Assembly (NCBI GenBank): GCA_016793865.1 | Contig: JAEULJ010000003.1 | Coordinates: 62,001 to 126,000 of the forward strand | Reading direction: 5' to 3' | Length of the DNA: 64,000 nucleotides | Source of the DNA: Altererythrobacter sp. | GTDB taxonomy: Bacteria; Pseudomonadota; Alphaproteobacteria; Sphingomonadales; Sphingomonadaceae | In this document: positions 1 to 64,000 of the stretch, piece after piece | Layout of the letters: the number at the start of each line of letters is the position of its first letter | Position numbering within the stretch: position 1 is the first letter of the stretch | Notes under the pieces: generated by a model | What the model saw: the letters and a program-made list of their open reading frames with translations, nothing else | Database searches by the model: none | What the model was told of the DNA's origin: nothing | Program-made: the position numbers and the translations under genes

Positions 1-133
1 GGTAGAGCGTTCCGATGTCCTTGTGGTTGGTGGACATGAACCAGCGGGCGAAGAACGCCGGCTTGTGATCAGCGTCGTGATGCGCGTGATCCCGGTCGGA
101 GTGGGCCTCGAAGCGGTCGGCGGTGGTGGCCAT
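1..133 (-). CDS. coxA: Cytochrome c oxidase subunit I, N-terminal fragment cut by the window edge
   Basis: Only the first 44 codons are present; the gene continues past base 1. The fragment has a His/Asp-rich cytoplasmic N-terminus followed by WFMSTNHKDIGTLY, the highly conserved opening of haem-copper oxidase subunit I just before transmembrane helix 1. Subunit I carries haem a and the haem a3-CuB oxygen-reduction site of the aa3-type terminal oxidase in the inner membrane. The ATG at 133 follows coxB by 26 bases on the same strand, the usual coxB-coxA order, so the two are probably cotranscribed. Identity rests on the NHKDIGTLY motif and the neighbour. Confidence 0.93.
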   Translation of the reverse strand, partial: MATTADRFEAHSDRDHAHHDADHKPAFFARWFMSTNHKDIGTLY

Positions 134-159
134 GATCGTGGGTCTCTGTCGTGAATCGG

Positions 160-1323
160 TCAGGCGGCGGGCGCGGGGCTGGCCGGGGCGACGGTGCCCC
201 CCGCTGCCGGAGTGGCGGCGGCGGGCGGCGCGGATGCAGGTGCGGCGGGGGCAGCGGCCGGCGTGGCGTCGTCGGCGGCGGGGGCCGCCTCATCCGCGAA
301 GGTGCCGCCCTGGGCGCGCACCCAGGCGCGCCATCGCGCCATCGGCACCGCCTCGATCGCGATCGGCATATAGCCGTGCTTCACGCCGCACAGCTCGGAG
401 CACTGACCGTAATAGACGCCGGGGCGGTCGATGGTCAGCACCCGCTCGTTCAGGCGCCCGGGCACGGCGTCGATCTTGAACCATAGCGCGGGCACGGCGA
501 AGGAGTGGATCACGTCGCCTGCGGTAACCTGAATGCGCAACGGCACGCCGACCGGCACCACCAGGCGGCTGTCGACCTCGAGATGGCTCGGCCCGTCGTA
601 AGGCCGCGTGCCGACATCGCGCTGCAGCGGATTGACCTTGGGCTCGCCGGGGATGTTGAGCATGTAGGAATCGAACGTAAAATCGCCGTTGTCGGGGAAG
701 CTGTAGGACCAATACCACTGGTTGCCGGTCACCTTGATCGTGATCGCGTCCTTGGGCGGGCTGCGGTACTGCTGCGAAAGCAGCGAGATCGAGGGAATCG
801 CGATGGCGACGAGGACCAGCACCGGCACGATCGTCCAGGCCACTTCCAGCAGGGTGTTGTGCGTGTTGCGCGAAGGCACCGGGTTGGCCTTCGCGCGGAA
901 GCGCCACATCACATAGATCAGCAGCCCCAGCACGAAGACACTGATGATGCCCATCACCCACAGCATCGCATAGTGGAACTTGAAGGCATAGCGGCCCGTG
1001 GGGGAAAACTGCTTCTGCACGTCCAGCCCGCCATCGACCGGCATCCCGATGCCGGGGGCCGGCTTCATCGGGACGTAGGAGCCGGTTGCGGCGGGGGTGG
1101 CCGGTGCGGAGGCTTCCGCCGCCTTAGCGGCCGCCGGGGCCGTAGCCGGTTCCCCGTCCGGCGCGGAGGCCGTCGCCGCTGCGGGGGCGGCGGCGGGCGC
1201 CGTCGCCTGGGCCATCACCGGGCGCGCCGCGAAAGCCAGCGCGATCAGCAGCAGCGCTAGAAACGCGGCCATCCCGGCGATGCGGTTGCGCAAATGGTCG
1301 ATACTCGCTGTGGACATCCGCAT
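160..1323 (-). CDS. coxB: Cytochrome c oxidase subunit II with Ala/Pro-rich extensions
   Basis: 387 residues. Subunit II accepts electrons from cytochrome c through its binuclear CuA centre and passes them to subunit I. Visible in order: a signal-like hydrophobic stretch (about 17-38), an Ala/Pro-rich segment, the QKQFSPTGRYAFKFHYAMLW region, two transmembrane helices, and the periplasmic cupredoxin domain with GNQWYWSYSFPD, the HSFAVPALWFKID block and CuA ligands in CSELCGVKHGYMPI. The C-terminus runs on for about 45 residues of almost pure Ala/Pro/Thr after the fold should end, which is unusual beside ordinary subunit II proteins. An internal Met two codons in (MSTAS) is an alternative start. 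Upstream lies a good sigma70-like promoter (1420-1448). Confidence 0.97.
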   Translation of the reverse strand: MRMSTASIDHLRNRIAGMAAFLALLLIALAFAARPVMAQATAPAAAPAAATASAPDGEPATAPAAAKAAEASAPATPAATGSYVPMKPAPGIGMPVDGGLDVQKQFSPTGRYAFKFHYAMLWVMGIISVFVLGLLIYVMWRFRAKANPVPSRNTHNTLLEVAWTIVPVLVLVAIAIPSISLLSQQYRSPPKDAITIKVTGNQWYWSYSFPDNGDFTFDSYMLNIPGEPKVNPLQRDVGTRPYDGPSHLEVDSRLVVPVGVPLRIQVTAGDVIHSFAVPALWFKIDAVPGRLNERVLTIDRPGVYYGQCSELCGVKHGYMPIAIEAVPMARWRAWVRAQGGTFADEAAPAADDATPAAAPAAPASAPPAAATPAAGGTVAPASPAPAA

Positions 1324-1419
1324 TTCCGTCTCGCTGTCGCCACGGATCGATCGATACCCGCGCGCTCGTCACCCTGGATGGGCACGGCGCAGCCATCGCC
1401 CGCCGGCCTTGTCGCGCGG

Positions 1420-1448
1420 CCTATAGGCAGGGATTGGACCCGCCTCAA
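1420..1448 (-). promoter_or_regulatory. Predicted coxB promoter
   Basis: On the minus strand: TTGAGG (1448-1443), a 17-base spacer, then TATAGG (1425-1420). This predicts transcription starting near 1413 and a leader of about 90 bases before the coxB ATG. The same TTG-N16/17-TA layout recurs at alaS, recA, ettA, icd, azoR and two tRNA genes here. Read by eye only. Confidence 0.5.
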
Positions 1449-1526
1449 GCGGCGCGCGCCAGAAAATTTCCCCACCGCCCCATTCGATCTTGCCACAGCC
1501 GCCCGGACGGTCTTTCAGCGCAGGCT

Positions 1527-2108
1527 ATGACCGACGACGATATCCTGTCCGAATTCCGCGCCAGCGAAGCGCTGCTCGAGGGCCATTTCGTGCTCTCCTC
1601 GGGCCGCCATTCGGCGCAGTATCTCCAATGCGCGCGGGTTCTGATGAATGCCGAACGGGCCGGCCGGCTGTCGCTGGCGCTGACGCAGAAGCTGCCGCGC
1701 GAGCTGCGTTCGCGCATCGACGTGGTGGTGAGCCCGGCGATGGGCGGGCTGGTGATCGGCCACGAGATGGGGCGCTGCCTGGGTGTCGATGCCCTGTTCC
1801 TGGAGCGGCCAACCGGCACGTTCGAACTGCGCCGCGGCTTCCGGCTCGAACCGGGGCAGAAGGTGCTGATGGTGGAGGATGTGGTCACCACCGGCCTTTC
1901 CAGCCGCGAGGCCATCGCCGCCGTTGCGCGCGAAGGCGGCGAGGTAATCGCCGAGGCCGCGCTCGTCGACCGCTCCAACGGCTCGGTCGATCTCGGCGTG
2001 CCTTTCCATCCGCTGATCGCCATCGCCGTGCCCAGCTATGAGGAAAGCGATGTGCCGCCCGAACTCGCCGCGATCCCGGTGACCAGGCCGGGGAGCCGCA
2101 AGGCTTGA
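1527..2108 (+). CDS. pyrE: Orotate phosphoribosyltransferase
   Basis: 193 residues. It transfers ribose-5-phosphate from PRPP to orotate to make OMP, the fifth step of de novo pyrimidine synthesis, in the cytoplasm. The PRPP-binding signature [11 protein letters not shown] is at about residues 113-123, and [18 protein letters not shown] matches the family core; length fits the short bacterial form. The ATG at 1527 ([10 protein letters not shown]) is chosen because the longer frame upstream encodes only basic low-complexity residues overlapping the coxB promoter region. First gene of an operon: its TGA overlaps the TTG start of pdxJ. Confidence 0.96.
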
Positions 2109-2851
2109 ACCCGACCCCGCTCCACCCCCACGCGCTCCGGCTGGGCGTCAATATCGACCATGTCGCCACCATCCGCAACGCGCGCGGCGGCGATCATCCC
2201 GATCCCGTGCGCGCGGCCCAGATCGTCGCGGCGGTCGGGGCGGACGGCATCACCGCGCACCTGCGCGAGGACCGGCGGCATATCCGCGACGGCGATCTCG
2301 CGCGCATCCAGGCCGCCACCGGCCTGCCGCTCAACCTGGAGATGGCGGCGACCGAGGAGATGCTGGCCATCGCCCTCGCCCATCGCCCGCACGCCGCCTG
2401 CATCGTGCCCGAGAAGCGCGAGGAGCGCACCACCGAGGGCGGGCTCGATGCGGCGGGGCAGCACAATCGCCTGGCCCCGATGGTCAGCCGGCTCGCCGAC
2501 GAGGGCATTCGCGTCAGCCTGTTCATCGAGGCGGACGAGCGCCAGCTCGAGGCCGCTATCCGGCTGCGCGCGCCCGTGGTCGAGTTCCACACCGGCGAAT
2601 ACGCCCACTCCACCGGCGAGGAACGCGCACGCGAGCTCAAGCGTATCGCCGACATGGCCGCCCTCGCCGCAAAGAACGGCATCGAGCCGCACGCCGGCCA
2701 CGGCCTCACCTTCGACAATGTGCAGCCGATCGCGGCGATCCCCCAGCTCGCGGAGCTGAACATCGGGCATTTCCTGGTTGGCGAGGCGGTTTTCGTGGGG
2801 CTTGCGGAGGCGGTGCGCGAGATGCGCGAACTGATGGACGCGGCGCGATGA
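2105..2851 (+). CDS. pdxJ: Pyridoxine 5'-phosphate synthase
   Basis: 248 residues. It condenses 1-deoxy-D-xylulose 5-phosphate with 3-amino-2-oxopropyl phosphate to give pyridoxine 5'-phosphate, the last ring-forming step of the DXP-dependent vitamin B6 pathway. The N-terminal [17 protein letters not shown] and the internal VEFHTGEYA and [10 protein letters not shown] blocks are family hallmarks, and the length matches. The start is a TTG within TTGA that overlaps the pyrE stop; no ATG precedes the conserved [12 protein letters not shown], so the rare start is required. The C-terminus overlaps acpS by ATGA, indicating translational coupling. pdxJ-acpS adjacency is common in Gram-negative bacteria. 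Confidence 0.97.
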
Positions 2852-3249
2852 TCATCGGGCTCGGCTCCGACCTGTGCAATATCGAGCGGATTCAATCCTC
2901 TCTCGATCGATTCGGAGAGCGTTTCGAGCTTCGCTGCTTCACCGATGTCGAACGCGCGAAGGCGGCCAGGCGCCCGTTCACGCGCGCCGGCACATACGCC
3001 AAGCGCTTCGCCGCCAAGGAGGCCTTCAGCAAGGCCGTGGGCACCGGGTTCCGCCGGGGCGTGTTCCTGAGGGACATCGGCGTGGTCAACGCCCCCTCCG
3101 GCGCGCCCACGCTCGCCCTTGCCAATGGCGCCGCAATCCGCCTTGCGGAAATCACGCCGCCGGGGCATGAGGCGCGCATACATCTAACCCTCACTGACGA
3201 TCACCCCTGGGCGCAGGCCTTCGTGATCATCGAGGCCATCCCCAAATGA
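2848..3249 (+). CDS. acpS: Holo-[acyl-carrier-protein] synthase
   Basis: 133 residues. It transfers 4'-phosphopantetheine from CoA to the serine of acyl carrier protein, activating it for fatty-acid synthesis. [15 protein letters not shown] at the N-terminus holds the Mg2+-binding Asp8, and [16 protein letters not shown] (about 53-67) holds the conserved Glu58; both are diagnostic. Length is normal for the AcpS class of phosphopantetheinyl transferases. The ATG start overlaps the pdxJ stop and the TGA stop overlaps the lepB ATG, so expression is likely coupled on both sides. Confidence 0.97.
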
Positions 3250-4142
3250 CCAGCGAAGCCGCCCCCATGACCGATGCCGAGTCCCCCAGGCCCGAGGACG
3301 GGAAGGCGAAGGAGAAGATCAACTGGATCGCGGAAATCCGCGGACTGGCGCTGATGCTCCTCGCCGTGCTCGCCTTCCACAGCTTCCTTGCCAAGCCGTT
3401 CTACATCCCGTCTGAATCGATGATGCCCAATCTTCTGGTGGGTGACCGGCTGGTGGTGAGCAAATACCCTTATGGCTACAACTGGTCCTCGCTCAGCTTC
3501 CATCCCGCGCCGCGCGCCGGCTGGCGCCTGTTCGGGAGCACGCCGCAATATGGCGACATCGTGATCCCCGTGCCGCCCGACCGGGACGAGGACTACATCA
3601 AGCGCGTGGTCGCCCTGCCGGGTGATCGCATCGCGCTCGTCAACGGGCGGATCATCCTGAACGGGAAGCCCGTGCCGCAGCAGGTGGAGCCGGCCATCGA
3701 GATCCCGGTCGACCTCAACAGCCCGTGCGACGAATACAGCTATCCCGGGATGCGGGTGACACGCCCGGACGGCAAAGCGGTGTGCCGGATGCCGGTCTAT
3801 CGCGAGACCCTGCCCAATGGCGCGACCTATCTGGTGATCGACCACACCACCCAGCCACTCGACAACATGGCCGAAATCACCGTCCCGCGCGACGCGGTGT
3901 TCGTGATGGGCGACAACCGCGACCATTCCGCCGACAGCCGGGCGGAAAGCTGGGAGAAGGGCCTCGGCGGGCCGGTGCCGCTCGCCAATATCGGCGGACG
4001 GGCCGAGTTCATCACCTTCTCGCTCGACGGATCGACCAATATCAACCCGGTGAGCTGGATCACCTCCTTGCGTGGCTCGCGCGCCTTCTCGACCCTTCGC
4101 CCCGCCATCGCCGAGCGCCAGCCCGGGCCCGCGGAACGCTGA
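3246..4142 (+). CDS. lepB: Signal peptidase I
   Basis: 298 residues. It cleaves signal peptides from Sec/Tat-exported proteins on the periplasmic face of the inner membrane. A hydrophilic N-terminus is followed by one transmembrane helix (about 32-48). The catalytic Ser58 is in [11 protein letters not shown], the general base Lys119 in [14 protein letters not shown], and the box E motif [13 protein letters not shown] lies near 220. It overlaps acpS by 4 bases. In many proteobacteria lepB is followed by rnc and era; here a permease and a hydrolase follow instead. A second in-frame ATG eight codons downstream is an alternative start. Confidence 0.97.
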
Positions 4143-4144
4143 GC

Positions 4145-5314
4145 GTGAGCGTCGATTCGGCCGATCCCGCCCACGCCGCGGTCCACGCGGCCGGCACGCA
4201 GGAAGCGGCGGCAGAGGCGCGCAACGATCTGGGCAGCAGCCCCTCGCGTATCGCCGATCCGCGTATCCGCCACGAATTCGCCCGCGCCTTCGTCTGGGCG
4301 ATCACCATCGGCGCGATGGTCCTGGCCGTCTATATCTCAAGCGCGCTGCTGGCGCTGTTCGGGGCGGCCGTGTTCGCCGCGATGATCGACGGGGGCGCGC
4401 GGCTGCTCGGCCGGGTGCTCAAGATCGGGCGCGGCTGGCGCGTGGCCATCGTGCTGGTGGGTGCGGTGCTGTTCATCGGCTGGCTTAGCTGGTTCGCCGG
4501 CTCGACCGTATCGCGCGAGGCCGCGCAATTCCCCGCCATCATAGAGCGCCAGATCACCGCGCTGATCGCCTGGGGCCAGTCCCAGGGCTTCGAGATCAGC
4601 TTCGAACGGCTTCGCAGCTACGCGGGCAATCTATCCAGCGGGATCGGCACCGTGACCCGCGCGCTGGGAGGTATACTGGGCGGACTGACGACCGCGATCC
4701 TGGTGGCCATCATCGGCATCTACATCGCGATGGAACCCAAGGCCTACGAGCGGGGCGTGGCGTGGATGCTCCCGCGCGAGAAGCGCGACGGCTTCTTCGA
4801 GACCGCGGCGCGGATGGGATACACCATGCGCCGGCTGATGGCAGGGCGGCTGTTCGGAATGGCGTTCGAGGCGCTGTTCACCTACGTAATGCTGTCATGG
4901 GTGGCATCGCTGGTGGTGGGCCAGCCCGTGCCGATGGCGGCGCTGCTGGCCATACTGACCGGCCTCCTGGCCTTCGTCCCCAACATCGGCGCGATCATTT
5001 CCGGCGTGCTGATGGTGCTGGTCGGCTTCTCGGGCGGGGTGGATATGGGCATCTACACCATCGTCGTCTATTTCCTGGTCCAGAACATCGACGGCTATAT
5101 CGTGGTCCCGATGATCGCCAAGAAGACGGTCGATCTTGCGCCTGCGCTGGTGCTGGCGATGCAGCTTGTGATGGGGATCCTGTTCGGCATCCTCGGCCTG
5201 CTGCTCGCCGATCCGATGCTGGCGATGATAAAGGTCGCGCTGGAGCGCCGGGCCGAAGCGAACGACGAGGGGGAGGTGGCCGACGGCGCAGTGCAGGCCG
5301 GCGGTGGCACGTAG
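4145..5314 (+). CDS. AI-2E family transporter (PerM-like membrane protein)
   Basis: 389 residues. The family (Pfam AI-2E_transport) consists of polytopic inner-membrane proteins; individual members export autoinducer-2 or act as Na+/H+ antiporters, and most have no known substrate. A charged N-terminus of about 45 residues precedes roughly seven to eight hydrophobic segments, including the conserved LLAILTGLLAFVPNIGAIIS block and the ending FGILGLLLADPMLAMIKV. The GTG at 4145, three bases after the lepB stop, is preferred: upstream in frame the reading is antisense-like Arg/Pro-rich sequence inside lepB. It has no clear Shine-Dalgarno of its own, consistent with coupling to lepB. Substrate unknown. 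Confidence 0.85.
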   Translation: MSVDSADPAHAAVHAAGTQEAAAEARNDLGSSPSRIADPRIRHEFARAFVWAITIGAMVLAVYISSALLALFGAAVFAAMIDGGARLLGRVLKIGRGWRVAIVLVGAVLFIGWLSWFAGSTVSREAAQFPAIIERQITALIAWGQSQGFEISFERLRSYAGNLSSGIGTVTRALGGILGGLTTAILVAIIGIYIAMEPKAYERGVAWMLPREKRDGFFETAARMGYTMRRLMAGRLFGMAFEALFTYVMLSWVASLVVGQPVPMAALLAILTGLLAFVPNIGAIISGVLMVLVGFSGGVDMGIYTIVVYFLVQNIDGYIVVPMIAKKTVDLAPALVLAMQLVMGILFGILGLLLADPMLAMIKVALERRAEANDEGEVADGAVQAGGGT

Positions 5315-6548
5315 GTTCCTCTATCTTGTCGCCGGAATAATCGTGCTGATGCTGGTCGGCGCGGTGGCGCTGGCGATCTGGTCCCGCCAGGCGACCGAGA
5401 TCGCATTCGTGCCGCGCGGAGCCTTCGTGGCCCAGCAGCCGCTGGGCGGCAACGCCTACACCGATCCGGCGATGTGGTATTCGCGCCCCGGAATGGGCAC
5501 GAGCGACCCCGCGCGCTACGAGCCGGCCGTGGCGCAGACCATCGCGGACCCGGCCGCCCGCACCCCGTCGGTCGACAACCCCTCGGCCGAGCGCGCCCTG
5601 CCCGCCGACAAGCTCGAGGTGAAGACTTCGCGGGGCGGTGACGGCGCGCGATCGGCGGAGGCGCCGCCCTTCGCGGTCTTCTTCGTCCATCCCACCAGCT
5701 ACATCCCCCTCGCGCTCACCGAGCAGGCAAACTGGAACGCCGCCCTGGGCGATACGACGGCGGAATGGCGCGCGCGCCTGTTCGTCAAGGGCATGGCCAG
5801 CGCCTTCAACCGGGCCGAGGAGATCTGGGCCCCCCGCTATCGCCAGGCCGTGGCCGGCGCCTTCCTCACCGACAAGCCGGAGGCGCAGCAGGCGATCGAC
5901 GCCGCCTATGCTGACGTGCGCGAGGCATTCCGCTATTTCCTCGCCAGCGTGCCGCCGGGCCGGCCGATCGTGCTGGCGGGGCACAGCCAGGGATCGATCC
6001 ACGTCCTGCGGCTTCTGCGCGACGAGGTGGCGGGCAAGCCGGTCGCCCGGCGCGTCGCGGCGGTCTATGCGATCGGCTGGCCGATCTCGCTGGCACACGA
6101 CCTGCCCGCCCTCCCCCTGCCGGCCTGTGCCACGCCCGATCAGCCCGGCTGCATCGTGGCGTGGTCGAGCTTCGCGGAGCCGGCTGATCCGGACATGCTG
6201 CTGATGCGCTATTCGCGCACGCCCGGCTTCGACGGCCAGCCGCGCGGAGACGGACCGATCCTGTGCGTGAACCCGCTGACCGGCAGCGCCAACGGCGCCG
6301 CACCCGCCGCCGCGAACCTGGGCACGCTCGTCCCGCGCGAGGATCTGGATGGCGGCGATCTGGTGGTGGGCGCGGTTCCGGCGCGCTGCGACCAGCGGGG
6401 GCTGCTGCTGATCGGCGATCCCCCTCGCCTGGGCCAGGCGGTTCTGCCGGGCAACAATTATCACGTCTATGACGTGCCGCTGTTCTGGAAGAACCTCCAG
6501 CGCGACGTGGTCCGCAGGGTGAGTGCATGGGCGCCGACGCGCCCGTAG
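5304..6548 (+). CDS. DUF3089 alpha/beta-hydrolase, membrane-anchored
   Basis: 414 residues, starting at GTG and overlapping the permease gene by 11 bases. Residues 5-27 form an uncleaved hydrophobic anchor. The lipase-type nucleophile elbow AGHSQGS puts the candidate catalytic serine at residue 228. FFVHPTSY (about 126-133) and the N-terminal DPAMWYSRPG region are typical of DUF3089 proteins, which resemble lipases and esterases but have no established substrate. The catalytic domain is probably periplasmic, from the N-terminal anchor. Its place between a lipid-related operon (acpS, lepB) and ruvX does not define its job. Confidence 0.85.
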   Translation: MARRFLYLVAGIIVLMLVGAVALAIWSRQATEIAFVPRGAFVAQQPLGGNAYTDPAMWYSRPGMGTSDPARYEPAVAQTIADPAARTPSVDNPSAERALPADKLEVKTSRGGDGARSAEAPPFAVFFVHPTSYIPLALTEQANWNAALGDTTAEWRARLFVKGMASAFNRAEEIWAPRYRQAVAGAFLTDKPEAQQAIDAAYADVREAFRYFLASVPPGRPIVLAGHSQGSIHVLRLLRDEVAGKPVARRVAAVYAIGWPISLAHDLPALPLPACATPDQPGCIVAWSSFAEPADPDMLLMRYSRTPGFDGQPRGDGPILCVNPLTGSANGAAPAAANLGTLVPREDLDGGDLVVGAVPARCDQRGLLLIGDPPRLGQAVLPGNNYHVYDVPLFWKNLQRDVVRRVSAWAPTRP

Positions 6549-7024
6549 CGGCACCCGTGGTGGAGACGGCGCGCGAACTGGGCGCGCTGCTGCCGGACGG
6601 CGGGGCTTTGCTGGGGCTGGACCTCGGCACCCGCACCATCGGGGTCGCCACCTGCGACGCGGGGTGGCGGTTCGCGACCGCCGGCAAGACCCTCCAGCGT
6701 GGCAAGTTCGGCGCGGATGCCGCCACGCTCCAGCAGCTTGCCATTGCCCGGTCGCTCGCCGGCATCGTCATCGGCCTGCCCCGCAACATGGACGGCAGCG
6801 AAGGGCCCCGCGCCCAGGCGAGCCGGGCCTATGCCCGCAACCTCGCCGCGCGGCTGGGCCTGCCGGTGCTGCTATGGGACGAACGCTGGTCCACGCTCGC
6901 GGCGGAGCGCGACCTGATCGCCCAGGACGTCAGCCGCCGCAAGCGTGGCGAGGTCATCGACAGCCATGCCGCCGCGGTGATCCTGCAAGGCGCGATCGAC
7001 GCGCTGGCGGGGGGTATGCTGTAA
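6527..7024 (+). CDS. ruvX: YqgF/RuvX family nuclease-fold protein (pre-16S rRNA processing)
   Basis: 165 residues. The family has an RNase-H fold and is linked to 5'-end maturation of 16S rRNA; it was first annotated as a putative Holliday junction resolvase. The motifs are clear: GLDLGTRTIGVA with the first acidic residue Asp32, IVIGLPRNMDGSEGPRA, LWDERWST, and DSHAAAVILQGAID at the C-terminus. The first 25 residues are an extra N-terminal extension relative to compact family members. It overlaps the DUF3089 gene by 22 bases and ends the operon that starts at pyrE. Confidence 0.93.
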   Translation: MGADAPVAAPVVETARELGALLPDGGALLGLDLGTRTIGVATCDAGWRFATAGKTLQRGKFGADAATLQQLAIARSLAGIVIGLPRNMDGSEGPRAQASRAYARNLAARLGLPVLLWDERWSTLAAERDLIAQDVSRRKRGEVIDSHAAAVILQGAIDALAGGML

Positions 7025-7059
7025 GGCCCGCGATCCGCGCGTGCCGGGCGGCGCGGCGC

Positions 7060-7908
7060 CTATCGCCCCTTGGCCAAACCGTCGCGCCGGGATGCGAGAC
7101 GATCGGAGCCTTCGGCCCCGGCCGGCCACCGATAGCGCGCTTCCCAGGGCCGCAGCAGTTCCCCCCACAGCCCGCGACTTCCTTCGGCAATACCGGTCTC
7201 GCACCCCAGATAGGGCGCGGGATCGCGCCAGGTACCGAACAAGCGGTCCCAAAGGGTAAGCATGTTGCCGTAATTGCTGCCCATCAGCGCCTCGTCACGG
7301 ATGTGGTGAAGGCGGTGCGCGGCCGGCGAGATGAGCCAGCGGCCCGCGATGCCCAGCGTCCAGGGAACATCGGCATGGATGAAATAGCCCCACCAGCTCC
7401 TGATGAGCTGCGCGCCCACGATCGCCCATGCCGGCATCCCGAGGAGGATGGCCGGAAGCGCATCCAGCAGCATCTCAAGCAATTTGCCGACCGGATGCTT
7501 GCGCAGCAACGACAGCCAGTGAAGCTGCTCGTCGGCATGGTGGGTCGCGTGGAACCGCCACATCGACGGACTGTGCTCCAACCGGTGACGCCAATACGCC
7601 GCCAGTTCGACAAGCGCGATGGCCAGCAGCAGCAACGCCAGCTCGGGCCAGGATAGCCACCACTCCGCCAGCCCGGGTGGCACCGGCACGGCCTGCCGCA
7701 GGGCGAGCGCCGGCATCGCCATGAGCGGCGCCAGCAGGATATAGTTGACGAGGATCAGGCCGATGTTGGTTGTGGCCTCCCGGCGGCACCGGCGCGCGGC
7801 GGCGAAAACCTCGGCGCGCTTTGTCACCACCGCCAACGCCACGAAGGCGATCGCCACCGGCCAGAGCGCCATGGCGACATTGCGCGCGGTATCGGCGAGG
7901 AGTTGCAT
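7060..7908 (-). CDS. Sterol desaturase / fatty-acid hydroxylase family protein
   Basis: 282 residues. Members are integral-membrane di-iron enzymes that hydroxylate or desaturate lipids and use clustered histidines as metal ligands. Visible His clusters are HRLEH (108-112), HATHH (120-124) and HRLHH near 210, in the usual order between hydrophobic helices (about 12-30, 46-70, 88-105 and after 140). The ATG at 7908 (MQLLADTARN) is chosen: the longer frame upstream overlaps the helicase gene and is Arg/Ser-rich shadow. It lies 49 bases downstream of rhlE on the same strand. The substrate (carotenoid, hopanoid, fatty acid) cannot be told from sequence. Confidence 0.9.
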   Translation of the reverse strand: MQLLADTARNVAMALWPVAIAFVALAVVTKRAEVFAAARRCRREATTNIGLILVNYILLAPLMAMPALALRQAVPVPPGLAEWWLSWPELALLLLAIALVELAAYWRHRLEHSPSMWRFHATHHADEQLHWLSLLRKHPVGKLLEMLLDALPAILLGMPAWAIVGAQLIRSWWGYFIHADVPWTLGIAGRWLISPAAHRLHHIRDEALMGSNYGNMLTLWDRLFGTWRDPAPYLGCETGIAEGSRGLWGELLRPWEARYRWPAGAEGSDRLASRRDGLAKGR

Positions 7909-7957
7909 GGCCGCTCCCTGCCCCGTTTCCGACGAAGAAATCGTTAAGGCGCGGCGG

Positions 7958-9385
7958 TCAGCCCAGGGCGGAAGTACCGAGGAAATCGGGCTGCGGCCCG
8001 TTCCAGACGCCCGCTGCCACCGGATCCTCGCGCATATCCTCACGCGGTTCTGCGCCGCGGCGGGGCGCGGCAGGCGCTTCGTCGCGCGGACGGCGGGGGG
8101 CGGATGATTCATCGCGCCGCCGGCGGGGCTCCCGCGGCTCGCGCTGCTCCTCGCCGCGCTCCGCGCGCGACGAACGCGGCCGATCTTCCTCCGCGGTGCG
8201 CTGTGCGGTCCGCGCTTCAGGCGCGCGCTCGCGGGCCGGCTCCTCACGCGGACGCAGTTCGACGCGAACATCCTTCTGGCCGAAGATCGCGATCTCGCTG
8301 CCAGTCAGTTTCTCGATGTTTTCAATCGCTTCGGCGTCTTCCTTCGCAACCAGTGTGAAGGCGCGGCCCTTGGCCCCCGCGCGGCCCGTGCGGCCGATGC
8401 GGTGGACATAATCGTCGGGATGCCAGGGAGTGTCGAAGTTGAAGACGTGGCTCACGCCCTTGATGTCGAGACCACGCGCCGCGACGTCGCTGGCGACGAG
8501 GATGTTGATCTCGCCCCCCTTGAACCGGGCGAGTTCGCGAAGCCGGCTGGCCTGGTCCATATCGCCGTGAATCTCTCCTGACGAGAAGCCGTAGCTTTGC
8601 AGGCTCTTGTTGACTTCCCTCACCGTGGTCTTGCGGTTGGCGAAGATGATCGCGGTTTCGACCAGATCGTGCTTCAGCAGCCAACGCAGAGTCTCGCGCT
8701 TGGCGCGGCTTTCGGTCTTCACCTTGAAGGCGGTGATATCCTTGTTGGTGGAGGCCGCCCGGCTCACTTCGATGCGCTTGGGGTTCTTGAGGAACTTCTT
8801 CGCCAGCTTCTCGATGGGCGGCGGCATGGTGGCCGAGAACAGCATGGTCTGCCGGCTTTCCGGCAGCTTGGAGCAGATGAACTCGATGTCGGGGATGAAC
8901 CCCATGTCGAGCATCCGGTCGGCTTCGTCTATCACCAGCAGATCGCAGCCGTTGAGCAGGATCTTGCCCCGCTCGAACAGATCCATCAACCGCCCCGGCG
9001 TGGCGATCAGCACGTCCACGCCCTCGTTCAACGCCTTGACCTGATCGCCCATCTGCACGCCGCCGATCAGCAGCGCCATCTTCAGATCGTGGTGCTTGCC
9101 GTATTTCTCGAAGTTCTCCGCAACCTGGGCAGCCAGTTCGCGGGTGGGTTCGAGGATCAGGCTGCGCGGCATCAGCGCGCGGCGGCGGCCATGATCCAGG
9201 ATGTCGATCATCGGGAGCACGAAACTGGCGGTCTTGCCGGTGCCGGTCTGCGCGATGCCGATGATGTCCTTCATCATCAGAACGGGCGGGATCGCCTCGC
9301 GCTGGATCGCGGTGGGATCGGTATAGCCGGAGGCTTCGACCGCCTGGAGCAGCTTGGGGGAAAGGCCGAGGTCGGCGAAGGACAT
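7958..9385 (-). CDS. rhlE: DEAD-box RNA helicase, RhlE-like
   Basis: 475 residues. An ATP-dependent RNA unwinding enzyme acting in ribosome assembly or RNA turnover. N-terminal Q-motif region (FADLGLSP..YTDPTAIQ), Walker A AQTGTGKT at 45-52, PTRELA, VIDEADRMLD and SATMP follow in order, then helicase domain 2 with DVAARGLDIKGVSHV and HRIGRTGRAG. After about residue 385 there is a long Arg/Glu/Pro-rich tail, typical of RhlE proteins and probably disordered RNA-binding. The RhlE assignment rather than DbpA/SrmB rests on the short N-terminus and the tail. Confidence 0.93.
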   Translation of the reverse strand: MSFADLGLSPKLLQAVEASGYTDPTAIQREAIPPVLMMKDIIGIAQTGTGKTASFVLPMIDILDHGRRRALMPRSLILEPTRELAAQVAENFEKYGKHHDLKMALLIGGVQMGDQVKALNEGVDVLIATPGRLMDLFERGKILLNGCDLLVIDEADRMLDMGFIPDIEFICSKLPESRQTMLFSATMPPPIEKLAKKFLKNPKRIEVSRAASTNKDITAFKVKTESRAKRETLRWLLKHDLVETAIIFANRKTTVREVNKSLQSYGFSSGEIHGDMDQASRLRELARFKGGEINILVASDVAARGLDIKGVSHVFNFDTPWHPDDYVHRIGRTGRAGAKGRAFTLVAKEDAEAIENIEKLTGSEIAIFGQKDVRVELRPREEPARERAPEARTAQRTAEEDRPRSSRAERGEEQREPREPRRRRDESSAPRRPRDEAPAAPRRGAEPREDMREDPVAAGVWNGPQPDFLGTSALG

Positions 9386-9525
9386 GCGGGTGGGATCGCG
9401 ATCTTTGTTAGGGCGGAACAGGCAGTGGACATCCGCCGCCGCGTTTGCGCGGGGGGATGGGCGCGCGCGCCCTCGGCGAAAACCTGCCGAAAGTCAAGAA
9501 ATCCCGGTGCGGGCCGGGCGGCGCG

Positions 9526-10074
9526 TCAGTCGCGCTCGAGGAGTTGGCGGAAGCCGGCGATCCGGCATCGGGCGCCGCTGCGCGCGAGGATGCGATCGCG
9601 ATCGACGCAGAGCCGGCCGTCCGCGTTGGGGCTGTCGACGTAGAAGCCGGAGTAGAAATCGCGCGCCGAGCATGTCTTTTCCAGGTTCGCGGCCACCATC
9701 CGGCGGTCGCGCAGGAACAGCAGCAGCCGCGACCGGCCCTGGGGCTGCCCCCCGGCGATGGCGTTCATGGCGATGCAATCGCCCATCCTGCGTTCCACCA
9801 TCTGCACCGGAGGCGGTGGAGGGGGCGCGAGCGCCGTCAGGTTCTGCCGGGCCGCGCCCGGCATGGGCGCTATCCGCAGGATGATGTGCTGCTCGATGCG
9901 GACCTGCGCGGCGTCCCGGGGCAGCGCCGCGCGGGAAAGGCGCAGCCAGGCCGCCATCGCCCGATCCATGCTCCCCTCCTCCAGCACAGCCTCGTTCGGC
10001 TGGTCGGAAGGCACAGGCGCCTGCGCCGCCAGGGTCGCCGCCATGCTGGCGAGAAAGGCGGACAGGGCGTACAT
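9526..10074 (-). CDS. Small secreted hypothetical protein
   Basis: 182 residues, function unknown. The N-terminus MYALSAFLASMAATLAAQAP looks like a short signal peptide. The middle has a proline run (about 102-108). The C-terminal third has a Cys-containing pattern, with KTCSARDFYSGFYVDSPN, GRLCVDRDRI and GARCRIAGFRQL, suggesting one or two disulfides in the periplasm. It ends in a basic/acidic tail. The ATG at 10074 is chosen because it directly begins the signal peptide; only a weak Shine-Dalgarno (AAGAAA) precedes it. An alternative frame over the same bases is Arg/Pro/Gly-rich and has no signal peptide. Confidence 0.7.
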   Translation of the reverse strand: MYALSAFLASMAATLAAQAPVPSDQPNEAVLEEGSMDRAMAAWLRLSRAALPRDAAQVRIEQHIILRIAPMPGAARQNLTALAPPPPPPVQMVERRMGDCIAMNAIAGGQPQGRSRLLLFLRDRRMVAANLEKTCSARDFYSGFYVDSPNADGRLCVDRDRILARSGARCRIAGFRQLLERD

Positions 10075-10249
10075 CGTTTCTTGCGTCGTCGGCTTTCGCT
10101 GGAAGGCGCACCGTCCCTCGCGAAACGGGTTGCGGGCCTGCCTGTTGCGGCACAAGCTTGAACACCTCCTTAATTCACACCGCGCCGCGCGCCAGTGATA
10201 ACGCTACCCGGGATGGCGCAAGGTCGCCCGATTGTGGCATGCGTGCCGC

Positions 10250-11749
10250 ATGACCATCGCCCCCGACCCCGTCGCCGCAACCGTACCCGCGCCCCATCCG
10301 AGCTTCGCAGGCGAAGCCCTGGCGCTGCTGGGCGCGCGCGGTTTCACGCGCGATCCGGAACTGGTCGAACCCTGGCTGACCGATTGGCGTGGGCGCTATC
10401 GTGGCCGCGCGATCGGCCTGGCCTCCCCCGCGACGACCCGCGAGGTGAGCGATCTGGTGGCGCTGTGCGCCCGCCACGGAGTGCCGATCGTCCCGCAGGG
10501 CGGCAACAGCGGGATGTCCGGTGGGGCCACGCCCGACCAAAGCGGGCATGCGGTTCTGCTTTCGCTACGCCGGATGACCGCCATCCGGGCCTTCGATGTG
10601 GCCGCGCGGCAGATCACCTGCGAGGCGGGCCTTGTGCTCCAAACGCTCCATGAGACCGCCGCCGCCCGGCGGCTGCGCTTTCCGCTGACGCTGGGCGGCA
10701 AGGGTTCGGCCACGATCGGCGGGCTGGTGGCGACCAATGCCGGCGGAACGCAGGTGCTGCGCCACGGGACGATGCGCGCGCAGGTGCTGGGGCTGGAAGC
10801 GGTGCTGGCCGACGGCAGCGTGCTCGACACGCTCACCCCGCTGCGGAAGGACAACCGCGGCTTCGACCTGAAGCAGCTGTTGATCGGGTCGGAGGGCACG
10901 CTCGGCATTGTCACCGCCGCGACGCTGCGCCTCTTGCCCGAGATCGGGGGCAGGACGGTGGCCTGGGCGGGATTGGCCTCCATCGCCGCCGCGCGCCAGC
11001 TCCTGCTCGCCTGCGAGGCCGGCGCGGGGGAGGTGCTGGAAGGCTTCGAGGTGCTGCCCGCGCATTCGCTGGCCGCCGTGCTCGCCCATGTGCCCGGCGC
11101 GCGGGCGCCGCTGCCGGGCGCGCATGGCTGGCACGCGCTGATCGAGCTGACCGCGCCAGCGGGCGAGGCCGAGCGGCTGCCGGCGCTGGCGGAGACCATT
11201 CTCGCCCGCGCCATCCAGGACGGTGTGGTGGAGGATGCGGTCATCGCCGCCAGCGAGGCCCAGGCGGAGGCATTCTGGCTGCTGCGCGACGAGATCGCGC
11301 CCGCCGAGCGCGCGCTCGGCCCCGCCATGCAGCACGACATCTCCGTCCCCGTCGCCAGCATGGCCGATTTCGTCGCCGCCGCGGGCCCTCAGGTCGAAGC
11401 GCGCTTTCCCGGCACGCGTGCGGTCGCCTTCGGGCATCTGGGCGACGGCAATGTCCATTTCCATGTGCTCGCCCCCACCGGGGCGGAGCGCGGCTTATGG
11501 GAGCGGCAGGAAGGCAAGGCGATCAGCGCCTTCGTCCACGATCTGGTGAGCGCATGGCATGGGTCGATCAGCGCCGAACATGGAATCGGCCAGATGAAGG
11601 TCGCGGAACTGGCTCGACTGGGCGATCCGGCGCATCTGGCGGTCTTGCGCGCCGTCAAGCAGGCGCTCGATCCCCACGGATTGCTCAATCCCGGCAAGTT
11701 GGTGCCGCCAGCGCCGGGCGCGCTTGCAGACGCGAGCGCGAGGCCTTAA
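10250..11749 (+). CDS. FAD-binding oxidoreductase, GlcD / D-2-hydroxyacid dehydrogenase type
   Basis: 499 residues. VAO-family flavoprotein with an N-terminal PCMH FAD-binding domain (IVPQGGNSGMSGG at about 80-92; LGGKGSATIGGLVATNAGG and LLIGSEGTLGIVT further on) and a C-terminal FAD-oxidase cap with HLGDGNVHFHVL and SAEHGIG, the usual metal/substrate-binding histidines. Relatives oxidise D-lactate, glycolate or D-2-hydroxyglutarate and pass electrons to a quinone or electron-transfer flavoprotein. No Fe-S subunit gene is adjacent, which argues against a classical GlcDEF complex. The ATG at 10250 (MTIAPDPV) is preferred over one six codons upstream. Confidence 0.88.
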   Translation: MTIAPDPVAATVPAPHPSFAGEALALLGARGFTRDPELVEPWLTDWRGRYRGRAIGLASPATTREVSDLVALCARHGVPIVPQGGNSGMSGGATPDQSGHAVLLSLRRMTAIRAFDVAARQITCEAGLVLQTLHETAAARRLRFPLTLGGKGSATIGGLVATNAGGTQVLRHGTMRAQVLGLEAVLADGSVLDTLTPLRKDNRGFDLKQLLIGSEGTLGIVTAATLRLLPEIGGRTVAWAGLASIAAARQLLLACEAGAGEVLEGFEVLPAHSLAAVLAHVPGARAPLPGAHGWHALIELTAPAGEAERLPALAETILARAIQDGVVEDAVIAASEAQAEAFWLLRDEIAPAERALGPAMQHDISVPVASMADFVAAAGPQVEARFPGTRAVAFGHLGDGNVHFHVLAPTGAERGLWERQEGKAISAFVHDLVSAWHGSISAEHGIGQMKVAELARLGDPAHLAVLRAVKQALDPHGLLNPGKLVPPAPGALADASARP

Positions 11750-11832
11750 AGGCCCGCTCGCGTCGTGCCGCGCCTTACGGCCGCTGGCGCGTCATCCCCG
11801 CTCAAGCGCGATCTTTTTTCCGGAGAGTTCTC

Positions 11833-12618
11833 ATGGCCAGTGCGCCGCAGCCCACCCTGCCCCTGTTCTACAACGATCTGATGCCCCTCAACAGCCGCGA
11901 CCATGCGGGCTGGAAGACTCGCAGCATCGATTCGGCCGAGTTCATGAAGAATGCCCACGCCATTCCGCTGACCGTGGACGAATTCATCGACGCCCAGCGC
12001 GACCTGCCGATCGTGTTCTCGGCCGGCCCGGATCCGCTGCCGCTGGCGCTGATGGGCCTCAACGAAGGCGTAAACACCTTCGTGGACGATCAGGGCAAGA
12101 TCAACGATCCGGTCTACCTGCCCGCCTATATTCGCCGCTATCCGTTCCTGCTCGCCAAGCTCGAGCCCGAAGCCACCGAGCTGTCGCTGTGCTTCGACCC
12201 GACATCCGACGCGCTGGGCGAACATGCCGAGGGCGATCCGCTGTTCGGCGAGGACGCGCAGCCCAGCGCGAACACCAATCGCATCCTTGAGTTCTGCGAT
12301 TCCTTCGAGCAGGCCGGCCAGCGCACCAAGGCGTTCGTCGACGAGCTCATGGCCAACGAACTGCTGATGGACGGCGAGATGTCGATCTCGCTCAACGATC
12401 AGCCTGAGCAGGCCTACACCTATCGCGGCTTCCAGATGATCAACCGCGAGAAGCTGGCGGAAATTCCCGCCGACAAGCTGGAGACGTGGCACAAGAACGG
12501 TCTCCTGCCACTCATCTATGCCCATCTCTTCTCGCTCGACCAGATGCGCAAGATCTTCAGCCGCCAGGTGGCCCAGGGCAAGGGGCCCGAAATCCCGGGC
12601 GCGCCAGCCGCCAACTGA
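11833..12618 (+). CDS. sapC: SapC family protein
   Basis: 261 residues. SapC-family proteins are named after an S-layer-associated gene in Campylobacter; in alphaproteobacteria their role is unproven and they often occur near TonB receptors or 2OG oxygenases. Family features visible: LPLFYNDLMPLNSRDHAGW near the start, the IPLTVDEFIDAQRDLPIVFS block, and YLPAYIRRYPFLL. No signal peptide or transmembrane helix is evident, so it is probably cytoplasmic. The ATG at 11833 has GGAGAG about 8 bases upstream. A 195-base structured stretch with an intrinsic terminator follows. Confidence 0.88.
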   Translation: MASAPQPTLPLFYNDLMPLNSRDHAGWKTRSIDSAEFMKNAHAIPLTVDEFIDAQRDLPIVFSAGPDPLPLALMGLNEGVNTFVDDQGKINDPVYLPAYIRRYPFLLAKLEPEATELSLCFDPTSDALGEHAEGDPLFGEDAQPSANTNRILEFCDSFEQAGQRTKAFVDELMANELLMDGEMSISLNDQPEQAYTYRGFQMINREKLAEIPADKLETWHKNGLLPLIYAHLFSLDQMRKIFSRQVAQGKGPEIPGAPAAN

Positions 12619-12652
12619 GGGCGTGCGACAGGGCGTTGCTGTCGCGCGCCCT
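12618..12652 (+). other. Strong hairpin immediately after the sapC stop
   Basis: AGGGCGTGCGACAG (12618-12631) pairs with CTGTCGCGCGCCCT (12639-12652) around a 7-base loop, with one G-U pair. There is no T tract after it, so it is more likely an mRNA-stabilising or processing hairpin than a terminator by itself. Confidence 0.6.
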
Positions 12653-12666
12653 GAAATGGCTTTCGC

Positions 12667-12813
12667 GTTTGCCACCCCTTGCAAACAGGCGCGCGCAACG
12701 CCACTTCAACCATGCCGGGCAGTGCTACCCTCATGGCCCGCCCGGTGTGCACGCGAGTGCACTTCCTCCCTGAACCTCGGCCACCTCGTGCTCCATGCAC
12801 GAGGTGGTTTTTT
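12667..12813 (+). ncRNA. Candidate small RNA or structured 3' UTR downstream of sapC
   Basis: No gene lies here on the plus strand. The stretch contains three hairpins in series: GTTTGC/GCAAAC (12667-12686), GTGCAC/GTGCAC with a GCGA tetraloop (12747-12762), and the intrinsic terminator at 12781-12813. Between the last two is an unpaired CTTCCTCCC (12762-12770), a pyrimidine/anti-Shine-Dalgarno-like motif of the sort used by trans-acting alphaproteobacterial sRNAs. No convincing own promoter was found, so a processed sapC 3' UTR is equally possible. Confidence 0.3.
12781..12813 (+). terminator. Intrinsic terminator after sapC
   Basis: A perfect 11-bp stem CCACCTCGTGC / GCACGAGGTGG with a 5-base loop is followed directly by six T residues. 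It is a textbook rho-independent terminator for plus-strand transcription. The T tract overlaps the stop codon of the convergent N-formylglutamate amidohydrolase gene. Confidence 0.92.
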
Positions 12814-13753
12814 ATTCGGCAGCGCGCAGGAAGCGTTCGGGATCGCCGTTCGTGGCCACTTCGCTTGCCAGGGCGCGCACCACGCCGGCAAGCGCCCGCG
12901 CGACGGCGGACAGGCGCGGGGCCGGCTGATCGAGGCGCGCATCCAGATAGCTGGCCCGGCACACCTCGATCTGGAGCGCGTGCACTCCGCGCCGCGGCGC
13001 GCCATGCCGGTCGAGGGCATATCCGCCCGAATAGGGCCTGTTGTGCGCCGCGCGCCGGCCCATCGCGGCCAGCCGGTGCAGGACCAACGCCGAGTAGGCC
13101 GGCGAGCAGGACGCACCGAAGCGGTCGCCGAGCACGAATTCCGCTTCGCCTCCGCCAGTCGGCACCGTCACGGCGCCGTCGCGGTCGGTCGCCGGGCGCA
13201 GCGGAGGCATCGAGTGCAGATCGATCAGCAGGGCCGCACCCCAGCGGTCGCGCAGCCGTTCCAGCGTGGCCGCGATGGCGGCATGATAAGGCCGGTGTAT
13301 CGCGGCGATCCGCGCTTCCAGCTCCGCCGCAGCCAGGCGCTGTCGCCACAGCTCGCCCACCCCCGGCAGACGCCGCGGGACCAGCCCGAGCCCGCTCCGC
13401 GCACGGCGGTTGGCAGCCGAATGCGGCACCCGGCGCGTAGGCCCCCCGGCGATCATGGACCAGTCGACATCGTCCGGCGCGCGGTTGAGATCGATCATCG
13501 CGCGTGGGGCGCGCGCCACCAGCAACGCGGCGCCGGTCGCCCGGGCCACCGCCGCGCCGATCATGTCGACGTGGCGGTCTTCGAGGCGGCCCGGCCCGCA
13601 GGACGGATCGCGCATCGCCGCCAGCACCTCAGGGGGATAGTCGCGCCCGGCGTGGGGCACCGCAATCAGGATCGGCGCCGGCAGGTTATCGGGAACGGAC
13701 AGGGTAAAGGACGCCCCGCCCGCCCCGCCCGGGTTCTTCTCACCCTCAGCCAT
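12812..13753 (-). CDS. N-formylglutamate amidohydrolase family protein
   Basis: 313 residues. The family hydrolyses N-formylglutamate to glutamate and formate (the HutG route of histidine degradation) or acts on related N-acyl substrates; it has a Zn-peptidase-like fold. Visible: ILIAVPHAGRDYPPEV near the N-terminus, APRAMIDLNRAPDDVDW, ALLIDLHSMPP and GGYALDRHG, all typical of the FGase family. No other hut genes are nearby, so the physiological substrate is uncertain. Start: the ATG at 13753 (MAEGEKNP) is preceded by a GGATGG-like sequence; an ATG at 13771 is nearly as good. Its stop codon sits in the T tract of the convergent sapC terminator. Confidence 0.88.
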   Translation of the reverse strand: MAEGEKNPGGAGGASFTLSVPDNLPAPILIAVPHAGRDYPPEVLAAMRDPSCGPGRLEDRHVDMIGAAVARATGAALLVARAPRAMIDLNRAPDDVDWSMIAGGPTRRVPHSAANRRARSGLGLVPRRLPGVGELWRQRLAAAELEARIAAIHRPYHAAIAATLERLRDRWGAALLIDLHSMPPLRPATDRDGAVTVPTGGGEAEFVLGDRFGASCSPAYSALVLHRLAAMGRRAAHNRPYSGGYALDRHGAPRRGVHALQIEVCRASYLDARLDQPAPRLSAVARALAGVVRALASEVATNGDPERFLRAAE

Positions 13754-13882
13754 GCCATCCAATCCACGCATTTCGGCAGACTGCCCCGGCGCGGGACGGG
13801 GGCCAAGCCCCCTCGTCCATAGTGTCGCATTTTTTGCTAACGCCACCGAGATTTCTTAATGAGGAAGAGGTAAGGGGGCGCC

Positions 13883-14272
13883 ATGACCGACAATTTCCGT
13901 GCGCGAATCCTGCTCGCAGAAGACGATGTCGCGATGCGCACCTATCTTGAACGGGCGCTTTGCAACGCCGGCTTCGTGGTCGATTCGGTCGATCGTGGCA
14001 CCGCGGCGCTCCCTCTGCTCAGGACCACGGACTACGACCTTCTGCTCTCCGACATCGTGATGCCGGAAATGGACGGGATCGAGCTGGCGCAGAAATGCAA
14101 CGAGATCAGCCCGCAGACCAAGGTCATGTTCATCACCGGCTTCGCAGCGGTAACGCTCAAGGCCAGCCGCGAGCAACCGCAGGCGAAAGTGCTGTCCAAG
14201 CCCTTCCACCTCAAGGACCTGGTGCTGGAGGTCGAACGGCTGCTTGGGGACCGGCGCTCGGCCACGCTCTGA
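13883..14272 (+). CDS. cpdR: Single-domain response regulator CpdR
   Basis: 129 residues consisting of one receiver domain. ILLAEDDVAMRTYL carries the acidic pocket, the phospho-acceptor is Asp57 in LLLSDIVMPEMDG, and FITGFAAVTLKAS and LSKPFHLKDLVLEVERLL match CpdR closely. In Caulobacter unphosphorylated CpdR primes ClpXP for degradation of CtrA and other targets, and it is phosphorylated by the CckA-ChpT relay; cckA lies 16 kb away in this window. The ATG has a strong Shine-Dalgarno-rich leader (GAGGAAGAGG). There is no output domain, as expected for this family. Confidence 0.93.
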   Translation: MTDNFRARILLAEDDVAMRTYLERALCNAGFVVDSVDRGTAALPLLRTTDYDLLLSDIVMPEMDGIELAQKCNEISPQTKVMFITGFAAVTLKASREQPQAKVLSKPFHLKDLVLEVERLLGDRRSATL

Positions 14273-14312
14273 CCGGAATGGGAAAGTAGTCGCGCCCAAG
14301 GCAGCGCGCCTC

Positions 14313-14341
14313 TTGCACGGGTTGGGAAGCGCGGCTAAGTG
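14313..14341 (+). promoter_or_regulatory. Predicted tRNA-Val promoter
   Basis: TTGCAC (14313-14318), 17-base spacer, TAAGTG (14336-14341). The -10 context CGGCTAAGTG is identical to the one found upstream of tRNA-Pro (40550). It predicts a start about 38 bases before the tRNA. Confidence 0.5.
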
Positions 14342-14385
14342 GCGCGCCTGCCGTCGCCGGTGAGCGGCTGCAAGACCGATGGTGC

Positions 14386-14460
14386 GGGCGTATAGCTCAG
14401 TGGTAGAGCACTATGTTGACATCGTAGGGGTCGCAAGTTCAATCCTTGCTACGCCCACCA
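14386..14460 (+). tRNA. tRNA-Val (anticodon GAC)
   Basis: 75 bases including an encoded CCA. The acceptor stem GGGCGTA pairs with TACGCCC; the D arm has GCTCAGTGGTAGAGC; the anticodon stem CTATG/CGTAG encloses the loop TTGACAT with anticodon GAC; the T arm has GTTCAAT. All four stems can be drawn by hand. It sits between cpdR and a terminator, on its own promoter. Confidence 0.96.
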
Positions 14461-14485
14461 TCGGATCCTCAGGCAGTTGTGAAGA

Positions 14486-14517
14486 AAGCCCCGTAGGTCA
14501 CTGACCTTGCGGGGTTT
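14486..14517 (+). terminator. Terminator after tRNA-Val
   Basis: An AAGCCCCG-type arm pairs with GCGGGGTTT across an inner GGTCACTGACC palindrome, followed by a short TTTC. The T tract is weak but the stem is long and directly follows the tRNA. Confidence 0.65.
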
Positions 14518-14540
14518 CTCGTATCGGACGGGGTCGCGTG

Positions 14541-15830
14541 TCAGGCGGGCCGGCGCGCAAAGATGCCGAAGCCCAGGATGATCGCATAGCACAGCGCCGG
14601 CAGCGTCAGCGCCGCCGCCAGCCCCACATTGTCCGCCAGCGCGCCATAGATCGCCGGGACGATCGCCCCGCCGGCGATGGCGACATTGATGATGCCGGAG
14701 CCATCCGCCGCGCGCGGGCCGAGCTTCTCACACGCCAGCGTGAAGATGGTCGGGAACATGATCGAATTCATCAGCCCCACCGCCAGCAGCGTATAGCCTG
14801 CCAGCGCGCCCGTGGAATTGGCCGAGATCGCGATGAGCGTGATCGCCCCGGCGCACACCGTCGCCAGCAGCAGCCCGGGGCTGACCATCCGCAACAGGCC
14901 CGAGCCGATGAAGCGGCCGATCAGCGCGCCACCCCAGTAGATGGAGATCAGCTTGCCGGCTTCCTGCTCCGGCAGGGCAAGAACATTGGCCTGCATGAGA
15001 TAGTTCACGATGAAGCTGCCGATGGCGACCTCCGCCCCGACATAGAGGAAGATGCAGGCGGCGCCGTAGCCGAAGCGCGGCCGCCGCAGCAGCGCCAGCC
15101 CCTCGGCCAGCGTGGTGGTCTCGTGCCGCTCGCCCTTGAGGCGGTTGCGGAACATCCACACCACGCCCGCAACCACAGCCAGCGCCGCGGCGAGGCCGAG
15201 ATAGCCCTTCACGATGGCCTGGCTCTCGGCGGTCCGGTAGGCGGCGAGCTCGGCACCGGAAAGCTGGGCTGCGGTGACCGTGGCCAGGCTTCCCAGGATC
15301 AGGATCGCGCCGACATAGGGGAAGATCGTGGTGCCCAGCGAGTTGAACGCCTGCGCGAAGGTGAGCCGGCTGTGCGCCGTCCGCGGCGGGCCGAGCACGC
15401 TGATGAGCGGATTGGCCACGATCTGGACCAGCACCACCCCGGTCGCGAGGATGAAATAGGCGAACAGGAACACGCCGAACACCGCCGACTGGCTCGCCGG
15501 GATGAACAGCAGGCAGCCAACCATCATCGTCAGCAGCCCGGCCACCGCGCCGCGCATATAGCCGATGCGCTTGACGAAGCGCGCACCCGGGATGCCGACC
15601 ACTGCATAGGCGATGAAGAAGCAGAACTGCACCAGGCTCGCCTCGAAGAAGCTGAGCGTGAACAGCTCCTTGAGCTTGGGAATGATGACGTCGTTGAGGC
15701 TGGTGATGCCACCGAAGATGAAGAACAGCGCGAACACGAAGTAGTTCAGGCCGGGCGCGTCCACCGGCGAGCCACCATCCTCCACCGGATTGGGATCGGT
15801 GCTCGAACTGACGGACGGGGCAATGGCCAT
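14541..15830 (-). CDS. Sugar MFS transporter, FucP / glucose-galactose permease type
   Basis: 429 residues with about 12 transmembrane helices. It belongs to the FucP-like proton:sugar symporters of the inner membrane. Family signatures seen: [19 protein letters not shown] in helix 1, the [17 protein letters not shown] segment, [18 protein letters not shown] with the conserved NP...G region, and [20 protein letters not shown] near the C-terminus. The ATG at 15830 is chosen because GGGAGGAGAT lies at the right distance upstream. It is divergent from icd and has no sugar-catabolic neighbours, so the exact sugar is unknown. Confidence 0.9.
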
Positions 15831-15941
15831 GCGCTGTATCTCCTCCCAAGGCGATCTGATGCCGCCGAAAACCTTGTGCCGCCCGATGTGAACGTTCGCA
15901 ACAAACAATTGCGATGTATCAGCACCCAGCGGGCCATCGCC

Positions 15942-15969
15942 TTGCGCGCGCCCGACCCTCTGCTAAAGC
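15942..15969 (+). promoter_or_regulatory. Predicted icd promoter
   Basis: TTGCGC (15942-15947), 16-base spacer, TAAAGC (15964-15969), predicting a leader of about 30 bases before the icd ATG. The layout agrees with other promoters in this window. Confidence 0.4.
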
Positions 15970-16004
15970 GCCGCCAACCCTTACGCCAGCCTCACGGGAC
16001 CAGC

Positions 16005-17228
16005 ATGCAGAAAATCAAGGTAGCCAAGCCCGTCGTCGAACTCGACGGCGACGAGATGACCCGTATCATCTGGCAGTGGATTCGCGAGCGGCTGATCCTG
16101 CCCTACCTCGATGTCGATCTGCGATATTACGATCTCTCGGTCGAGAAGCGCGACGAGACCGAGGACCGGATCACGGTCGACGCCGCCAATGCCATCAAGG
16201 AGCACGGCGTTGGCGTGAAATGCGCCACCATCACGCCGGACGAGGCACGGGTGGAGGAATTCAGCCTCAAGAAGATGTGGAAGAGCCCCAACGGCACCAT
16301 CCGCAACATCCTGGGCGGCGTGGTTTTCCGCGAGCCGATCGTGATCGACAACGTGCCGCGGCTGGTGCCCGGCTGGACCGATCCCATCGTGGTCGGCCGC
16401 CATGCCTTTGGCGACCAGTATCGCGCCACCGACACGCGCATCCCCGGCCCCGGCAAGCTGCGGCTCGTGTTCGAGGGCGAGGACGGCCAGAACCTCGACC
16501 TCGAGGTGTTCGATTTCCCCTCCAGTGGCGTCGCCATGGCGATGTACAACCTCGACGACAGCATCCGCGATTTCGCCCGCGCGAGCTTCAACTACGGCCT
16601 CTCGCTCGGCTGGCCGGTGTATCTCTCCACCAAGAACACGATCTTGAAGGCCTATGACGGGCGCTTCAAGGATCTGTTCCAGGAGGTTTTCGATGCAGAG
16701 GGCTTCAAGGAGAAATTCGCTGCGGCGGGCATCACCTACGAGCACCGCCTGATCGACGACATGGTCGCGAGCGCGCTCAAGTGGAGCGGCAAGTTCGTCT
16801 GGGCCTGCAAGAACTATGACGGCGATGTCCAGTCCGATACCGTGGCCCAGGGCTTCGGCAGCCTTGGCCTGATGACCAGCGTGCTGATGACGCCGGACGG
16901 CAAGACCGTGGAGGCCGAGGCCGCGCACGGCACCGTGACCCGCCATTATCGCCAGCACCAGCAGGGCAAGGCGACCAGCACCAACCCCATCGCGAGCATC
17001 TTCGCCTGGACCCGCGGGCTGATGTATCGCGGCAAGTTCGACGGCACGCCCGAGGTGGTGAAGTTCGCCGAAACGCTGGAGCGCGTCTGCATTCAGACGG
17101 TCGAGAGCGGCAAGATGACCAAGGACCTGGCGCTGCTGATCGGGCCGAACCAGGCGTGGATGACCACCGAGCAGTTCTTCGAGGCGATCGTCGAGGGGCT
17201 CGAGAAGGAAATGGCGAGCTGGGCCTAA
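16005..17228 (+). CDS. icd: NADP-dependent isocitrate dehydrogenase
   Basis: 407 residues. Oxidative decarboxylation of isocitrate to 2-oxoglutarate in the TCA cycle, producing NADPH. The length and motifs match the homodimeric eukaryote-like class common in alphaproteobacteria, not the E. coli class: [12 protein letters not shown] near the start, [12 protein letters not shown] substrate-binding loop, [10 protein letters not shown], and [14 protein letters not shown]. The ATG at 16005 begins the conserved N-terminus [17 protein letters not shown]; the long reading frame upstream is shadow of the divergent transporter. No strong Shine-Dalgarno is visible. Confidence 0.97.
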
Positions 17229-17240
17229 ATCGACGCGCTG

Positions 17241-17275
17241 GAGCGCACGGGCCGCCACGCCCGGCTCGTGTGCTC
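17241..17275. terminator. Hairpin between convergent icd and Kef genes
   Basis: GAGCGCACG (17241-17249) pairs with CGTGTGCTC (17267-17275), and GGGC/GCCC pairs inside. It fills the short gap between two convergent genes and overlaps the stop of the leftward one. There is no T tract on either side, so it is at most a weak bidirectional terminator. Confidence 0.4.
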
Positions 17276-18899
17276 AGCTTGCCGGGGTATCCATCGCCTC
17301 GCCCCCGGTAGCGATGCCGACCATGCGCCGCGCGACCTCCTCCTCGGCATTGACGGTGGTGGTCGCACCCTTGCTCCTGAGGTGACGTTCTTCGGCCCGG
17401 CTGTGAGCGCGGGCGATGATCTCCAGCTTGGGATTGAGCGCCCGCGCCTGCTCCACGATCTGAGCGGATTCGAAGGTGTCCGGGATGGCCACCAGCAACG
17501 CCTTCGCCTTGTGCAGCTCAGCCTGCGCCAGCACACTCGGGCTGGCGGCATTTCCCACGATCAGCGAATCGCGCAGCTCATCGGGAAAATCGACGTCCCC
17601 CTCCGCCTCGATGACCTTGAGACGCTCGCCCGCCAGCACCAGCGCGGGGCCGACCTGCGAACCGACGCGGCCGAAGCCGACCAACACCATGTGCCCCGTA
17701 AGCGGCGCCGGGGGGCCTGCCGGCACACCAACCGCATTGGGTTCGGGCAGCACGAAGCGGTCGATCGCCGCGAACAGCAGCGGGTTGAGCATGATCGAGA
17801 AGATCGCTCCGGCCAGGATCAAATCGCGCCCCGCCTCGGGCAGGATCTGGAGGCTCACCCCCATCGACGCCAGGATGAACGAGAACTCGCCGATCTGGGC
17901 CAGGCTGGCCGCGATGGTCCACGCGGTCCGGCGTGACCGGCCAAAGGCGATGACGATCACGAAGGCCGCGATGGACTTTCCGAAGACGATGATGGCCACC
18001 GTCGCCAACACCGCCAGCGGTGCCTCCACCACCACGCTCGGGTCGAACAGCATTCCCACCGACACGAAGAACAGCACCGCGAAGGCATCGCGCAGCGGCA
18101 GCGTCTCCTGCGCGGCGCGCTGGCTGAACGGCGATTCGGCCAGGATCATGCCGGCGAAGAACGCGCCGAGCGCAAAGGAGACGCCGAACAGCCCGGCCGC
18201 CCCGAAAGCGACGCCCAGGGCAGTCGCCAGCACCGCCAGGCGGAAAAGCTCGCGCGAGCCGGTGTGCGCGATCGTGTGCAGCATCCACGGCACCACGCGC
18301 CGCCCCACGATCAGCATGAAGGCCGCGAAGGCACCCACCTTGGCCACGGTCACGATCATGGGCACGGCGATGTCTCCGCCGCGCGCCAGCACGGGGATCA
18401 TCACCAGCGACAGGACCATCACCAGATCCTCGACGATCAGCCAGCCCACCGCCACGCGGCCGCGATCGGTCTCTATCAGCCGCCTGTCCTGCATGGCGCG
18501 CAGCAGCACTACCGTGCTCGCAACCGAAAGCGCCAGTCCGAACACGAAACCCGCGACCAGCGTCCATCCCAGCAGCGCCGCCAGCCCCATCCCCATCGCC
18601 ACCGCCGCCCCGATCTGGACCAGCGCCCCGGGAATGGCGATCGCGCGAACCGCCATCAGGTCGCGGAAGGAGAAGTGCAGGCCCACGCCGAACATCAGTA
18701 GGACCACGCCCAGCTCCGCGAGCTGGGTGGCGAGCGACAGATCGCCCACGAAGCCGGGCGTGAACGGCCCGATCGCGATCCCCGCGACCAGATAGCCGAT
18801 CAGCGGCGACAGCCGCAGCCGCTGCGCCAGTGTCCCGAATAGAAAGGCGGCGACGAGGCCGGCCACGATGATCGCGAGCAGGGGTGTGTTGTGCGCCAT
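17274..18899 (-). CDS. CPA2 cation:proton antiporter with RCK domain (KefB/YbaL type)
   Basis: 541 residues. An inner-membrane antiporter exchanging K+ or Na+ for H+. The first 380 residues are hydrophobic with about 12-13 helices, including LIGYLVAGIAIGPFTPGF and the LAELGVVLLMFGVGLHFS segment typical of Kef proteins. A cytosolic TrkA-N/RCK domain follows, with VLVGFGRVGSQVG as the nucleotide-binding Gly-rich loop and VIEAEGD at the end of the second strand. The ATG at 18899 (MAHNTPLL) starts just before helix 1; a longer frame upstream has no Kef-like sequence. A second, different Kef-type gene is transcribed away from it. Confidence 0.9.
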   Translation of the reverse strand: MAHNTPLLAIIVAGLVAAFLFGTLAQRLRLSPLIGYLVAGIAIGPFTPGFVGDLSLATQLAELGVVLLMFGVGLHFSFRDLMAVRAIAIPGALVQIGAAVAMGMGLAALLGWTLVAGFVFGLALSVASTVVLLRAMQDRRLIETDRGRVAVGWLIVEDLVMVLSLVMIPVLARGGDIAVPMIVTVAKVGAFAAFMLIVGRRVVPWMLHTIAHTGSRELFRLAVLATALGVAFGAAGLFGVSFALGAFFAGMILAESPFSQRAAQETLPLRDAFAVLFFVSVGMLFDPSVVVEAPLAVLATVAIIVFGKSIAAFVIVIAFGRSRRTAWTIAASLAQIGEFSFILASMGVSLQILPEAGRDLILAGAIFSIMLNPLLFAAIDRFVLPEPNAVGVPAGPPAPLTGHMVLVGFGRVGSQVGPALVLAGERLKVIEAEGDVDFPDELRDSLIVGNAASPSVLAQAELHKAKALLVAIPDTFESAQIVEQARALNPKLEIIARAHSRAEERHLRSKGATTTVNAEEEVARRMVGIATGGEAMDTPAS

Positions 18900-19022
18900 T
18901 GGCCCCTGTTTGGCTGCTCGAGGCCGATGGGGGAACCCCAAGCCTGCCCCCGACGCGCTTTTCCAGTGACAGGACGGTGCGCAGCGGCAAGAGTCGCCGC
19001 GCAACTGCCTAAAGGATGCGCG

Positions 19023-20801
19023 ATGACGTCGGCCGAGTTCGGAGCCGGATTCAAGGACGGTATGGTGATCCTGGGCGCGGCGGGGATCGTGATCCCGCTG
19101 TTCGCGCGGTTCCGGATCACGCCGGTGATCGGCTTCATCCTGATCGGCGTGGCGGTGGGACCGTTCGGCCTAGGGAGGCTGGTGGCGAACGCGCCTTGGC
19201 TCGGCTATTTCACCATCGCCGATCCGGCGGCGCTGACACCCTTCGCCGAATTCGGGATCATCCTCCTGCTGTTCGGGATCGGGCTGGAGCTGTCGTTCCG
19301 GCGGCTGGCGGCGATGCGGCACGAGATCTTCCGGCTCGGCCCGATGGAACTGTTCGGGGCCGCCGCGCTGATCGCACTCGGCCTGGTCGTCCTCGGCAAT
19401 TCGCCGCCGACCGCGCTCGCGCTGGGCCTTGCCCTCGCCCTCTCCTCGACCGCGCTGGTGCTGCGCATATCCGATCATCGCACACCGGTGGGCCGGGCGG
19501 CGCTAGGCACGCTGCTGTTCGAGGATATCGCGATCGTGCCGATCATCTTCCTGCTGGGCGCGATGGGGAGCGGCGGCGGCCCATCCGACTGGGGCAGCTT
19601 CTTCGTTACGCTGGGCGCGGGCACGGCGGTGCTGGCGGGCCTGTTCCTGGGGGGCAAGTTCCTGCTGCCGCCCCTGTTCGCACAGGCCGCCCGCACCAAG
19701 AGCCCGGAGCTGTTCCTGGCGGCGAGCCTGCTGGTGGTGATCGCCGCATCGCTGGCGACCGGCGCGGCGGGTCTCTCACCCATCGTCGGCGCACTGGTCG
19801 CCGGCCTGATGATCGCCGAGACCGACTATTACACCGAGGTCGAAGGCATGATCGAGCCCTTCCGCGGGCTGGCGCTGGGGGTGTTCCTGATTACCGTGGG
19901 CATGGCGCTGGACCTGGCGGTGCTGTGGTCTCGACTGGCCGAGGTCTTGGTCGCGCTGGCGCTGGTGCTGGCGATCAAATCGCTCGTCACCGCCGTGATG
20001 TTCCGCGTCGGCGGGCTGCGGCCGGGACAGGCGACCGAGGCAGGCATCCTGCTGTCGAGCCCTTCGGAAACCACCCTCATCGTCCTTGCCAGCGCGGTCG
20101 CGGTGGGACTGATCGCCCCGAACGCGGCGGCGTTCTGGCAGATGGTGACGGCGCTCGGCCTCACCATCACGCCACTATTGGCACTGCTGGGGCGCTGGGT
20201 GGCGCGGCGGATGGAGGCCGGCGAGGCCGACATGGCGGAAGGTGGCGGCGAGGAGGAGACCACGCCGCGCGTGCTGGTGATCGGCGGCGGGCGAGTGGGA
20301 ACGCTGGTGGCGGACATGCTCCGCAAGCACGGCAAGCCATACCAGATCGTCGAAAGCGATCCCGACATAGTACGCAACCTTCGCAAGGCCGGCTATCGCG
20401 CCGCTTTCGCCGATGCTGTACGGCCCGATACGATGGCGCGCTTCGGCGCGGGCGAGGCCGCGGCGGTGGTGCTGACAATGGATCAGCCGGTCGCGGCGCG
20501 AAGCATCGTGGCCCAGTTGCGGGTGCGGAATCCCGATCTGCTGATCGTCGCGCGCGCGCGGGACGTGGCGCATGCTGCCGCGCTGTACCGCGCCGGGGCC
20601 AGCCATGCCGTGCCCGAGACGCTGGAGAGCTCGCTCCAGCTTTCCGAGGCGGTGCTGGTGGATATCGGCGTGGCGATGGGGCCGGTGATCGCCTCCATCC
20701 ACGAAAAGCGCGACGAATTCCGCGAGGAGATCGAGCGCGAGGGCGCCCTCGACTACCGGCCCAAGCTGAGAACGAGCACCCTGCGCACCGAGGCACGCTG
20801 A
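19023..20801 (+). CDS. CPA2 cation:proton antiporter with RCK domain (KefB/C type)
   Basis: 592 residues. The membrane part (about 12-13 helices, residues 12-400) contains TPVIGFILIGVAVGPFGLG and FGIILLLFGIGLELSFRRLA. The RCK/TrkA-N domain has RVLVIGGGRVGTLVADML, then VESDPD ending the second strand, so it should bind a dinucleotide. The final 40 residues are charged, as in KefB-like proteins. The ATG at 19023 has AAAGGA upstream. It is divergent from the other Kef gene with 123 bases between starts; sequence differences show an old divergence, not a recent duplication. The ion is not determined by sequence. Confidence 0.9.
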   Translation: MTSAEFGAGFKDGMVILGAAGIVIPLFARFRITPVIGFILIGVAVGPFGLGRLVANAPWLGYFTIADPAALTPFAEFGIILLLFGIGLELSFRRLAAMRHEIFRLGPMELFGAAALIALGLVVLGNSPPTALALGLALALSSTALVLRISDHRTPVGRAALGTLLFEDIAIVPIIFLLGAMGSGGGPSDWGSFFVTLGAGTAVLAGLFLGGKFLLPPLFAQAARTKSPELFLAASLLVVIAASLATGAAGLSPIVGALVAGLMIAETDYYTEVEGMIEPFRGLALGVFLITVGMALDLAVLWSRLAEVLVALALVLAIKSLVTAVMFRVGGLRPGQATEAGILLSSPSETTLIVLASAVAVGLIAPNAAAFWQMVTALGLTITPLLALLGRWVARRMEAGEADMAEGGGEEETTPRVLVIGGGRVGTLVADMLRKHGKPYQIVESDPDIVRNLRKAGYRAAFADAVRPDTMARFGAGEAAAVVLTMDQPVAARSIVAQLRVRNPDLLIVARARDVAHAAALYRAGASHAVPETLESSLQLSEAVLVDIGVAMGPVIASIHEKRDEFREEIEREGALDYRPKLRTSTLRTEAR

Positions 20802-20859
20802 GCCGGGGAGAAGTGCCCGCGCGCCTGTCCGACCAAGGCGGGCGGCGACCGCTTCCCGG

Positions 20860-23526
20860 TCAGGCCGCCGCCAGCGCCAGACCAGCTCTGACCGCGGCGA
20901 TCGCCTCTGCGGCGCGCGCGCCATCCGGTCCGCCGCCCTGAGCCATGTCGGCGCGGCCGCCGCCGCCCTTGCCGCCAAGGATCTCGACGCCGAGGCGGAC
21001 CAGATCGACCGCGCTGTAGCGGGCCGTCAGATCGTCCGTGACCGCCACCGCGAATGCGGCCTTGCCGTCATTGACCGCGCAGATCGCGGCAACGCCCGAT
21101 CCCATGCGCTGCTTCGCCTGGTCGAGCAGGGGCCGCAGCTCGCGCGCATCCAGCCCATCGATCACCTGGCCGGAGAACTTGACCCCCGCGATCTCCTCGT
21201 CGGCCTGGGCTGCGGGAGACGATGAACCGCCACCCAGCGCCAGCGCCTTCTTCGCGTCGGCCAGCTCCCTGTCGAGCCGCTTGCGCTCCTCCACCAGCGC
21301 CGCGACCCGCGCCGCCGCCTCGTCAGGGCTGGTCCGCAGCGAGCCTGCGATGGCGCGCACCGCCTCGTCGCGGGCGTTGAGCCAGGCCAGCGCCGCCTCA
21401 CCCGTCAGAGCCTCGATGCGGCGCACGCCGGAAGACACCGCGCTTTCGGATACGATCTTGAACAGCCCGATGTCGCCGGTGGCGCGAACATGGGTGCCGC
21501 CACACAGTTCGACCGAATAGCTGCGACCCTCGCCAGCGCTCTTGCGGCCCATCGAGAGCACGCGCACCTCCTCGCCATATTTCTCGCCGAACAGCGCCAG
21601 CGCGCCCGCGGCCACGGCATCGTCTGGGCTCATCAGCCGGGTGCCGACCTGCTCATTGGCGCGGATTTCCGCGTTCACCTCCGCCTCGACCGCGGCGATA
21701 TCCTCGTCGGTCAGCGGCTTGGGATGGCTGAAATCGAAACGGAAGCGGTCCTCCGCCACCAGCGAGCCCTTCTGCGTGACGTGCCCGCCGAGCCGGTGGC
21801 GGAGCGCGGCGTGTGCCAGATGCGTGGCCGAGTGATTGGCGCGGATGCGGTCGCGGCGTTCGGCGTCGATGGCCAGGTGGACAGCATCGCCGACCTTCAC
21901 CCCGCCCTTCGCGACCCGGCCTTTGTGGGCGTGCAGCCGCCCCAAAGGCTTGTTGGTGGTTTCGACCGCGAATTCGAGTCCCTCGGGCGTCCAGATGCGG
22001 CCGGCGTCGCCCGCCTGGCCGCCGCTCTCGCCATAGAAAGGCGTCTGATTGGTGAGCAACGTCACCGCCTCGCCCTCGCTCGCTTCGGAGACTTCCACGC
22101 CGTCCCGCACGATCGCAACCACCGCCGCTTCGCCGGTGGTCGAGGCATAGCCGGTGAATTCGGTCGAGCCCTCGCGCTCGGCGATGTCGAACCACACCTC
22201 CTCGCTCGCCGCCTCGCCGGAACCCTTCCAGGCCGCGCGCGCGGCTGCCTTCTGCTCCGCCATCGCGGCGTCGAAACCGGCGCGATCGACCGAAAGCCCG
22301 CGCACGCGCAGGGCGTCCTCGGTCAGGTCATAGGGGAAACCAAAGGTATCATAGAGGCGGAAGGCGGTGGCGCCGGGCAGCTCGCCGCCCTCGCCCAGCC
22401 CCTCGCTCGCCTCGTCGAGCAGCTTGAGCCCGTTCTGAAGCGTGCGGCGGAACTGCGTCTCCTCGCGCTCCAGCACCTCCTCGATCAGCGCCTGGCCGCG
22501 CGCCAGCTCGGGGTAGGCCTGGCCCATTTCGGTCACCAGCGCGGGCACGAGCCGGTGCATCAGCGGGTCCTTCGCACCGAGCAGGTGTGCGTGGCGCATG
22601 GCGCGGCGCATGATCCGGCGCAGCACATAGCCGCGGCCCTCGTTGCTGGGCAGCACGCCGTCCGCCAGCAGGAAACCGCTGGAGCGCAGGTGATCGGCAA
22701 TCACGCGGTGGCTGGCCTGACGTTCGCCCTCGGCATGGGTGAGAGTGAGCGCCTCGCTCGCCGCGATCAGCGCCTTGAAGGTGTCGGTATCGTAGTTGTC
22801 GTGCACGCCCTGGAGCACCGCCGCCACCCGCTCCAGCCCCATGCCGGTGTCGATGCTCTTCTTCGGCAGCTCACCCACGATTTCATCGGCGACCTGCTCG
22901 AACTGCATGAACACCAGGTTCCAGATTTCGACGAAGCGATCGCCATCCTCGTCCGGCGAGCCCGGCGGACCGCCGAAGATGTGGTCGCCGTGGTCGAAGA
23001 AGATTTCCGAACACGGGCCGCAGGGGCCGTCGCTGCCCATCGCCCAGAAATTGTCCTTGGTGGGGATGCGGATGATCCGCTCCTCGGGCAGGCCGGCGAT
23101 CCTGCGCCACAGGTCGAACGCCTCGTCATCGGTGTGATAGACGGTCGCGGTCAGCTTGTCGGCGGGGAGGCCCCATTCCCTGGTCAGCAGGGTCCAGGCG
23201 TGGAGGATCGCCTGTTCCTTGAAATACTCGCCGAAGCTGAAATTGCCGAGCATTTCGAAGAAGGTGTGGTGCCGCGCGGTATAACCGACATTGTCGAGAT
23301 CGTTGTGCTTGCCCCCGGCTCGAACGCATTTCTGGCTGCTGGTGGCGGTGGGAGCCGGCGGGCTTTCGAGGCCGGTGAAGGCGTTCTTGAACGGCACCAT
23401 GCCCGCGTTCACGAACATCAGCGTGGGATCGCTGTATGGCACCAATGGCGCGGAGGGCACGATCGTGTGCCCCTCGCGCGCGAAATAGTCGAGGAAGCCC
23501 CTGCGGATGTCGTTGGTCGAGGTCAT
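20860..23526 (-). CDS. alaS: Alanine--tRNA ligase
   Basis: 888 residues, normal for bacterial AlaRS. It charges tRNA-Ala and edits mischarged Ser/Gly. In order: the class II catalytic domain with the N-terminal [20 protein letters not shown] and [17 protein letters not shown]; the editing domain with the zinc motif [12 protein letters not shown] and later [13 protein letters not shown]; then the C-Ala oligomerisation domain ending in the [15 protein letters not shown] glycine-rich motif. A good promoter (23533-23561) ends 6 bases before the ATG, so the mRNA is predicted to be leaderless. Confidence 0.98.
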
Positions 23527-23532
23527 GCTGGC

Positions 23533-23561
23533 CAGTTAGGTTATGCTGCGTTGCGTCACAA
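23533..23561 (-). promoter_or_regulatory. Predicted alaS promoter giving a leaderless mRNA
   Basis: On the minus strand TTGTGA (23561-23556), a 17-base spacer, TAACTG (23538-23533), then GCCAGC and the ATG. With the usual 6-base gap from -10 to +1, transcription would start at the A of the start codon. Confidence 0.5.
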
Positions 23562-23573
23562 GCACCGACGCGT

Positions 23574-24395
23574 TCACGGCGCGGAAGCGGTGACGATCCA
23601 CGCCGCGGAGGGCAGGCCGACGCATCCACCGCTGTCATGCGCGGCGATGACGGCGCGCAGGCGCGCGAGCGCGTCAGGGCGGCTCTCGTCGGACATTCCG
23701 CGCAAGATGCGCGCGGCTGGGCCGATGCGCTGGAAATAGGCCAGCGCCTGATCCACGGCATCGGCGCCCTCGCCCGCGACCATCGCGTAATCCACCGGCT
23801 CGAACGCGATGTCGCGCCAGCCCCCCGCCTCCAGCAGCCCCGTGACCCTGGCGGGATCGGCGAAGGCGAAAGGCCCGGGTGCGTGCGGGTCTGCCGCAGG
23901 CGGTTGCGGCAGGACTGCCGCCAATTCCACCACCCAGCCGTTATCCTCGCGGGCGCGGAAGCAGGAGAAGCGCAGCCTAGCGCCCGGAGCGGCCTGTCCG
24001 CGCAGATGGGCGAAAGCAGCCGCCGGCTCGTCGAAAAACATCACGCCGTGGCGCGAAACGAGGAAATCGGGCCGCTCGCCCGGCGGCGCGGCCCAGCGCG
24101 AGGCATCGGCCTGCTCGAAGACGACTTGGGGGAAATCCGCGCCGCGTCCCGCCGCGACCGCCAGCAACTCGGGCGAAATGTCGATCCCGCGTACTCTGGA
24201 GGACGGGTGTCGCCCGGCGAGGGCGAGCGAGAGCTCACCCGCGCCGCAGCCTATATCGAGCGCGGCCTCGAACGCACCGATCCGCGCCGGGGCCAGCAGC
24301 GCGGCCGTCAGATCGCCGAAGCTGCGATCGGTGCGCCGCCATTCCTGCGCCCAGGCGGTGCCGACCGCTCCGGTCCACTCGCTCGCGTCGGTCAT
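23574..24395 (-). CDS. Class I SAM-dependent methyltransferase
   Basis: 273 residues. The Rossmann-type SAM-binding core is visible: AALDIGCGAGELSLAL (motif I, about 43-58), RGIDISPELL (motif II) and FEQADASRW (motif III), followed by DFLVSRHGVMFFDEP. The substrate cannot be inferred; relatives include UbiE/biotin-type small-molecule methyltransferases. The ATG at 24395 (MTDASEWTG) is chosen because the longer frame overlaps the upstream GST gene. The gap to the GST stop is only 4 bases, so the two form a transcription unit. Confidence 0.85.
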   Translation of the reverse strand: MTDASEWTGAVGTAWAQEWRRTDRSFGDLTAALLAPARIGAFEAALDIGCGAGELSLALAGRHPSSRVRGIDISPELLAVAAGRGADFPQVVFEQADASRWAAPPGERPDFLVSRHGVMFFDEPAAAFAHLRGQAAPGARLRFSCFRAREDNGWVVELAAVLPQPPAADPHAPGPFAFADPARVTGLLEAGGWRDIAFEPVDYAMVAGEGADAVDQALAYFQRIGPAARILRGMSDESRPDALARLRAVIAAHDSGGCVGLPSAAWIVTASAP

Positions 24396-24399
24396 GCCA

Positions 24400-25041
24400 T
24401 TACCAACCGTAGTACGCGCCGCCGCGCTCCCGCGCGCGCTTCCACGCAGGGCGGGCGTGAACCGCCTCGACAAAGGCGGCGAGCCGGGGCGCACGATCCG
24501 CGTAACCCTGCATCACGGCGATTTCTGCGGGGAAGCTCATCATCACGTCGGACGCGCTCCAGCCATCGCCGACGAAATGCAGCGAAGGGCGGATGTTGTC
24601 CTCGGCGAAGGCGATGTGGGCGGATAGCTGATCCTCTATGCGCGGCATCAGAGGAGCCGCGGCTTCACCCAGCCGGCCGGCATAGATCCTCAGCATCACG
24701 GGCACGAAGAACGAGCTCTCCCCGAACTGCATCCATTCGAGATGGCGGACATGGTCCTCGCCCCCCGGATCCGGGAGCCAGGAACCGGCGCTGCCGGCGG
24801 GGGGACCGTGCCGCTCGCACAGATACTGGATGATCGCCCCGCTCTCCGCGACACGCAGGCCGTCATCGAAGATGACCGGCGATTTGCCGAGCGGGTGCGG
24901 CCCCTTCAGCTCCGGCGGCGCGAGACTGGTGGTGGCATCGCGTTGGTATGCGACGATCTCGTACTCCACGCCCAGTTCCTCCAGCAGCCAGAGGACGCGC
25001 TGCGAACGGCTGTTGCTCAGGTGGTGAACGGTGATGGTCAT
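24400..25041 (-). CDS. Glutathione S-transferase family protein
   Basis: 213 residues. An N-terminal thioredoxin-like domain (about 1-78: ITVHHLSNSRSQRVLWLLEE, GKSPVIFDDGLRVAESGAI) and a helical C-terminal domain. SRSQRVLW at 10-17 supplies the likely activating Ser/Arg, and the AESGAII motif binds the gamma-glutamyl moiety. It probably conjugates glutathione to electrophiles or reduces peroxides in the cytoplasm. It heads a two-gene unit with the methyltransferase; the ATG is followed at once by the conserved beta strand. Confidence 0.92.
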   Translation of the reverse strand: MTITVHHLSNSRSQRVLWLLEELGVEYEIVAYQRDATTSLAPPELKGPHPLGKSPVIFDDGLRVAESGAIIQYLCERHGPPAGSAGSWLPDPGGEDHVRHLEWMQFGESSFFVPVMLRIYAGRLGEAAAPLMPRIEDQLSAHIAFAEDNIRPSLHFVGDGWSASDVMMSFPAEIAVMQGYADRAPRLAAFVEAVHARPAWKRARERGGAYYGW

Positions 25042-25444
25042 GCGTCGTCTCCCGCGGCGAATCGCGAAGGCCGGACCCTAGGCTGGCGCGCCGGGACTGG
25101 CGAGCCGTGCGCCAGGGAGAAAGGCCGGCGCGAACGACGGGAGCGACCCGCCATCTCGCGCCGGCCGTGAAGCGGGCGGATCGTCCCCGGAGCGGTTGGG
25201 GACAGGTCGGGGGATGGGATGGCCGGGGTAAGGCCAGACAATCCGCCTTGCTTCGCTTGCCCTTCAGCCTTGCCGAGCCCTTGCGAGAGCTCGCTCGGCC
25301 CGGGCCGGATTCCTGTTTCGCGTTCCTCGATCCTTGCGGGCCTGCGGGCCGCCGTGCAGTTGACCTTTGGTCAGCTGCGTCTTCGACTTCGCTTCCGGCC
25401 TTGCGGGACCCTGCGGGTTCCGCCTGGCGCATCCTCGCGTGGTG
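25042..25444. other. 403-base non-coding stretch rich in inverted and direct repeats
   Basis: No plausible gene is seen. It holds an imperfect hairpin CAGTTGACC-TTT-GGTCAGCTG (25357-25377) and two near-copies of CCTTGCGGG(n)CCTGCGGG at 25332-25349 and 25399-25417, each self-complementary. No T tract that would make a recA terminator is present. The sequence looks like intergenic hairpin repeats, not coding DNA. Confidence 0.55.
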
Positions 25445-26515
25445 TTATTCCGAGTCGTCCTCCGCATCGGGGCCGGTCATCATCTCTTCGGCGACCTTCT
25501 CGGTGCGCTGGCGGATGGCGGCTTCGAGGCGGTCGCACATCTCCGAATTGTCCTTGAGGAACTGCTTGGCGTTCTCGCGGCCCTGGCCGATGCGGACGCT
25601 GTCATAGCTGAACCACGAACCCGACTTCTCGACGATGCCGGCCTTGACGCCGAGGTCGAGGATCTCGCCGATCTTGGAGATGCCCTCGCCATACATGATG
25701 TCGAACTCGACCTGCTTGAACGGGGGGGCGACCTTGTTCTTGACCACCTTCACGCGGGTGGTGTTGCCGATGATATCGTCGCGGTCCTTGATCTGGCCGG
25801 TGCGGCGGATGTCGAGGCGGACCGAGGCGTAGAACTTGAGCGCATTGCCGCCGGTCGTGGTCTCCGGATTGCCGTACATCACGCCGATCTTCATGCGGAG
25901 CTGGTTGATGAAGATGACCATGCACTTGGAACGGTTGATCGAACCGGTGAGCTTGCGCAGCGATTGCGACATCAGGCGCGCCTGGAGCCCGACATGGCTG
26001 TCGCCCATTTCGCCCTCGATCTCGGCCCGCGGCACCAGCGCGGCGACCGAATCCACCACCAGCACGTCGATCGCGTTCGAGCGCACCAGCGTGTCCACGA
26101 TCTCGAGCGCCTGTTCGCCGGTGTCGGGCTGAGAGACGATCAGCTCGTCGATATCGACGCCCAGCTTCTTCGCGTAAACGGGGTCGAGCGCATGCTCGGC
26201 ATCGACGAAGGCGACCGTGCCGCCGTTCTTCTGCGCTTCGGCCAGCACGTGCAGCGCCAGCGTGGTCTTGCCCGAGCTTTCCGGGCCATAGACCTCGATC
26301 ACGCGGCCCTTGGGCAATCCGCCCACGCCCAGCGCGATGTCGAGGCCGAGCGAACCGGTGGAGATCGTCTCGACCTGCATCGCTTCCTTCTGGCCCAGCT
26401 TCATCGCCGAGCCCTTGCCGAACGCGCGGTCGATCTGCGCGAGCGCGGCATCCAGTGCCTTCTGACGGTCCGTGTCCACTTCCCTGCCTTCCACCAGCTT
26501 CAGATTGGCCGCCAT
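25445..26515 (-). CDS. recA: Recombinase RecA
   Basis: 356 residues. It forms filaments on single-stranded DNA, catalyses strand exchange, and as a co-protease triggers LexA self-cleavage in the SOS response. Walker A GPESSGKT is at 77-84, VDAEHALDP and Walker [11 protein letters not shown] follow, and loops L1/L2 with [18 protein letters not shown] and [20 protein letters not shown] are intact. The acidic tail ends DAEDDSE. GAGGAG precedes the ATG. The promoter and LexA box lie 50-95 bases upstream. No recX follows. Confidence 0.99.
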
Positions 26516-26569
26516 GACGTAAGCTCCTCAGATTGGCGAGAGTCCCCCAGCGACTCTTCAACAGGAGCC

Positions 26570-26598
26570 TATGTAGCCCTTTTGTTCTCGTAGAACAA
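26570..26598 (-). promoter_or_regulatory. recA promoter
   Basis: On the minus strand TTGTTC (26598-26593), 17-base spacer, TACATA (26575-26570). The -35 hexamer is part of the LexA box, so LexA binding would block polymerase. The predicted leader is about 48 bases. Confidence 0.7.
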
Positions 26599-26607
26599 GA
26601 GGGGAAC
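26593..26607 (-). promoter_or_regulatory. LexA (SOS) box upstream of recA
   Basis: GAACAAGAGGGGAAC on the plus strand, i.e. GTTC-N7-GTTC reading toward recA. This is the exact direct-repeat LexA motif described for alphaproteobacteria and differs from the palindromic E. coli box. It overlaps the recA -35 element. Confidence 0.9.
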
Positions 26608-26645
26608 GAAAAGTTTTTCCCTCCGAAAGTCCCATTCTCGTGCGT

Positions 26646-28256
26646 TCAGCCCGGAACGCGGCGGAGTTTCCAGGCGAATCGCCGGCGGGAATTGGCAGGG
26701 AGGCGCTGCTCCACGATCCATTGCCCGTCCTTGATCCGCGCTCCCGGCGCGCCGGAAACCTGCCACTCGCGGCTGCTGCCGAGGCGGAAGCGAACCGTCA
26801 CCGCCACGGGATTGGCGTTGCTCGCCTCGGCCGCCTGGGCGCTCCAGCGCTTGCCGCTCTCGTCCACCTCACCCCTCGCGGCGAGCGCGCAGCCGGCGAA
26901 GACCTGCGCGCTTTCGGCCAGCGCCAGCTCGACCTCCTCGCCCTTGGCGAAATCCCGCAGGCGTGTCTCGGCGACGAGCTGATCGCCCTGCGTGGAAGGT
27001 TCGTAGAGCGTAAGCCCGCCATTGGGCAGAGCCGCGCCCAGCCCGCGCCGTTCGCTGTTCTCGGTCGCGAACAGGATGCGCGCGGGTTGCAGTTCCTCGC
27101 CATCGAAGTCGTCGTAGGGCCGGCAATCCTGCACATAGACGAAGCGCCCGCTCACCCCCTGCTTGTCGAGGAAGGCGACCTGCTTCTGGCCCTTGGCGGA
27201 CACGGTCACCGGCTCGGGCACCCGGTAGAGCTTGAGATCGCCCAGATTTTCCTCGCTGGCGATCATGGCCACCGGACTGGCGCTCGCGAGAGCTTCCCGC
27301 GCCATGCGCGCGCCGGTTACGACGATCTCATCGGCCATTGGCGGAGCCGGCGCTGGCGGCGGCGGTGGCGGCGGTGGCGGTGCGAATGGCGTACCCGCCG
27401 CCGTGCTGCCAAACGGATAACAGACCAGCCGCAACGGCTCGGCGGTGGGCGGGTCGGCGAGATCCTCGAAATCGCTCTCGACATTGAGCTTGCCCGCCAC
27501 CGCCATCAGCTCGGCATCGGGGAAGCTCTGGCCATTGTCGTTGAGCACGGTGAGCCAGCTCAGCAGGTCGAGCGTCACCTTGCCGTCGCGGCCCGCTCCG
27601 GCCCTGAGATGACCCACATAGCTCGCTTCCCAGTCGAAGCCCCAGGCGAGATAGGTCAGCACCACGGTGTAGGTGCCGCCCGCCGCGCTCCGCGTGTCGA
27701 GCGTGAACACCGGCTGCGGCGAGAGGCCGGCGGGCACGCGCTCGAAGCTCAGCTTCTCGGGCAGACCGGAGCAGCGCACTGCCTCGAAGCCGGCCTGAGT
27801 CTGGAGCACCAGCCCGCCGTCGGCGCGGGTGCGGACCACCGCGCTCTCGCTGCTGGCGACCCCGGTGGCGGGATTGGTGCGGGTGATGGTGACGCGGTTG
27901 CCCAGGCTCCCGTCCACCAACGCCGCCGGGCTGAGGAGGTCGGCGTTGCGGTTCTTCTCGATCGCGCCGCCCGGGAGGCCGGTGACGATGGCGCTGACCG
28001 CCACCATCCCTTCGGCCACGCCGGTGAAGCGCAGGGTGGAAACGCCCGGCGGCAGCGTGACCGTGCGCGTTTCGGAGATCATCGCGAAGCCTTGCGGCCA
28101 GTCGCGGTTCATCGCGCCGTCCTCGCCCCGGTTCGGATCGCGATAGATGGTGACCGCCAGCTTCTGCGGGGCGGAAACCTCTACACTTGCGCGATCCTGG
28201 GCCGAGAGCGGCACGCCGCCCAGCAGGACCAATCCGAGGAGAAGGCGCCGCAGCAC
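26646..28256 (-). CDS. DUF4139 protein with a polyproline/TonB-box-like insertion
   Basis: 536 residues with a signal peptide (about 1-19). DUF4139 proteins are exported beta-rich proteins of unknown role. This copy aligns with its upstream neighbour (TRTNPATG, LTYLAWGFDWEASYVGHL, KQVAFLDKQGV) but has an insertion at about 292-340: nine prolines, then DEIVVTGARMAREAL. EIVVTG is the TonB-box/plug-start motif of sphingomonad TonB-dependent receptors, yet no beta-barrel follows. It starts with GTG nine bases after the neighbour's stop, so the two are cotranscribed. It may be an envelope accessory protein; function is unknown. Confidence 0.85.
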   Translation of the reverse strand: MLRRLLLGLVLLGGVPLSAQDRASVEVSAPQKLAVTIYRDPNRGEDGAMNRDWPQGFAMISETRTVTLPPGVSTLRFTGVAEGMVAVSAIVTGLPGGAIEKNRNADLLSPAALVDGSLGNRVTITRTNPATGVASSESAVVRTRADGGLVLQTQAGFEAVRCSGLPEKLSFERVPAGLSPQPVFTLDTRSAAGGTYTVVLTYLAWGFDWEASYVGHLRAGAGRDGKVTLDLLSWLTVLNDNGQSFPDAELMAVAGKLNVESDFEDLADPPTAEPLRLVCYPFGSTAAGTPFAPPPPPPPPPAPAPPMADEIVVTGARMAREALASASPVAMIASEENLGDLKLYRVPEPVTVSAKGQKQVAFLDKQGVSGRFVYVQDCRPYDDFDGEELQPARILFATENSERRGLGAALPNGGLTLYEPSTQGDQLVAETRLRDFAKGEEVELALAESAQVFAGCALAARGEVDESGKRWSAQAAEASNANPVAVTVRFRLGSSREWQVSGAPGARIKDGQWIVEQRLPANSRRRFAWKLRRVPG

Positions 28257-28265
28257 GCGCTGGCC

Positions 28266-29786
28266 CTAGTAGCGCGTCTCGAAGACCACGGTGACCGTCC
28301 GCTTGCCATTGGCCGGCACGCTCACCGTCCATTCGCGCCGGTCGGCGTTGACCTGGCGGCCCGGCACATCTTCGCTAACCACGCGGAAATCCTGGCTCCA
28401 CCAGCCCCGGTCGAGCCCGGACTGGGTGAGCTCCACATCCACCGGCGTCGGCTTGGCGTTGGTGAAGCTGTAGCGCATGGTGGTGCGGTAGTAATCGACC
28501 GCGCGCTCGACCTCGACCTCGCGCACGACCTGTCCCGCCTCGATCACGCGGTAGCGGGCGGACCGTTCGTATTCGGCCGCGGTGATCTTCGCCCTGCCCG
28601 CCACCTCGGCCTGCACCAGCACGTCGAAGGCGTCGCCGGTGCGCAGCGTCAGCAGGCTTCCCATCGGTGTGTGGCCGATGCCGCTTTCGCCCACGAATTG
28701 CGGCGTGCCGGCCTTGTCGCGCTGGTAGAAGCGCACCGTTCCGGCGGGCAGCGCATCGCCCAGCCCCTGATCGCGGCTGGAACTGAAGGCGATCTGGCTT
28801 GCGACATTGACCGGAGCCTCGTCGCTGGCCAGCCAGCCCACCTCGCGCGCATAGCGGCGCCTCGCAGGGACGCCCTGGATGTCGAGGAAGCTGACCTGCT
28901 TGGTCTGGGCGTTGGCGATGGTCGTCCGCTCGGCGAGGGGATAGAGGTAGAAATCGCCCAGACGCTCGCGATCGGCCGTCTCGGTGCCCGGCTGCATCAT
29001 GCCGCCCGGCGAGGGCCGTCGCGGCATCACGCGCCCGCCGCCGCGCGCCTGGGCGGGATTGCCCGCCACCAGCAGCGTCTTAGCCTGGCGGAAGGTCGTG
29101 CCGGTGTTGTTGGTCAACGTCACCCAGCCTTGCATGTCGGTCGTGCCCTTGGCCTCGTCGAACAGCGCGACGTAATCGGCGTTCCAGCCCATGCCGGGGG
29201 TGAGGTAGCGGATGGATGCCGGGCGTGCGCCGGCACGGTCGCTCTCCACCGTCACCGACAGCGTGGGGCGCGCCCGCAGATTGGGCGGCACGCGCTCGAA
29301 CACGGTGCGGACGGGGAGTCCGTCGTCACGCAGCACCTCAATGCGGTCGCCGATGCGCAAGACAACGCCGCCCGCCGTCGAAAGCACCGTGGCGCGCTCG
29401 CGCGTCTCCGCGCCGGTGGCGGGATTGGTGCGGATCAGCGTGACGGTCTGGCCGATCGCCTTTTCCATCAGCTTCTCAGGCGTCAGCAGGTCGAAGTCGA
29501 AGTTCTGCTCGACGATGCCGGCGCCCTCGGCCGCGAAGCTCAGCGTCTCGGGCCGGATCTGGGCGGAGACGTCGGGAAACTCGATGCGGCTGCGGCCCCG
29601 TTCGATCGGCAGGGTCCGCACGTCCTGCACCAGCGCCTGGCCGTTGTTGTAGATGGTGACGGACACATCGCCCTGCGCGCTGGCGTCGGGATCGGCGATC
29701 AGCGCCGCCTGCGACTGCTGCGCGGCCAGTGGTGAGGCGCCGGCGAGCCCCAGCATCGCCATGGAAATCAAGCCACGCACGCTCAT
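28266..29786 (-). CDS. DUF4139 domain-containing exported protein
   Basis: 506 residues. Signal peptide about 1-22 (MLGLAGASPLAAQQ). The N-terminal part has the VSVTIYNNGQALVQDVRTL motif typical of the DUF4139/DUF4140 group; the C-terminal half has TPGMGWNADYVALFDE, QVSFLDIQGV and the ending WTVSVPANGKRTVTVVFETRY. It is a paralogue of the gene directly downstream but lacks its polyproline and TonB-box-like segment; here the linker is Met/Pro/Gly-rich (RPSPGGMMQPG). GGGAGGG lies upstream of the ATG. Probably periplasmic or outer-membrane associated; role unknown. Confidence 0.88.
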   Translation of the reverse strand: MSVRGLISMAMLGLAGASPLAAQQSQAALIADPDASAQGDVSVTIYNNGQALVQDVRTLPIERGRSRIEFPDVSAQIRPETLSFAAEGAGIVEQNFDFDLLTPEKLMEKAIGQTVTLIRTNPATGAETRERATVLSTAGGVVLRIGDRIEVLRDDGLPVRTVFERVPPNLRARPTLSVTVESDRAGARPASIRYLTPGMGWNADYVALFDEAKGTTDMQGWVTLTNNTGTTFRQAKTLLVAGNPAQARGGGRVMPRRPSPGGMMQPGTETADRERLGDFYLYPLAERTTIANAQTKQVSFLDIQGVPARRRYAREVGWLASDEAPVNVASQIAFSSSRDQGLGDALPAGTVRFYQRDKAGTPQFVGESGIGHTPMGSLLTLRTGDAFDVLVQAEVAGRAKITAAEYERSARYRVIEAGQVVREVEVERAVDYYRTTMRYSFTNAKPTPVDVELTQSGLDRGWWSQDFRVVSEDVPGRQVNADRREWTVSVPANGKRTVTVVFETRY

Positions 29787-29815
29787 GCGATCCCTCCCCT
29801 GTTATCGCGCCGCCC

Positions 29816-32317
29816 TCAGGCGGCGACGGGCTGCTGACTGAGCACCTCCGCCACCTTGGCACCGATCTGCTGTACCGAGAACGGCTTCGAAATGAAGTGC
29901 ATGTTCTCGATGTCGATCTGGTTACGTAGCTGTTCCTCCGCATAACCGGACATGAACAGGATGGGGATGTCGGGCCTGACCCTGCGTATGCCGCGCGCCA
30001 TTGCCGGGCCGTCCATCGCGGGCATCACCACATCGGACAGGATCAGGTCGAAGCTCGCCCGTGAATTCGCGGCGCCATTGGCCACCAGGCCCAATCCTTC
30101 CTCGCCGTCGCGCGCGGTGGTCACGGTATAGCCGGCGCGGGTGAGCGCGCGCTCGGCCACCGCGCGGACCATGTCCTCGTCCTCCACCAGCAGAATGTTC
30201 GCGCCCCCGCTCCATTCGCTGGCGCGCTGCTGGTCGGCGGGCGCGGCGCTTGGCGGCTCGATTCCGCCGCGATGGACGGGCAGATAGACCGTGAAACGCG
30301 CGCCGGCGGCCGCCCCGGGCGCGCCCGACCCCACGCCGGGCACATTGTCGGCGAAGATGAAGCCGTTCGACTGCTTGACGATGCCATAGACCGTGGAAAG
30401 CCCCAGCCCGGTGCCCTTGCCCTGCTCCTTGGTGGTGAAGAACGGCTCGAAGATCTTGTTTATCACCGCATCCGGGATGCCGCCGCCGGTGTCCTGCACG
30501 ATCAGCGCGGTGTAATCATCGGCCGGCATGATATCGATGCCCATCTTGCGCACATCACGCGCGGAGACGCGGCGGGTTGCTAGGGTCAGCCGGCCAATGG
30601 TGTCCTTGCCGAGCTTGGCGGCATGGCTCTGCATCGCGTCGCGCGCGTTCACGGCCAGGTTGATGATGACCTGTTCGAGCTGCTGGGGATCGGCGCGCAC
30701 CGGGCCCAGCTCGCGATCGTGCCGCACGCTGAACTCGATCCCCGGGCCGAGCAGGCGCTTGAGGAGCTGGCTGACCTCGCTCACCACATCGGGCAGTTGC
30801 AGCACCACCGGGCGCAGCGTCTGCTGGCGGCTGAAGGCGAGGAGCTGGCGAGTCAGGCTGGCGGCGCGGTTGGAATTGGCGCGGATCTGCTGGATGTCGT
30901 CGTAGTCGCTGTCGCCGGGCGAGTGGCGCAGCAGCATCAGATCGCAGTAGCCGATGATCGCGGTCAGCACATTGTTGAAATCATGCGCCACGCCGCCCGC
31001 GAGCTGCCCCACCGCCTGCATCTTGGTTGCCTGGGCCACCTGCCGCCGCAGCCGCTTCTCCTCGCTCGAATCGCTGATCGAGAGCAGCACGGCGGCATCG
31101 CCCAGCCCGCGCACTCCGGCCAGGCCGATCGAGACCGGCTCCTCCTTGTCGCCCGCCAGCCGCACCGCCATGTCGCCGCTGGCGGCCACGCCCCGGGCGA
31201 AACGGCGCACCGAATCGGCGATCGCGGCCTTGTCCTCGCGCACCACCAGATCGCTCGGGAAGGCGGGCAGGCCCTTCCCTTCGCGTTCCACCGCGCGCAG
31301 GAACGCCTTGTTGGCGAACAGGAACCGTCCGTCGCGATCGGTCAACGCCAACCCCAGCGGAAGGGCGGACAGCAGCGTCTCGAGCTGCGGGAAGGCGCTC
31401 TCCCCTTCGCCCGCCCAGGCCGCGCCGATGGCCGCGCTGCTGTCGATCAGCAGCATCAGCGAGGGCGCCTGGTCCGCCTGCGCCGCACCGTCGCCGCGCT
31501 CCTCCAGCGGCACGTGAACCAGTGTCTGCGGGGTGCCCTGCTGGCCCTCGCGGGCGAAGAATATGCGCTCGCGATCATCGGTCCGCAGCAGCGAGACGAA
31601 TTCGACTCCCGCCAGGTTCGCCCGCGCATCGCCGCGGCTGCGCTCCGCCAGGCCGGGGGTGTGGCCCTGAACCAGCCCCTCCGTGCTGACGAGGGCGAAC
31701 TCCAGCCCCGCGCGGCTCATCATCCGGCCGAGCGCGCCGCCCAGCCGCTGGGCCATCCCGTCATAGGCCGCCTCCGCCCGGATCTCGGCGAAGTGCCACA
31801 CCAGGTAATCGTCCGCGCGGCCGGCGCGGGTCACCGCCAGGCTGAAGGCGCGATCCTCGCCCTCGCGCGCCAGGCTCGTCACCTCGCCCGTGCCGTCGCG
31901 CCAGGCGGTGCGCGCGGCGAGCGCCAGCCCTTCCCCGCTCTCCTTCTCGAACCCCAGTTCCGAGGGCGATGCGATCGAGGCGAACCAGCGCTGATAGCTG
32001 GCGTTGGCGCAGACCAGGCGGTTGGCGCGGTCGGTGACCGCGATGGCGCGGTGAGGATTGTCGATCGCCGCCGCGGTCACCGCCCAGTCGGGCAGCGCGG
32101 GTTCGCCGATCTCGGCCCGATGTCCGAGCCGGGTGGAGAACGCCAGTGCCAGGACCAGCACCGCGATCCCGCCGGCATAAGCGACCGCGACCAGTGCGCT
32201 GCCGGCGGCGATCCATACAAGCAGGACCGAGCCGATCACCGCGCCCGCCAGCGCCATGCCGAGCTGCGCCGGGGGTGCGCCCTCGATTGCCGCGATCCGA
32301 TCGGCGAAGCTGCTCAC
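29816..32317 (-). CDS. cckA: Cell-cycle hybrid histidine kinase CckA
   Basis: 833 residues. CckA feeds phosphate through ChpT to CtrA and CpdR and acts as kinase or phosphatase depending on cell-cycle state. Two transmembrane helices (about 21-60) are followed by PAS-like regions (80-270 and 315-415), then the HisKA domain with phospho-His445 in [20 protein letters not shown], the HATPase domain ([33 protein letters not shown]), and a C-terminal receiver with Asp762 in [13 protein letters not shown]. The GTG start at 32317 overlaps the stop of the DUF2062 gene (GTGA). Domain order and motifs are those of CckA; a divergent sphingomonad orthologue is likely. Confidence 0.94.
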
Positions 32318-32997
32318 GCGGTGCAGTCCGAAGGCTTGCCCGGAGGCGGGGCCGCCGGCTCGGCGGGCCGCTCCGCCGATGGCGCGGGCGCCGCTGCGGA
32401 TGCCGCCGCGCCAGCTTGCGCCGCTTCGTGGACATGGCGCCGGACGAGCGCGGCGTGGAGCCGCTGCTGCCGCCGCCGCGCGACGATCGGGCGCCAGATC
32501 AACCCGGCCAGCACATAGCCGAGCGCGGCCGCGACCACCGAAAGCACCGCCAGCCCCAGCAACACCGCGGGCGCCGCGTCGGAAAAGAACCACGCCGTCC
32601 ACACTTGCAGCGACGCGCCGCTCTCGACCATCGCCCACACGGTCGTGGTATCGGCATGGAAGCCCAGGAAATTGCCGATCATGGCCGAGGCGATGAGGAT
32701 CAACGGGGTCGTCGCCGGGTTGGACAGGAAGGTCATCGCGGCCGCTATGGGGATATTGCCGCGCGCCGGAACGCACAGCAGCGCCGCGCCGACGATCTGG
32801 ATACCGGGGATCAGCGCGAAGATGCCCACCAGCAGGCCCACGGCCACGCCGCGCGGCACCGAGCGGCGCGTGAAGCGCCATAGCTCGTGCCGGACAGCCA
32901 GATGGCGCGTCCACCGATTGCCCTCCAGCGCCTCGCGCGTGGGCATGTTCCTGCGGATCGTGTCCGCAAGCCAGCTTTTCGAAGTTTTTCCCGTCAT
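32314..32997 (-). CDS. DUF2062 domain-containing membrane protein
   Basis: 227 residues. DUF2062 proteins are small inner-membrane proteins of unknown function. A basic N-terminus (RRNMPTREALEGNRWTRHLA) precedes three to four hydrophobic stretches; VPRGVAVGLLVGIFALIPGI and AAAMTFLSNPATTPLIL are the family's conserved segments. The last 50 residues are Ala/Pro-rich. The ATG at 32997 is used; the reading frame extends upstream without family-like sequence. It overlaps cckA by GTGA, so the two are translationally coupled. Whether it influences CckA is unknown. Confidence 0.88.
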   Translation of the reverse strand: MTGKTSKSWLADTIRRNMPTREALEGNRWTRHLAVRHELWRFTRRSVPRGVAVGLLVGIFALIPGIQIVGAALLCVPARGNIPIAAAMTFLSNPATTPLILIASAMIGNFLGFHADTTTVWAMVESGASLQVWTAWFFSDAAPAVLLGLAVLSVVAAALGYVLAGLIWRPIVARRRQQRLHAALVRRHVHEAAQAGAAASAAAPAPSAERPAEPAAPPPGKPSDCTA

Positions 32998-33114
32998 CGC
33001 TCTGATCCGAGCAATGGGCGGCGAGAGGCAAAACCACAAGGGGGCGGCGGTCCGGCTTTGCGACAAAGCGCGCGGCGCCATCGGCGAGGGTCACCCGGCG
33101 GGGTCACGCGCCGC

Positions 33115-33597
33115 TCATCCCTTATCGCGCAGAAGCCTTGCCTTGTCCCGCTTCCAGTCGCGGTCCTTGATGGTGTTGCGCTTGTCGACGGTCTGCTTGC
33201 CCTTGGCCAGCGCAAGCTCCACCTTGGCGCGCCCGGTACGGTTGAAATAGACCGATAGCGGGACCAAGGTCATGCCCTTGCGCTCCACCGCGCCCAACAG
33301 CTTCTCGATCTCGCGCGCATGGAGCAGCAGCTTGCGCGGCCGCCGGGGTTCGTGGTTCAGCCTGTTGCCGTGCGAATATTCGGGGATGTTGGCGTTGACC
33401 AGCCACACCTGCCCGTCGCGCACCTCGGCATAGCTTTCCTTGATCGTCGCCTCGCCCGCGCGCAGCGCCTTGACCTCGGTGCCGCTGAGCGCCAGCCCGG
33501 CCTCGATTGTGTCCTCCACGAAATAATCGAACCGCACGCGGCGGTTGTCGGCGACGGTCTTGACCTTGTCGAAGGTGATGGGCTTGGGGCGGACCAT
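33115..33597 (-). CDS. smpB: SsrA-binding protein SmpB
   Basis: 160 residues. It binds tmRNA and brings it to stalled ribosomes for trans-translation. Motifs: [52 protein letters not shown], and the basic C-terminal tail [20 protein letters not shown] needed in the decoding centre. The ATG at 33597 ([11 protein letters not shown]) begins the conserved region. It is 117 bases upstream of the DUF2062-cckA unit on the same strand; the gene on its other side is divergent. No tmRNA gene is in the window. Confidence 0.97.
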
Positions 33598-33719
33598 AAG
33601 GGCGCGGCATGTAAGGCGTAATGCGCGCGAGGAAAACCCGCCGCCTTTCGCAACGCGGCAAAACGCACTTGCCAATTCCGCGCCTCTGGTGCCGAATGGT
33701 TGCGGCGTGAGGAGGAACG

Positions 33720-34793
33720 ATGGGCCAGCCAGGGCAGGTTGCGGGCTTCGCGATCGCGGGCGAGATCGTGCCGCCCGGCGGGCGGAGGACACTTTCGATC
33801 CCTGTCAGCCGCCAGCTTACCGGGCTGTCCGCCAGCCTGGCGCTACAGGTGCTGCACGGGGCGCGGCCCGGACCCGCGGTGTTCGTGAGCGGTGCCATCC
33901 ACGGCGACGAGCTGAACGGCATCGCCATCGTGCAGCGGCTTGCGGCCACCCTCGACCCCGCGGAAATGACCGGGACGCTGATCATGGCCCCGGCGGTCAA
34001 TATCTTCGGCCTCGCCACCCAGTCGCGCTATCTGCCCGACAGGCGCGATCTCAACCGCAGCTTTCCCGGCAGCCCCGACGGATCGCTCGCGGCGCAGCTT
34101 GCCCATGCCTTCCTCCAGCACGTGATCGGCCGCTGCGCGCTGGGCATCGACCTGCACACCGCAGCCGCCCACCGCTACAATCTGCCGCAGATCCGCATCG
34201 CGGCCGGCGATCCCGATCTGGTGGAGCTGGCGATGGCTTTCGGCGCGCCGGTCATCGTGGAGAGCCCGCTGCGCGATGGCTCCATGCGCGAACTGGCGCA
34301 TCGGCGCGGCACGCCGATGCTGCTGTTCGAGGCCGGCGAGGCGCTGCGCTTCGATCGCCTGGCGATCGACATCGGGGCGGAAGGGGTGGAACGGGTGCTG
34401 GCGCATCTTGGAATGATCGATGCGGATGACGGGCTCACCAGCGTCGGCATCCCGGCGCGCGCCAACCGCTCGCGTTGGGCGCGGGCGCCGCGCGGCGGGA
34501 TCGCCCATCGCGTCAGGCGCAGCGGCGACACCGTTCGCGCCGGCGACGTGCTCGCCACCGTTGCCGGCCTGTTCGGCGAGGATGCGATGGAGCTGACCAG
34601 CCCGGTCGATGGCATCGTGATCGGCCATGCCACCCTGCCGGTGGTGAACCAGGGCGACGCCCTGTTCCATATCGCCGAGATCGCCAATCCGGAGCGTGCG
34701 GGCGAGGCCGTGGGCAGCATCACCGCGGCGATCCGCGCCAGCGAGCCACAAGGCGCGGCCCAGCCCCTGCTCGACGAGGACGAGGTGCTCTAG
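33720..34793 (+). CDS. Succinylglutamate desuccinylase / aspartoacylase family protein
   Basis: 357 residues. Zn-dependent carboxypeptidase-fold hydrolase that removes acyl groups from amino acids. The metal-binding [10 protein letters not shown] (about 59-68) and [10 protein letters not shown] supply His/Glu/His ligands, and LNRSFPG is a family motif. The C-terminal 100 residues form a beta-rich, biotinyl-like domain ([29 protein letters not shown]), the usual arrangement in this subfamily. GAGGAGG lies at the right distance from the ATG. No arginine-succinyltransferase genes are nearby, so the true substrate is open. Confidence 0.88.
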
Positions 34794-34853
34794 ACCTCCC
34801 CGCCCTCGCGCACGAATGAAGGCGCGAGAAGGAAAGACCCCGGGGGGCGTTGG

Positions 34854-35750
34854 TCAGGCGAGCTCCGCCTGCGCCAGCCCCGCGTGCGCCAGCGCCGCAT
34901 CGACCGCGGCCTTGGCATGATCCGAGCACTGCACCAGCGGCAGCCGCACCTCCGGCGTGATCCAGTCATGCACCCGACTGAGCGCATATTTGACCGGCGC
35001 GGGGCTGGCGTCGGCGAACATCGCGTAATGCAGCGGGAACAGGCGGTCGTTGAGCTCGCGCGCCTTTACAAGATCGTTGGCCGCGATCGCCCGATGAAAC
35101 TCGGCGCACAGTCTTGGCGCGACATTGGCGGTTACCGAAATGCAGCCCGATCCCCCCGCCGCCGAATGCGGCAACCACAGTTCGTCGTTCCCCGACAACT
35201 GGCAGAACTTGTGATCGAGGCCCATGCGGTGGTCGGCCACTCGCGACAGGTCGCCGCTCGCATCCTTGATGGCGACAATCCGGTCGGGGTATTTCTTGAC
35301 CAGCTCGACGACCGTATCGTCGAGGATGTCGGTCACCGTGCGCCCCGGCACGTTGTAGAGGACTATCGGCAGATCGCTGTTCTCCGCCAGATGGCTGAAA
35401 TGCGCGATCAGCCCGGCCTGCCCGGGGCGGTTGTAATAGGGCGCGACGCACAGCCCCGCCGCCGCACCCGCCTGCTTGGAAAACCGCATATGCATCAGCG
35501 CGTGAGCGGTATCGTTCGAGCCGCAGCCCGCGATCACCGGAACGCGCCCCGCCGCCTGGTCGATGCAGACCTCGATCACCCGGTGGTGCTCGGGATTGGA
35601 GATCGTCGAAGCCTCGCCGGTGGTGCCGCAGGCGACCAGCGCGCTCGAACCCTGCTCGATCTGCCAGTCGACCAGCCTGCGAAATGCCGGTTCGTCGAAC
35701 GCTCCGTCGCGGAAGGGAGTCACCAGAGCGGGAATCGAGCCTGAAAACAT
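34854..35750 (-). CDS. dapA: 4-Hydroxy-tetrahydrodipicolinate synthase
   Basis: 298 residues. It condenses pyruvate with aspartate semialdehyde, the first committed step to diaminopimelate and lysine. Visible: the N-terminal MFSGSIPALVTPFRDGAFDE, the substrate loop CGTTGEAST, the tyrosine in LYNVPGRT, and the Schiff-base lysine in VAIKDASGDL. Length matches the family. GGGAGCG precedes the ATG. It is convergent with the aspartoacylase-family gene; a CTCGCGC/GCGCGAG hairpin lies between the two stops (34805-34828). Confidence 0.97.
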   Translation of the reverse strand: MFSGSIPALVTPFRDGAFDEPAFRRLVDWQIEQGSSALVACGTTGEASTISNPEHHRVIEVCIDQAAGRVPVIAGCGSNDTAHALMHMRFSKQAGAAAGLCVAPYYNRPGQAGLIAHFSHLAENSDLPIVLYNVPGRTVTDILDDTVVELVKKYPDRIVAIKDASGDLSRVADHRMGLDHKFCQLSGNDELWLPHSAAGGSGCISVTANVAPRLCAEFHRAIAANDLVKARELNDRLFPLHYAMFADASPAPVKYALSRVHDWITPEVRLPLVQCSDHAKAAVDAALAHAGLAQAELA

Positions 35751-35834
35751 TGCGCCGCGCTCCCTGCCGGATCACAAGGGCGCCGCGGGGGCGCCGGGTT
35801 TCGTTCACCGCCTGATAAGGAGGCGAACGCCACG

Positions 35835-37886
35835 ATGTCCAGCATGGCACGATCAACGATTGGACAGCTTTTTCTCGGCGCCGGCGCAGCCTGCCTTCCT
35901 TATGCCGCCCAGGCCCAGGCACCCGCCGCGCCTGCGTCCCAAACCCAGCCTCGGGCGGAAGCGCCCGCACAATGGCCGCAGCAACGCCCCGCGCAGATCC
36001 AGCTTCCCGCGCATGACGCCACCAGCTGGGATCGCGCGCGCAGCTCTCTGGTCGCGCAAGGGCCCGGCCCGCTCGCCCCCGCAATCGCGCGCTGGGAAAC
36101 GCTCGTCGCGCGCGACAATCTCGGCTTCTCGGACTACGCCAACTTCGTCACCAGCTACCCCGATTTCCCCCGTACCGAGATCCTGCGCCGCCGGGCCGAG
36201 GCGGCTATCGAGCGCTCCAGCCCTTCGCCCGAACAGCTCGTGGCGTTCTTCGATCGCGCCCCGCCGCTGACCAATCCGGCGAGGGCACGCTACGCGCTGG
36301 CGCTGGCGACGCTGAACCGGCCTGCGGCGGCGGAGGCTGCCCGGGCGGCCTGGCGCGGCGGATCGATGAGCGGCCCCAGCGAGACCATGCTGGCCAGCCT
36401 CTACGGCGCGCGCTTCGCGCCTGAGGACCAGGTCGCGCGGATGGACGCGTTGATGTGGCAGAGCGATGCGGCGGCCGGGGCACGCCAGATCATGCGGCTT
36501 TCCGGCCCCGCGCGCGATCTGGCGATGGCGCGGCTGTCACTTGTGCAGGGCCAGCTTCCGGAAACCGCCGGGCTCATGGTGCCCTCGGGCGCCCTCGGCG
36601 ACCCCGGATATGTCTACAATCTCGCTCGCTATTACCGCACCAGTGGCAATCTGCCGGCGGCGATTGCGCTCCTTTCCAACCGGCCCCGCGCGACAACCCT
36701 GCCTCGCGACCAGGAAGCGATGGTGGGCGAGCTGCTGCGCGTGGCGCGTGGCGCGGGGGCCGATTCCGCGGCCCGGATCGCAGGCTCGGTGGACGATCTG
36801 TTCTCGCCGGGTGCCGATCTTTCCGCCAAGAGCTTCCGCCTGCGCGACGATTACACCTCGCTGATGTGGCTCGGCGGGACCAAGGCACTGTGGGAACTGG
36901 GCGACGGCCGCCGCGCGGCGCCGCTGTTCCACCGCTACGGCGCGGCAGCGCAGACGCCGCAGACCCGGTCCAAGGGCTTCTTCTGGGCCGGTCGCGCGGC
37001 ATCGCGGGGCGGCGATTCCGCCGGGGCACAACGCAATTATGGCCTCGCCGCGCAATATCCGGAACGATTCTACGGCCAGCTCGCGATCCGCGATCTCGGC
37101 CTTCCCCAGCCCAGCTTCGCGACCGGCACGCTCGCCGCCCCGACCCCCGCCCAGCAGGCGCTGTTCAACAACAGCGCGCTGGTGCGAGCGGTGCGCGAGG
37201 TTGCGCGCGATGCACCGTGGAGCACCGGCATCCACTTCTACCGCGAGCTCGCCGCCCAGGCACAGAGCGCGGAGCAGCACGCGATGGTCTCGGCCCTCGC
37301 CCGCGAAATCGGCCGGCGCGATCTGGCCGTGATCCTGGCCGATGCGGCGGGCACCAACGGCCTGGGCCAGTATGTCGCTTACGGCTATCCGGTGGTGCCC
37401 GCCCCGGCCAGCACCGACTGGACCTTCGTCCACGCGATCTCGCGCCAGGAAAGCCAGTTCGCCGAGAACGCGATCAGCCATGCCGGCGCGCGCGGGCTGA
37501 TGCAGCTGATGCCGGGCACCGCCCGCGAGCAGGCGGGCAAGATGGGCATGACCTACATGGCCGCCGACCTGATCGGATCGGTCGATACCAACATCCGCCT
37601 GGGGGACGGCTATTTCGCGCGCATGATGAGCTATTACGGCGGCAGCTTCCCGCTCGCCGTGGCGGCCTACAATGCGGGGCCGGGAAATGTGAACAAATGG
37701 CTGCGCGGCAACGGCGATCCCCGCACCGGCGCGGTGAACTGGGTGGACTGGATCGAGCGCATCCCGCTGTCGGAGACACGCAACTACGTCCAGCGCGTGC
37801 TTGAGAACGCGGCCGCCTACGAACAGCTCTATCCCGCCCGCGCCACGACGGGACGCCCGCGCACGGTGAGTGATTTCCTTCGCTGA
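35835..37886 (+). CDS. Soluble lytic murein transglycosylase
   Basis: 683 residues. Exported enzyme that cleaves peptidoglycan glycan strands to form 1,6-anhydro ends. Signal peptide about 1-27 (MARSTIGQLFLGAGAACLPYAAQA), then an Ala/Pro/Gln linker, a long all-alpha superhelical domain (about 60-500) and a C-terminal SLT domain: AISRQESQFAENAIS with catalytic Glu539, SHAGARGLMQLMPGTA, and AVAAYNAGPGNVNKWL. A strong AAGGAGG precedes the ATG. The gene is divergent from dapA, which supplies the peptidoglycan cross-link precursor. Confidence 0.95.
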   Translation: MSSMARSTIGQLFLGAGAACLPYAAQAQAPAAPASQTQPRAEAPAQWPQQRPAQIQLPAHDATSWDRARSSLVAQGPGPLAPAIARWETLVARDNLGFSDYANFVTSYPDFPRTEILRRRAEAAIERSSPSPEQLVAFFDRAPPLTNPARARYALALATLNRPAAAEAARAAWRGGSMSGPSETMLASLYGARFAPEDQVARMDALMWQSDAAAGARQIMRLSGPARDLAMARLSLVQGQLPETAGLMVPSGALGDPGYVYNLARYYRTSGNLPAAIALLSNRPRATTLPRDQEAMVGELLRVARGAGADSAARIAGSVDDLFSPGADLSAKSFRLRDDYTSLMWLGGTKALWELGDGRRAAPLFHRYGAAAQTPQTRSKGFFWAGRAASRGGDSAGAQRNYGLAAQYPERFYGQLAIRDLGLPQPSFATGTLAAPTPAQQALFNNSALVRAVREVARDAPWSTGIHFYRELAAQAQSAEQHAMVSALAREIGRRDLAVILADAAGTNGLGQYVAYGYPVVPAPASTDWTFVHAISRQESQFAENAISHAGARGLMQLMPGTAREQAGKMGMTYMAADLIGSVDTNIRLGDGYFARMMSYYGGSFPLAVAAYNAGPGNVNKWLRGNGDPRTGAVNWVDWIERIPLSETRNYVQRVLENAAAYEQLYPARATTGRPRTVSDFLR

Positions 37887-37917
37887 GCGCGGCCTTCGCG
37901 CGCCCGGCCGGACAGCA

Positions 37918-38385
37918 TCAAACCACCAGCGGGACGCCCGGCTCGTGCTTGCTGGTGCGGATGGTCAGGCTGGTCTTGACGCTCGCGACATTGGGAGCCG
38001 GCGTCAGCTTGCTGGTGAGGAATTCCTGGAAGCTCTGGAGATCGCGGCTCACGATCTTGAGGATGAAGTCGATCTCGCCATTGAGCATGTGCACTTCGCG
38101 CACCTCAGGCAGATCGTGCATGGCCGCCTCGAAGGCGCGCAGCGATTCTTCGGCCTGGCTCTTGAGGCTCACCATCGCGAACACCGTGATCGTGAAGCCC
38201 AGCTTGGATGCATCGACCTCGGCATGATAGCCGCGGATGATGCCCGCCTCCTCCAGCGCGCGCACCCGGCGCAGGCACGGCGGGGCGGTGAGGCCGACAC
38301 GCTGCGCGAGCTCGACATTGGTAATCCGCCCCTCGCCCTGCAGTTCGGCGAGGAGTTGGCGGTCGATCTGGTCGAGATTTGCCAT
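37918..38385 (-). CDS. Lrp/AsnC family transcriptional regulator
   Basis: 155 residues. N-terminal winged helix-turn-helix (LDQIDRQLLAELQGEGRITNVELAQRVGLT, recognition helix CLRRVRALEEAGII) and C-terminal RAM ligand domain (about 70-145). The VREVHMLNGEIDFILKIV segment is typical of the amino-acid-binding dimer interface. Its regulon is unknown; the 235-base region upstream, shared with the divergent kinase-like gene, is where autoregulatory sites would be expected. Spacing and sequence give no link to the convergent transglycosylase. Confidence 0.93.
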   Translation of the reverse strand: MANLDQIDRQLLAELQGEGRITNVELAQRVGLTAPPCLRRVRALEEAGIIRGYHAEVDASKLGFTITVFAMVSLKSQAEESLRAFEAAMHDLPEVREVHMLNGEIDFILKIVSRDLQSFQEFLTSKLTPAPNVASVKTSLTIRTSKHEPGVPLVV

Positions 38386-38620
38386 CGCATCGCCCCATCA
38401 GGACACCGGCTTGCGCGCCGGCGCACATTTCAGCGCAACCTTTGATACGCAAAGGCAAGCGCAGCGATAATTTTCATGCCAGCACACGTCCCGGTTTGCA
38501 ACGCGGGGGAAAACTTTTGTCTGGGGTGGCGGGAAGCCCGCTAAATGGCTTGAGTGATGAAGGAGGCTGGCGGCAGGTGTTTGCCCGTGGCCGGGTTACT
38601 CTCCCTAAAGTCAGGGGTTC

Positions 38621-40375
38621 ATGCATTTCGACGATCGCCTAGCCACCGTGCTGCAACACCGCGCTGCCGGCGAACGGGCGGCGCGGGTGCAGTTCCGGCA
38701 ACTGCTGGACTTGCTGGGCGAGCCTCATGGCGACGCCGATCGCGGGCTCACCCAGGCCGCCTATCGCCGGCTGGACGAGCTCGCCCCGATGATCCCGGCC
38801 GCCCAGCGCGAGCGGCTGGCCTCCGATTGCAGCCCTCGCATCCGCGATCCGCGCCTGGTGGCCTGGTTCGCGGGCGGCGAACCCCGGATCGCGATGGCAG
38901 CGCTCTCGCGCGCCGCGCTTGACGAGGACCAATGGCTGGCGCTGATCCCCAAGCTCCCGATCCGGGCGCGCGGGCTGCTGCGCCATCGCCGCAACTTCCA
39001 GGCATCGGTTCGCCAGCTCCTCGACCGGCTCGGCGTGCATGACCGGGTCCTTCCCGAGCCCGCGCCGGCGGACCCGGAGCCTGGGCACGCCAGCGGTGAC
39101 GCCGCTGCGGGCGACGGCCCCGCGCTCGATCTCGGTCGCTTCGAGGAGCAGGATTATGTGCTGGAAACCGGCTCGGTTCCGGCGGAAGCAGCCGAGCCCG
39201 GCGACCTTGGTGCGCTGGTGCGCCGGATCGAGGCTTTCCAGCGCGCCCGCGAGCAGCGCACGGCGAACGCCGGCACCGAGCCCGTGCCCATCGCCGCCTT
39301 CCTGTTCACCACCGACGAAGCTGGCCGGATCGACTGGGCGGAAGGCGATGCGGCACCACTGGTGATCGGTACGCTCATCATCGGCCACGACACCGTCGCC
39401 GGCGCTGCTCCGGGCGCGACCGGGCTGGCGACAGCCTTCGCACGGCGGCGGCCCTTGACCGGGGCGGCGCAAGATCTTGCCGGCGCGCCCGCGATAGCCG
39501 GGCGCTGGATCGTGGACGCGGCGCCACGCTTCGGCTCTCGTGGCGGCGGCTTCGGCGGCTATGTGGGCCGCTTTCGCCGCCCCTCGCCGGCTCCGGTCGA
39601 GGCCCATGCCCTGCGCGCAGCCGACCGGGTCCGCCAGCTCCTGCACGAGCTGCGCACCCCGGTCACCGCCATTCAGGGTTTCGCGGAAGTCATCCAGCAA
39701 CAGACTGTCGGCCCGGTCGCGCACGAGTATCGCGCTCTCGCCGCCGGCATAGCGGGCGATGCGGCCCGGATGCTCGCGGGCTTCGCAGAGATCGAGCGGC
39801 TCTCCCGGCTCGAGGCCGGCACGCAGGAACTTCCGGAAGGCGACAGCGATTTCGTGGCCGTGGCCCGCCGCCAGATCGCACAGCTTCGGACCGTTCTCTC
39901 GCCGCGCGTATCGCGAATCGAGGCGATCTACTCTCTCGAATCGGGCATCGTTCCGCTCGCGGCCGACATGGCCGAGACGATCGCCTGGCGCTTCCTCGGC
40001 ACGCTCGCGGCAGCGACGGCGGCGGGCGAAACGATGAGCCTGACGCTGACATCGCGGGGCAACACCCTGCGTCTGGAGGCGCGGCTTCCGGCGGCGCTCA
40101 TGCAAGCCAGGGATGTGTTCGCCGCCGATATCCACCCTGCCGGCGGGGCGCTGGCGACGGGGCTGCTGGGTGCAGGCTTCGCGCTTCGCCTTGCACGGGC
40201 GGAGGCGCGCGCTGCCGGGGGCGATCTGACCAGCGAGGCGACCGGCGTCATGGTGCTGACCCTGCCACTCGGCGATACACGCGCCGCGCCGGGCGGGGCG
40301 AACCGCAGGGAAGGCGTTCCCGGTCTCGACCCGCGGGCGCCCGCGCCGCTTGCCCAATCGCCCCGCCCCGGCTAG
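38621..40375 (+). CDS. HisKA-containing protein with degenerate ATP-binding domain
   Basis: 584 residues. A histidine-kinase dimerisation helix with a normal H-box, LLHELRTPVTAIQGFAEVI, lies at about 340-360. The region that should be the HATPase domain (about 445-560) lacks an N-box Asn (WRFLGTLAAATAAGE) and has no DxGxG; only a G2-like LLGAGFALRLARAEARAAGG remains. The first 330 residues have no recognisable transmembrane helix and may be a sensor or protein-interaction region. It could be a phosphotransfer or pseudokinase protein, in the manner of ChpT, or an inactive kinase. AGGGG lies just before the ATG. It is followed by tRNA-Ile2. Confidence 0.7.
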   Translation: MHFDDRLATVLQHRAAGERAARVQFRQLLDLLGEPHGDADRGLTQAAYRRLDELAPMIPAAQRERLASDCSPRIRDPRLVAWFAGGEPRIAMAALSRAALDEDQWLALIPKLPIRARGLLRHRRNFQASVRQLLDRLGVHDRVLPEPAPADPEPGHASGDAAAGDGPALDLGRFEEQDYVLETGSVPAEAAEPGDLGALVRRIEAFQRAREQRTANAGTEPVPIAAFLFTTDEAGRIDWAEGDAAPLVIGTLIIGHDTVAGAAPGATGLATAFARRRPLTGAAQDLAGAPAIAGRWIVDAAPRFGSRGGGFGGYVGRFRRPSPAPVEAHALRAADRVRQLLHELRTPVTAIQGFAEVIQQQTVGPVAHEYRALAAGIAGDAARMLAGFAEIERLSRLEAGTQELPEGDSDFVAVARRQIAQLRTVLSPRVSRIEAIYSLESGIVPLAADMAETIAWRFLGTLAAATAAGETMSLTLTSRGNTLRLEARLPAALMQARDVFAADIHPAGGALATGLLGAGFALRLARAEARAAGGDLTSEATGVMVLTLPLGDTRAAPGGANRREGVPGLDPRAPAPLAQSPRPG

Positions 40376-40436
40376 GCGCGCGTGGCTCTGGCTGGCGCGT
40401 CCCCGCGAGGGGGTGCTGGCCGGGCGCGCAACCGGC

Positions 40437-40509
40437 GGGCCTGTAGCTCAGCGGTTAGAGCTGGCCGCTCATAACGGCTAGGTCGCGGGTTCGAATCCTG
40501 CCGGGCCCA
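40437..40509 (+). tRNA. tRNA with CAT anticodon, probably tRNA-Ile2 (lysidine-modified)
   Basis: 73 bases, CCA not encoded. The acceptor GGGCCTG pairs with CGGGCCC (one G-U); anticodon stem GGCCG/CGGCT encloses loop CTCATAA; T arm GCGGG/CCTGC. The anticodon CAT could be elongator Met or Ile2. The GCTCAGCGGTTAGAGC D arm and GGTCG variable region look like Ile2, in which TilS converts C34 to lysidine; the call of Ile2 over Met is an inference. Confidence 0.88.
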
Positions 40510-40526
40510 CCGGATGCGCGCGAGAG

Positions 40527-40555
40527 TTGCCCCCGGCCGATGAGGCGGCTAAGTG
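40527..40555 (+). promoter_or_regulatory. Predicted tRNA-Pro promoter
   Basis: TTGCCC (40527-40532), 17-base spacer, TAAGTG (40550-40555). The -10 context CGGCTAAGTG matches that of tRNA-Val exactly. The predicted leader is about 73 bases. Confidence 0.45.
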
Positions 40556-40634
40556 CCGCCCGCCGAAACGGCCACCCATCGCCAGCCGACACCCAATCGG
40601 CCTCGTCCGGCGACGCGGCAGTCCGAAAGCTCCT

Positions 40635-40711
<77 letters not shown>

Positions 40712-41016
40712 GCTTTGTTCCCTGCGGGAACTGGCGCGCATGAGATCGCCACGAGCGGAGGCGCCGGTCCTGTCTCCCCGGCTATTTCCCCGCCATCTGC
40801 AAATCCTTGAACACTTCGATCCGGGTAATTCCGTCACCCGGCGTCATCCGGGACGCTGCGCCCGGTATGAATCTCACTTTCGGGCGGAGTGCGCTCTTCC
40901 GTTGGCGCAACAGCGCCCTGGCTAAGCGCCACGAAAGCGCGCTGCCATGCGGCAGGGAGGACTCGGACCCGGGCCCTCCCTGCACTGCAACTGCGGATCG
41001 GTGCCTTCCGGCACCG
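40712..41016. other. Intergenic region between tRNA-Pro and the TonB receptor gene
   Basis: No gene is seen. It contains a second copy of TCCTGTCTCCCCG, the end of the tRNA-Pro, at about 40768; a GCAGGGAGG/CCTCCCTGC hairpin (40952-40983); and GGTGCC-TTCC-GGCACC (41000-41015) directly after the receptor stop. Neither hairpin has a T tract; they may end the leftward receptor transcript weakly. Confidence 0.5.
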
Positions 41017-43785
41017 TCAGATTTTCACCCGGACACCGCCGAACAGCGAATAGCCGAATTTCTCGTACTCATACACGCGGTCGATCGTGCCGTAATACCG
41101 CACGCCGGGCGAGTTGGTCAGGTTCTTGGCCTCGAAGAACAGGTTGATGCCGTCCAGCACCTCGAAGTTCGCCGTCGCGTCGAGCTGGCCACGCCCCTTC
41201 CAGTAGAGATCGAGCGCCGGGACATCGGCGTTGATCTCGTTCAGATAGTCGCTCCGCTTGGTATAGGACACGCGCAGGGTAACCGGGCCACGCTCGTAGA
41301 ACAGGGCCGCGTTCCACAGGTGCTTGGACTGGCCCGGTAGCGGGAACACCGAGCGGCCCGCGTAAGCCTGCCCCAGCGAAGCTTCACCCTGGGTGTAGGT
41401 GTAGTTCGCGAACACACCCAGATCGCTGAGCACACCCGGCAGGAACGTGAACTGCTGCTGCCAGTTCAGCTCGATACCGTAGAGCTTGCCGCTGGGCGCG
41501 TTCTCAGGCCGCGTGAGCAGCGCGGGTGCCCCGAGGTAGGTGCCCATGCGCGTGACCGTGTAACGGAAATCGTTGAGGTCCTTGTAGAACACGCTGGCCG
41601 ACAGCATCCCGAGCGGACGGAGATAGTATTCCAGGCCCAGATCGATGTTGTTGGAGACCAGCGGCTGCAGCGCAGGGTTGCCCAGTTCGATCCGCACGGT
41701 CGCGCCGTCGGTGGAATCAAGCACCCGCGGGACGATCGCGGGGAAGTTCGGACGGTTGATGCCCCGCCACAGGGCGAAGCGGCCGATCAGGTTTGGCGTG
41801 AACGCCTGGCGCAAGGTCAGATTGGGGAAGAAATCCGTGTACGCCTGTGTTGCCGGGGCCAGCCCGGTCGGCGTTTCCGCCTTGAAGTTGGTCGTTTCCA
41901 CACGCAGGCCCGCGATCACCGTGGTGCCGCCGAATTCGCCGCGTGCCTGGCCGAACATGCCCAGGATCTTCTCGCTGGCGGTGTAGTCGGCCGAGACCGA
42001 TTGCGGCATCCGGCGGGGCGCATTCGGCTTGCTCAGATCGTAATGAGCATCGGCCTTGTCGCCATCGACGGTTTTGCCAAGCAGATAGTCGAAGTTGCGC
42101 GAGTCATTGCCCGACAGGAAATAGGAAAGCGGCTGCGTCGGCGCAGAGCTGGCGCGACGGTCCCGCAGGCGCTCCTCGTCGGCGAAGATGTTCCGTTCGC
42201 GATATTTCCCGCCCAGGCTGATCGTGATGTCGCGCCCACCCACCGGCAAAGGCGCATCGAAGCGCGCGCTGAAGCTCTTCTCGTCGTTCAGCGTGGTGTT
42301 CCAGCGGAAGGCATTCTCATAGAAGTTGAAGGCGCTGGCGTTCAGATGCTCGTTGGTGGTGAACAGCGAATATGTGGGCAGCTTGCCACTCCCCGGAAAG
42401 GCATAGCTGACTGTCGGACGCGTCGAGAGACGATACAGCAGCTCGTCCCGACGGGGATAGGTCTGGTCGGACTTGCTGTATGCGGCATCCACGTACAGCT
42501 TTCCGCCGCCGATCTGGTATTCGCCGCCGCCGGTGATCGACCAGACGACGTTGCGCTGGATGCGATGGCGGACCTGCTTGGTGATGCGGGTGTTGGTGAA
42601 GGTCGCGGTCGAATCGGTCGCACCGGGCTGCAGCGTGCCGTCGCTCCAGATGATGCCGAGCTGATCGCGATATTCATCGTCCTCGAACTGGGCATAGGAA
42701 CCCCGGACCCACATCCGCGCGCCATCGGTGGGGCGCCATTCGAGCGCCGCGGTGCCGGCGATCCGTTCGCGCTTGGTGCGGTAGTCCTTGAACAGCGTCT
42801 CGGTCAGACCATAGACCTTCGCGTTGTCCGGACCGATCAGGCCCCATACGTTCTCCACGTTCTCGGGGCGGCGGTTGGTTTGCGAGTAGCTGCCCGAAAC
42901 CAGCACGCCGATAGTGCGGTTGGCCGTGACAGTGCTCACCGTGCCGGACGCGCGATAATCGTTGGTATTGCCGAACTGGTTGTAGCCGGCTCCGGCCATG
43001 CCCGACATCGCAAAGCTGCGGCGATCGAAGGCCGAGCGCGTGCGGACATTGATCGCGCCGGACACGGAATCGGCATCCTGATAGGGAAGCAGCGACTTGG
43101 AGACCTCGATGTTGGACACGATATCGGACGGCAGCGTGTCCAGGTTCACGGCGCGGGTCAGCGGGTCCATCGAAGGGATCGAAACGCCATCGACGGTCAC
43201 GGCGCTGAACTCCGACGGAGCGCCGCGGACGTTGACATAGCGGCCCTCGCCCTGATCGCGCTCGATGGCGATGCCTGGCGCACGTTGTAGCGCCTCGGCG
43301 ATGTTGGGATCGGGGAACCGCCCGATGGCGTCGGACGAGAGGACAGTGGCGGTGTTGTCGGCCTGGCGCTGCTGGTTGAGCGCGCGCGCGACGGTGTCGG
43401 TCAGGGTGCCGGTAACGAGGATCGCGTTGTCGTGGCCCATCGACATTTCGACCGGCGTGCGGTGCTCCGCCACCTCGATGGTGCGCGATTCGTTCGGACG
43501 ACCCAGATAGTCGAACTGCAAGGTCGCCGCGCGATTGGCGGGCACTGCGATGGTGAACGAGCCGTCGAACGACGTGGTAGCCTCCACGCCGGTTTCCGCG
43601 ACGGTCACGCGCGCGCCGGGAAGCGCCGAGCCATCGGCGTCGTAGACATGGCCGGAAAGGAAGGTTTCGGCGCTGCTGTGCTGCTGGGCGGCGGCGCTCT
43701 GCACCATGGGGGCGAGCAGGCCGGCGGCAAGTGCGATGGACGAGGTGCGCGCGGCCGCACGCACCCACGTAAGCGATGAGATCAT
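41017..43785 (-). CDS. TonB-dependent receptor (Xanthomonas/Caulobacter type)
   Basis: 922 residues. Outer-membrane beta-barrel importing large substrates with energy from TonB-ExbBD. Signal peptide about 1-34 (ALAAGLLAPMVQSAAAQ); then a carboxypeptidase-like regulatory beta-sandwich (LSGHVYDADGSALPGARVTV, about 43-115), the TonB-box-like ILVTGT, the plug (ALQRAPGIAIERDQGEGRYVNVRG, SIPSMDPLTRAVNLDTLPSD) and a long barrel ending YEKFGYSLFGGVRVKI with the terminal aromatic pattern. GGGGAA precedes the ATG at 43785; the longer frame is not signal-like. No degradative cluster is adjacent, so the substrate is unknown. Confidence 0.95.
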   Translation of the reverse strand: MISSLTWVRAAARTSSIALAAGLLAPMVQSAAAQQHSSAETFLSGHVYDADGSALPGARVTVAETGVEATTSFDGSFTIAVPANRAATLQFDYLGRPNESRTIEVAEHRTPVEMSMGHDNAILVTGTLTDTVARALNQQRQADNTATVLSSDAIGRFPDPNIAEALQRAPGIAIERDQGEGRYVNVRGAPSEFSAVTVDGVSIPSMDPLTRAVNLDTLPSDIVSNIEVSKSLLPYQDADSVSGAINVRTRSAFDRRSFAMSGMAGAGYNQFGNTNDYRASGTVSTVTANRTIGVLVSGSYSQTNRRPENVENVWGLIGPDNAKVYGLTETLFKDYRTKRERIAGTAALEWRPTDGARMWVRGSYAQFEDDEYRDQLGIIWSDGTLQPGATDSTATFTNTRITKQVRHRIQRNVVWSITGGGEYQIGGGKLYVDAAYSKSDQTYPRRDELLYRLSTRPTVSYAFPGSGKLPTYSLFTTNEHLNASAFNFYENAFRWNTTLNDEKSFSARFDAPLPVGGRDITISLGGKYRERNIFADEERLRDRRASSAPTQPLSYFLSGNDSRNFDYLLGKTVDGDKADAHYDLSKPNAPRRMPQSVSADYTASEKILGMFGQARGEFGGTTVIAGLRVETTNFKAETPTGLAPATQAYTDFFPNLTLRQAFTPNLIGRFALWRGINRPNFPAIVPRVLDSTDGATVRIELGNPALQPLVSNNIDLGLEYYLRPLGMLSASVFYKDLNDFRYTVTRMGTYLGAPALLTRPENAPSGKLYGIELNWQQQFTFLPGVLSDLGVFANYTYTQGEASLGQAYAGRSVFPLPGQSKHLWNAALFYERGPVTLRVSYTKRSDYLNEINADVPALDLYWKGRGQLDATANFEVLDGINLFFEAKNLTNSPGVRYYGTIDRVYEYEKFGYSLFGGVRVKI

Positions 43786-43991
43786 GTCAAGTTCCCCGGT
43801 AAGCCCGCGCCGAATGGCGTTGGGTTCGGCGCGCCCTTGAGGAAGCTTTGTGACGCCCGCGTTTCGCTTCGGCGACAATCCCGACACAATCGTTTTGCGC
43901 TGCACAATGGTGCAGATCGGCCACATCGGGAAATGGATTGGCGTGACCTCGCGCCGGGCCGCGCATCTGTATCGTCAGTGATCGGGCGTCC

Positions 43992-45368
43992 TCAGCGTAC
44001 CCGCCCGAACCGCACCTCTCCCTTAACCGGATCGGCGGAAACCAGCCGCACCTGCAACGGGTCGCCAGCGGCCACGCCCCTGGTGTCCACGCGGGCGATT
44101 ACCGGCAGATCGGCGAGCTGGAGCCGGGCGCCCTTGTCGTCGCGCTCGGTGACGATGGCACGGAACACCTCACCCTCACGGCCGGCGAGCAAGGCCGCTT
44201 CGGCGAGGTCGAGCACCGCGCGCTCGATGGCGCTCTGGCGGGTGTCTGCGGCGTTCATCGTGGTGGCAAGGCGATCCCACAGCTCGGCGGGCGGCGGCGA
44301 GCGGCCCTGCTCCAGCGCCAGCACCGCATCGAGCACATAGCGATCCGCAAGCCGGCGCATGGGCGCGGTGGCGTGAGCATAGGCCGCGCCCATCGCCGCG
44401 TGCCAGGGGGCGTGCCCGGCGCGATAGGACTCGTAATCCGCGCCCCCCGTGATCCGCCGCACCGCGAGCTGGAAGGCGGCGCCGGGCACGGTGCGCGGAT
44501 CGATCCCGCGCTCGAACTGTGCCAGCGGCATCGTCTCCGGCCAGTCGAGCGACAGCCCCCGCGCGGTCTGGCGAAGACGCTGGAGGGCGCGTTCGTCGGG
44601 GGCGTGCATCTCGCGAAACAGCCCCGTCCCCGCCGCTTGGAGCGCCTGCGCGATAGCCATATTGGTGGCCAGCGAGAGCGCCGCGTTCACCCTCTCGGAA
44701 TCGAGTTGGGGACGCAGGGAAAGCGCAAAGCGCCCATCGTCCCCCCGCTCGATCTCCTGCTCCGGCGGATCGACACGGGCAGCACCCCGCGCCTCCTCGG
44801 CACGTTCCATCCGCGCCGCGAAATCGGTCAGGCCCGGCACAGCCGCCATGTCCACCGTCTCGTAGGCGAGCTTGGCGCGGCTGCGGACAAGCGCGCGAGT
44901 GACCCCCTCCAGCTTCACCGCGCCGTCCGACCCGCAGCGTACCGTGGCCACCACTGCGGGCCGGGGCCCATCGGGCAGCAGGCTGGCGGCCGCCTCGCTC
45001 AGCGCCGGGGGATAAAGCCGCGCCTTGCCATCGGGCAGATACAGCGTGACGCCCCGCTTCCACGCCTCGGCCTCGAGCGCCCCGCCCTCCGCCACGAACC
45101 AGCCAACATCCGCCAGCGCATAATGCAGCAGAAGGTCCGCCCCGGCGGGCTCGATCCAGAACGCCTGGTCGAGATCGGTGGAACTGGCGGGGTCAAGGGT
45201 GACGAAGGCCTGATCGGTCCGGTCCTGGTGATCCACCGGGCGCCGCGCCGCCGCCCGCTCCGCCTCGGCCAGAACCTCGGGCGGAAAATCGGCCGGAACC
45301 GCGAAGCGCGTCCGCAGCCGCGCCAGCCCTTCGCCCAGCAGCCGGTCGGGATCGGTGAGGGTCTTCAC
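43992..45368 (-). CDS. RNB-domain ribonuclease (RNase II family)
   Basis: 458 residues. 3'-to-5' exoribonuclease catalytic domain: TLDPASSTDLDQAFW (59-71) has Asp59, Asp65 and Asp67 of the metal centre, and LHYALADVGWFV and YAHATAPMRRLADRYV are the remaining RNB blocks. It is much shorter than RNase R and lacks visible N-terminal cold-shock domains; the last 60 residues could be an S1-like domain. It starts with GTG six bases after the stop of the M28 peptidase gene on the same strand, so the two form an operon. Likely a stand-alone RNB enzyme of the type common in alphaproteobacteria. Confidence 0.93.
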   Translation of the reverse strand: MKTLTDPDRLLGEGLARLRTRFAVPADFPPEVLAEAERAAARRPVDHQDRTDQAFVTLDPASSTDLDQAFWIEPAGADLLLHYALADVGWFVAEGGALEAEAWKRGVTLYLPDGKARLYPPALSEAAASLLPDGPRPAVVATVRCGSDGAVKLEGVTRALVRSRAKLAYETVDMAAVPGLTDFAARMERAEEARGAARVDPPEQEIERGDDGRFALSLRPQLDSERVNAALSLATNMAIAQALQAAGTGLFREMHAPDERALQRLRQTARGLSLDWPETMPLAQFERGIDPRTVPGAAFQLAVRRITGGADYESYRAGHAPWHAAMGAAYAHATAPMRRLADRYVLDAVLALEQGRSPPPAELWDRLATTMNAADTRQSAIERAVLDLAEAALLAGREGEVFRAIVTERDDKGARLQLADLPVIARVDTRGVAAGDPLQVRLVSADPVKGEVRFGRVR

Positions 45369-45374
45369 GTGCCG

Positions 45375-46745
45375 TTACGGCGTCCGCTTGATCGGCTCGG
45401 GATGGTTGGCGAGGATGCCGGCGACCGCCGTCCACACCGCGACATTCTGGCGCAGTTGCACCTTGTCGATCTTGTCGAGCGTGTCGTTGTTGGTGTGATG
45501 GAGGTCGAAATAGCGCGTGCCGTCCTGCTGCAGGTCGATCAGCGCGCCGTTCTGCTCCCGCACCCAGTTGAGGTCCGCTCCGCCGGTCGCCACGTCCTTG
45601 GCGGGCGCCACGCCGAAGCGCGCCACGCCCTGCGCCAGCTTGCGGTAAAGTTCAGGGTCGGAGACGGTGAAATTGCTTTCGATCCGCCACACGCGATCCG
45701 CCCCGAAATCGCTTTCCAGCCCGGCGAAAACCGGCTCGCCCTTGTGCGCGGCTGCATAGGCCTTGGAGCCCCACAGCCCGGTTTCCTCCGCGCCGGCGAA
45801 CAGCAGGCGGATGGTCCGCAAGGGCCTGCCGGATTCGGCGACGCGCCTGGCCGCCGCGGCGATGATCCCGCAGCCCGCGCCATCGTCGAACGCGCCGGTC
45901 CCGTTCCACCAGCTATCCAGGTGGCACGCCAGCAGCACCGGCGGCAGGCTCGGATCGCGGCCGGTTATCTCGCCCACCACATTGCCGCTCTCGGTCTGGC
46001 CCAGCCGGCGCGGATTGAGCTTGAGCCAAAGCGTCACCGGCTCACGCCCGGCGCGCGCGATGATGCGCGCCAGATTGTCGGCATCGGGGTTGGATAGTGC
46101 CGCGGCGGGGGTGGCCGCGACCCCGGCCGGAAAGGCGGTGCCCCCGGTGTGCGGCGTACGCTCCGTCTCGGTCCCGATCGAGCGGATCACGGTGGCGACC
46201 GCTCCCTTGCTGGCCGCCAGCCCCGGCCCGGTCCAGCGGGCCGGCCCGGCAAAGCCGTAGCCGGAGCCATCCTGTGTGGGCCGCATGGCATGATCGATGA
46301 AGGCGATCTTGCCCATCAGGCTGCCGGCCGGCGCGGCCTCGAGATCGGCGTAGCTGGCAAAGCGCACCACCGGCGCGGTCAGCCCGTCATCGGGCGTGGC
46401 GGCGCTGTTGCCCAGCGGCACCAGCATCAGGGGCTGCTGATAGGGGGCGCCTACCAGCGCCTGCATGGTGTCGCCCGGCACCCAGGTGTCCATCATGAAG
46501 GATTCTTCCGCTACCTTCGCGAAGCCATTGGCCTTGAGCCATTTCATCGCCCATGCGCGGCCGCGCACCTCCGCCTCCGTGCCGGCCTGGCGCGGGCCGA
46601 CTTCGGTGGTGATGCCCTCCACGAAATCCCAGGCGAGCGTGTCTCCCGCCGCGGCCTTGTCGGCATGATCGGCCAGCGTGGGCGCGGCGTTGAGGGCGGG
46701 AGCGACGGCGAGCGCGGCGGCGGCGGCGAGGAAGGTTTTCAGCAT
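45375..46745 (-). CDS. M28-family zinc peptidase, exported
   Basis: 456 residues. Signal peptide about 1-20 (LKTFLAAAAALAVAPALNA). A PA-type insert (about 120-240) precedes the co-catalytic zinc domain: ACHLDSWWNGTGAFDDGAGCG provides His and bridging Asp, LFAGAEETGLWGS the Glu pair, ESDFG and YFDLHHTNNDTLDKID the last ligands. Family members are aminopeptidases or carboxypeptidases of the periplasm or outer membrane; specificity cannot be read. It is cotranscribed with the downstream RNB nuclease, an odd pairing for a secreted peptidase. Confidence 0.93.
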   Translation of the reverse strand: MLKTFLAAAAALAVAPALNAAPTLADHADKAAAGDTLAWDFVEGITTEVGPRQAGTEAEVRGRAWAMKWLKANGFAKVAEESFMMDTWVPGDTMQALVGAPYQQPLMLVPLGNSAATPDDGLTAPVVRFASYADLEAAPAGSLMGKIAFIDHAMRPTQDGSGYGFAGPARWTGPGLAASKGAVATVIRSIGTETERTPHTGGTAFPAGVAATPAAALSNPDADNLARIIARAGREPVTLWLKLNPRRLGQTESGNVVGEITGRDPSLPPVLLACHLDSWWNGTGAFDDGAGCGIIAAAARRVAESGRPLRTIRLLFAGAEETGLWGSKAYAAAHKGEPVFAGLESDFGADRVWRIESNFTVSDPELYRKLAQGVARFGVAPAKDVATGGADLNWVREQNGALIDLQQDGTRYFDLHHTNNDTLDKIDKVQLRQNVAVWTAVAGILANHPEPIKRTP

Positions 46746-46789
46746 GGCCCGCGTCCTATCAGCGCGCTCGGGCGTGCCAAGCGAAAACC

Positions 46790-46818
46790 TTGCCCCTTCG
46801 CCCGCCCCCGCCTATCTG
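46790..46818 (+). promoter_or_regulatory. Predicted ettA promoter
   Basis: TTGCCC (46790-46795), 17-base spacer, TATCTG (46813-46818), then GCGCGCG. Predicts a leader of about 40 bases before the GTG start of ettA. Confidence 0.5.
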
Positions 46819-46864
46819 GCGCGCGAGTTCCCTCCCGATCCCATTCCAATCCGAAGGACCCGCC

Positions 46865-48538
<1,674 letters not shown>

Positions 48539-48543
48539 TCCTT

Positions 48544-49308
48544 TTGGAGATCACATTCGACCAGTCAGCTTACGATTGGTGGGAGCTGATCCCCGCGATT
48601 GTGGGCGGCATAATCGGAGCGTTTGCTGGCGGCATCCCAGCTTGGTTACTCGCGCGTCGAGCTTCGAAGGAGACGCTTCTTCGTGATCGGCTGAGCCGGG
48701 AGGAGGCTGAACTCGCTAAAGTTTATAGCGCGCATACGAAGCTGGGCGTCATGGTCAACGATCTGGTGACGACGGTCTTGCTGGTGCGTGACATGATGAC
48801 GCGTCCCGTCGATCCTCGGGATGAGTCACCAACTCAGCGCCGGGTGTCTGCTGTTGCTGGAAAGCAGCTTCGACCCGAGCTGCTATTCTCGCCGGACGAT
48901 CTGGCAATATTCATTGCAGCAAATCAGCCGGACTACCTTAGTGAGCTGGACTTGTTTTCGCGCCGCTATGCGGCTGACATGAATGTCTTGGAAACATACG
49001 GGGTTCTGAAGGCGGAACTGCACAATCTCATTTCCGATTGCCCAGAAATCAGGTTTGGCCGAGGCGATGCAGTATCCACACCCTCTACCGGGCCAACCGC
49101 GAATAAGCTGCGCATGAAGGCTCGGACGTTGGAAAGTGTGATCGTTCCGCTAATCGAAATGATGGAGCGAGATGCGCGGCATGGGATGGAGCTGGCCAAG
49201 CGTTTTGATACGGTTCTCAAAGGGCACTTCCCAAACCGAAAGGTTCCTGGGTTCCAGTTTGAAAGGGACATTGAGGCTGCTTTTAGCGCCCCTCCGATCG
49301 GAAATTGA
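48544..49308 (+). CDS. Orphan membrane-anchored hypothetical protein
   Basis: 254 residues, not recognised. One hydrophobic segment near the N-terminus (LIPAIVGGIIGAFAGGIPAWLLA, about 15-37), then a helical, charged cytoplasmic-looking region (RRASKETLLRDRLSREEAELAKV). No catalytic motif is visible. It starts at TTG five bases after the ettA stop with little Shine-Dalgarno. Base composition is unlike its neighbours: 60-base samples at 48661 and 48961 are 58% and 55% GC against 67% at 47401, suggesting recent acquisition. It lies next to a toxin-antitoxin pair. The codon pattern still looks coding. Confidence 0.65.
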   Translation: MEITFDQSAYDWWELIPAIVGGIIGAFAGGIPAWLLARRASKETLLRDRLSREEAELAKVYSAHTKLGVMVNDLVTTVLLVRDMMTRPVDPRDESPTQRRVSAVAGKQLRPELLFSPDDLAIFIAANQPDYLSELDLFSRRYAADMNVLETYGVLKAELHNLISDCPEIRFGRGDAVSTPSTGPTANKLRMKARTLESVIVPLIEMMERDARHGMELAKRFDTVLKGHFPNRKVPGFQFERDIEAAFSAPPIGN

Positions 49309-49347
49309 ACTTTGCACAAATCCGCGCAATATCGTAGGCTCCGCCCC

Positions 49348-49593
49348 ATGCCCCAACTCAACGTCTCCCTGCCCGATGGCCTCAAGAAATGGGCCGAGGC
49401 GCGTGTAGCCGAGGGGCGCTATTCCAGCGCCAGCGACTATATCCGCGACCTGCTGCGGCAGGATCAGGACCGCGCCGCCGAGCTGCGCTGGCTCCAGGCG
49501 GAGATCGACAAGGGGCTGGCGAGCCCCATCGACCCGCGCCCGGTGAGGGAGATCATCGACGATGTGATTGCCGAGAACGGCGGGCGTGGCTGA
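49348..49593 (+). CDS. parD: ParD-family antitoxin
   Basis: 81 residues. Ribbon-helix-helix DNA-binding N-terminus (PQLNVSLPDGLKKWAEARVAEGRYSSASDYIRDLL) followed by the acidic toxin-binding tail (VREIIDDVIAENGGRG). It neutralises ParE and autorepresses the operon in characterised relatives. The ATG at 49348 directly begins the beta strand of the ribbon. Its end overlaps the toxin gene by 8 bases, the usual antitoxin-toxin order. Confidence 0.92.
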   Translation: MPQLNVSLPDGLKKWAEARVAEGRYSSASDYIRDLLRQDQDRAAELRWLQAEIDKGLASPIDPRPVREIIDDVIAENGGRG

Positions 49594-49885
49594 CGTCTCC
49601 GTCCGCGCAGAGGCGGTCTCAGACATGGGCGAAATCTTCCGTTTCAGCATCGCCTCTTTCGGACGCCCAACTGCCGTCGAATATATGCTGGGCCTGGATG
49701 AGGCGTTGGCGCGGCTCGGCGCCTACCCGGAGATTGGCAGGATCGACCGGGCGTTAGAGCCGCCGATGCATGTCTTCCAATACCGAAGCCACCGGGTGTT
49801 TTATCAGTTCGACGGCGCGACGGTCTCCGTCGTCCGCATCCTCCATCACGCGATGAACGCAGCGGCGCATTTGCGGATGTCGTAA
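49586..49885 (+). CDS. parE: ParE-family toxin
   Basis: 99 residues. RelE/ParE-fold toxin; characterised ParE proteins poison DNA gyrase. VSDMGEIFRFSIASFGRPTAVEYMLGLDEALARLGAYPEIGR is the typical helical hairpin, and HVFQYRSHRVFYQFDGATVSVVRILHHAM the beta-sheet core with the conserved Arg and RILHH. The GTG at 49586 lies inside the last codons of parD; a TTG at 49568 is possible. It is intact and so probably active. Confidence 0.9.
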   Translation: MADVSVRAEAVSDMGEIFRFSIASFGRPTAVEYMLGLDEALARLGAYPEIGRIDRALEPPMHVFQYRSHRVFYQFDGATVSVVRILHHAMNAAAHLRMS

Positions 49886-49886
49886 C

Positions 49887-50267
49887 TCAAGCCGCCTCCG
49901 CCACCACCCCGTCATACGCATCCCGGTTCGCGTGAATCTGCGGGAGGTGCGCGAAGGTCCAGTCGGCCAGCGCCAGCACCGGCACGCTGAGCGAGCGGCC
50001 AAGCTCCGTCAGCGAATATTCGACCGAGGGCGGCACCGTGGCGTGGACGGTGCGCGCGACCATGCCGTCGCGTTCCAGCGTCTTCAACGTGCGGGTCAGC
50101 ATCTGCTGGCTGATGCCGCCGATCTCGCGCTTCAGCTCGTTGAAGCGGTGCGGCCTGGCCTCAAGCGCCTTGACGATCAGCACGGTCCATTTGTCGCCCA
50201 CGCGGCTGAGGAGCTCGCTGACGGCGCGGCAGCCGGGATCGGAGTGCGGATGGGGATTGCTAGTCAT
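49887..50267 (-). CDS. HxlR-family (DUF24) redox/electrophile-type regulator
   Basis: 126 residues. Winged helix-turn-helix of the HxlR/YodB family: CRAVSELLSRVGDKWTVLIVKAL, HRFNELKREIGGISQQMLTRTLKTLERDG and the wing VEYSLTELGRSL. Cys13 sits where YodB and QorR have their redox-sensing cysteine. It is divergent from an azoreductase gene, the same pairing as YodB and azoR1 in Bacillus subtilis, where YodB represses the reductase until quinones or diamide oxidise it. The shared region holds TGGTCA/TGACCA repeats. Target and signal here are inferences. Confidence 0.93.
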   Translation of the reverse strand: MTSNPHPHSDPGCRAVSELLSRVGDKWTVLIVKALEARPHRFNELKREIGGISQQMLTRTLKTLERDGMVARTVHATVPPSVEYSLTELGRSLSVPVLALADWTFAHLPQIHANRDAYDGVVAEAA

Positions 50268-50274
50268 GGCTGTG

Positions 50275-50352
50275 TGACCTGGTCAGGAAAATTTGCGTTC
50301 TTGCCCGCCCAATGTGGTCACTTATGTGGCGCTGGTCAAGATTCGTGACCAG
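50275..50352. promoter_or_regulatory. Shared HxlR-azoR control region with repeated TGGTCA/TGACCA sites
   Basis: Three elements: TGACC-T-GGTCA (50275-50285); a single TGGTCA (50315-50320); and a perfect CTGGTCA-N7-TGACCAG (50332-50352). The predicted azoR promoter is TTGCCC (50301-50306)-N16-TATGTG (50323-50328), so one half-site lies in its spacer and the large inverted repeat covers the expected +1. This is the layout of a repressor operator. Confidence 0.65.
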
Positions 50353-50362
50353 GAACCCGCCA

Positions 50363-50950
50363 ATGACCATCCTCCACATCGATTCCGCCATCACCGGCGA
50401 ACATTCCGCCAGCCGCGAGCTGTCCGCCGCCATCGTGCGCGAGCTGACCGCCGAAGCTGATCGTTCCGGCCGAAGCCCGCAGGTCACCTACCGCGACCTC
50501 GCCGCGCAACCCCTGCCCCACCTTACCCTCCCCGCGTTCGGTGAAGCGGATTCGCAGGCCGTGCTGGCCGAGTTCAAGGCGGCGGACACGGTGGTGATCG
50601 GTGCGCCGATGTACAATTTCACCATTCCGAGCCAGCTCAAGGCCTGGCTCGACCGCATCCTCGTGGCCGGTCAGACCTTCCGCTATACGGAAACCGGCGC
50701 GGTTGAGGGGCTGGCGGGCGCCAAGCGCGTGATAGTGGCGGTGGCGCGCGGCGGGCTCTACGGCGAAGGCACGCCGCAGCGCGCCATCGAGCACGCCGAG
50801 CGCTATCTGACCGATGTCTTCGCCTTCATCGGCGTGGCCCACGTCGATTTCGTGATCGCCGAGGGACTCAAGATCAGCGACGATCACCGCGCGCAGGCAA
50901 TCGCCTCGGCGCACGAGCGCGTACACGCGCTGCTTCAGCTCGCGGCGTGA
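50363..50950 (+). CDS. azoR: FMN-dependent NADH:quinone/azo reductase
   Basis: 195 residues. Flavodoxin-fold enzyme that reduces quinones and azo compounds with NADH. ILHIDSAITGEHSASRELS (phosphate-binding loop for FMN, 3-21), IGAPMYNFTIPSQLKAWLDRI (FMN and substrate, about 89-109) and ARGGLYGEGTPQ are characteristic of AzoR. AGGAA precedes the ATG at 50363. It is monocistronic: a strong terminator follows at 50960. Its divergent HxlR neighbour and the operator repeats suggest induction by electrophiles or quinones. Confidence 0.94.
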   Translation: MTILHIDSAITGEHSASRELSAAIVRELTAEADRSGRSPQVTYRDLAAQPLPHLTLPAFGEADSQAVLAEFKAADTVVIGAPMYNFTIPSQLKAWLDRILVAGQTFRYTETGAVEGLAGAKRVIVAVARGGLYGEGTPQRAIEHAERYLTDVFAFIGVAHVDFVIAEGLKISDDHRAQAIASAHERVHALLQLAA

Positions 50951-50959
50951 AAAGGGGCC

Positions 50960-51002
50960 GATTTCTCGCCGTCCGCGCACCGGCGGCGAGAAATCATTTT
51001 CC
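50960..51002 (+). terminator. Terminator after azoR
   Basis: A perfect 12-bp stem GATTTCTCGCCG (50960-50971) / CGGCGAGAAATC (50984-50995) is followed by ATTTTCC. The T tract is short but the stem is very strong and correctly placed. Confidence 0.8.
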
Positions 51003-51205
51003 TACACATGGGTCGATGGCGCATAGGCTGGTGGATGAACCGCCCTGCCCTCGATCCAGCGCATGACGCCGGGCCCGGCCAGCGAAAGCCACAGGGCCGG
51101 CCAGCCATCGGATTGAAAAGGCACCGTTTTCCACCGAAAGTCACAGTTTTTAGAAGCGCATTCCGCGGTCCATGACTGCGCGGCTCGATGGTCCCGGGGG
51201 CAGTG

Positions 51206-52045
51206 TCAGGCGGCCAGTTCCCCTGCGAGCGGCGCCACCGATTCGCGCTCGACGATCTGGAACGGCACCTGCTCGTGGGCCGCCGCTCTGGCCGGGTTCC
51301 GGATGCGCTCGACCAGCAGCCGGGCGGCGGCCTCCGCCATTTCCTCCAGCGGCTGGCGCACCGTGGTGAGCCTGGGGCGGCAGGTCTTGGCCACGGCGTT
51401 GTCGTCGAAGCCGACCAGCGAGATGTCGCCGGGGATGGCGATGCCGGCGGCGTTGGCCGCCTCCGCGATGCCGGCCGCCATCTCGTCATTGCTGGCGAAG
51501 ATCGCGGTCGGCCGCGCCGCGAACAGCGCCGGCGCCTGCTGGCGGCCGGACTCGCGGGAGAAATCGCCCTGCGCAACCAGCCCGGCATCGATCCGCAGCC
51601 CCTTTCCGCCCAGCGCGGCGGCATAGCCGTTGTAGCGCCTCATGCTGACCAGATGCGCGCGCGGGCCGCGCAGGAAGCCGATGCGTCGGTGGCCCTGCCG
51701 GAGCAGATGCTCGGTGATCGCGCAGGCGGCGTCGAACTCGTCCATCGTCACCGTGGTCCCGCGGTCGCTGTCGAGCATGGGCGCGATCCGCACACAGGGC
51801 AGGCGGCTCGCCTCGATCCGGCCGAGAACATGGCGGTCGTCGCTCAGCGGCGGCGTGACGATCACCCCGCCCACGCTCTCCACGTCGAGAAAGTCGGCGG
51901 CCTCGCGGCCGGTGTCGAACAGGTTCTCGGCCTGGAGCCGGAAGCCGGCGGCCTGGCACGCGCGCGCGGTGGCACCGCGAATGCGATCGACATACTCGCG
52001 GCCGTTGTTGTCGAACAGCAGCAGGATCGCCTTGCCGTCAGTCAT
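51206..52045 (-). CDS. LacI-type sensor domain protein lacking the DNA-binding domain
   Basis: 279 residues. The whole protein matches the periplasmic-binding-like effector domain of LacI/GalR regulators: KAILLLFDNNGREYVDRIRGA at the start, GVIVTPPLSDD, GHRRIGFLRGP, AIFASNDEMAAGIAEAA, DISLVGFDDNAVAKTCRPRLTTVRQP. The usual 60-residue N-terminal HTH and hinge are absent, and the DNA upstream (52046-52235) does not encode one in any frame I could follow. GGGGGATGGGCG before the ATG supports this start. It could be a decaying regulator, a soluble sugar-binding sensor, or a dimerisation partner for another LacI protein. Confidence 0.8.
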   Translation of the reverse strand: MTDGKAILLLFDNNGREYVDRIRGATARACQAAGFRLQAENLFDTGREAADFLDVESVGGVIVTPPLSDDRHVLGRIEASRLPCVRIAPMLDSDRGTTVTMDEFDAACAITEHLLRQGHRRIGFLRGPRAHLVSMRRYNGYAAALGGKGLRIDAGLVAQGDFSRESGRQQAPALFAARPTAIFASNDEMAAGIAEAANAAGIAIPGDISLVGFDDNAVAKTCRPRLTTVRQPLEEMAEAAARLLVERIRNPARAAAHEQVPFQIVERESVAPLAGELAA

Positions 52046-52235
52046 CGCCCATCCCCCAATGGTTGCGTCTTGCGCGTCGTGCCCGGTAGCGGGAAATGCT
52101 GAACAAAGCCTTCAGGCGCCGGCGTCTGGCGCGGGGAGCACGGCGGTTCATTCGCCGCTCATTCACGCCCTTCTATCGCGAGCCGTCCACAACAGCCGTC
52201 TGGTGGAGCGGCCCCGAGGATTGGAGAACGCTCCC

Positions 52236-53198
52236 ATGTTGAGAACATCATTCTGGAAATCCGGCACTCTGGCGGCTTTGGCCGGTGCCCTCGTGCTGTC
52301 GGCGGTTCCTGCGCAGGCGCAGCGACACGGCGGAGGAGGCGGAGGCTCATCGCAGGGCCACGGCGGCGGAGGCGGAGGCGGCGGCTCGTGGGGCGGGTCG
52401 CAGGGCCACGGCGGCGGCGGAGGCGGAGGCGGCTCGTGGAGCGGATCGCGGGGTCACGGCGGTGGCGGCGGCGGCGGTGGCTCCTGGAGTGCCGATCGCT
52501 CGGTGCCCAGCGGCGGCTCGTGGAGCGGATCGCAAGGCCACGGCGGTGGCGGCGCATGGAGCGGCCAGCGCTCGCATGGTTCGGGCCAGCAGGCGCAGTT
52601 TCCGCAAGGCCAGACCTATGGCGGCTCGGCGAGCGGCCACGGCGGCGCGACGGGCCGCAGCTACGGCGTCCATTCACCGGGCAACTACGGCGCCTATCGC
52701 GACGGCAGCTACGGCGCGCAGTTCCGCGGCGCGGGCCAGGACCATTCCCGCCCCGGATATGGCGGCGGGTACCGTGATGGCCGGCGCGATGAATGGCGCG
52801 ACGATCGCCGGGACCGGCAACACGCCTATTCGCGCGGCTATGGCGCCGGCAGCCATTCGGGCGGCGGTTCGTGGAGCGGCGGCAACCGCTGGGACCATAA
52901 CGGCTGGCGTTCCGACAGCCGGTACAACTGGCACGGCTATCGCGACGCCAACCGGGGGCTGTTCAGCCTGGGCCGCTACTATGCACCCTATGGCGGCCAC
53001 AGCTACACCAGGCTCAGCATCGGCTTGCGCCTCGGCAGCCCGTTCTATGGCAGCCGCTACTGGATCAACGATCCGTGGCAGTATCGCCTGCCGCCGGCCT
53101 ATGGCTCCTATCGCTGGATCCGCTATTACAACGATGCGCTGCTCGTCGACACCTACACCGGTCAGGTGGTGGACGTGATCAACAACTTCTTCTGGTGA
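52236..53198 (+). CDS. RcnB-family protein with glycine-rich repeats
   Basis: 320 residues. Signal peptide about 1-28 (TLAALAGALVLSAVPAQAQ), then about 90 residues of tandem GSQGHGGGGGGGGSW-like repeats (four clear copies with variations), a Gly/Arg/Asp/His-rich linker, and a C-terminal RcnB domain: SLGRYYAPYGGHSYTRLSIG, YWINDPWQYRLPPAYGSYRWIRYYNDALLVDTYTGQVV. E. coli RcnB is a small periplasmic protein of Ni/Co homeostasis, without such repeats. TTGGAG precedes the ATG. The repeats may be unstable in copy number. Export to the periplasm is likely; metal binding is only inferred. Confidence 0.88.
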   Translation: MLRTSFWKSGTLAALAGALVLSAVPAQAQRHGGGGGGSSQGHGGGGGGGGSWGGSQGHGGGGGGGGSWSGSRGHGGGGGGGGSWSADRSVPSGGSWSGSQGHGGGGAWSGQRSHGSGQQAQFPQGQTYGGSASGHGGATGRSYGVHSPGNYGAYRDGSYGAQFRGAGQDHSRPGYGGGYRDGRRDEWRDDRRDRQHAYSRGYGAGSHSGGGSWSGGNRWDHNGWRSDSRYNWHGYRDANRGLFSLGRYYAPYGGHSYTRLSIGLRLGSPFYGSRYWINDPWQYRLPPAYGSYRWIRYYNDALLVDTYTGQVVDVINNFFW

Positions 53199-53246
53199 CG
53201 ATCCTGCCCGTCTCCGCCGGTCCATGCGGCCGGCGGGGCGGGCCGT

Positions 53247-53825
53247 TCACCGCTTCCTGCCGACCCGGCCGAAGGGCAGCATCCGGAACAGCTCGCCATC
53301 GCGATCTATGACCATGTGCTTGATAACCCCAAGGATATGGAGCGCCACAAGCAGCAGAAGCACCGTTCCGGTGGTGGCGTGAGCATCGAAGATGCGCCCG
53401 CCCAGTTCCGCGTTCGCGCCCACCGGCAGCGCGGGAATGGTGAACAGGCCGAAGAAATCGATCGTCCGGCCGTTGAGCGAATTCGCCAGCCACCCCGCCA
53501 GCGGCAGCGCCAGCAACAGGACGTAGAAGATGAAATGCACCGTTCGCGCCAGGGCGCGTTCCCACGGCACATGGTGCGGAGGAAGCGGAGGGGCGGGATG
53601 CACCAGCTTCCACACGATCCGCCCGATCGTGAGCGCCAGGATCAGCATCCCCCAGGCCTTGTGGTAATTCCACACCTCGCCCGCCACCGCGCCCTCGAGC
53701 TTCTCGGCGGATTCGGCGATGCGCCAGTTCACGATCACGAGTATCGCGATGGCCCAGTGAAACGCCATCGCCACGCCGGAATAGCGGCGGCGGGCGGGAT
53801 CGGTGGCTCGGTACAGGCTGGTCAC
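53247..53825 (-). CDS. Cytochrome b561-type membrane protein
   Basis: 192 residues with four transmembrane helices (about 17-35, 55-73, 91-110, 150-168). FHWAIAILVIVNWRIAE and WNYHKAWGMLILALTIGRIVWK supply haem-ligand histidines, RTVHFIFYVLLLALPLAGWL and ATTGTVLLLLVALHILGVIKH the rest. It belongs to the cytochrome b561 family, which oxidises quinol or transfers electrons, for example to superoxide (CybB/SOO). It starts with GTG. No partner c-type cytochrome or catalase gene is adjacent. Confidence 0.92.
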   Translation of the reverse strand: MTSLYRATDPARRRYSGVAMAFHWAIAILVIVNWRIAESAEKLEGAVAGEVWNYHKAWGMLILALTIGRIVWKLVHPAPPLPPHHVPWERALARTVHFIFYVLLLALPLAGWLANSLNGRTIDFFGLFTIPALPVGANAELGGRIFDAHATTGTVLLLLVALHILGVIKHMVIDRDGELFRMLPFGRVGRKR

Positions 53826-53926
53826 GGCGCGGCTCCCCTCGCGACAAGTCGGCGCAGCCTAGCGAACGCATTTATCGTGGCAAGCGCTGCTTGCCGGCTC
53901 GCCGCGCCCTGATAGAAGCGCGCTGG

Positions 53927-54595
53927 ATGCCCGCGAGCACGCCCCATCCCGATCAGAGCGCGCTGAGGCGCATGGGCGAACAGGTCCGCGCCCGCCTCGC
54001 GTCGGATACCGGTGTCTATCGTGTCCCGTCCGACAAGGCCGAGCTGTTCGCCGTGGGCGACTTCTTCTCCCCCGCCGAATGCGCGCGGCTGGTTTCGATG
54101 ATCGACGAGGTGGCAAGGCCGAGCCAGCTACACGACGTGGCCTATGTGGCCAAGTTCCGCACTTCGTATTCCGGCAATTTCGACCCCTGGGATCCCTTCG
54201 TGATGAGCATTTCGCGACGGATCGACGATCTGCTCGGTATCGCAGCCGAATGCGGCGAGACGATACAGGGGCAGCGCTATCTGCCGGGGCAGGAGTTCAA
54301 GCCCCATTGCGACTGGTTCTACCCCGATCAACCATATTGGCCGGCGGAGCAGAAGCGCGGCGGCCAGAGGAGCTGGACCGCGATGGCCTTCCTCAACGCG
54401 GTGGAGGAAGGCGGCCACACCCATTTCGTGCAGATCGGCGCCTCGATCGAACCCAAGCCGGGAGTGCTGCTGGCGTGGAACAACGCCCGCCCGGACGGAT
54501 CGCCGAACGAGGACACGATCCACGCCGGGACGCCCGTCCTGAGCGGCGTGAAATACGTCCTCACCAAGTGGTACCGGACGCGCCTGTTCCGCTAG
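53927..54595 (+). CDS. 2-oxoglutarate/Fe(II)-dependent oxygenase (prolyl 4-hydroxylase-like)
   Basis: 222 residues. The Fe(II)-binding triad is His127, Asp129 (KPHCDWF) and His199 (EDTIHAG); Lys209 in GVKYVLTKWYR is the expected 2-oxoglutarate carboxylate ligand. LPGQEFKPHCDWF and AMAFLNAVEEGGHTHF match P4Hc-domain proteins. The first 45 residues are a charged helical extension. The ATG at 53927 starts MPASTPHPDQ; an in-frame ATG 12 codons upstream is less likely. Function could be prolyl hydroxylation or modification of a small molecule; no neighbour tells. Confidence 0.9.
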   Translation: MPASTPHPDQSALRRMGEQVRARLASDTGVYRVPSDKAELFAVGDFFSPAECARLVSMIDEVARPSQLHDVAYVAKFRTSYSGNFDPWDPFVMSISRRIDDLLGIAAECGETIQGQRYLPGQEFKPHCDWFYPDQPYWPAEQKRGGQRSWTAMAFLNAVEEGGHTHFVQIGASIEPKPGVLLAWNNARPDGSPNEDTIHAGTPVLSGVKYVLTKWYRTRLFR

Positions 54596-54596
54596 A

Positions 54597-55160
54597 TCAG
54601 CGGTCGCTTGCCTTGTCGTCGGGCGGTGTCTTCTGCGCGATCGGCCCGGCGTCCTTCGCGGTGTTCAGCGCCCAGCGCGCGAGCCGGTCGATCTTGCGCG
54701 AGAGGCGCAATATCTCGAGCTGGGTGCGAAGGTTCACCTCGTAATCGTGCTGCGCCGCGATGCGGTCCTTGGCCGCGTGCCGGTTCTGGCTCATCATGAT
54801 GACCGGCGCCTGGATCGCCGCCAGGGTGGAAAGCATGAGGTTGAGGAAGATGTAGGGATAGGCATCGAACGGCTTGAGGCCCATCCGGGTGAGCACCTCA
54901 CTGTTGATCAGCATCCAGGCCAGCAGCACGATTGCGAACGTGAAGATGAACGCCCAGCTGCCGCCGATGCTGGCCACGCGGTCGGCGAGGCGATCGCCGA
55001 AGCTGGCGTGGAGTTGCGCTTCCTCCGCCGCATCGATGCCGATGTAATCGCCGCTCGCGACGCGGGCGAGCACCCGTTGTTCCTCGGGGTCGAGCTCGTC
55101 GCGGGACCGTCCCAGCAACTCCTGAGCCAGCCTATCGAGGTCGCTCGGCAGGTCGTTCAC
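54597..55160 (-). CDS. DUF1003 domain-containing membrane protein
   Basis: 187 residues. DUF1003 proteins are small inner-membrane proteins of unknown function. Two adjacent hydrophobic helices (about 68-86 and 99-120) with the family motif RVASIGGSWAFIFTFAIVL, DPYPYIFLNLMLS-like FDAYPYIFLNLMLSTLAAIQAPVIMMSQNR, then a cytosolic helix ELEILRLSRKIDRL-like. It starts with GTG overlapping the lysK stop (GTGA), so the two are coupled. The stop is 1 base from the stop of the convergent oxygenase gene. Confidence 0.9.
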   Translation of the reverse strand: MNDLPSDLDRLAQELLGRSRDELDPEEQRVLARVASGDYIGIDAAEEAQLHASFGDRLADRVASIGGSWAFIFTFAIVLLAWMLINSEVLTRMGLKPFDAYPYIFLNLMLSTLAAIQAPVIMMSQNRHAAKDRIAAQHDYEVNLRTQLEILRLSRKIDRLARWALNTAKDAGPIAQKTPPDDKASDR

Positions 55161-56764
55161 CGGTCGAGCGCCTCCGCGATCAGCCGGCGGGTTTCGGGAA
55201 TGCCGTAGAGCGCGATAAAGCTGCCCATGCGCGGCCCCTGATCGCTGCCAAGCAGGGTCTGATAGAGCGCCTTGAACCAGTCGCGCAGGCTCTCGAAGCC
55301 ATGCTCCTCGCGTTTGCCGACTTCATATACCAGCGTCTGAAGCTCGTCGGCGCCAGCGTCCGGTTCCACCGCGGCGAGGTGGCTGTCGAGCTCGCGAAGC
55401 GCAGCGGCCTCGTTCGGGGCGGGCGTGCGCCTCGCCAGCGTGGGGGCCACGAAGTCGCGGTTATAGGCGAGCGCTGTCTCCACCAGCCTGGCAAGCTCGG
55501 GATGGGCGGCGGGATCGGCGCCCGGCACATAGTTGGCGAGATAGCCCCACACCTGCGCGGCGCTGGCCTGTGCGCCCAGTACGCCCACGAGATTGAGCAG
55601 AAGGCTGTAGGGCACCGGCAGCAGATCGCCCGCCCCTCCCTCACCGCCATTCGCGCGCAGCAGGTGCCAGGCGGGATTGCCCAGCTGCTTGTCGATCGCC
55701 TGCCCGGCGAGCAGCGCACGGTGCTGCCAGTAATCATCCACGGCCCGGGGGATCACGCCGGCGTGCAAAGACTTGGCGCTCTTGGGATTGGGGAAGATGT
55801 AGAAGCCGAGGCTCTCGGGAGTGCCGTAGGTCAGCCATTCCTCGATGGTGAGGCCGTTCCCCTTCGACTTGGAGATCTTCTCGCCCTTCTCGTCGAGGAA
55901 CAGCTCGTAGATCAGCCCCTCCGGCTTGCGGCCCCCAAGCACCTCCACGATCTTGCCGGACTGGACGCCGCTGTCGGTCAGATCCTTGCCGTACATCTCG
56001 TAATCGACGCCCAGCGCATACCAGCGCATCGCCCAGTCGACCTTCCACTGGAGCTTGGCCATGCCGCCGAGCGCGGACTGCACCACCGTGCTGCCGTCCT
56101 CGTCCAGGAACCGGACCATGCCGGCCTCTGCATCGACCACCTCGACCGGCACCTGGAGCACACGGCCGCTCGTGGGCGAGATCGGCAGGATCGGCGAATA
56201 GCTCCGCCGCCGCTCCTCGCGGAGCGTCGGTAGCATGATATCGAGGATCGACTGGTTCTGGCGCAGCACCTGGCGCAAGGCGTCGTCGAACGCACCCGAG
56301 TTGTAGCGCGAGCTTGCCGAAGCGAATTCATAGTCGAAACCGAACCGGTCGAGAAAGCGCCGCAGCATCGCGTTGTTGTGGTGCGCGAAGCTCTCGTATT
56401 GCCCGAACGGATCGGGGATGCGGGTCAGCGGCTCGCCCAGGTGCTGTTGCAGCAGCGCCTGGTTGGGCACGTTGTCGGGCACCTTGCGCAACCCGTCCAT
56501 GTCATCGGAGAAGGCGAGCAGCCGTGTCTTGCCATCTTCCGGCTTCGCGCCGATCAGCGCCTCGAAAGCGCGGCGGACGAGCGTGGTGCGCAGCACTTCC
56601 TGGAACGTGCCGATATGCGGCAGTCCGGATGGGCCATAGCCGGTCTCGAACAGCACGGGGGAGCCATCCGGCCGGACGCCGTCGGGATAGCGCCGAAGCA
56701 GCTTCTGGGCTTCGTGGAAGGGCCACGCCTTCGAGGAGCGGGCGGCGGTTGAAAGGTCTGTCAT
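55157..56764 (-). CDS. lysK: Lysine--tRNA ligase, class I
   Basis: 535 residues. It attaches lysine to tRNA-Lys with a class I (Rossmann) catalytic domain, unlike the class II LysRS of most bacteria; class I is the rule in alphaproteobacteria and archaea. The HIGH motif is in GPSGLPHIGTF (44-54) and the KMSKS motif in GEKISKSKGNGL; the start FHEAQKLLRRYPDG and VGVDYEMYGKDLTDSG-like ALGVDYEMYGKDLTDSG are also typical. No class II lysS gene lies in the window. It is followed by the coupled DUF1003 gene. Confidence 0.96.
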   Translation of the reverse strand: MTDLSTAARSSKAWPFHEAQKLLRRYPDGVRPDGSPVLFETGYGPSGLPHIGTFQEVLRTTLVRRAFEALIGAKPEDGKTRLLAFSDDMDGLRKVPDNVPNQALLQQHLGEPLTRIPDPFGQYESFAHHNNAMLRRFLDRFGFDYEFASASSRYNSGAFDDALRQVLRQNQSILDIMLPTLREERRRSYSPILPISPTSGRVLQVPVEVVDAEAGMVRFLDEDGSTVVQSALGGMAKLQWKVDWAMRWYALGVDYEMYGKDLTDSGVQSGKIVEVLGGRKPEGLIYELFLDEKGEKISKSKGNGLTIEEWLTYGTPESLGFYIFPNPKSAKSLHAGVIPRAVDDYWQHRALLAGQAIDKQLGNPAWHLLRANGGEGGAGDLLPVPYSLLLNLVGVLGAQASAAQVWGYLANYVPGADPAAHPELARLVETALAYNRDFVAPTLARRTPAPNEAAALRELDSHLAAVEPDAGADELQTLVYEVGKREEHGFESLRDWFKALYQTLLGSDQGPRMGSFIALYGIPETRRLIAEALDR

Positions 56765-56799
56765 CGCGCCAGCCCGCTAGCCGCCTTGGCCCGGCTTGC

Positions 56800-56835
56800 A
56801 AAGAAGAAGGGGCGCTCCCGCGTTGGAAGCGCCCC
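56800..56835 (-). terminator. Terminator for the leftward Pro/Ala-rich protein gene
   Basis: On the minus strand GGGGCGCT (56835-56828) pairs with AGCGCCCC (56816-56809) around an 11-base loop, followed by TTCTTCTTT. It lies 42 bases after the stop of the gene at 56877. Confidence 0.8.
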
Positions 56836-56876
56836 AGTGTGCCATGCGACCCCCTTGGGAAAGGGAGGAACGGGAA

Positions 56877-57833
56877 TCAGGCGGTCGCAGGTTGCCAACC
56901 GCGCAAGGCAGGCCAGCGATTGGTGTATTCGGAAAGGTCGAACCTCGGCTTGCGGCTCGTGAAGTCGCGCGCCAGCGACTGGATAATCAGCTTCGCGCGG
57001 CGGGCGCGGGCGCGGGGTGAGGTGAACGGATTGGCCCTGTCGGGCTCGGCGGCCACCAGTTCCCGGAGAAGCGCATCGCGTTCCTCGAAGGTTTCCGGCA
57101 CCGAGTTCGGCAGGGCGACGGGATCGCCGCTGGCGTGCGCAATGGCGCGGGGTGCCGGGGCAGCGTTCACCACGGGGGCGGCAAACATGGCCGAAGCGGT
57201 CGCCGGACTGGTCAGGACGGGGGCTGCCGCAGGCTCGGAGACCCGCATCCGGGTCGGCTCCATCGCCGGCGTGAGTTCGTAGGCCGCAGCTTCCCGCTCG
57301 AGCGGGCGGCGACGCGAGGCAAGGAAGGCTATACCGCCCACGGCGGCAAGACCAAGCGATCCAAGCAGGACCGCAAGCGCCATTTCGCCCGTGCCATCAT
57401 GCGCTGCGGCGGGCGCCGCCAGCGGATCGGCCGAAGGGGCCTGTGCAACCGGAGCCGTCGGGGTGACCGGCGCCGGGGCGATCGCGGCCGGCGCACTGAC
57501 CGGTTCGGGATCCGCCACGCTCGCGGCAACCGGCGCAAGCACGGCAGTTGGCGCAGCGGTGCGGGTGGAGGTGCGCGGCGCGGCGGCTTGGCGGGGCGCC
57601 ACTACCGGCTCGGCCTGGGCGCGGGCAACCGGCGCGGGTTGGGCGACCGTCTCGGGAAGGACGATCACCGGTGCCGGCACGTGCGCAGGTTGCGCTACAG
57701 GTGCGGGTTCGGGGAGCACGATCACCGGATCGGCGGTCGCCGCGTCCTGCGCGGCAACGGGGATGGCGGGGAGCGCGACCGACGCGGCAATCGCGAGGGG
57801 GGCGCAGCGAGCAAGAAGCGTACGTGTCATCAT
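56877..57833 (-). CDS. Exported Pro/Ala-rich single-pass membrane protein
   Basis: 318 residues, not recognised. Signal peptide about 1-28 (ARCAPLAIAASVALPAIPVAAQ); a 120-residue Pro/Ala/Val stalk with a repeated PVIVLPE; a transmembrane helix about 150-170 (MALAVLLGSLGLAAVGGIAFLA) followed by SRRRPLEREAA; a second Ala/Pro linker; and a C-terminal basic, conserved-looking domain (FEERDALLRELVAAEPDRANPF, SPRARARRAKLIIQSLARDF, DLSEYTNRWPAL) predicted to be cytoplasmic. It may link the periplasm to a cytosolic partner. Three nearby starts exist (GTG 57839, ATG 57833, ATG 57830); none has a Shine-Dalgarno. Confidence 0.7.
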   Translation of the reverse strand: MMTRTLLARCAPLAIAASVALPAIPVAAQDAATADPVIVLPEPAPVAQPAHVPAPVIVLPETVAQPAPVARAQAEPVVAPRQAAAPRTSTRTAAPTAVLAPVAASVADPEPVSAPAAIAPAPVTPTAPVAQAPSADPLAAPAAAHDGTGEMALAVLLGSLGLAAVGGIAFLASRRRPLEREAAAYELTPAMEPTRMRVSEPAAAPVLTSPATASAMFAAPVVNAAPAPRAIAHASGDPVALPNSVPETFEERDALLRELVAAEPDRANPFTSPRARARRAKLIIQSLARDFTSRKPRFDLSEYTNRWPALRGWQPATA

Positions 57834-58077
57834 GGCCACACAACGACCGCCAAATGCAGGCCGTTCCCATGCCCTCCTATTTCAGAATCAAGAAGCCATT
57901 GAATTTTAGTGAGTAACTTGTTCAGGAACATGGTGGAGCGAGAATATTTGGCGATGAAGCGAATGCAATTGGTCACATTCCCGACAGCCTCTGTTCCTCG
58001 TTTGATCGCCCATTCCGTCACAACGCCACAGGCGCACCCGCTTGCGTCCCGTTCGCCCTGTGTTCTATCGAGCGGCG

Positions 58078-60852
58078 ATGCAGCTCCGCCTTCCTTCGCT
58101 CCATGCCAGCCACGCCGGCACCTGGCTTACGGACGAGGACGGCGCGACCCGAGCCATCTCCAAGGGCGAGGCGGTGATGGCCGCCGCCGACACCCCGCTG
58201 CTGGTGCTGAATGCTCCGCTGGTCGCGAGCCGGCTGGGCTATCCCGAGCTTTCCGGGCTGGACCTGCTCGAACTCTTCGCCTTCGTGCACCCGGCCCGGT
58301 TCTGCGTGCCCACCCCAAAGGGTCTGGCCCATGCGCTTGGCCTCGCCGAGGCGTCGGGCGATGGCGACGTGCCGCGCCTGCTGCGGGACGCGGCGGGCGC
58401 GCTGCTGGCGCAATGTGCCGATTCCGGGTGGGCCGAGCGCGATGGGGCCTGGTCCGCGCTGCAATCGCTCATCCGCATGCGCTGGCCCTGGGCGCAGGTG
58501 CTCGCGGCCCATGTCGCGCGGCCCGCGACGGCGGAGAAGTGGCTTTTCGCCCGCCTGCCCGAATGGGAGGAGGCGGGGGAACGGCCGAGCCCCACCCAGG
58601 TCTTGCTCGACGAGCTGGAGATCGAAGGGCGGCTCGAGCGGCTGACCGGCGAAGGAGCGGAGCAGCGGGAGGGCCAGCGCCATTATGCGCGCCACGCCGG
58701 CGGCGTGTTCGCGCCCCGCCAGTCCGAGCGGCGCCCCCATGTCTTGCTGGCGCAGGCGGGCACCGGCATCGGCAAGACGCTGGGCTATCTCGCCCCCGCC
58801 TCGCTATGGGCGGAGCGCTCGGGCGGCACCGTCTGGGTTTCCACCTATACCAAGAACCTCCAGCGACAGCTCCGCCAGCAGAGCGCGCGCGCATGGCCCG
58901 CCGCCCGCGCGGACGGATCGCAGCCGGTGGTCGTGCGAAAGGGGCGCGAGAACTACCTCTGCCTGCTCAATCTCGAGGATGCGCTGCAAGGCGGGTTCAG
59001 CGGCAGGGCCGCCGTTCTGGCGCAGCTCGTGGCCCGCTGGGCCGCCTACAGCCGCGATGGCGACATGATCGGGGGCGATCTTCCGGGCTGGCTGGGCACC
59101 TTGTTCAGGAAGCGCGCGATCACGGCATTGACCGACAAGCGCGGCGAATGCGTCTATGCCGCCTGCCCACACTACCGCAAATGCTTCATCGAGCGCGCCG
59201 CCCGCGCCAGCGCCCAGGCCGATCTGGTGATCGCCAATCATGCGCTGGTAATGGTCAATGCCGCGCGTTCCGGCTTTGGCGGGCGGGACCATGCCCAGCG
59301 GCCCACGCGGATCGTATTCGACGAAGGGCACCACGTCTTCGACGCCGCCGATGCGACCTTTTCCGCCGCGCTGACGGGCGGCGAGGCGATCGAGCTGCGG
59401 CGCTGGCTGGTGGGACCGGAGCGGGCGAGCCGCGGCCGGCGGCGCGGGCTCGCCGCTCGCCTCGCCGATCTCGCCAGCTTTGACGAGGCTGGCGGCGCGG
59501 CCATCGCGGCTGCGCTGGACGCGGCGCAAGCACTGCCTTCTGACGGCTGGTTGCCTCGGCTCGCCGAGGGGATGGCCCAAGGGCCGATCGAGGCCCTTCT
59601 GGCACAGGTGCGTGCCTTGACTTATGCGCGCGATGAAAGCGGCGGGATCGAGGCGGGCTATGGCATCGAGACCGAGGCGGCGCAGATGCCCGGCGAGCTG
59701 GTTGACGCCGCTGGACATGCCGAAGAGGCGCTGGCCGCCGTCCGCGTCCCCCTGATCCGGCTGGCCGGAAGGCTGGAGGCGACACTCCAGGATCCCCCGG
59801 ATTGGCTCGACGCGCAAGGCCGGGCGCGGATCGAGGGCGCGCGGCATTCGCTTGCCTGGAGGATCGACCTTCTGGCGGCGTGGGAGGCGCTGCTCGGGCG
59901 GCTGGGCGGGCCCGGCGATCCGGAATTCGTCGACTGGCTGGCGGTGGATCGCGGACCGGCCGAAGGCGGTGCGAGGGAATATGATGTCGGGCTTTACCGA
60001 CACTGGCTCGATCCGATGAAGCCCTTCGCGCGGGTGGTCCTGGAACCGGCGCATGGAGTGATGCTGACCAGCGCCACTCTGACCGATCGCGACGAGAGCG
60101 GACCCGACTGGGAAGGTGCCGTGGTGCGGTCGGGCGCCCGCCACCTCGAACTGGAGCCGCGCACGGCGCTGGCCGACAGCCCCTTCGACTATGCCCGCCG
60201 CGCCGAAGTTCTGATCGTCACCGATATCCGCAAGGGCGACCCGGCCGCTCTCGCGGGCGCGTTCGCCCGGCTGATCGAGGCTTCGAACGGCGGCGCGCTG
60301 GGCCTGTTCACGGCGATCCGGCGGTTGCGGACGGTGGCGAGCCGTATCGCCGACCGTCTCGCCCGCGCCGGGCTGCCGCTCTATGCCCAGCATGTCGATC
60401 CGATCGACACCGGCACGCTGACCGACATCTTCCGTGACGATCCGCACGCCAGCCTGATGGGCACCGATGCGCTGCGCGACGGGGTGGATGTGCCGGGCCG
60501 CAGCCTGCGGCTTGTAATCCTCGAGGCGGTGCCGTGGCCCCGCCCAACCATCCTTCACCGCGCCCGCCGCGCCGCCGCGGCCGCCAGCGCCGGCGAGCCC
60601 GGCGGGGCACAGCGCCATGACGACCGCATCGTGCGCGCGCGACTGGCCCAGGCTTTCGGCCGCCTGATCCGCACCCGCGAGGACGCGGGGCATTTCGTGG
60701 TCCTTTCGCCCGCCTTCCCCACACGGCTCCTCTCCGCCTTCCCGCCCGGCACACCTGTCATCCGCCTGACGCTCGAAGAGGCTTTACAGCGGGTCGCCAA
60801 TGGTATCGGTAGCGGTGATGCCGTGATGGCGGGGGAGCACGAGAGCACGTGA
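58078..60852 (+). CDS. DinG/XPD-like Fe-S DNA helicase with exonuclease-like N-terminus
   Basis: 924 residues. The first 150 residues (NAPLVASRLGYPELSGLDLLELFAFVHPARF, GLAHALGL) resemble a degenerate DnaQ-type exonuclease domain, as in Gram-positive DinG. Walker A AQAGTGIGKTLGYL is at about 225-234; a likely 4Fe-4S site uses the Cys of YLCLLNLE and the three of ECVYAACPHYRKCF; then IANHALV, DEGHHVFDAADA (Walker B, DEGH), and motif V-VI region DALRDGVDVPGRSL and AFGRLIRTREDAG. It unwinds 5'-to-3' in related proteins, in repair or R-loop removal. ATG 58078 is chosen; upstream sequence is AT-rich. The gene overlaps the next by GTGA. Confidence 0.9.
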   Translation: MQLRLPSLHASHAGTWLTDEDGATRAISKGEAVMAAADTPLLVLNAPLVASRLGYPELSGLDLLELFAFVHPARFCVPTPKGLAHALGLAEASGDGDVPRLLRDAAGALLAQCADSGWAERDGAWSALQSLIRMRWPWAQVLAAHVARPATAEKWLFARLPEWEEAGERPSPTQVLLDELEIEGRLERLTGEGAEQREGQRHYARHAGGVFAPRQSERRPHVLLAQAGTGIGKTLGYLAPASLWAERSGGTVWVSTYTKNLQRQLRQQSARAWPAARADGSQPVVVRKGRENYLCLLNLEDALQGGFSGRAAVLAQLVARWAAYSRDGDMIGGDLPGWLGTLFRKRAITALTDKRGECVYAACPHYRKCFIERAARASAQADLVIANHALVMVNAARSGFGGRDHAQRPTRIVFDEGHHVFDAADATFSAALTGGEAIELRRWLVGPERASRGRRRGLAARLADLASFDEAGGAAIAAALDAAQALPSDGWLPRLAEGMAQGPIEALLAQVRALTYARDESGGIEAGYGIETEAAQMPGELVDAAGHAEEALAAVRVPLIRLAGRLEATLQDPPDWLDAQGRARIEGARHSLAWRIDLLAAWEALLGRLGGPGDPEFVDWLAVDRGPAEGGAREYDVGLYRHWLDPMKPFARVVLEPAHGVMLTSATLTDRDESGPDWEGAVVRSGARHLELEPRTALADSPFDYARRAEVLIVTDIRKGDPAALAGAFARLIEASNGGALGLFTAIRRLRTVASRIADRLARAGLPLYAQHVDPIDTGTLTDIFRDDPHASLMGTDALRDGVDVPGRSLRLVILEAVPWPRPTILHRARRAAAAASAGEPGGAQRHDDRIVRARLAQAFGRLIRTREDAGHFVVLSPAFPTRLLSAFPPGTPVIRLTLEEALQRVANGIGSGDAVMAGEHEST

Positions 60853-61370
60853 AGAGACTGGGATTGCTCCGTCACGCCAAGTCCGATTGGGGGCAATCCG
60901 ACAAGCGCGACTTCGACCGTGGCCTCAACGCGCGCGGTCGGCGCGGGGCCGCGCTGATGGGCGCCCATATCCGCCAGCAAGCCATTGTCTGGCAGCGGCT
61001 GATCGCCAGCCCCGCACGCCGCGTCCAGCTCACGCTGGAATCCGCCGCGATCGGGCCCCCGCCCGAATGGGACGAACGGCTCTACCTCGCCTCCACCGAC
61101 ATGATCTACGACGTGCTGCGCGAATGCGAGGGCGAGGCGGTGCTGATCGCCGGGCACAATCCCGGCCTCGGGGACATGATCCTCGACCTCGTCGCCCCGT
61201 CGAAGGAGAACGCGCTGTTCGACGAGGCCAAGGTGAAGTTCCCAACGGCCGCCTTCGCGGTGCTGGAGCTGGCCATCGACGACTGGGCCGACCTGCGACC
61301 CGAATGCGGCACGCTGGTCCATTTCAAGCGCCCGCGCGATCTCGACGCTGAGCTTGGCCCGGAGGACTAG
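60849..61370 (+). CDS. Histidine phosphatase family protein, SixA-like
   Basis: 173 residues. The catalytic His is in LGLLRHAKSDW (residue 9 region, RHG-type motif reading RHA), with the second histidine in LIAGHNPGLGD. The short form resembles SixA, which dephosphorylates phospho-histidine on phosphotransfer domains. It starts with GTG overlapping the helicase stop (GTGA), so they are translationally coupled. Its stop overlaps the last codon of soxR on the other strand by 4 bases. The true substrate is unknown; a role in the CckA-CpdR phosphorelay would be speculation. Confidence 0.9.
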   Translation: MKRLGLLRHAKSDWGQSDKRDFDRGLNARGRRGAALMGAHIRQQAIVWQRLIASPARRVQLTLESAAIGPPPEWDERLYLASTDMIYDVLRECEGEAVLIAGHNPGLGDMILDLVAPSKENALFDEAKVKFPTAAFAVLELAIDDWADLRPECGTLVHFKRPRDLDAELGPED

Positions 61371-61804
61371 CGCAGCACCCGCGGCCCCACCCCGCCCCGG
61401 CCCCAGCGGTCATCACGATTGTAGAGCGCACAGCGCTCCAGGCTCAGGCAGCCGCAGCCGATGCAGCCGTCGAGATCGGCGCGGATGCGTTCGAGCCGGG
61501 CGATCTCATTGGTGAGGCGATGGCGCACCTCGTGGCTGATCCGCTCCCAATCGCGGGCATTGGGTGTGCGGCCCTGCGGCAGCCCGGCCAGCGAGGTGGC
61601 GATCTCGGTGAGCGAGAGGCCCAGCTTCTGCGCGATCAGAACGAAGCTCAGCCGGCGGATGTCGGCGCGCGGGAAGCGGCGCTGGTTGCCGCCTGTGCGG
61701 AGCGGCGCGACCAGACCCTTGTCCTCGTAGAAGCGGATCGCCGGAACGCTCAACCCGGTTCGCCGGGCCAGCTCGCCGATGGTGAGGAGATCGCTGGCTT
61801 TCAT
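61367..61804 (-). CDS. soxR: Redox-sensitive transcriptional activator SoxR
   Basis: 145 residues. MerR-family regulator with an N-terminal winged HTH (LTIGELARRTGLSVPAIRFYEDKGL), a coiled-coil dimerisation helix and the [2Fe-2S] cluster motif CIGCGCLSLERC with Cys114, 117, 119 and 125. Redox-cycling drugs oxidise the cluster and switch on target promoters with 19-bp spacers. No soxS is present; alphaproteobacterial SoxR usually regulates enzymes directly. The ATG at 61804 lies 7 bases from the SoxR box in the intergenic region, which faces a VOC gene. Confidence 0.97.
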   Translation of the reverse strand: MKASDLLTIGELARRTGLSVPAIRFYEDKGLVAPLRTGGNQRRFPRADIRRLSFVLIAQKLGLSLTEIATSLAGLPQGRTPNARDWERISHEVRHRLTNEIARLERIRADLDGCIGCGCLSLERCALYNRDDRWGRGGVGPRVLR

Positions 61805-61806
61805 GC

Positions 61807-61837
61807 TTGACCTCAAGTTGGCTTGAGCTTGCATAAA
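61807..61837 (+). promoter_or_regulatory. SoxR-controlled promoter of the VOC gene
   Basis: TTGACC (61807-61812), a 19-base spacer, CATAAA (61832-61837): the over-long spacer of MerR-family promoters. Inside lies CCTCAAGTTGGCTTGAGC (61811-61828), a near-perfect match to the SoxR box (CCTCAAGTT--CTTGAGG). The position and orientation fit activation of the rightward gene at 61876 and possible autorepression of soxR. Confidence 0.9.
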
Positions 61838-61875
61838 CGCGGCCATCCGATTCGCGAAACAAGCAGGAGGTACGC

Positions 61876-62250
61876 ATGGCCACGGCCGCACTCGAACACG
61901 TCAACATCTCGGTCACCGATGGCGAGCGCACCGCGCGTCTGATCGAGGAGCTCACCGGCTGGCATCGTCGCTGGGAAGGGCCATCGCTCGACAACGGGCG
62001 CTCGATCCATCTCGGAACCGGCACCGCCTATGTCGCGATACACACCAGCCCCCGCGTCAAGGGCGGCTTCGCCAAGAGCGTGCCGATGAACCACATCGGC
62101 ATCGCGGTAAGCGATCTCGCGGCGGCAGAGGCGGTGGTTGCCGCGGCCGGGCTAAGGTCGTTCAATCACAGCGATTACAACCCCGGCCCCCGCAGTTTCT
62201 ATTTCCTCGACTGGGACGGGATCGAGTGGGAAATCGTCTGCTACCAGTGA
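61876..62250 (+). CDS. VOC-family protein (glyoxalase/bleomycin-resistance fold), SoxR target
   Basis: 124 residues. One vicinal-oxygen-chelate module pair: LEHVNISVTDGERTARLIEEL at the start with a His metal ligand, MNHIGIAVSDLAAAEAVVAAAG for the second half, and SFYFLDWDGIEWEIVCY with the terminal Glu ligand. Relatives are glyoxalases, dioxygenases or drug-binding proteins. A strong AGGAGGT precedes the ATG. The promoter carries a SoxR box and a 19-bp spacer, so it is probably induced by redox-cycling compounds. It could inactivate or bind such a drug. Confidence 0.93.
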   Translation: MATAALEHVNISVTDGERTARLIEELTGWHRRWEGPSLDNGRSIHLGTGTAYVAIHTSPRVKGGFAKSVPMNHIGIAVSDLAAAEAVVAAAGLRSFNHSDYNPGPRSFYFLDWDGIEWEIVCYQ

Positions 62251-62254
62251 ACCG

Positions 62255-62557
62255 TCAGTGCGCGGCCAACGCGTAGCCCGCGGCCGCGCCGATCGGAACG
62301 TCCTCGAACCGGGTCAGCCAGCGGCGCGCCATCTTGGCCAGCGGCAGCGGGTTGAGATAGTGCCGTTTGCAGCGCCCGTCCTTGCGGCTGGCGACCAGTT
62401 CCGCCGCCTCCAGCACAGCAAGGTGCTTGGCGACCGCCTGCCGCGTCATAGGCAGCCCCTCGCCCAGCTCGCTCAGCGTCATGCCGCCGTTTGCGCTCAG
62501 CCGGTCGAGCAGGGCGCGGCGGGTCGGGTCGGCCAAGGCCACGAAGGTATCGGTCAT
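62255..62557 (-). CDS. ArsR-family transcriptional regulator
   Basis: 100 residues. Winged HTH: VALADPTRRALLDRLSANGG, MTLSELGEGLPMTRQAVAKHLAVLEAAELV, and the wing SRKDGRCKRHYLNPLPL. No metal-binding Cys pair in the recognition helix (the family ELCVCDL is replaced by LPMTRQA), so it probably is not a metal sensor; this subtype is often found beside SRPBCC or VOC proteins. The stop is 4 bases from the convergent VOC gene stop. The ATG at 62557 begins the domain; the frame upstream is shadow of the LuxR gene. Confidence 0.9.
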   Translation of the reverse strand: MTDTFVALADPTRRALLDRLSANGGMTLSELGEGLPMTRQAVAKHLAVLEAAELVASRKDGRCKRHYLNPLPLAKMARRWLTRFEDVPIGAAAGYALAAH

Positions 62558-62639
62558 GGGGGCGGAGGCTATGCCGGACCTCGCGATTCGCCCAAGCGCG
62601 CCGCGTGCGCCGCGCGACAGTTGTCCACCGCTCGCGCCG

Positions 62640-63374
62640 CTATTGGAAGCCGAACCGCGCGATGTAGCGCGCAACCGCATGGGCGCGATTGCTGGCGCCC
62701 AGCTTGCGCCGCGCATTGTCGGCATGGAAGCGTGCCGTGGTCTCGCTGACCCCCAGGATCGCGCCGATCTCCCAATCGGTCTTGCCTTCGCAGACATAGG
62801 CCATGACATCGCATTCGCGCGCCGAGAGCAAGACTTCGGCAGGTTCCCGGGCGGGCGCGGAGCCGCTGTCGAGCATGTGCTGTGCCGCGATCGCGCCCGC
62901 CAAGCCCACCGCCTGGCGTTCGCTCGCGTCGATATCGCGCTCGGCGAAGCCGATGTGAACCGCCGCGATGGTATCGTCCGGGCCAAAGGCCATCGCGCCG
63001 ATCCCGGTCCCCACGCGGCCTTCGCCCATGGCCTCCCAATAGCGGCCGTAGCGCCGGTCGCTCCGAGGCGCGAAATCGGCGAAATCGAAGCGCGAAACCT
63101 TGCGCGCCACCGGCTCTAGCAGGGGATTGCAGTCGAAGCAGATGTAGCGCGAACTTTCACCGCCCACCCAGCCGCCGGGGTCGTGCCGTGTAAGGAAGCC
63201 GCCCGCTTCCCAGTGCCGCACCGAGGTGAGCCGGCCCGCGGGACGGCGATAGAGCCGAGCCTGGAAATAGCTGGCGCCCCGCTTCACCAACGCGGCGCGC
63301 AAGGCTTCGGCCGCCTCGCCCGGCAATGCCGCCGCGATGGCGGGCTGCGCCAGATCGAATGCTTGTCTCAGCAT
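62640..63374 (-). CDS. LuxR-family transcriptional regulator (solo)
   Basis: 244 residues. An N-terminal region of about 160 residues resembles the autoinducer-binding domain (YFQARLYRRPAGRLTSVRHW, CFDCNPLLEPVARKVSRFDFADFA), then a GerE/LuxR HTH: LSARECDVMAYVCEGKTDWEIGAILGVSETTARFHADNARRKLG. No LuxI synthase is nearby, so it would be a solo receptor of own or foreign acyl-homoserine lactones or plant signals. The ATG at 63374 (MLRQAFDLAQ) has GGAAGG upstream; a GTG at 63434 that overlaps the stop of the next gene (GTGA) is the alternative start. Confidence 0.85.
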   Translation of the reverse strand: MLRQAFDLAQPAIAAALPGEAAEALRAALVKRGASYFQARLYRRPAGRLTSVRHWEAGGFLTRHDPGGWVGGESSRYICFDCNPLLEPVARKVSRFDFADFAPRSDRRYGRYWEAMGEGRVGTGIGAMAFGPDDTIAAVHIGFAERDIDASERQAVGLAGAIAAQHMLDSGSAPAREPAEVLLSARECDVMAYVCEGKTDWEIGAILGVSETTARFHADNARRKLGASNRAHAVARYIARFGFQ

Positions 63375-63430
63375 CGGATTCGCCTTCCCGTCGCAAGCGG
63401 GATAGGCGAAAACCGATGCTGCAGGAAGCG

Positions 63431-64000
63431 TCACGCGAAAGCGCGGCGGACAATGCTCCGCGATCGGCGCATGGCCGCCCCGAGCAGGCCGAAGCCGAGG
63501 ATGAGCATCGCCCAGGTCGCCGGTTCGGGCACGGCGCCGGGCGTCGACAGTTCATCGTATTCGATCACATAAGCGTAGCTATCCCCGACCCTGCTGCCCG
63601 AATCGTTCCAGCCGTAGCCGGGCGGGCCAATGAGCAAGTAGTCTTCATAACCGCCATAATTGTTGGGCTCGCCGGCGGCCCAGTTGGAATAGCCGAACGC
63701 GGTGCCGGCTTCGGGGCCGGTGACCCACTTCCACACGCCCTCCGTTTCGGCATCGCTGCTGCCGCCCCAGCCACCCGTCTTGGTGACATTGTCATAGATG
63801 AAAGCCTGCTCGTCGGCGGAAGTGATCGTGACCAGATAACCTCCTTTGCTCAAGGCGTCGGCCTGGGCCGAAGCCCAATCCGTGCCCGCCCCGACATATT
63901 CGTAGGCATGTCCGTTATTCGCCCACACCACTTTCGCGGCGGAAGCGGGCGAGGTGGCGGTGGTGGCCGCCAGGGTCGCGGCCATGATGGCGAGAACGAA
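63431..64000 (-). CDS. C-type-lectin-like PEPxxWA-CTERM protein, N-terminus outside the window
   Basis: The reading frame is open to the right edge; the visible part starts inside a signal peptide (VLAIMAATLAATTATSPASA). Then a C-type-lectin-like domain, NGHAYEYVGAGTDWASAQADAL, GGYLVTITSADEQAFIYD, FGYSNWAAGEPNNYGGYEDYLLI with the WAxGEPNN motif, and VIEYDEL. The C-terminus PEPATWAMLILGFGLLGAAMRR is the PEPxxWA-CTERM sorting signal processed by exosortase, with a basic tail. It is probably secreted and surface-anchored or released into the matrix. The TGA overlaps the possible GTG start of the LuxR gene. Confidence 0.9.
   Translation of the reverse strand, partial: FVLAIMAATLAATTATSPASAAKVVWANNGHAYEYVGAGTDWASAQADALSKGGYLVTITSADEQAFIYDNVTKTGGWGGSSDAETEGVWKWVTGPEAGTAFGYSNWAAGEPNNYGGYEDYLLIGPPGYGWNDSGSRVGDSYAYVIEYDELSTPGAVPEPATWAMLILGFGLLGAAMRRSRSIVRRAFA

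Follow-up and report, generated by a model that had tools for sequence, protein, structure and literature searches.

In descriptions of the Ton system its clients are receptors, and bacteriocins count as intruders that carry a TonB box of their own. In the receptor DdvT of Sphingobium SYK-6, whose box reads IIVT, a V42A or T43A change is reported to reduce growth on its substrate, and the V42A + T43A double change brought growth, conversion, and uptake down to the level of the deletion (PMC6874591). The TonB-dependent transporter Oar is reported to use its box for protease export (PMC6434023), thus the Ton system is already documented in a task other than import. Among the matches listed from a review, the non-receptor carriers of a TonB box are bacteriocins (PMC11658791). 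VWA proteins are considered as possible force transducers in a paper of 2025, and neither "TonB box" nor "DUF4139" occurs in its main text (PMC12204202). Among the matches listed in our literature searches there was no report of a TonB box in DUF4139 relatives or in VWA/YfbK proteins; the DUF4139 work found there concerns, by title, Leishmania and Anisakis.

The box-bearing protein and its gene neighborhood

The locus compared here with these systems lies in a stretch of 64,000 nucleotides of Altererythrobacter sp. DNA, called the window below. Table 1 lists the features. In the linker of the box-bearing protein nine prolines are followed by EIVVTGARMAREALASASPVAMIASEE, and after EIVVTG (residues 310–315, 27312–27329) the protein continues ARMAREALASASPVAMIASEENLGDLKLY; the P of ASPVAMI stands 17 residues after the I of IVVTG. 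When the protein was read again, the coordinates given for the polyproline and the motif in the first-pass annotation proved correct. By eye the N-terminus is a Sec-type signal peptide without a lipobox cysteine, and no membrane anchor is visible in the protein.

Table 1. Features of the box-bearing locus and its neighbors in the window
Feature	Position	Strand	Remarks
recA (presumably, from the protein sequence)	25445..26515	-	downstream neighbor kept in relatives
Box-bearing protein, 536 aa, distant DUF4139 relative	26646..28256	-	GTG start
Cys456	26889..26891	-	coupled with Cys378
Cys378	27123..27125	-	coupled with Cys456, behind the linker
Linker, invariant C279 to L341 (of LGDLKLY)	27234..27422	-	
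ASPVAMI, from residue 326	27261..27281	-	like the first plug strand of TonB-dependent receptors
TonB-box-like motif E-IVVTGAR, residues 310–317	27306..27329	-	sequence and conservation
Polyproline, 9 Pro, residues 293–301	27354..27380	-	spacer
Cys279	27420..27422	-	linker base, invariant, 172/172
Cys162	27771..27773	-	invariant in box type, 172/172
Tandem paralogue	28266..29786	-	without box and box-type cysteines; weak DUF4140/DUF4139 matches
Hybrid histidine kinase, CckA-like	29816..33094	-	upstream neighbor kept in relatives; ORF start uncertain

The protein had been labeled a DUF4139 protein at first pass. It has zero matches of its own to Pfam up to an E value of 10, whereas DUF4139 is matched at E 0.1 or better by 11 out of 37 box-type relatives in our family alignment (A1), the strongest at 1.4e-6. 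The label thus holds by way of the relatives and not for the window protein itself, and we consider "DUF4139 relative" a fair name, short of formal membership at the curated cut-off of PF13598, because the protein's own match is absent though those relatives match. Sequence search of the PDB with A1 returned two matches at chance level (E 0.2 and 0.3). The Plug domain (PF07715) was matched neither by the whole window protein (up to E 10) nor by its 32-aa piece. There is also no Pfam barrel match in the protein, and about 220 residues follow the box as compared with the roughly 600 or more taken as a criterion for a 22-strand barrel, in agreement with the first reading of a protein that has no barrel. 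Elsewhere in the window, at 43096–43371, a Plug match falls in a receptor gene, a 985-aa open frame on the minus strand.

The tandem paralogue ends nine bases upstream of the box-bearing gene, and the two products share 28% identity over 462 aligned positions (E 5e-40); both sides of the motif align, and the motif stretch is gapped. The Pfam scores of the paralogue stay below the cut-offs (DUF4140, 21.7 bits; DUF4139, 20.3 bits with a cut-off of 31.8). The four genes (25445–33094 in the window) tend to stay together: among 80 named loci, 67 show all of them in the order cckA-like, paralogue, box gene, recA, and 13 have three of them and are taken to be truncated by contig or locus ends.

Recurrence of the box and drift of the linker

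Of 199 genomes searched in the same family, 112 have a match, nine of these only at E above 1e-6. Ten genomes from other families of the same order (f174, f175, f178, and f179) gave weaker matches (E 1e-36 to 1e-53) and stand outside the loci read here. For the linker sample we used 90 loci (30 + 60, a subset of the matching genomes with one genome present twice) and the loci from class, order, and named-genome searches. The linker was defined as the 70 residues before LGDLKLY, which yielded 163 distinct stretches. A loose box, [IVLM]x[VILM][TS][GA], is present in 161 of these (shuffles: mean 12.0, maximum 22 in 200 rounds), and in 156 of the 163 it is joined by R or K within the next four residues (shuffles 3.3, maximum 9). 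The strict box, [IVM][IVM]VT[GA], is found in 131 out of 163 linkers and in a mean of 0.175 after shuffling (maximum 2, 200 rounds); the shuffles overstate significance because the linkers, though distinct, are related. An earlier, narrower expression had found 130/159, missing ITVTG and IEVTA variants as well as wrongly cut linkers; the pattern was therefore widened and the shuffles were run under the same pattern. Outside the count stand four unanchored box-type sequences, namely both fragments of an interrupted gene in L064 (a single one of them has the box), L052 (with the box), and an incomplete second copy in L078, in which no box was seen.

The two linkers without a box come from L312, in another family of the same order, and from one copy in L314. 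The genome of the latter (G682) has three box-type copies, two of which were read: one has a long polyproline linker without a box, the other a box and a plug-like tail. Ten further loci (L351–L360), several from genomes already counted, have the box in nine cases, and L359 keeps only RVAAQKK at this place. Among the paralogue linkers the strict box occurs in 0/109 and the loose one in 1/109 (an earlier count gave 0/31 rows, with the window copy held twice; 30 unanchored paralogue-type sequences are outside the count). The strict count in the paralogue rules out a box that is common in any sphingomonad linker. Two points raised in the first-pass annotation hold here: the motif recurs at this linker in other sphingomonads when the suggested check is run, and it is missing from the paralogue, whose flanking sequence aligns around a gap. 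Sequences were assigned to box or paralogue type with two profiles, and the linker is part of one of them; since the box-less L312 and L359 still fell in the box type, the assignment is not decided by the box alone.

Within the 161 aligned boxes I is found in 149, V at the third place in 156, T in 155, and G or A in 113 or 48, respectively. The seventh place is hardly demanded by the pattern, and it is occupied by R in 138 and by K in 8 of the 161. Mean pairwise identity is 0.86–0.94 at I, V, and T as compared with 0.12–0.21 in the columns that border the box most closely, and proline-rich positions reach 0.38 at most. In this comparison the pattern itself selects for the first five box positions, but for the R column (0.74) in a few rows only. 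Measured from C279 to L341, the linker is 64 residues long at the median and 79 at most (the minimum of 19 is from the incomplete second copy in L078), and the box starts 10 to 46 residues before the linker end. The box is probably the working part, since it is kept while its surroundings drift.

The prolines behave differently from what had been proposed at first, namely a docking role for the polyproline. We counted 172 distinct open frames, in which some genes are present twice (same gene, different flanks). PPP is absent or behind the box in 30 of them: 22 have no PPP run and in 8 the box stands ahead of the prolines; three frames have no box. The polyproline is ruled out as a docking part by these counts, and because of them we regard it as a dispensable spacer. 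The accompanying statement that TonB binds Pro-rich regions also had to be corrected: we know of no such binding, and TonB itself contains a Pro-rich region.

In addition to the two invariant cysteines, the 172 frames have C378 and C456 together in 128 cases, neither in 43, and one alone in a single case. The paralogue type has neither C162 nor C279, and in 155 out of 169 paralogue frames there is no cysteine after open-frame residue 60. Two disulfides, predicted as C162–C279 and C378–C456, likely brace the fold around the loop. In force spectroscopy of BtuB, the bond between box and TonB is reported to outlast the unfolding by force of some 50 plug residues, a stretch located by means of engineered plug disulfides (PMC5413942). 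By analogy, disulfide bracing would make sense around a loop that may be pulled by TonB.

In a tree of 82 rows (quick method, midpoint root, linker columns included) the 24 rows of the box type group into a single clade (SH-aLRT 100), next to the clade of the paralogues of the same genomes (96). L367 and L369, labeled M by score, are long-branch homologues outside the box clade. A single duplication probably gave rise to the box type and the paralogue, because the two clades of the same genomes stand side by side. Inside the box clade the box-less L312 branches first; f1 and two families from other orders of the same class, f5 and f63, follow as an unresolved group. By the patterns used, the VVT[G/A] segment is absent from 33 homologous loci of other orders or classes (23 in L150–L172, 10 in L361–L370), most of which have a single gene. 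Given its absence from both the paralogue and these homologues, the box would have been gained on the box-type line, either after the L312 split or before it with subsequent loss in L312.

Likeness to receptors and a second protein family

The own genome has 20 DNA sites for IVVT[G/A]. Fourteen mark the N-terminus of a receptor, 12 of them next to a Plug match and two (L093 and L097) as judged by eye. L108 falls at a later point of a receptor frame, short frames contain L095, L098, and L099, and one site is the box-bearing protein. At L096 (G000:C6:91565) IVVTARLRK sits in an apparent beta strand of an aspartic-protease-like ORF, probably by chance. The same genome gave 31 Plug (PF07715) matches and three TonB_C matches, two of them over the cut-off (near G000:C4:74483–74719 and C2:605171–605365). 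The strict box is present in 21 of 30 own-genome receptor loci examined, 16 of these with R at the seventh place. TonB-dependent receptors thus share the motif I-[V/I]-V-T-[G/A]-x-R with the linkers, a pattern to which IVVTGAR of the window conforms. The position differs: here the box is found mid-protein in a linker, whereas in receptors it is N-terminal.

Next to the motif itself we compared the linkers with receptors by a profile (A3) of 44 positions made from the DNA references of 21 linkers; since we chose rows with the strict box and mostly long tails, the result speaks for that subset. The targets were 30 genomes chosen for lack of the full-length gene. A3 found matches in 30/30 genomes at E up to 0.05, the best match being 1e-5 or better in 27 of them; the best E was 8e-11 and the three weakest best matches were 7.9e-4, 1.0e-3, and 0.026. 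Several matches use only the part past most of the prolines (for example model positions 14–43, 1.3e-9, in G006). By eye the best locus per genome is a receptor N-terminus in 29 of 30 and a VWA lipoprotein in one (L317). The receptor text IVVTGSRIARRDLETAAPVAVVNSEEF (L318), for example, is comparable to the linker text IIVTGSRMQRKAVETAAPIAVVAAEEQ (L031). A PVxVV-like element after the box occurs in 50 out of 115 linkers that have the strict box followed by xR (shuffles 9.0, maximum 19), and at 15–18 residues after the box in 42 of the 115 (shuffles 2.07, maximum 7, 500 rounds). Among receptor N-termini it is found in 23 of 30, all at 17–18 residues, these 30 being the ones that passed a box + LRG/NLR text filter among 59 receptor loci; part of the box-type members thus have the element near receptor spacing. 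Because the profile finds receptors and the plug-strand-like element stands near receptor spacing, the segment resembles the TonB box of a receptor, often together with the start of the plug, in a non-receptor. The receptor-like motif noticed at first pass is confirmed to this extent, as a sequence likeness to TonB box and plug start.

In one box-type locus (L357:2308–2451) the linker holds a rearranged plug-like piece, EISVTVLPAPELEARGINTVAEALQRVSA, before the box. When 48 residues are scanned alone, they give a Pfam Plug match (E 0.014) that stays below the curated cut-off; the whole protein has no Plug match up to E 10. The fragment is perhaps a second, independent uptake of receptor sequence.

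VWA lipoproteins of the YfbK type (PF12450, PF12034) also have polyproline and IVVTGSR-like boxes, in an N-terminal stretch that mostly lies behind a lipobox. Unlike the box-bearing protein they have an unrelated fold and are mostly lipid-anchored, and about half of them have the box. They (PF12450) were found in 28 out of 99 genomes of the same family, the own genome not among them. Box and polyproline occur together in 13/30 loci by one pattern and in 16/29 parsed proteins by a looser one; the patterns vary between counts and a few frames parsed badly (L269, L275, L278, and L280). Loci with such arms are among L253–L282, L317, L346, L347, L387, L393, and L395. Longer receptor-plug-like pieces are seen in L274, L395, and L256, and two boxes each in L266 and L346. 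In L274 the lipobox is followed by EAIVVTGTRLPQRNVETATPIAVVQSEEFKLSGTVNVSNVVNNLPQVV, which reads by eye as the N-terminus of a receptor as far as the first helix of the plug; 51 residues of it alone match Pfam Plug at E 0.029, under the curated cut-off, and the whole protein is without a Plug match. A phylum-wide search matched VWA proteins in 63 of 299 genomes, of which the best 30 loci were read: the box is absent from all 22 from other classes, and a box-like piece is present in three of the eight from the same class, all of family f63 (L387 by pattern; L393 and L395 by eye), which is also a family with the box in the DUF4139 relative. The sole f1 locus (L399) has no box. A weak A1 match in G260 (C18:64864–65088, model positions 265–330) overlaps a VWA gene frame.

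The likeness to receptors runs beyond the box to the first-plug-strand-like element near receptor spacing, and longer plug-like pieces, below the curated cut-off, are found in L357 and the VWA protein L274. Both observations would suit a mimic of the plug, in which box and first plug strand bind receptor barrels or an assembly factor and aid receptor folding, closing, or checking, and TonB is not the partner. However, conservation across all members is limited to the box and, in most, its R, and 65 out of 115 strict-box linkers lack the PVxVV-like element; we regard such a mimic as unlikely. A neutral or mutational origin, in which GC-rich linkers of proline codons gain pieces of receptor genes by recombination and have no function from them, would account for polyproline with box or plug-like pieces in two unrelated families of the same lineages, and for the rearranged order in L357 with the plug part before the box. 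Preservation of the box in 161/163 linkers amid scrambled flanks, together with the strict 0/109 in the adjacent paralogue, speaks for selection instead, and we rate the neutral origin as very improbable.

A candidate role in TonB docking

We favor, with moderate confidence, the explanation that the segment is a receptor-derived TonB box in a soluble DUF4139 relative and is bound by TonB. After tandem duplication of a DUF4139 relative, an N-terminal piece of a receptor (the TonB box IVVTGxR, often with the first plug strand) would have been acquired in the loop between the two conserved halves. The product would be a soluble periplasmic protein, probably disulfide-braced, and the TonB C-terminal domain would bind its box by strand addition, as in receptors. 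Binding of TonB by the loop is the part that, from the sequence comparisons, we consider likely. What follows from binding we infer to be either competition for TonB or force on the protein. We lean towards the former, because no membrane anchor is seen: the protein may occupy or park TonB and so tune the TonB supply to many receptors. About equally possible, force may pass through the loop onto the protein and its tandem partner. A TonB box pentapeptide, according to Tuckman and Osburne in 1992, reportedly inhibits TonB-dependent processes in vivo, which by analogy agrees with a soluble box protein acting as competitor. The overall reading at first pass is retained as to the receptor-like motif, the variable linker, the absence from the paralogue, and the recurrence, and dropped as to docking by the polyproline.

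Some observations count against docking. There are box-less members in genomes with TonB and many receptors, the gene is lacking in nearly half of the family genomes (the 112/199 above), and for docking as work there is no visible anchor to turn the pull of TonB into work. TonB is present in 9/9 genomes tested, both box-less ones included, and the latter (G581 with L312, and G981 with L359) also have 62 and 30 Plug matches; loss of the box tracking loss of TonB was not seen in these two. The box is thus not strictly required where TonB exists.

The conserved R has a bearing on the partner as well. It is not known as part of the classical TonB box, and it is conserved after the box in linkers and receptors, so a further reader could exist: IVVTGxR may be recognized by another periplasmic factor (a protease, or a Tol or BAM component) as a shared sorting or quality-control tag and not for TonB docking. 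Against this, mutants of a sphingomonad receptor are reported to show that V and T of such a box serve its TonB-dependent uptake (PMC6874591), and we find a reader other than TonB quite unlikely.

If TonB does bind the box, the consequences would reach beyond one locus. In genomes with dozens of receptors and few TonB proteins, the question arises of how TonB is divided among them. From a conserved box in a resident soluble protein one would predict either a TonB ligand that could set how much free TonB is available or a new task for the motor, and the box gives a simple peptide handle on TonB sharing. Its occurrence also suggests that the receptor docking module is movable between unrelated proteins. 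We give an even chance to the wider proposal that sphingomonads and at least one other alphaproteobacterial family have resident, non-transporter Ton clients, that is, unrelated envelope proteins (the DUF4139 relative and VWA lipoproteins) that took over the receptor module of box and plug start on arms rich in proline. The TonB motor would then also act on non-receptor proteins of the periplasm, or be governed by them.

Among known systems the group B colicins and KlebC are described as likewise having a TonB box in an unstructured stretch of a non-receptor (PMC11658791). Those proteins are bacteriocins that enter cells by means of the box (PMC11658791), whereas here the gene is widespread in a bacterial family and stands between a CckA-like kinase gene and recA.
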